DNA of 9,472 nucleotides from the NCBI GenBank assembly GCA_003647765.1, contig QMNM01000035.1, positions 1 through 9,472 on the forward strand, in the 5' to 3' direction. Positions 1 through 9,472 of this stretch are shown piece after piece; positions within the stretch are counted from its first letter, which is position 1; the number at the start of each line of letters is the position of its first letter. The stretch comes from Candidatus Cloacimonadota bacterium (GTDB lineage: Bacteria; Cloacimonadota; Cloacimonadia; JGIOTU-2; B8-G9). A program made the position numbers and the translations under genes. Under the pieces are notes generated by a model, which was not told where the DNA came from, made no database searches, and worked only from the letters and a program-made list of their open reading frames with translations.

Positions 1-85
1 CTATTGATGATTTTTAATAGGAACTGACTTATGAGTAATGATTAGAACATATTTAACCGAACAAATCTTATATAAAATATCTTTG

Positions 86-114
86 TCAAAAAATATATTG
101 CGTATATTTGCAAT
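86..114 (-). terminator. Weak terminator-like hairpin after the glycosyltransferase gene
   Basis: Read on the minus strand, a 5-bp stem ATTGC/GCAAT (arms at plus positions 110-114 and 97-101, 8-nt loop) is followed a few bases later by a run of six T (plus positions 88-93). It begins about 18 nt after the glycosyltransferase stop. The stem is short and AT-rich, so it could be chance in this composition. The rest of positions 1-132 shows no coding frame on either strand. Confidence 0.25.
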
Positions 115-132
115 TTATCTCGCTATGATAGT

Positions 133-1221
133 TTATGGTTTTAGTTGTTGATATAATTGTAGTGTCAAATCAATCATTTTCTCCTTTGAGAATGACTTTA
201 CAATTTCCAGGCTTTTCTTTGAAAATTCCATTCTTAGTGGTTTATTCTGCATAAGTTTGATTATTGCAGAAGCCAAGCCCTTGTCATCATACGGATTGAC
301 TAATATTCCATTTTCATTATTATGTACAATTTCTGGAATTCCACCTGTATTTGTAGCGACTATAGGAAGTCCACAAGACATTGCATCCAAAGTAGAAGTG
401 CCTAATCCCTCTAAATATGAAGAGCTAACAAAAATATCCATTCTTTTATAAAATGCACCTATATCATTACGAAAACCTGTCAAACAGACCTTGCCAACCA
501 AATTTAAATTTTTAATGTTCTGTTCCAAGTTTTTCCGTTCCACTCCTGTTCCAATAATAAATAAGCGACAATTATGTATTTTTGTAACAACTTTTTTAAA
601 TGCTTTGAGCAAAGTTACTTGGTCTTTATGTGGAGCTAATGCCGCAACATTACCTAATATTATTTCATCTTTTCTAATATTGAACTCTCTTATAATAGCA
701 GTATCAGTTGAATTTGATAATCTTTCTAAATCTATACCAGAATGAATAATCTCTATTTTTTCATCAGGAATACCATCTGATAAAAGTACTTTTTTTATGC
801 CATTAGAAATTGCTATTATCTTATCTAAATTGTGAAAATATTTGAGATGTGTCAATGGACTGGCTAACCGTATATGAAAGTCAACTCGTCTTGTATAAAT
901 GCGTCTTATTTTAATCTTGAACAAAGTAGAGAGAATAACATTCATACTTAAGCTGTGTGCATCGTGATAGTTGATAATATCAATGTTTTCGCTTTTTATA
1001 ATCTTATATATGTTAAAAGCAGGAATTGGTGCATATTCATACTTTATATTTATAGGAAAAACCGGGTACTTTTGGGATTGTAATTTTCTGAACAAAACGC
1101 TTTTTTTAGGACAAGCTACAAAGCTGTTAATTCCTCTCTTTCTCAATCCTTCATTAAGATATAATAATTGTTGTTCACCCCCTCGCCATGATAGAGGCGT
1201 GCTAATATGTAATACATTCAT
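133..1221 (-). CDS. GT4-family (GT-B fold) glycosyltransferase
   Basis: A 362-residue glycosyltransferase of the group 1/GT4 type, which moves a sugar from an activated nucleotide-sugar to a cell-surface glycan, lipid or similar acceptor. The Rossmann-like N-terminal half opens with MNVLHIS and the glycine-rich loop WRGGEQQ (12-18). A histidine-rich stretch NYHDAHS lies at 84-90. The C-terminal donor-binding half starts near 185 with LGNVAALAPHKD (189-200, basic H198-K199) and ends with EGLGTSTLD (271-279), AMSCGLPIVAT and GGIPEIV. The EX7E signature is E271-X7-D279, with Asp as the second acid; its effect is unknown. The start is fixed by the canonical first beta strand, although no Shine-Dalgarno site is visible; a repeat element sits 9 nt upstream. 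It follows V-ATPase subunit A by 55 nt on the same strand, probably by read-through. Donor and acceptor cannot be told from sequence. Confidence 0.9.
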   Translation of the reverse strand: MNVLHISTPLSWRGGEQQLLYLNEGLRKRGINSFVACPKKSVLFRKLQSQKYPVFPINIKYEYAPIPAFNIYKIIKSENIDIINYHDAHSLSMNVILSTLFKIKIRRIYTRRVDFHIRLASPLTHLKYFHNLDKIIAISNGIKKVLLSDGIPDEKIEIIHSGIDLERLSNSTDTAIIREFNIRKDEIILGNVAALAPHKDQVTLLKAFKKVVTKIHNCRLFIIGTGVERKNLEQNIKNLNLVGKVCLTGFRNDIGAFYKRMDIFVSSSYLEGLGTSTLDAMSCGLPIVATNTGGIPEIVHNNENGILVNPYDDKGLASAIIKLMQNKPLRMEFSKKSLEIVKSFSKEKMIDLTLQLYQQLKP

Positions 1222-1228
1222 AAAAAAT

Positions 1229-1254
1229 TTTTAGCCACAAGATTACACGAAAAA
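1229..1254 (+). repeat. Intergenic repeat, family A (TTAGCCAC..ACACGAA), copy 1
   Basis: The plus strand reads TTTTAGCCAC, then AAGATTACACGAA. A second copy lies on the minus strand at 8288-8317 (TTTTAGCCAC, then GAATAACACGAA), differing by one indel and a few substitutions. This copy fills most of the 55-nt gap between subunit A and the glycosyltransferase and ends 9 nt before the glycosyltransferase ATG, where a Shine-Dalgarno site would be expected. Confidence 0.6.
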
Positions 1255-1276
1255 GCAGAAAACTCATAACTGGAAT

Positions 1277-3046
1277 TTACCTATATCTATACTGCACACT
1301 TTTCAAACTCTCTTTGATTCGTTCTCTTAATTCATCTATTTGTTCTAATTTATCATTAGGAATTTGTGTTTTCATTCTGACTATTTCATCAACAATATCC
1401 ATTTCCATAACACTCATTACTGGTATGCCTGTTTGTATTACATCTTTTGCCTGATAATAAAAATCCATAATCAGTTCCATCATTTTTACCTGTTTTTTCA
1501 TTGGACAAAAGGAATCTATATTGTGGAAGGCATTCTGCTGTAAAAATGCCTTTTTGATTAAATCAGCAATTTCCAATATAAGTCGTTGATTGTCAGGTAA
1601 AGCATCTGGTCCAACCAGCTTTACTATTCTTTGCAATTGCTCTTCTTCTTTGAGAATATTCATCGTATTTTTACGCAATTCATACCAATTTCCACTCTTT
1701 TTGTCTAACTGTTCTTTAAGGTCGTTTATATATTCGCTATAGCTATCATTCCAGTTAATTGCAGGGAAATGCCGTCTACTTGCCAATTCTTTATCAAGAG
1801 CCCAGAAAGCGCGTGTAAATCTCTTTGTATGCTGTGTTACAGGCTCAGAGAAATCACCACCAGGTGGAGAGACCGCACCAATTACTGTGATTGAGCCCTG
1901 TCGTCCAATAATAATTTCTGCCTTTCCTGCTCTCTCATAAAATTCAGCTAGACGAGATGCGAGATAAGCAGGAAATCCCTCTTCTGCTGGCATCTCTTCC
2001 AATCGTCCTGCAATTTCACGCAATGCTTCTGCCCAACGCGAAGTAGAGTCAGCCATCAATGCAATATTATAGCCCATATCACGATAATATTCAGCTAATG
2101 TAATGCCTGTATAAATACTTGCCTCTCTGGCTGTAACTGGCATATTGGAAGTGTTGGCAATCAGAATAGTTCTTTCCATCAATGGTAAATTATTGCGAGG
2201 GTCTTTTAGTTTCGGGAACTCCTCTAATACTTGCGTCATTTCATTGCCACGTTCTCCACAACCAATATAAACAATAATATCAGCATCTGACCATTTAGCC
2301 AATTGATGTTGAGTAATGGTCTTGCCTGTTCCAAAGCCACCAGGAATTGCAGACGCTCCTCCTTTTGGTATGGGAAAGAAAAAGTCAATTATCCTTTGTC
2401 CTGTGATTAGTGGGACATTTGCCTTAATGCGACTCTTTATTGGTCTTGGCTGTCTGATGGGCCAGCGCTGAACCATTGTCAATTCCTTTATACTATCACC
2501 AGTATCAATTTTGCATACGACTTCATCTACATTATATTCGCCTTGATCAGCAATTTCTATAATTTGTCCATAAATTCCATCTGGAATCATCAATCTATGT
2601 TCAATAACCTTGGTCTCTTTCACTGTGCCAAAAATATGTAATGGATTAACTTTATCGCCATTTTTGTTTTTCGGGATAAAATGCCATTTTTTGTTTCTAT
2701 CCAACGGCTCAACAGATACACCTTTATCTATAAATGCTCCTGTTTTTTTAGCAATAACTTTTAATGGACGCTGTATGCCATCATAAATATTAGACATCAA
2801 GCCAGGGCCTAATTCTACTGAAAGCGGATGCTGTAAGCAATAAACATCCATCCCAGGAGTTAAGCCAGTTGTCAACTCATATACTTGAATAGTAGCAATT
2901 TTATTATCTAATTCAATAATTTCACCAATTAATTTCTCTGGGCCTACTTCTACTTGCTCGTTCATCCGACTTTTCACAATTCCACTGGCTTTTATAACAG
3001 GACCGTTAATAGAAATTATCTTACCAATAGCTCTATCTATATTCAT
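1277..3046 (-). CDS. atpA: V/A-type ATP synthase subunit A (catalytic)
   Basis: Catalytic nucleotide-binding subunit of the cytoplasmic V1/A1 head, which hydrolyses or makes ATP in a hexamer with subunit B. Numbered from the longest reading (start 3058, 593 aa): an N-terminal beta-barrel (5-75); the bulge domain specific to A subunits (about 110-190); the P-loop GGFGTGKT (240-247); GCGERGNEM (266-274) with catalytic Glu269; the Walker B region IALMADSTSRWAEAL (332-346) with Asp337; and a helical C-terminal domain. Length is normal for the family. I prefer the ATG at 3046 (589 aa, MNIDRAIGK), because a GGAG at 3053-3056 sits exactly 6 nt upstream of it, whereas the ATG at 3058 has no ribosome-binding site and would itself contain that GGAG. 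It follows E after 164 nt of repeat-rich DNA. Subunit B, normally next, is absent here. Identification is secure. Confidence 0.97.
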   Translation of the reverse strand: MNIDRAIGKIISINGPVIKASGIVKSRMNEQVEVGPEKLIGEIIELDNKIATIQVYELTTGLTPGMDVYCLQHPLSVELGPGLMSNIYDGIQRPLKVIAKKTGAFIDKGVSVEPLDRNKKWHFIPKNKNGDKVNPLHIFGTVKETKVIEHRLMIPDGIYGQIIEIADQGEYNVDEVVCKIDTGDSIKELTMVQRWPIRQPRPIKSRIKANVPLITGQRIIDFFFPIPKGGASAIPGGFGTGKTITQHQLAKWSDADIIVYIGCGERGNEMTQVLEEFPKLKDPRNNLPLMERTILIANTSNMPVTAREASIYTGITLAEYYRDMGYNIALMADSTSRWAEALREIAGRLEEMPAEEGFPAYLASRLAEFYERAGKAEIIIGRQGSITVIGAVSPPGGDFSEPVTQHTKRFTRAFWALDKELASRRHFPAINWNDSYSEYINDLKEQLDKKSGNWYELRKNTMNILKEEEQLQRIVKLVGPDALPDNQRLILEIADLIKKAFLQQNAFHNIDSFCPMKKQVKMMELIMDFYYQAKDVIQTGIPVMSVMEMDIVDEIVRMKTQIPNDKLEQIDELRERIKESLKSVQYRYR

Positions 3047-3052
3047 TAACAT

Positions 3053-3056
3053 CTCC
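3053..3056 (-). promoter_or_regulatory. Shine-Dalgarno site deciding the subunit A start
   Basis: GGAG on the minus strand, separated by 6 nt (ATGTTA) from the ATG at 3046. It lies inside the first codons of the longer reading that would begin at 3058, so it supports the start that is four codons shorter. Confidence 0.7.
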
Positions 3057-3083
3057 ATTACTGTTTATAAATAACAGATTACA

Positions 3084-3147
3084 AAATATCTAATTATAAA
3101 TATCTAATTTCTAATAAAATTACAAATGACAAATTACTAATTACAAA
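3084..3147. repeat. AT-rich short direct repeats between subunits E and A
   Basis: AAATATCTAATT occurs twice exactly, at 3084-3095 and 3098-3109 (period 14). It is followed at 3119-3147 by three ATTAC/AATTAC-type units (ATTACAAATGACAAATTAC, then TAATTACAAA). The two patterns make the middle of the 164-nt E-A gap a degenerate tandem array rather than random AT-rich DNA. There is no coding frame. Confidence 0.55.
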
Positions 3148-3176
3148 GTTTTTATCTTCTCATATTTGAATTGTTC

Positions 3177-3193
3177 GCAACAGATACACAAAG
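3177..3193 (+). repeat. Intergenic repeat, family B (GCCACAGAGACACAGA), degenerate copy
   Basis: GCAACAGATACACAAAG matches the copy at 4243-4259 in about 14 of 17 positions. It lies just downstream of the subunit E stop, in the gap that precedes subunit A. Weaker than the other two family B copies. Confidence 0.4.
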
Positions 3194-3210
3194 AGAGAAT
3201 TAATAATGGA

Positions 3211-3834
3211 TTAAACTTTGAAGAATTTGTTAATTAGCATCAGTTCCAGTTCATCTTGATTTCGTCTTATTATCTCTTCAAAATTATTGTAGTAAAATAC
3301 ACTTCTTTCTTTATTAGAAATAATTACTCCACCAGAAATTGGCTCTTTTGATTTCTCAATAGTAAAATTAATTTTTCCAATCCGTTTTTGAATAAAATCT
3401 GCAAATACTTTTTTCCTACTTTCCACAAATTCTTTGTCCCGCTTATTAAAAGCCAAAATAACTTCATTAGTATCAAGTAATTTAATTCCTTGTAATGATA
3501 GATTCTCTAATAAAGAAAAGTATTTATTATCAATTGGGGATTTCTGTAAAGATGTGAGAGTATCAGAAAAAATCCGATTAATAATTTCCTGCTCCTTTTT
3601 CAATTTGTCTCGTCTAATTATAAGCTGTTTGCTTCTAATTTCTTTTTTCTCTTCGGATAGCAATCTCTCTTTTATGGCTTTGTAATCAATATTCTTAATA
3701 TTATCTGCTTCTTCTCGTGCATTATCTAATTCTCTTTTTTTTATTTTTTGGGCAATTCGGACTTTTGATTCAGCTTCATTATACGCATTTTTTAGAATAT
3801 AATCTATCATCTCTTCACTTTTGTTCTCACTCAT
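3211..3834 (-). CDS. atpE: V/A-type ATP synthase subunit E (peripheral stalk)
   Basis: A 207-residue protein matching subunit E, which forms the peripheral stalk (stator) that keeps the catalytic head from turning with the rotor. Residues 1 to about 95 are a long, highly charged helix, as expected for the stalk coiled coil. The C-terminal globular part, which contacts the top of the head, carries the conserved SGGVIISNKERSVFYYNN stretch (167-184) and a final helix, EEIIRRNQDELELMLINKFF. Its ATG overlaps the F stop in an ATGA (3831-3834), implying translational coupling. AGGA lies 8 nt upstream of the ATG. The usual helical partner (subunit G/H) is not encoded in the window. Sequence conservation of E is low across the family, so length, charge pattern, C-terminal motif and neighbours together carry the call. 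Confidence 0.9.
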   Translation of the reverse strand: MSENKSEEMIDYILKNAYNEAESKVRIAQKIKKRELDNAREEADNIKNIDYKAIKERLLSEEKKEIRSKQLIIRRDKLKKEQEIINRIFSDTLTSLQKSPIDNKYFSLLENLSLQGIKLLDTNEVILAFNKRDKEFVESRKKVFADFIQKRIGKINFTIEKSKEPISGGVIISNKERSVFYYNNFEEIIRRNQDELELMLINKFFKV

Positions 3835-4133
3835 AATTTTATTCCTATGGCTTTTTGAATGATTTGTTCAATATTTTCTAAATGATAAGAAGTGTCAAAA
3901 ACAGTTGGGATAACAATTATTACAGACCCTTTATATTTAATTTTTAATTGTTCTACCAGCTCTTTATTATTTTTTTCAAATTCATTTCCGAGCAAGATAA
4001 TGCAATTTTTCTGCTTCAATATTTCCTCTGCCTTTTTTAAAGCAAGAGATGAAGTATCAAATTGATAACCAGAAAGCCCAACTAATTTGAGAGCTTTTAA
4101 TGTCAATTCATCAGCAATAACTTCAATATCCAT
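3831..4133 (-). CDS. atpF: V/A-type ATP synthase subunit F (central stalk)
   Basis: A 100-residue protein of the size and pattern of subunit F, a small Rossmann-like protein that sits with D in the rotating central stalk. It begins MDIEVIADELTLKALKLVGL, equivalent to the family's opening beta strand and helix (VIGDEDT..GFRLAGI type). It continues with a central CIILLGNEFEKNNKELVEQL (44-63), then VIIVIPT (71-77) ahead of a C-terminal helix. AAGG is 7 nt upstream of the ATG. The last four bases overlap subunit E. It follows K after a 216-nt gap that contains repeats and an imperfect palindrome. Subunit D, its direct partner, is not in the window. The family is divergent, but position and fold pattern agree. 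Confidence 0.88.
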   Translation of the reverse strand: MDIEVIADELTLKALKLVGLSGYQFDTSSLALKKAEEILKQKNCIILLGNEFEKNNKELVEQLKIKYKGSVIIVIPTVFDTSYHLENIEQIIQKAIGIKL

Positions 4134-4158
4134 TATATTACCTTATTTTAGTTGCGAG

Positions 4159-4239
4159 ATAATACGAACTTCTGCAAAATTTTTTAATTTTTTCATATAG
4201 AATTTTCCGCAATGAGTTTGTGATAAGTTCGTATATTAT
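4159..4239. repeat. 81-bp imperfect palindrome between atpK and atpF (MITE-like or structured RNA)
   Basis: The outer arms ATAATACGAACTT (4159-4171) and AAGTTCGTATATTAT (4225-4239) are reverse complements apart from a 2-nt insertion. An inner pair TGCAAAATT (4173-4181) and AATTTTCCGCA (4201-4211) pairs apart from a CC bulge. Together they give a two-part stem with an asymmetric internal loop and an 18-19 nt terminal loop. No transposase is present and no target duplication was found. It could be a miniature inverted-repeat element or a structure in the atpK-atpF transcript. Confidence 0.45.
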
Positions 4240-4258
4240 TTTGCCACAGAGACACAGA
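4238..4258 (+). repeat. Intergenic repeat, family B (GCCACAGAGACACAGA), best copy
   Basis: The plus strand reads ATTTTGCCACAGAGACAC followed by AGA. A copy on the minus strand at 8329-8346 is identical in 16 of 18 positions, and a degenerate copy lies at 3177-3193. All are outside genes. It directly abuts the 81-bp palindrome at 4159-4239. Confidence 0.6.
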
Positions 4259-4270
4259 CTAATTTCTATA

Positions 4271-4335
4271 TGGTTGGTAGTTGACTATTGATAATTTATC
4301 GTTCATTTACCAAAACAACAAGCATCTATCAACCA
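4271..4335. repeat. Imperfect inverted repeat downstream of atpK
   Basis: TGGTTGGTAG (4271-4280) and CTATCAACCA (4326-4335) are complementary in 9 of 10 positions across a 45-nt loop. It lies just after the subunit K stop and before the family B repeat. There is no T-run to make it a terminator. It may be chance or the remnant of another extragenic element. Confidence 0.25.
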
Positions 4336-4349
4336 AGAACCAGCTTCAT

Positions 4350-4724
4350 CTATACTTTGCCCAATATGATAATAGCAACAATCAATCCATAAATAGCGAT
4401 GCCTTCTGCTAAGCCAACATAAAGCAAACTCCTTCCCATCAGTTCTGGTTTTTCTGCAACTGCGCCCATTGCGGCTGCACCTACAGAAGAAACAGCAAAT
4501 CCAGCACCTATACAAGCTCCACTAACAGCAATTGCAGATGCAATATACGCCATTCCTGAATTATCCTTTGCATGGCTATTATGGCTATTCTCTGTTATCT
4601 GCTGCTCATCAGGATTGGCAAATAATGTCTGATAAAAAAACAAAAAGCTGGTTATAACTATTGCCAAAGCAAATGCCACTACAAAAATTCTTATAATTGT
4701 TTTAGAATTTACTTTTTTCAACAT
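4350..4724 (-). CDS. atpK: V/A-type ATP synthase subunit K (c-ring proteolipid)
   Basis: A membrane rotor-ring subunit that carries the translocated ion. It has 124 residues: an N-terminal hydrophobic segment (about 10-32), a polar linker rich in N, S and H (36-57), then one c-type hairpin. The first hairpin helix is about 58-90 (GMAYIASAIAVSGACIGAGF, then AVSSVGAAAMG), the loop is EKPE (91-94), and the second helix is 98-122 with the ion-binding carboxylate Glu107 in GLAEGIAIYGL. The first segment may be a cleaved leader (TLFA before NPDE), leaving a mature subunit of about 88 residues; otherwise it is a third membrane helix. AAGGAG lies 9 nt upstream of the ATG. It is the first gene of the minus-strand cluster. 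The Gln and Thr ligands typical of Na+-binding rings are replaced (Val78 and Ala106 by ungapped alignment from memory). Confidence 0.93.
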   Translation of the reverse strand: MLKKVNSKTIIRIFVVAFALAIVITSFLFFYQTLFANPDEQQITENSHNSHAKDNSGMAYIASAIAVSGACIGAGFAVSSVGAAAMGAVAEKPELMGRSLLYVGLAEGIAIYGLIVAIIILGKV

Positions 4725-4794
4725 ATCATTTTTCTCCTTTTAAATTTATAATTTCCCTAAATTTGAGATAAGTGCCTGATCAAAGGTTTTTCTT

Positions 4795-4818
4795 CACAGC
4801 AAATACGCAAAGATAAGG
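4795..4818 (+). repeat. Intergenic element, family C (CAGCAAATACGCAAAG type)
   Basis: CACAGCAAATACGCAAAGAT is a single copy here, with an internal degenerate GCAAA(T/G)ACGCAAAG periodicity. In composition and position it resembles families A and B: it lies in the 5' leader region of a gene (atpK) and its minus strand is the sense strand. Membership in a repeat family rests on this resemblance and not on a second copy in the window. Confidence 0.3.
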
Positions 4819-4959
4819 AAATATTTTTACTCCAAATGCCTGAAAACTTATACTTTATCCATTTAATAGTTCCAACTATACAACAAATTTATTATGCCAA
4901 ATATTATAAATTTCATCTTTACACTTATATTGTAATTATTAAAATGATTTTTATATTTT

Positions 4960-4965
4960 TTGACA
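4960..4965 (+). promoter_or_regulatory. ribE: Possible -35 hexamer for the ribE cluster
   Basis: TTGACA matches the sigma-70 -35 consensus exactly, and a second TTGACA occurs at 4989-4994. The region 15-19 nt downstream offers only weak -10 candidates (TACTTA, CTTATT). In DNA this AT-rich such matches can arise by chance. Confidence 0.25.
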
Positions 4966-4990
4966 ATTATAAATTTAATTTACTTATTTT

Positions 4991-5020
4991 GACATTTCAA
5001 AAAGCGAGAAATGTCTTTTT
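4991..5020 (+). terminator. Hairpin plus T-run in the ribE leader (attenuator-like dyad)
   Basis: GACATTTC (4991-4998) and GAAATGTC (5008-5015) are perfect 8-bp inverted repeats around a 9-nt loop (AAAAAGCGA), followed immediately by TTTTT (5016-5020). That is the layout of a small intrinsic terminator on the plus strand, ending 32 nt before the ribE ATG. It could equally be an operator overlapping the second TTGACA. The stem is not GC-rich, so termination would be weak. Confidence 0.4.
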
Positions 5021-5052
5021 GGTGTCAACAAAATTTTATAAAGAGTTTAGAT

Positions 5053-5637
5053 ATGTTCACTGGAATAATCAGATTTTTAGGAAGTGTGCAAGAAATCAGG
5101 AAAATAGGCAATAAGAATTTTATTACCATATTTATTCCATCTATAAAATCTATCATCAAAATAGGAGATTCTGTTGCTTGTAATGGAATATGCTTAACTA
5201 TTGTCAAAATCAAAGATAAAAGCATTACTGTTGAAATATCCGAAGAGACCAGTTTAAAAACTGATGTTAGACATTGGATAAGAGCTGAGCTAATAAATAT
5301 TGAACTGCCAATGGGAGTTAATGATAGATTTGATGGTCACTTTGTACAGGGCCACATTGATTGCATTGGAAAAATTGTCAGCATAAAGAAACAGAAGGGT
5401 AATTATTTATTCACTTTTTCCTTCCCTCCAAAATATCATAATTTAGTGGTAGAAAATGGCTCTATTGCTATCAATGGTATAAGTATGACCAGTTTTGATG
5501 TAAAACGGAATATGTTCACAGTTTCTATAATAGAACATACAATAGAGAATACTAATCTAAAATGTAAAAAGGTTGGTAATCTTGTTAATTTGGAATTTGA
5601 TATAATTGGAAAATATATAGTAAGATGTTTAAATTAG
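5053..5637 (+). CDS. ribE: Riboflavin synthase, alpha subunit
   Basis: Catalyses the dismutation of two 6,7-dimethyl-8-ribityllumazine molecules to riboflavin and a pyrimidinedione, the last step of riboflavin synthesis, in the cytoplasm. The 194-residue protein has two lumazine-binding barrels. The first is MFTGII through GDSVACNGICLTIV (38-51) and ISEET. The second starts at about 95 with GHFVQGHIDCIGKI and carries NGSIAINGISMTSF (135-148), EHTIENTNL and VNLEFDIIGKYIVR. Ser40, Cys47 and His101 correspond to the active-site residues known in the E. coli enzyme. An upstream in-frame ATG at 5011 exists, but the family starts MFTGI, so the ATG at 5053 is chosen; its ribosome-binding site is weak (AAGAG). 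It is first in the plus-strand cluster, 39 nt before a lipoprotein. Downstream rnfG encodes a covalent FMN protein, a plausible consumer of its product. Also called ribC in some species. Confidence 0.95.
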   Translation: MFTGIIRFLGSVQEIRKIGNKNFITIFIPSIKSIIKIGDSVACNGICLTIVKIKDKSITVEISEETSLKTDVRHWIRAELINIELPMGVNDRFDGHFVQGHIDCIGKIVSIKKQKGNYLFTFSFPPKYHNLVVENGSIAINGISMTSFDVKRNMFTVSIIEHTIENTNLKCKKVGNLVNLEFDIIGKYIVRCLN

Positions 5638-5676
5638 TTTACACACTCGCAACCTTGACTAATAGGACAAAATGAA

Positions 5677-7014
5677 ATGAAGAAAAATTATTGGAATTGC
5701 TTAAATAGTGTTATGTTGTTGATATTACTGACAACAATAGGATGCGGTAGAAAAAAACCACCTACTGGCGGTCCAGTGGATACAGAATCCCCTTGTATTA
5801 TCTCTTTTTCACCAGAAAATTATGCTACAAATTTCACTGGCAATAATCTTAAAATAATATTTAGCAAAGAAATTGATAAGTCATCATTTCTTTCAGCATA
5901 TAATATTTATCCACCAATGGGAAAGATCAAATTGAAATGGAAAAGGAATTCTGTAATAATAGAACCTAACGAGAATTTCATACAAAACACCAATTATTTT
6001 GTAACTATAAACAAAAGATGTAAAGATATACATAATAACAAATTGGCGAATATTTATACTTATATTTTCTCAACACAGGCAAAATTACCTAATAATTCAA
6101 TAAAAGTAGCAATTGATTCTATTGCTCAATCTACATTAAGTCGTGGAAATGTGTATGTATCGTTATTTGATGAAGATACATTATTAGTGATGAGTAAAGA
6201 GATAAATGAATTTAGCCAAGCTGAATTTTCCTGTTTGAATTTAGGAACTTATCTCATAACTGGTTTTCAGGATTTGAACGATGATTTTTTGTATAATTTT
6301 GATAATGAACCATATGCTAAAAATAAAGTTAATTTGAATAGCCATATTGTAAGTGTCAGTTTATATATGAGTTTAGCTGATACAACAAAACCGCATTTGA
6401 AGGCAATAAAAACACTACATAAAAATAGCATTGAATTGTTATTTACAGAACCAGTGAAAATATCGGATAATTTTTCAGACAAAATAAAAATTGTCCAAGC
6501 AGAAGATATTGAAAATACTTTGGCAGTTAAAGATTACTTATCAGTTAAAGATAAAATTATCCTTATAACAGAGGATCAGGATAGTGTTAAATATAAATTG
6601 TATATGACCGAGATTATGGATGAGAAAGGGAATATAACAAAGCAAGATTCTTTAATTTTTATTGGTAATTCTCATATAGACAGGACTCCACTTTCCATTA
6701 TTTTTTGTTATCCGCCAGATGGAAGTACTGTAAATACGCTATTGCCAGATATAGTAATAAAATTTGACAGGCTATTACCACCAAAAAATGTTGTAGCATA
6801 TCTTGTAAATAGTGAAGATAATAGGAAAATTTCAGTAAATATTTATAGAATTGCAGGAAATGAATACAGGTTCTCACCAAAAAGGAAATTGCGAAATTAT
6901 GTGCCTTATGCTTTTATTTTAGATGAAAAAACCGAAGATTACAATGGAAATAACTTATCAAAGATGTTTAAAATCAGTATATTACCAATAAGTAAAGATG
7001 AGTATAAAGAATAG
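5677..7014 (+). CDS. Ig-like (SbsA-type) multidomain lipoprotein
   Basis: A 445-residue exported lipoprotein of unknown function. A basic, hydrophobic signal (1-22) ends in LTTIGC, with Cys23 as the probable lipidated residue; Thr at -3 makes the lipobox slightly unusual. The mature N-terminus holds PPTGGPVDTESP (28-39), the opening typical of Ig-like (SbsA_Ig/Big_5) lipoproteins in Bacteroidetes-related phyla. By eye there are four modules: an SbsA-type Ig domain (36-132, SFSPENYATNF, IIFSKEID, ending YTYIFST); a beta-rich domain with GTYLITGFQDLNDD (190-203); a third Ig-like region (235-330, ELLFTEPVKI); and a second SbsA-like domain (333-436, YPPDGS, IKFDRLLPPKNV, DYNGNNLSKMF). AGGA is 9 nt upstream of the ATG. 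It sits between ribE and rnfG on one strand with short gaps and is probably co-transcribed. No catalytic motif is seen; a structural or adhesive envelope role is the usual guess. Confidence 0.85.
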   Translation: MKKNYWNCLNSVMLLILLTTIGCGRKKPPTGGPVDTESPCIISFSPENYATNFTGNNLKIIFSKEIDKSSFLSAYNIYPPMGKIKLKWKRNSVIIEPNENFIQNTNYFVTINKRCKDIHNNKLANIYTYIFSTQAKLPNNSIKVAIDSIAQSTLSRGNVYVSLFDEDTLLVMSKEINEFSQAEFSCLNLGTYLITGFQDLNDDFLYNFDNEPYAKNKVNLNSHIVSVSLYMSLADTTKPHLKAIKTLHKNSIELLFTEPVKISDNFSDKIKIVQAEDIENTLAVKDYLSVKDKIILITEDQDSVKYKLYMTEIMDEKGNITKQDSLIFIGNSHIDRTPLSIIFCYPPDGSTVNTLLPDIVIKFDRLLPPKNVVAYLVNSEDNRKISVNIYRIAGNEYRFSPKRKLRNYVPYAFILDEKTEDYNGNNLSKMFKISILPISKDEYKE

Positions 7015-7050
7015 GATAAACTCAATCATCCGCAAGGATTAGATAAAAAC

Positions 7051-7056
7051 AAGGAG
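7051..7056 (+). promoter_or_regulatory. Strong Shine-Dalgarno site selecting a TTG start for rnfG
   Basis: AAGGAG followed by 6 nt (TCAACA) and then TTG at 7063. The next in-frame ATG (7081) would remove the first six residues and has no comparable site, so the TTG is preferred. Confidence 0.75.
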
Positions 7057-7062
7057 TCAACA

Positions 7063-7626
7063 TTGAATGATGTAGTAAAGATGGGACTTGTTTTGTTAAT
7101 TATTACTTTAATAGCCAGTTGTGTATTAGCGGTTATTTATCAAAAGACAGCACCTATTATTGCTAAAAATAAACAGTTGGAAGAGGAAAAAGCCAGAAAG
7201 TCAGTATTGCCAGAAGCTGACCATTTCCAAGAAATCACAGAACAAAAAATTATAGGACAGGATACTGTTCATACTATTCTCTATTATAAGGGATTAGATA
7301 AGCATAACAGATTAGTTGGTTATACCTTTAGATGTGAAAAATATGGATATAGTAGTAATGTTCAAACAATGGTTGGCATTGACACGCTTTTCAATATAAT
7401 AGCAATAAAAGTGATATCCCAACAGGAAACACCTGGATTGGGAGCAAATTGTGCTACTTCTGAATTTGCAGAGAAATTTCAACATAAAACTCCAGAAAAT
7501 ATTATGGTAGATAAAGATGGCGGTGATATTGAATCTATAACAGGAGCGACAATTACTACCAGAGCTGTTACTAATTCTATCAAAGAGAAGTTCATTGATA
7601 TTAAAGAGAGGTTGATAGAAAAATGA
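7063..7626 (+). CDS. rnfG: Rnf complex subunit RnfG (covalent FMN protein)
   Basis: A subunit of the membrane ferredoxin:NAD+ oxidoreductase (Rnf), which couples electron transfer to ion pumping. It is anchored by one N-terminal helix (about 7-27), with the rest on the outer face. It has 187 residues, typical of RnfG and shorter than the related NqrC. Seen motifs are QETPGLGAN (121-129) and the flavinylation site SITGATITT (158-166), where Thr163 should carry FMN by a phosphoester bond; the common form is SGAT, here TGAT. The attachment enzyme ApbE is not in the window. It starts with TTG behind an ideal ribosome-binding site. Its stop overlaps the rnfE start (ATGA), so the two are coupled. 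rnfC and rnfD, which usually precede rnfG, are replaced upstream by a lipoprotein gene 48 nt away. Confidence 0.93.
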   Translation: MNDVVKMGLVLLIITLIASCVLAVIYQKTAPIIAKNKQLEEEKARKSVLPEADHFQEITEQKIIGQDTVHTILYYKGLDKHNRLVGYTFRCEKYGYSSNVQTMVGIDTLFNIIAIKVISQQETPGLGANCATSEFAEKFQHKTPENIMVDKDGGDIESITGATITTRAVTNSIKEKFIDIKERLIEK

Positions 7627-8216
7627 AAGCATTCGGAGAATTAACAAAAGGAATAATTAAAGAAAATCCAATTTTTGTAATGGCACTTGGATTATGTCCT
7701 ACATTAGCAGTTAGCACTTCTGTGAATAACGCTATTGGAATGGGAGCAGCTGCAACTTTTGTTCTGATTGGTTCTAATATAGTAATTTCTCTAATAAAAA
7801 ATTTCATACCATCAAAGGTGCGCATTCCAGCATATATTGTAATAATTGCTTCTTTTGTTACAGTTGTTGATATGGTAATGGAGGCCTATGCCGCATCATT
7901 GCACAAAAGTTTAGGGCTTTTCATTCCTTTAATTGTAGTGAATTGCATAATTTTAGGAAGAGCAGAAGCATTTGCAAGCAAAAATTCTGTTGGTTCATCT
8001 ATATTAGATGGTATTGGAATGGGTATTGGATTTTCACTCGCTTTAATAGTTATTGCTACTATCCGTGAGATAATTGGGACAGGTAAATTTTATGGAATGC
8101 AGATATTACCATGTTCGTATCAACCAGCGATTTGTGCTATCCTACCGCCTGGGGCATTTTTTACAATTGGAATATTGATGGCTTTATTTAATAAGTGGGT
8201 AGCCAAAAAATCGTAA
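7623..8216 (+). CDS. rnfE: Rnf complex subunit RnfE
   Basis: An integral membrane subunit of Rnf. It has 197 residues with about six predicted membrane helices. It is one of the inverted RnfA/RnfE pair that together bind a [2Fe-2S] cluster within the membrane. The cysteines expected to hold it are present: Cys25 in LGLCPTLAV and Cys108 in VVNCIILGRAEAFA. Other family features are the NNAIGMG turn (35-41), FIPSKVRIPAYIVIIASFVT (61-80), and the ILDGIGMGIGFSLAL helix start (127-141) before IREIIGTG. The motif wording fits RnfE better than NqrD, although the two families are homologous. The ATG overlaps the rnfG stop by 4 nt, with GAGAGG about 11 nt upstream. It is followed by a 146-nt repeat-containing gap before rnfA, where these genes are often close or overlapping. 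Confidence 0.94.
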   Translation: MKAFGELTKGIIKENPIFVMALGLCPTLAVSTSVNNAIGMGAAATFVLIGSNIVISLIKNFIPSKVRIPAYIVIIASFVTVVDMVMEAYAASLHKSLGLFIPLIVVNCIILGRAEAFASKNSVGSSILDGIGMGIGFSLALIVIATIREIIGTGKFYGMQILPCSYQPAICAILPPGAFFTIGILMALFNKWVAKKS

Positions 8217-8287
8217 TTGCTATAGAAATTACTCTATGCCCTCTGCCTGTCCTTCGTAATTTTTAGGAATGTTTTGGGATAAATTTA

Positions 8288-8317
8288 TTCGTGTTTCTTC
8301 GTGTTATTCGTGGCTAA
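8288..8317 (-). repeat. Intergenic repeat, family A, copy 2
   Basis: The plus strand carries three TTCGTG units at 8288, 8298 and 8307 (spacings 10 and 9), ending GTGGCTAAAA. The reverse complement starts TTTTAGCCACGAATAACACG and matches the copy at 1229-1254 with one indel. It lies within the rnfE-rnfA gap, next to a family B copy in the same orientation. Confidence 0.65.
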
Positions 8318-8328
8318 AACGAAGTAGG

Positions 8329-8346
8329 ATGTCTCTGTTGCAAAAT
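8329..8346 (-). repeat. Intergenic repeat, family B, copy near rnfA
   Basis: The plus strand reads ATGTCTCTGTTGCAAAAT. Its reverse complement, ATTTTGCAACAGAGACAT, matches the copy at 4238-4255 in 16 of 18 positions. It ends 7 nt before the rnfA Shine-Dalgarno site. Confidence 0.6.
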
Positions 8347-8362
8347 AAAAATTGGAGGCAAA

Positions 8363-8965
8363 GTGGAAATAGCAAAACTATTTTCTATTATCATAGCATC
8401 TATATTTATCAATAATTTTGTATTAGCAAAATTTTTAGGATTATGTCCTTATATTGGTGTATCAAAGAAGTTGGATTCTGCTATTGGAATGGGAATGGCT
8501 GTAATTTTCGTAATGACAATGGCTTCTACTATCACCTGGTTGGTTTATAATTATTTACTAAATCCATCTACCAGTATTTTTGGTTTGGACTTAACATTTT
8601 TACGGACAATTGCTTTTATTTTAACAATTGCGACATTAGTGCAATTTGTTGAGATGGTCATACAAAAGACAGCACCAGCATTATACAAGGCATTAGGAAT
8701 TTTTCTCCCGTTAATTACTACTAATTGTGCAGTGTTAGGAGTTTCCATTTTGAATATTAACGAGGGATATAATTTTTTAGAGACGATAATCAATGGTTTT
8801 TCTGCTGGTGTTGGTTTTACATTAGTATTGATTTTGATGGCTGGAATTCGTGAGCGACTGGAATTAGCAGATATACCAGAATCTCTCAAAGGATTGCCAA
8901 TATCTTTTATTGTGGCTGGTTGTATGGCACTTGCGTTTCTTGGCTTTTCTGGGCTTAAAATATGA
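8363..8965 (+). CDS. rnfA: Rnf complex subunit RnfA
   Basis: An integral membrane partner of RnfE, sharing its fold in inverted topology; the pair holds the intramembrane [2Fe-2S] cluster on the electron path between the cytoplasmic and outer flavins. It has 200 residues and about six helices. Family motifs are [21 protein letters not shown] (16-36, Cys28), [13 protein letters not shown] (39-51), [21 protein letters not shown] (92-112), [10 protein letters not shown] (118-127, Cys122) and [18 protein letters not shown] (149-166). The start is GTG at 8363, preceded by GGAGG with a tight 4-nt spacer; [19 protein letters not shown] matches the family N-terminus, so no other start is needed. The usual next gene, rnfB, is missing and a lipoprotein follows after 91 nt. 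Homologous to NqrE, but the wording fits RnfA. Confidence 0.95.
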
Positions 8966-9012
8966 GTTAGGATTTCTCACATAATTGGAAGCAATTTGAA
9001 CTAATTTTAATC

Positions 9013-9026
9013 AAGCCAATTGGCTT
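9013..9026. promoter_or_regulatory. Perfect 14-bp palindrome upstream of the second lipoprotein gene
   Basis: AAGCCAATTGGCTT is self-complementary over all 14 positions, with no spacer. It lies 47 nt downstream of the rnfA stop and 30 nt before the ATG at 9057. CAAGCC recurs at 9031-9036. A dyad without a loop fits a binding site for a dimeric regulator better than a terminator, and no T-run follows. The function is inferred. Confidence 0.35.
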
Positions 9027-9056
9027 AACTCAAGCCCAAAAATGGGAGATGTAAAA

Positions 9057-9472
9057 ATGATAAAAAAAATCTCTGCTCTAATAATTATTGTTAGCATCTT
9101 TGTCATTTTACTATCTTGCTCTGAAGATACAACTTCACCAAAAACACCTGATATTGAAATAACAAATCCAAAAGCGGGATTTGTTTGGGGAGATACTGTT
9201 GAAATACAAGTTCGCGTGTCAAATACTGAAAATTTGGAAATGATAAAATTATTTATTGATAATGACATTGATAGCACAATTATATTTGAGGATTATATTT
9301 ATCCTTTCAATTTTAATTGGAATACTGAAGGGCAAAGATATGGAAAATATTATATTCAAGCAAGATTGTATAAAACAGATGGAACTTCTACTAAGTCAGA
9401 AATTATTACAGTAACTTTATCTCCATGTCCTGTTTATGAGGAAGATTTACAAAATTTCCAAGGAATTACTGA
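9057..9472 (+). CDS. Ig-like lipoprotein, N-terminal part (runs off the window)
   Basis: An open frame of 138 codons with no stop before the window end, so the 3' part is missing. It starts ATG behind GGGAG with an 8-nt spacer. The signal sequence MIKKISALIIIVSIFVILLS ends in LLSC, a canonical lipobox with Cys21, followed by SEDTTSPKTP, a typical flexible linker. Residues from about 32 to 122 read as a bacterial Ig-like domain: DIEITNPKAG, WGDTVEIQVRV, IKLFIDND, YPFNFNWNT, GKYYIQARLYKTDGT, then IITVTL. A new segment starts CPVYEEDLQNF (about 124 on) and is too short to classify. It is on the same strand as rnfA, 91 nt downstream. Its role is unknown; an envelope or surface protein is likely, probably unrelated to electron transport. 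Confidence 0.8.
   Translation, partial: MIKKISALIIIVSIFVILLSCSEDTTSPKTPDIEITNPKAGFVWGDTVEIQVRVSNTENLEMIKLFIDNDIDSTIIFEDYIYPFNFNWNTEGQRYGKYYIQARLYKTDGTSTKSEIITVTLSPCPVYEEDLQNFQGIT

Follow-up and report, generated by a model that had tools for sequence, protein, structure and literature searches.

Short-word intergenic repeats in a Cloacimonadota genome as probable arms of small inverted-repeat cassettes

Repeats built of short words occur widely between genes, and in most cases they have been left without an explanation. Two such repeats, family A and family B, recur in gaps between genes in the stretch of DNA analysed here, which is called the window (9,472 nucleotides of a Candidatus Cloacimonadota bacterium, contig QMNM01000035.1). 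This leads to the question whether these repeats regulate the genes that follow them or are parts of something that enters such gaps. Our answer, to which we give a probability of about two in three, is that they are arms of small inverted-repeat cassettes, present in the window as gene-less solo-arm derivatives, and not regulatory leaders.

Repeat copies in the window and across its genome

When the five sites listed in the first-pass annotation were examined, the sequences were found at those positions and all five proved to be intergenic, but the copy at 3177 is weak (3 mismatches in 16) and the one at 8329 is weak and was not recovered at up to 3 mismatches (Table 1). The chance expectation was 0.03 for family A in the window at up to 2 mismatches and 0.01 for any match to family B at up to 3 mismatches. 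The family A copy at 1229-1254 lies in the gap 5' of a glycosyltransferase gene with no mirror arm nearby, and this stretch recurs in the window's genome with 26 local blastn hits. The rnfE-rnfA gap is 146 bp long in the window compared to 9-88 bp, with a median of 24, in 15 relatives of the same order, and the part of it from about 8248 to 8325 recurs in the same genome with 45 local hits. Neither a mirror arm nor a gene of its own was found near any window copy; this counts against the cassette reading, in that the copies are tied to the cassettes described below by their arm sequence.

Table 1. Repeat copies in the window and the enlarged gap that holds two of them
Feature	Position	Strand	Remarks
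Family A arm, left-arm orientation, TTTTAGCCACAAGATTACACGAAAAA	1229..1254	+	exact TTAGCCAC-N6-ACACGAA match; solo
Degenerate family B arm	3177..3193	+	3 mismatches in 16; 5' of V-ATPase subunit A
Family B arm, solo	4238..4258	+	exact GCCACAGAGACACAGA at 4243-4258; 5' of V-ATPase subunit F
Family A arm, right-arm orientation, TTCGTGTTTCTTCGTGTTATTCGTGGCTAA	8288..8317	+	full match; three TTCGTG words; between rnfE and rnfA
Family B-like stretch, weak and partial, ATGTCTCTGTTGCAAAAT	8329..8346	+	not recovered by pattern search at <=3 mismatches
rnfE-rnfA gap, 146 bp, holding A and B	8217..8362	.	gap comparison and local blastn

Across the window's genome the repeats exceeded chance, with 97 copies of family A compared to 2 for the reversed-pattern control and 209 copies of family B at 3 mismatches compared to 72. 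Copies did not fall inside genes at the expected frequency. Of the 1.07 Mb that was sampled, 1.0 Mb could be read, and although coding sequence makes up 86% of this, family A was intergenic at 50 of 53 sampled copies and family B at 71 of 86. This enrichment, the intergenic placement and the length of the rnfE-rnfA gap all speak for cassette arms. The words in this genome are spaced 8-10 nt in tandem, as is expected of short tandemly repeated repeats, and A and B appear to be word variants of a single architecture, not two unrelated families.

The repeats had also been thought to run uniformly in the sense of the next gene. Genome-wide this does not hold, as in gaps between genes on the same strand family A was found 21 times in sense and 8 times in antisense, and family B 32 and 20 times, so that orientation to the next gene is a bias and not a rule. 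The sense bias of family A counts against the repeats being cassette arms. The moderate sense bias of both families would be expected, as would the many copies that end 14-60 nt 5' of a start codon, some of them directly before a Shine-Dalgarno sequence, if the repeats were leader-RNA or DNA-binding motifs regulating the next gene, as has been proposed for the TAACTGA repeats. About one third of the copies in same-strand gaps are, however, antisense to both neighbours, Rfam covariance models gave no matches at the repeats, lineages use different words, and the rnfE-rnfA copy sits where relatives have merely a short gap. The leader-RNA and protein-binding options of the first-pass annotation are thus weakened, since the uniform orientation on which they were based is absent genome-wide, and we consider a regulatory role improbable. 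Whichever way a copy is oriented, its GTGGC end lies nearer to the gene than the opposite end, which fits the terminus of a longer element.

Arms in other phyla and the genes between them

Copies with this architecture, in which three GTG words stand at 9-10 nt from each other and the series ends in GTGG-N-TA, were found in many phyla. The cross-phylum scan used 16 fixed bases, for which about 120 chance hits are expected in a collection of that size, and by itself it is therefore no proof. The copies are nevertheless taken as real because a third word and a mirror arm appear although both lie outside the search pattern. A third GTG word was found exactly 9 or 10 nt upstream at 93 of the 133 sites, and a fourth, at 18, at only 2 of them. 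The mirror word CACGAA was present upstream at 61 of the 133 sites and downstream at 6, and its upstream occurrences numbered 121 compared to about 4 expected. Within an element, the spacers of one arm were exact complements of those of the other in 14 of 25 cases, whereas 5000 shuffles gave a mean of 4.1 and a maximum of 11. Repeat words vary from lineage to lineage, and for about half of the cross-phylum copies the upstream partner is missing, which counts against the repeats being cassette arms.

At four cross-phylum loci that were picked by the repeat alone (L342, L316, L327 and L247), a gene for a GxxExxY protein, of the PD-(D/E)XK nuclease family, lies directly between CACGAA arms, and L250 is built in the same way from CGCAGAT words. 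At other loci the enclosed gene encodes S23, the four-helix protein that is familiar from intervening sequences of 23S rRNA; inverted arms surround it at L371, L375-L379, L381 and L382, and at L174 in the window's own genome, and at cyanobacterial loci heptamers such as GGGAGTA, GGGAACA and TAGGGTG make up both arms around S23 genes. When 20 plasmid loci were chosen by the protein alone, inverted flanks were found at p<0.01 in 10 of them compared to 0.2 expected, as calibrated on 371 ordinary genes; among these 10 are L365 and L367, with CACAGAG arms like those of family B, and loci whose arms consist of cyanobacterial heptamer words. In the other 10 inverted flanks were missing at the 1% level, and some have direct repeats (L374). 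The window's genome encodes 4 GxxExxY and 3 S23 genes, most of them outside the 1.0 Mb read for arms.

In a full cassette, a short gene for either a GxxExxY or an S23 protein would thus lie between a left arm (TTAACCAC-word-word) and its mirror image on the right (word-word-GTGGTTAA), with short words at 7-10 nt spacing that match within one element and differ between elements. Such cassettes would occupy intergenic gaps, often within operons, and the transcript of a full one is predicted to fold into a long stem, which makes RNase III-type processing plausible; as with the intervening sequences of rRNA, such processing could make the insertion tolerable to operons. That the arms pair as RNA and lie between operon genes, e.g., in rnfE-rnfA, fabD-fabG and cas6-cas4, would also suit hairpins kept by selection for RNA processing or transcript stability, but most copies in the window's genome are solo arms without a partner and close relatives differ in their presence, and we regard such selection as quite improbable.

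Empty sites and co-occurrence across genomes

At three cyanobacterial S23 loci the whole arm-gene-arm unit is missing from the orthologous sites of relatives, and the empty sites are without both arms. At L390 the arms are present and the gene is missing; such gene-less paired arms also occur at cross-phylum loci, and the window copies are single arms. The junctions at the three empty sites gave no unambiguous target-site duplication, as the 7-bp ATTCTAA that flanks both sides at one locus is indistinguishable from an arm word, and no transposase was seen inside the cassettes. The window copies may be solo arms left by cassettes or may have spread without the gene, in line with the gene-less arms at a Nostoc site. 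Spread could occur if the arm hairpin were copied, possibly with the encoded protein acting in trans.

Alternatively, slippage during replication, together with recombination, could give rise to tandem words between genes, and GxxExxY and S23 genes would then merely settle in or beside them. The arms are indeed tandem 7-10 nt words like the cyanobacterial heptamer repeats, tandem arrays of whole arms exist at L174, and the window's genome has more solo arms than full cassettes. Slippage, however, yields direct copies whereas the arms on the two sides of the gene are mirror images, both arms are missing at the empty sites, and the three words with the fixed GTGG end recur across phyla. This origin seems to us rather unlikely.

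Among Cloacimonadota, 58 of 60 repeat-bearing genomes encode GxxExxY or S23, and so do 55 of the 64 genomes that lack both repeat words, and thus the gene fails to predict the word. Repeat counts correlated with S23 at a rho of 0.34 and with RAYT at 0.17 (p 0.06), both raw across genomes with kinship ignored. REP or REPIN elements mobilised by the RAYT (TnpA-REP) transposase are likewise intergenic, multi-copy and hairpin-forming, and RAYT-like genes occur in many Cloacimonadota. In the window's genome, which is 88.8% complete, no RAYT match (NF047646) was found despite the 97 copies of family A; 16 repeat-bearing genomes are without any RAYT match, one of them (G029) with 46 copies, whereas a further genome (G114) is without copies in spite of its 19 RAYT hits. 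In addition, the arms are long and pair over loops of 29 nt to several hundred nt. A RAYT origin was rejected on this unsupportive co-occurrence and is very improbable. Of the options that had been put forward, mobile elements resembling extragenic palindromes comes closest, in that arms of inverted-repeat cassettes are found at some orthologous sites and not at others, but they are not REPs of the RAYT type.

Relation to known repeat systems

REPs and the present repeats share short intergenic hairpins in high copy, but the latter need no RAYT and differ in anatomy; no 20-40-bp palindrome tagged with a GTAG or similar foot was found, and a single arm, about 30 nt long, is non-palindromic. MITEs may resemble them in that gene-less inverted-repeat copies stand beside rarer gene-bearing ones, but the present elements are without a known transposase or an assigned target-site duplication and many are single arms. 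Cyanobacterial STRR (short tandemly repeated repetitive) heptamers are intergenic 7-nt words in tandem, and it is such 7-nt words that form arms around the cyanobacterial S23 genes, whereas the window's words are spaced 8-10 nt; in the literature searched, no description was found of STRRs that flank a gene as the mirror-image arms of a cassette.

The TAACTGA direct repeats of Beggiatoaceae, cyanobacteria and Bacteroidetes have been proposed as translational regulator sites, in a paper that mentions neither 23S intervening sequences nor GxxExxY (PMC4679880). They are likewise intergenic short-word repeats, mostly just 5' of starts, in many phyla and with no evident mechanism of transfer, but they consist of a single fixed heptamer in direct repeats, and the forward orientation before start codons that is their rule does not hold as a rule here. 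The 23S rRNA intervening sequences with an S23 ORF, e.g., in Coxiella burnetii, have been described as a selfish, parasitic element (PMC4990558). They too have inverted terminal arms around a small S23 four-helix-bundle gene and a patchy, horizontal spread, and inverted arms around S23 are seen in the cassettes though not in the window's solo arms. The known ones lie, however, in 23S rRNA helices, whereas all sites examined here are between protein-coding genes, and the present cassettes use tandem-word arms, may carry GxxExxY instead and are accompanied by many gene-less solo arms.

To our knowledge, neither S23 intervening sequences nor GxxExxY proteins have an agreed function, and the proposed arm-gene-arm arrangement would give these two orphan protein families a context and the repeats a concrete, testable origin as gene-less derivatives; it also cautions against taking such repeats for regulatory leaders. 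The open-access literature searched yielded no relevant paper for the exact repeat words and only passing mentions of GxxExxY, and a connection of S23 or GxxExxY with short-word arms was not described in any paper found there, which does not prove absence. We tentatively suggest that unexplained short-word intergenic repeats (CACGAA, CACAGAG and the STRR heptamers) could all be arms of minimal mobile elements that form a single class. The sole genes of these elements would be GxxExxY or S23, and they would enter operon gaps and spread across phyla, possibly by hairpin copying with a nuclease or with an S23/Avd-like protein that recruits a reverse transcriptase. Viral contigs contained only 5 GxxExxY loci.

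Copies in the window and across its genome

The window (contig C35) is part of a 1.97-Mb draft genome and carries a V-ATPase cluster (subunits A, E, F and K), a glycosyltransferase gene and rnfG-rnfE-rnfA. The five sites that the first-pass annotation assigned to repeat families A and B are correctly placed and all are intergenic, but the B copy at 3177 is degenerate and that at 8329 is very weak. The rnfE-rnfA gap, which contains both families, is 146 bp compared to 9-88 bp (median 24) in 15 relatives of the same taxonomic order and, as estimated from match ends and not from aligned DNA, it looks as if it had been enlarged by about 120 bp.

Coordinates of repeats, arms and accompanying features
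Location	Position	Feature
Window	1229-1254	A
Window	3083-3147	Repeat with abundant ATCTAATTTCTAAT/AATTACAAAT words, upstream of V-ATPase subunit A; 18 local matches elsewhere in the genome
Window	3177-3193	B
Window	4238-4258	B
Window	5011-5637	Gene resembling riboflavin synthase alpha (MFTGIIRFLGSV...), recognised by eye in the translation and divergent from the V-ATPase cluster
Window	8288-8317	A
Window	8329-8346	B
L174 (contig C114, same genome)		GxxExxY gene adjoining A-type arm arrays
L174	5689-5799 and 6385-6495	Tandem 46-bp arrays of A-type arms (TTTTAGCCACCAAGAACACTAAGAAACACGAAAAAGTTGATACATC) either side of the GxxExxY gene
L174		Mirror arms of other words (GAGTAGATGAGTAAATGG and its mirror) enclosing an S23 gene (PF05635)

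When the whole genome was searched at ≤3 mismatches, 97 copies of A and 209 of B were found, compared to 2 and 72, respectively, for the reversed-sequence control. In the roughly 1.0 Mb of contigs that could be read, of which 86% is coding by simple ORF calling, intergenic copies make up 50 of 53 for A and 71 of 86 for B. The uniform sense to the next gene that had been proposed gave way to a bias, same-strand gaps holding 21 sense and 8 antisense copies of A and 32 and 20 of B; for close B copies the bias is 24:10. Whichever the orientation, the GTGGC end is nearer a gene than the opposite end, which indicates that GTGGC is the terminus of an element extending the other way. Other contigs of this genome (L061-L200) also carry an intergenic palindrome family, GAAACCCGACTCGAGTTCAAAGAACCCGAGTCGGGTTTCA, in about 20 copies, an intergenic family of GCGTAGTGCGTAATGCG words, and AATCTTTCAATC words adjoining A and B copies.

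Arm architecture and mirror pairing

Aligned copies of A and B share one design, in which three GTG words are spaced at 8-10 nt and the end is GTGGC or GTGGCTA. In relatives the words take other forms (TTCGTGTTTTTCGTGGTTA, TTCGTGTAGTTCGTGGCTA and others), for which the reversed pattern gives almost no matches, and a triplet of matches spaced 259-260 nt is found in G009, a relative of the same taxonomic order, and in the contig Candidatus Cloacimonadota CSMAG_2468. A 16-fixed-base scan of genome contigs gave matches in Planctomycetes, Acidobacteria, Verrucomicrobia, Lentisphaeria, Chloroflexi, Desulfobacteria, Bacteroidetes, Spirochaetes, Proteobacteria and others, about as many as chance alone could give, and therefore features outside the search pattern were tested. 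In 93 of 133 cross-phylum sites a third GTG word lies exactly 9 or 10 nt upstream (a fourth in 2), and the mirror word CACGAA is present upstream in 61 of the 133 (121 occurrences where about 4 were expected); 6 have it downstream. Upstream enrichment of mirror words is found in the window's genome as well, those of A numbering 19 upstream and 6 downstream (4 expected) and those of B 9 and 2 (2.6 expected). Among 25 loci with two-word left arms, the variable spacers are exact complements between arms in 14, compared to 4.1 in shuffles (maximum 11 in 5000). The repeat is therefore one of the two arms of an inverted repeat whose loop varies.

Genes within arms at independent loci

A GxxExxY gene (TIGR04256/PF13366) is enclosed by arms at three loci (L316, L327, where it has an internal deletion, and L342), a further one has arms directly on both sides (L247) and a fifth lies between arms of CGCAGAT words (L250). 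In the five sequences D67, E77, K79 and Q91-x3-Y95 are invariant, as in PD-(D/E)XK nucleases, and the protein may thus be a nuclease.

When plasmid loci were picked only by protein similarity (8 GxxExxY and 12 S23), tandem words arranged as mirror arms appeared in their flanks: CACAGAG in Bacteroides and Bernardetia, GGGAGTA, GGGAACA, GGGAAAA and TAGGGTG in cyanobacteria, and AAGGTTTA in Riemerella. Inverted flanks exceeded the 1% level in 10 of these 20 loci and the 5% level in 12, relative to a background of 371 ordinary genes; these were comparable in length but came from the window's genome, so that their base composition differs from that of the plasmid loci. The genes lie between linked genes such as fabD/fabG, cas6/cas4, cas10/cmr3 and two ribonucleotide reductase subunits. 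The Pseudanabaena S23 gene between cas6 and cas4 (L374) is flanked by long AAAAGCT/AAAAGCC arrays that are direct, not inverted, and the inverted-flank scores of two viral-contig GxxExxY genes (L362, L363), which have AT-rich repeats of the TTTTAAGTAAAATTT type on their flanks, are very high (81 and 96).

Across 124 Cloacimonadota genomes, kinship ignored, rho for A+B counts is 0.34 with S23 and 0.28 with GxxExxY, and lower (0.17, p 0.06) with RAYT, the REP-associated transposase that is a rival mover of repeats. GxxExxY or S23 is present in 58 of 60 repeat-bearing genomes but also in 55 of 64 others, and the co-occurrence figures serve as support and no more. A need for RAYT is excluded, since none was detected in the window's genome.

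Presence and absence of the whole unit

At three plasmid loci of cyanobacteria, the entire arm-gene-arm stretch is missing in relatives between the same neighbour genes, which there are as little as 3 bp apart; no target-site duplication could be assigned at these empty sites. In another plasmid an S23 cassette built of different words lies one gene away. The site that holds the full cassette in L375 has, in L390, arms that enclose no gene.

STRR heptamers are already known repeats. S23 occurs in rRNA intervening sequences (PMC4990558), and the mode of transfer of TAACTGA repeats is not known (PMC4679880). These separate pieces are known already, and among the open-access papers searched none was found that joins the three.

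A probable explanation for the window copies is that they are solo arms that either stayed behind or spread in gene-less form; the encoded protein may aid spread, and the cassette stem might be processed as RNA. S23 proteins are distant kin of Avd, a protein found in diversity-generating retroelements, and this kinship makes a reverse-transcriptase route for cassette spread worth testing, nothing more. The bAvd match of S23 here is sub-threshold only (E 0.025).
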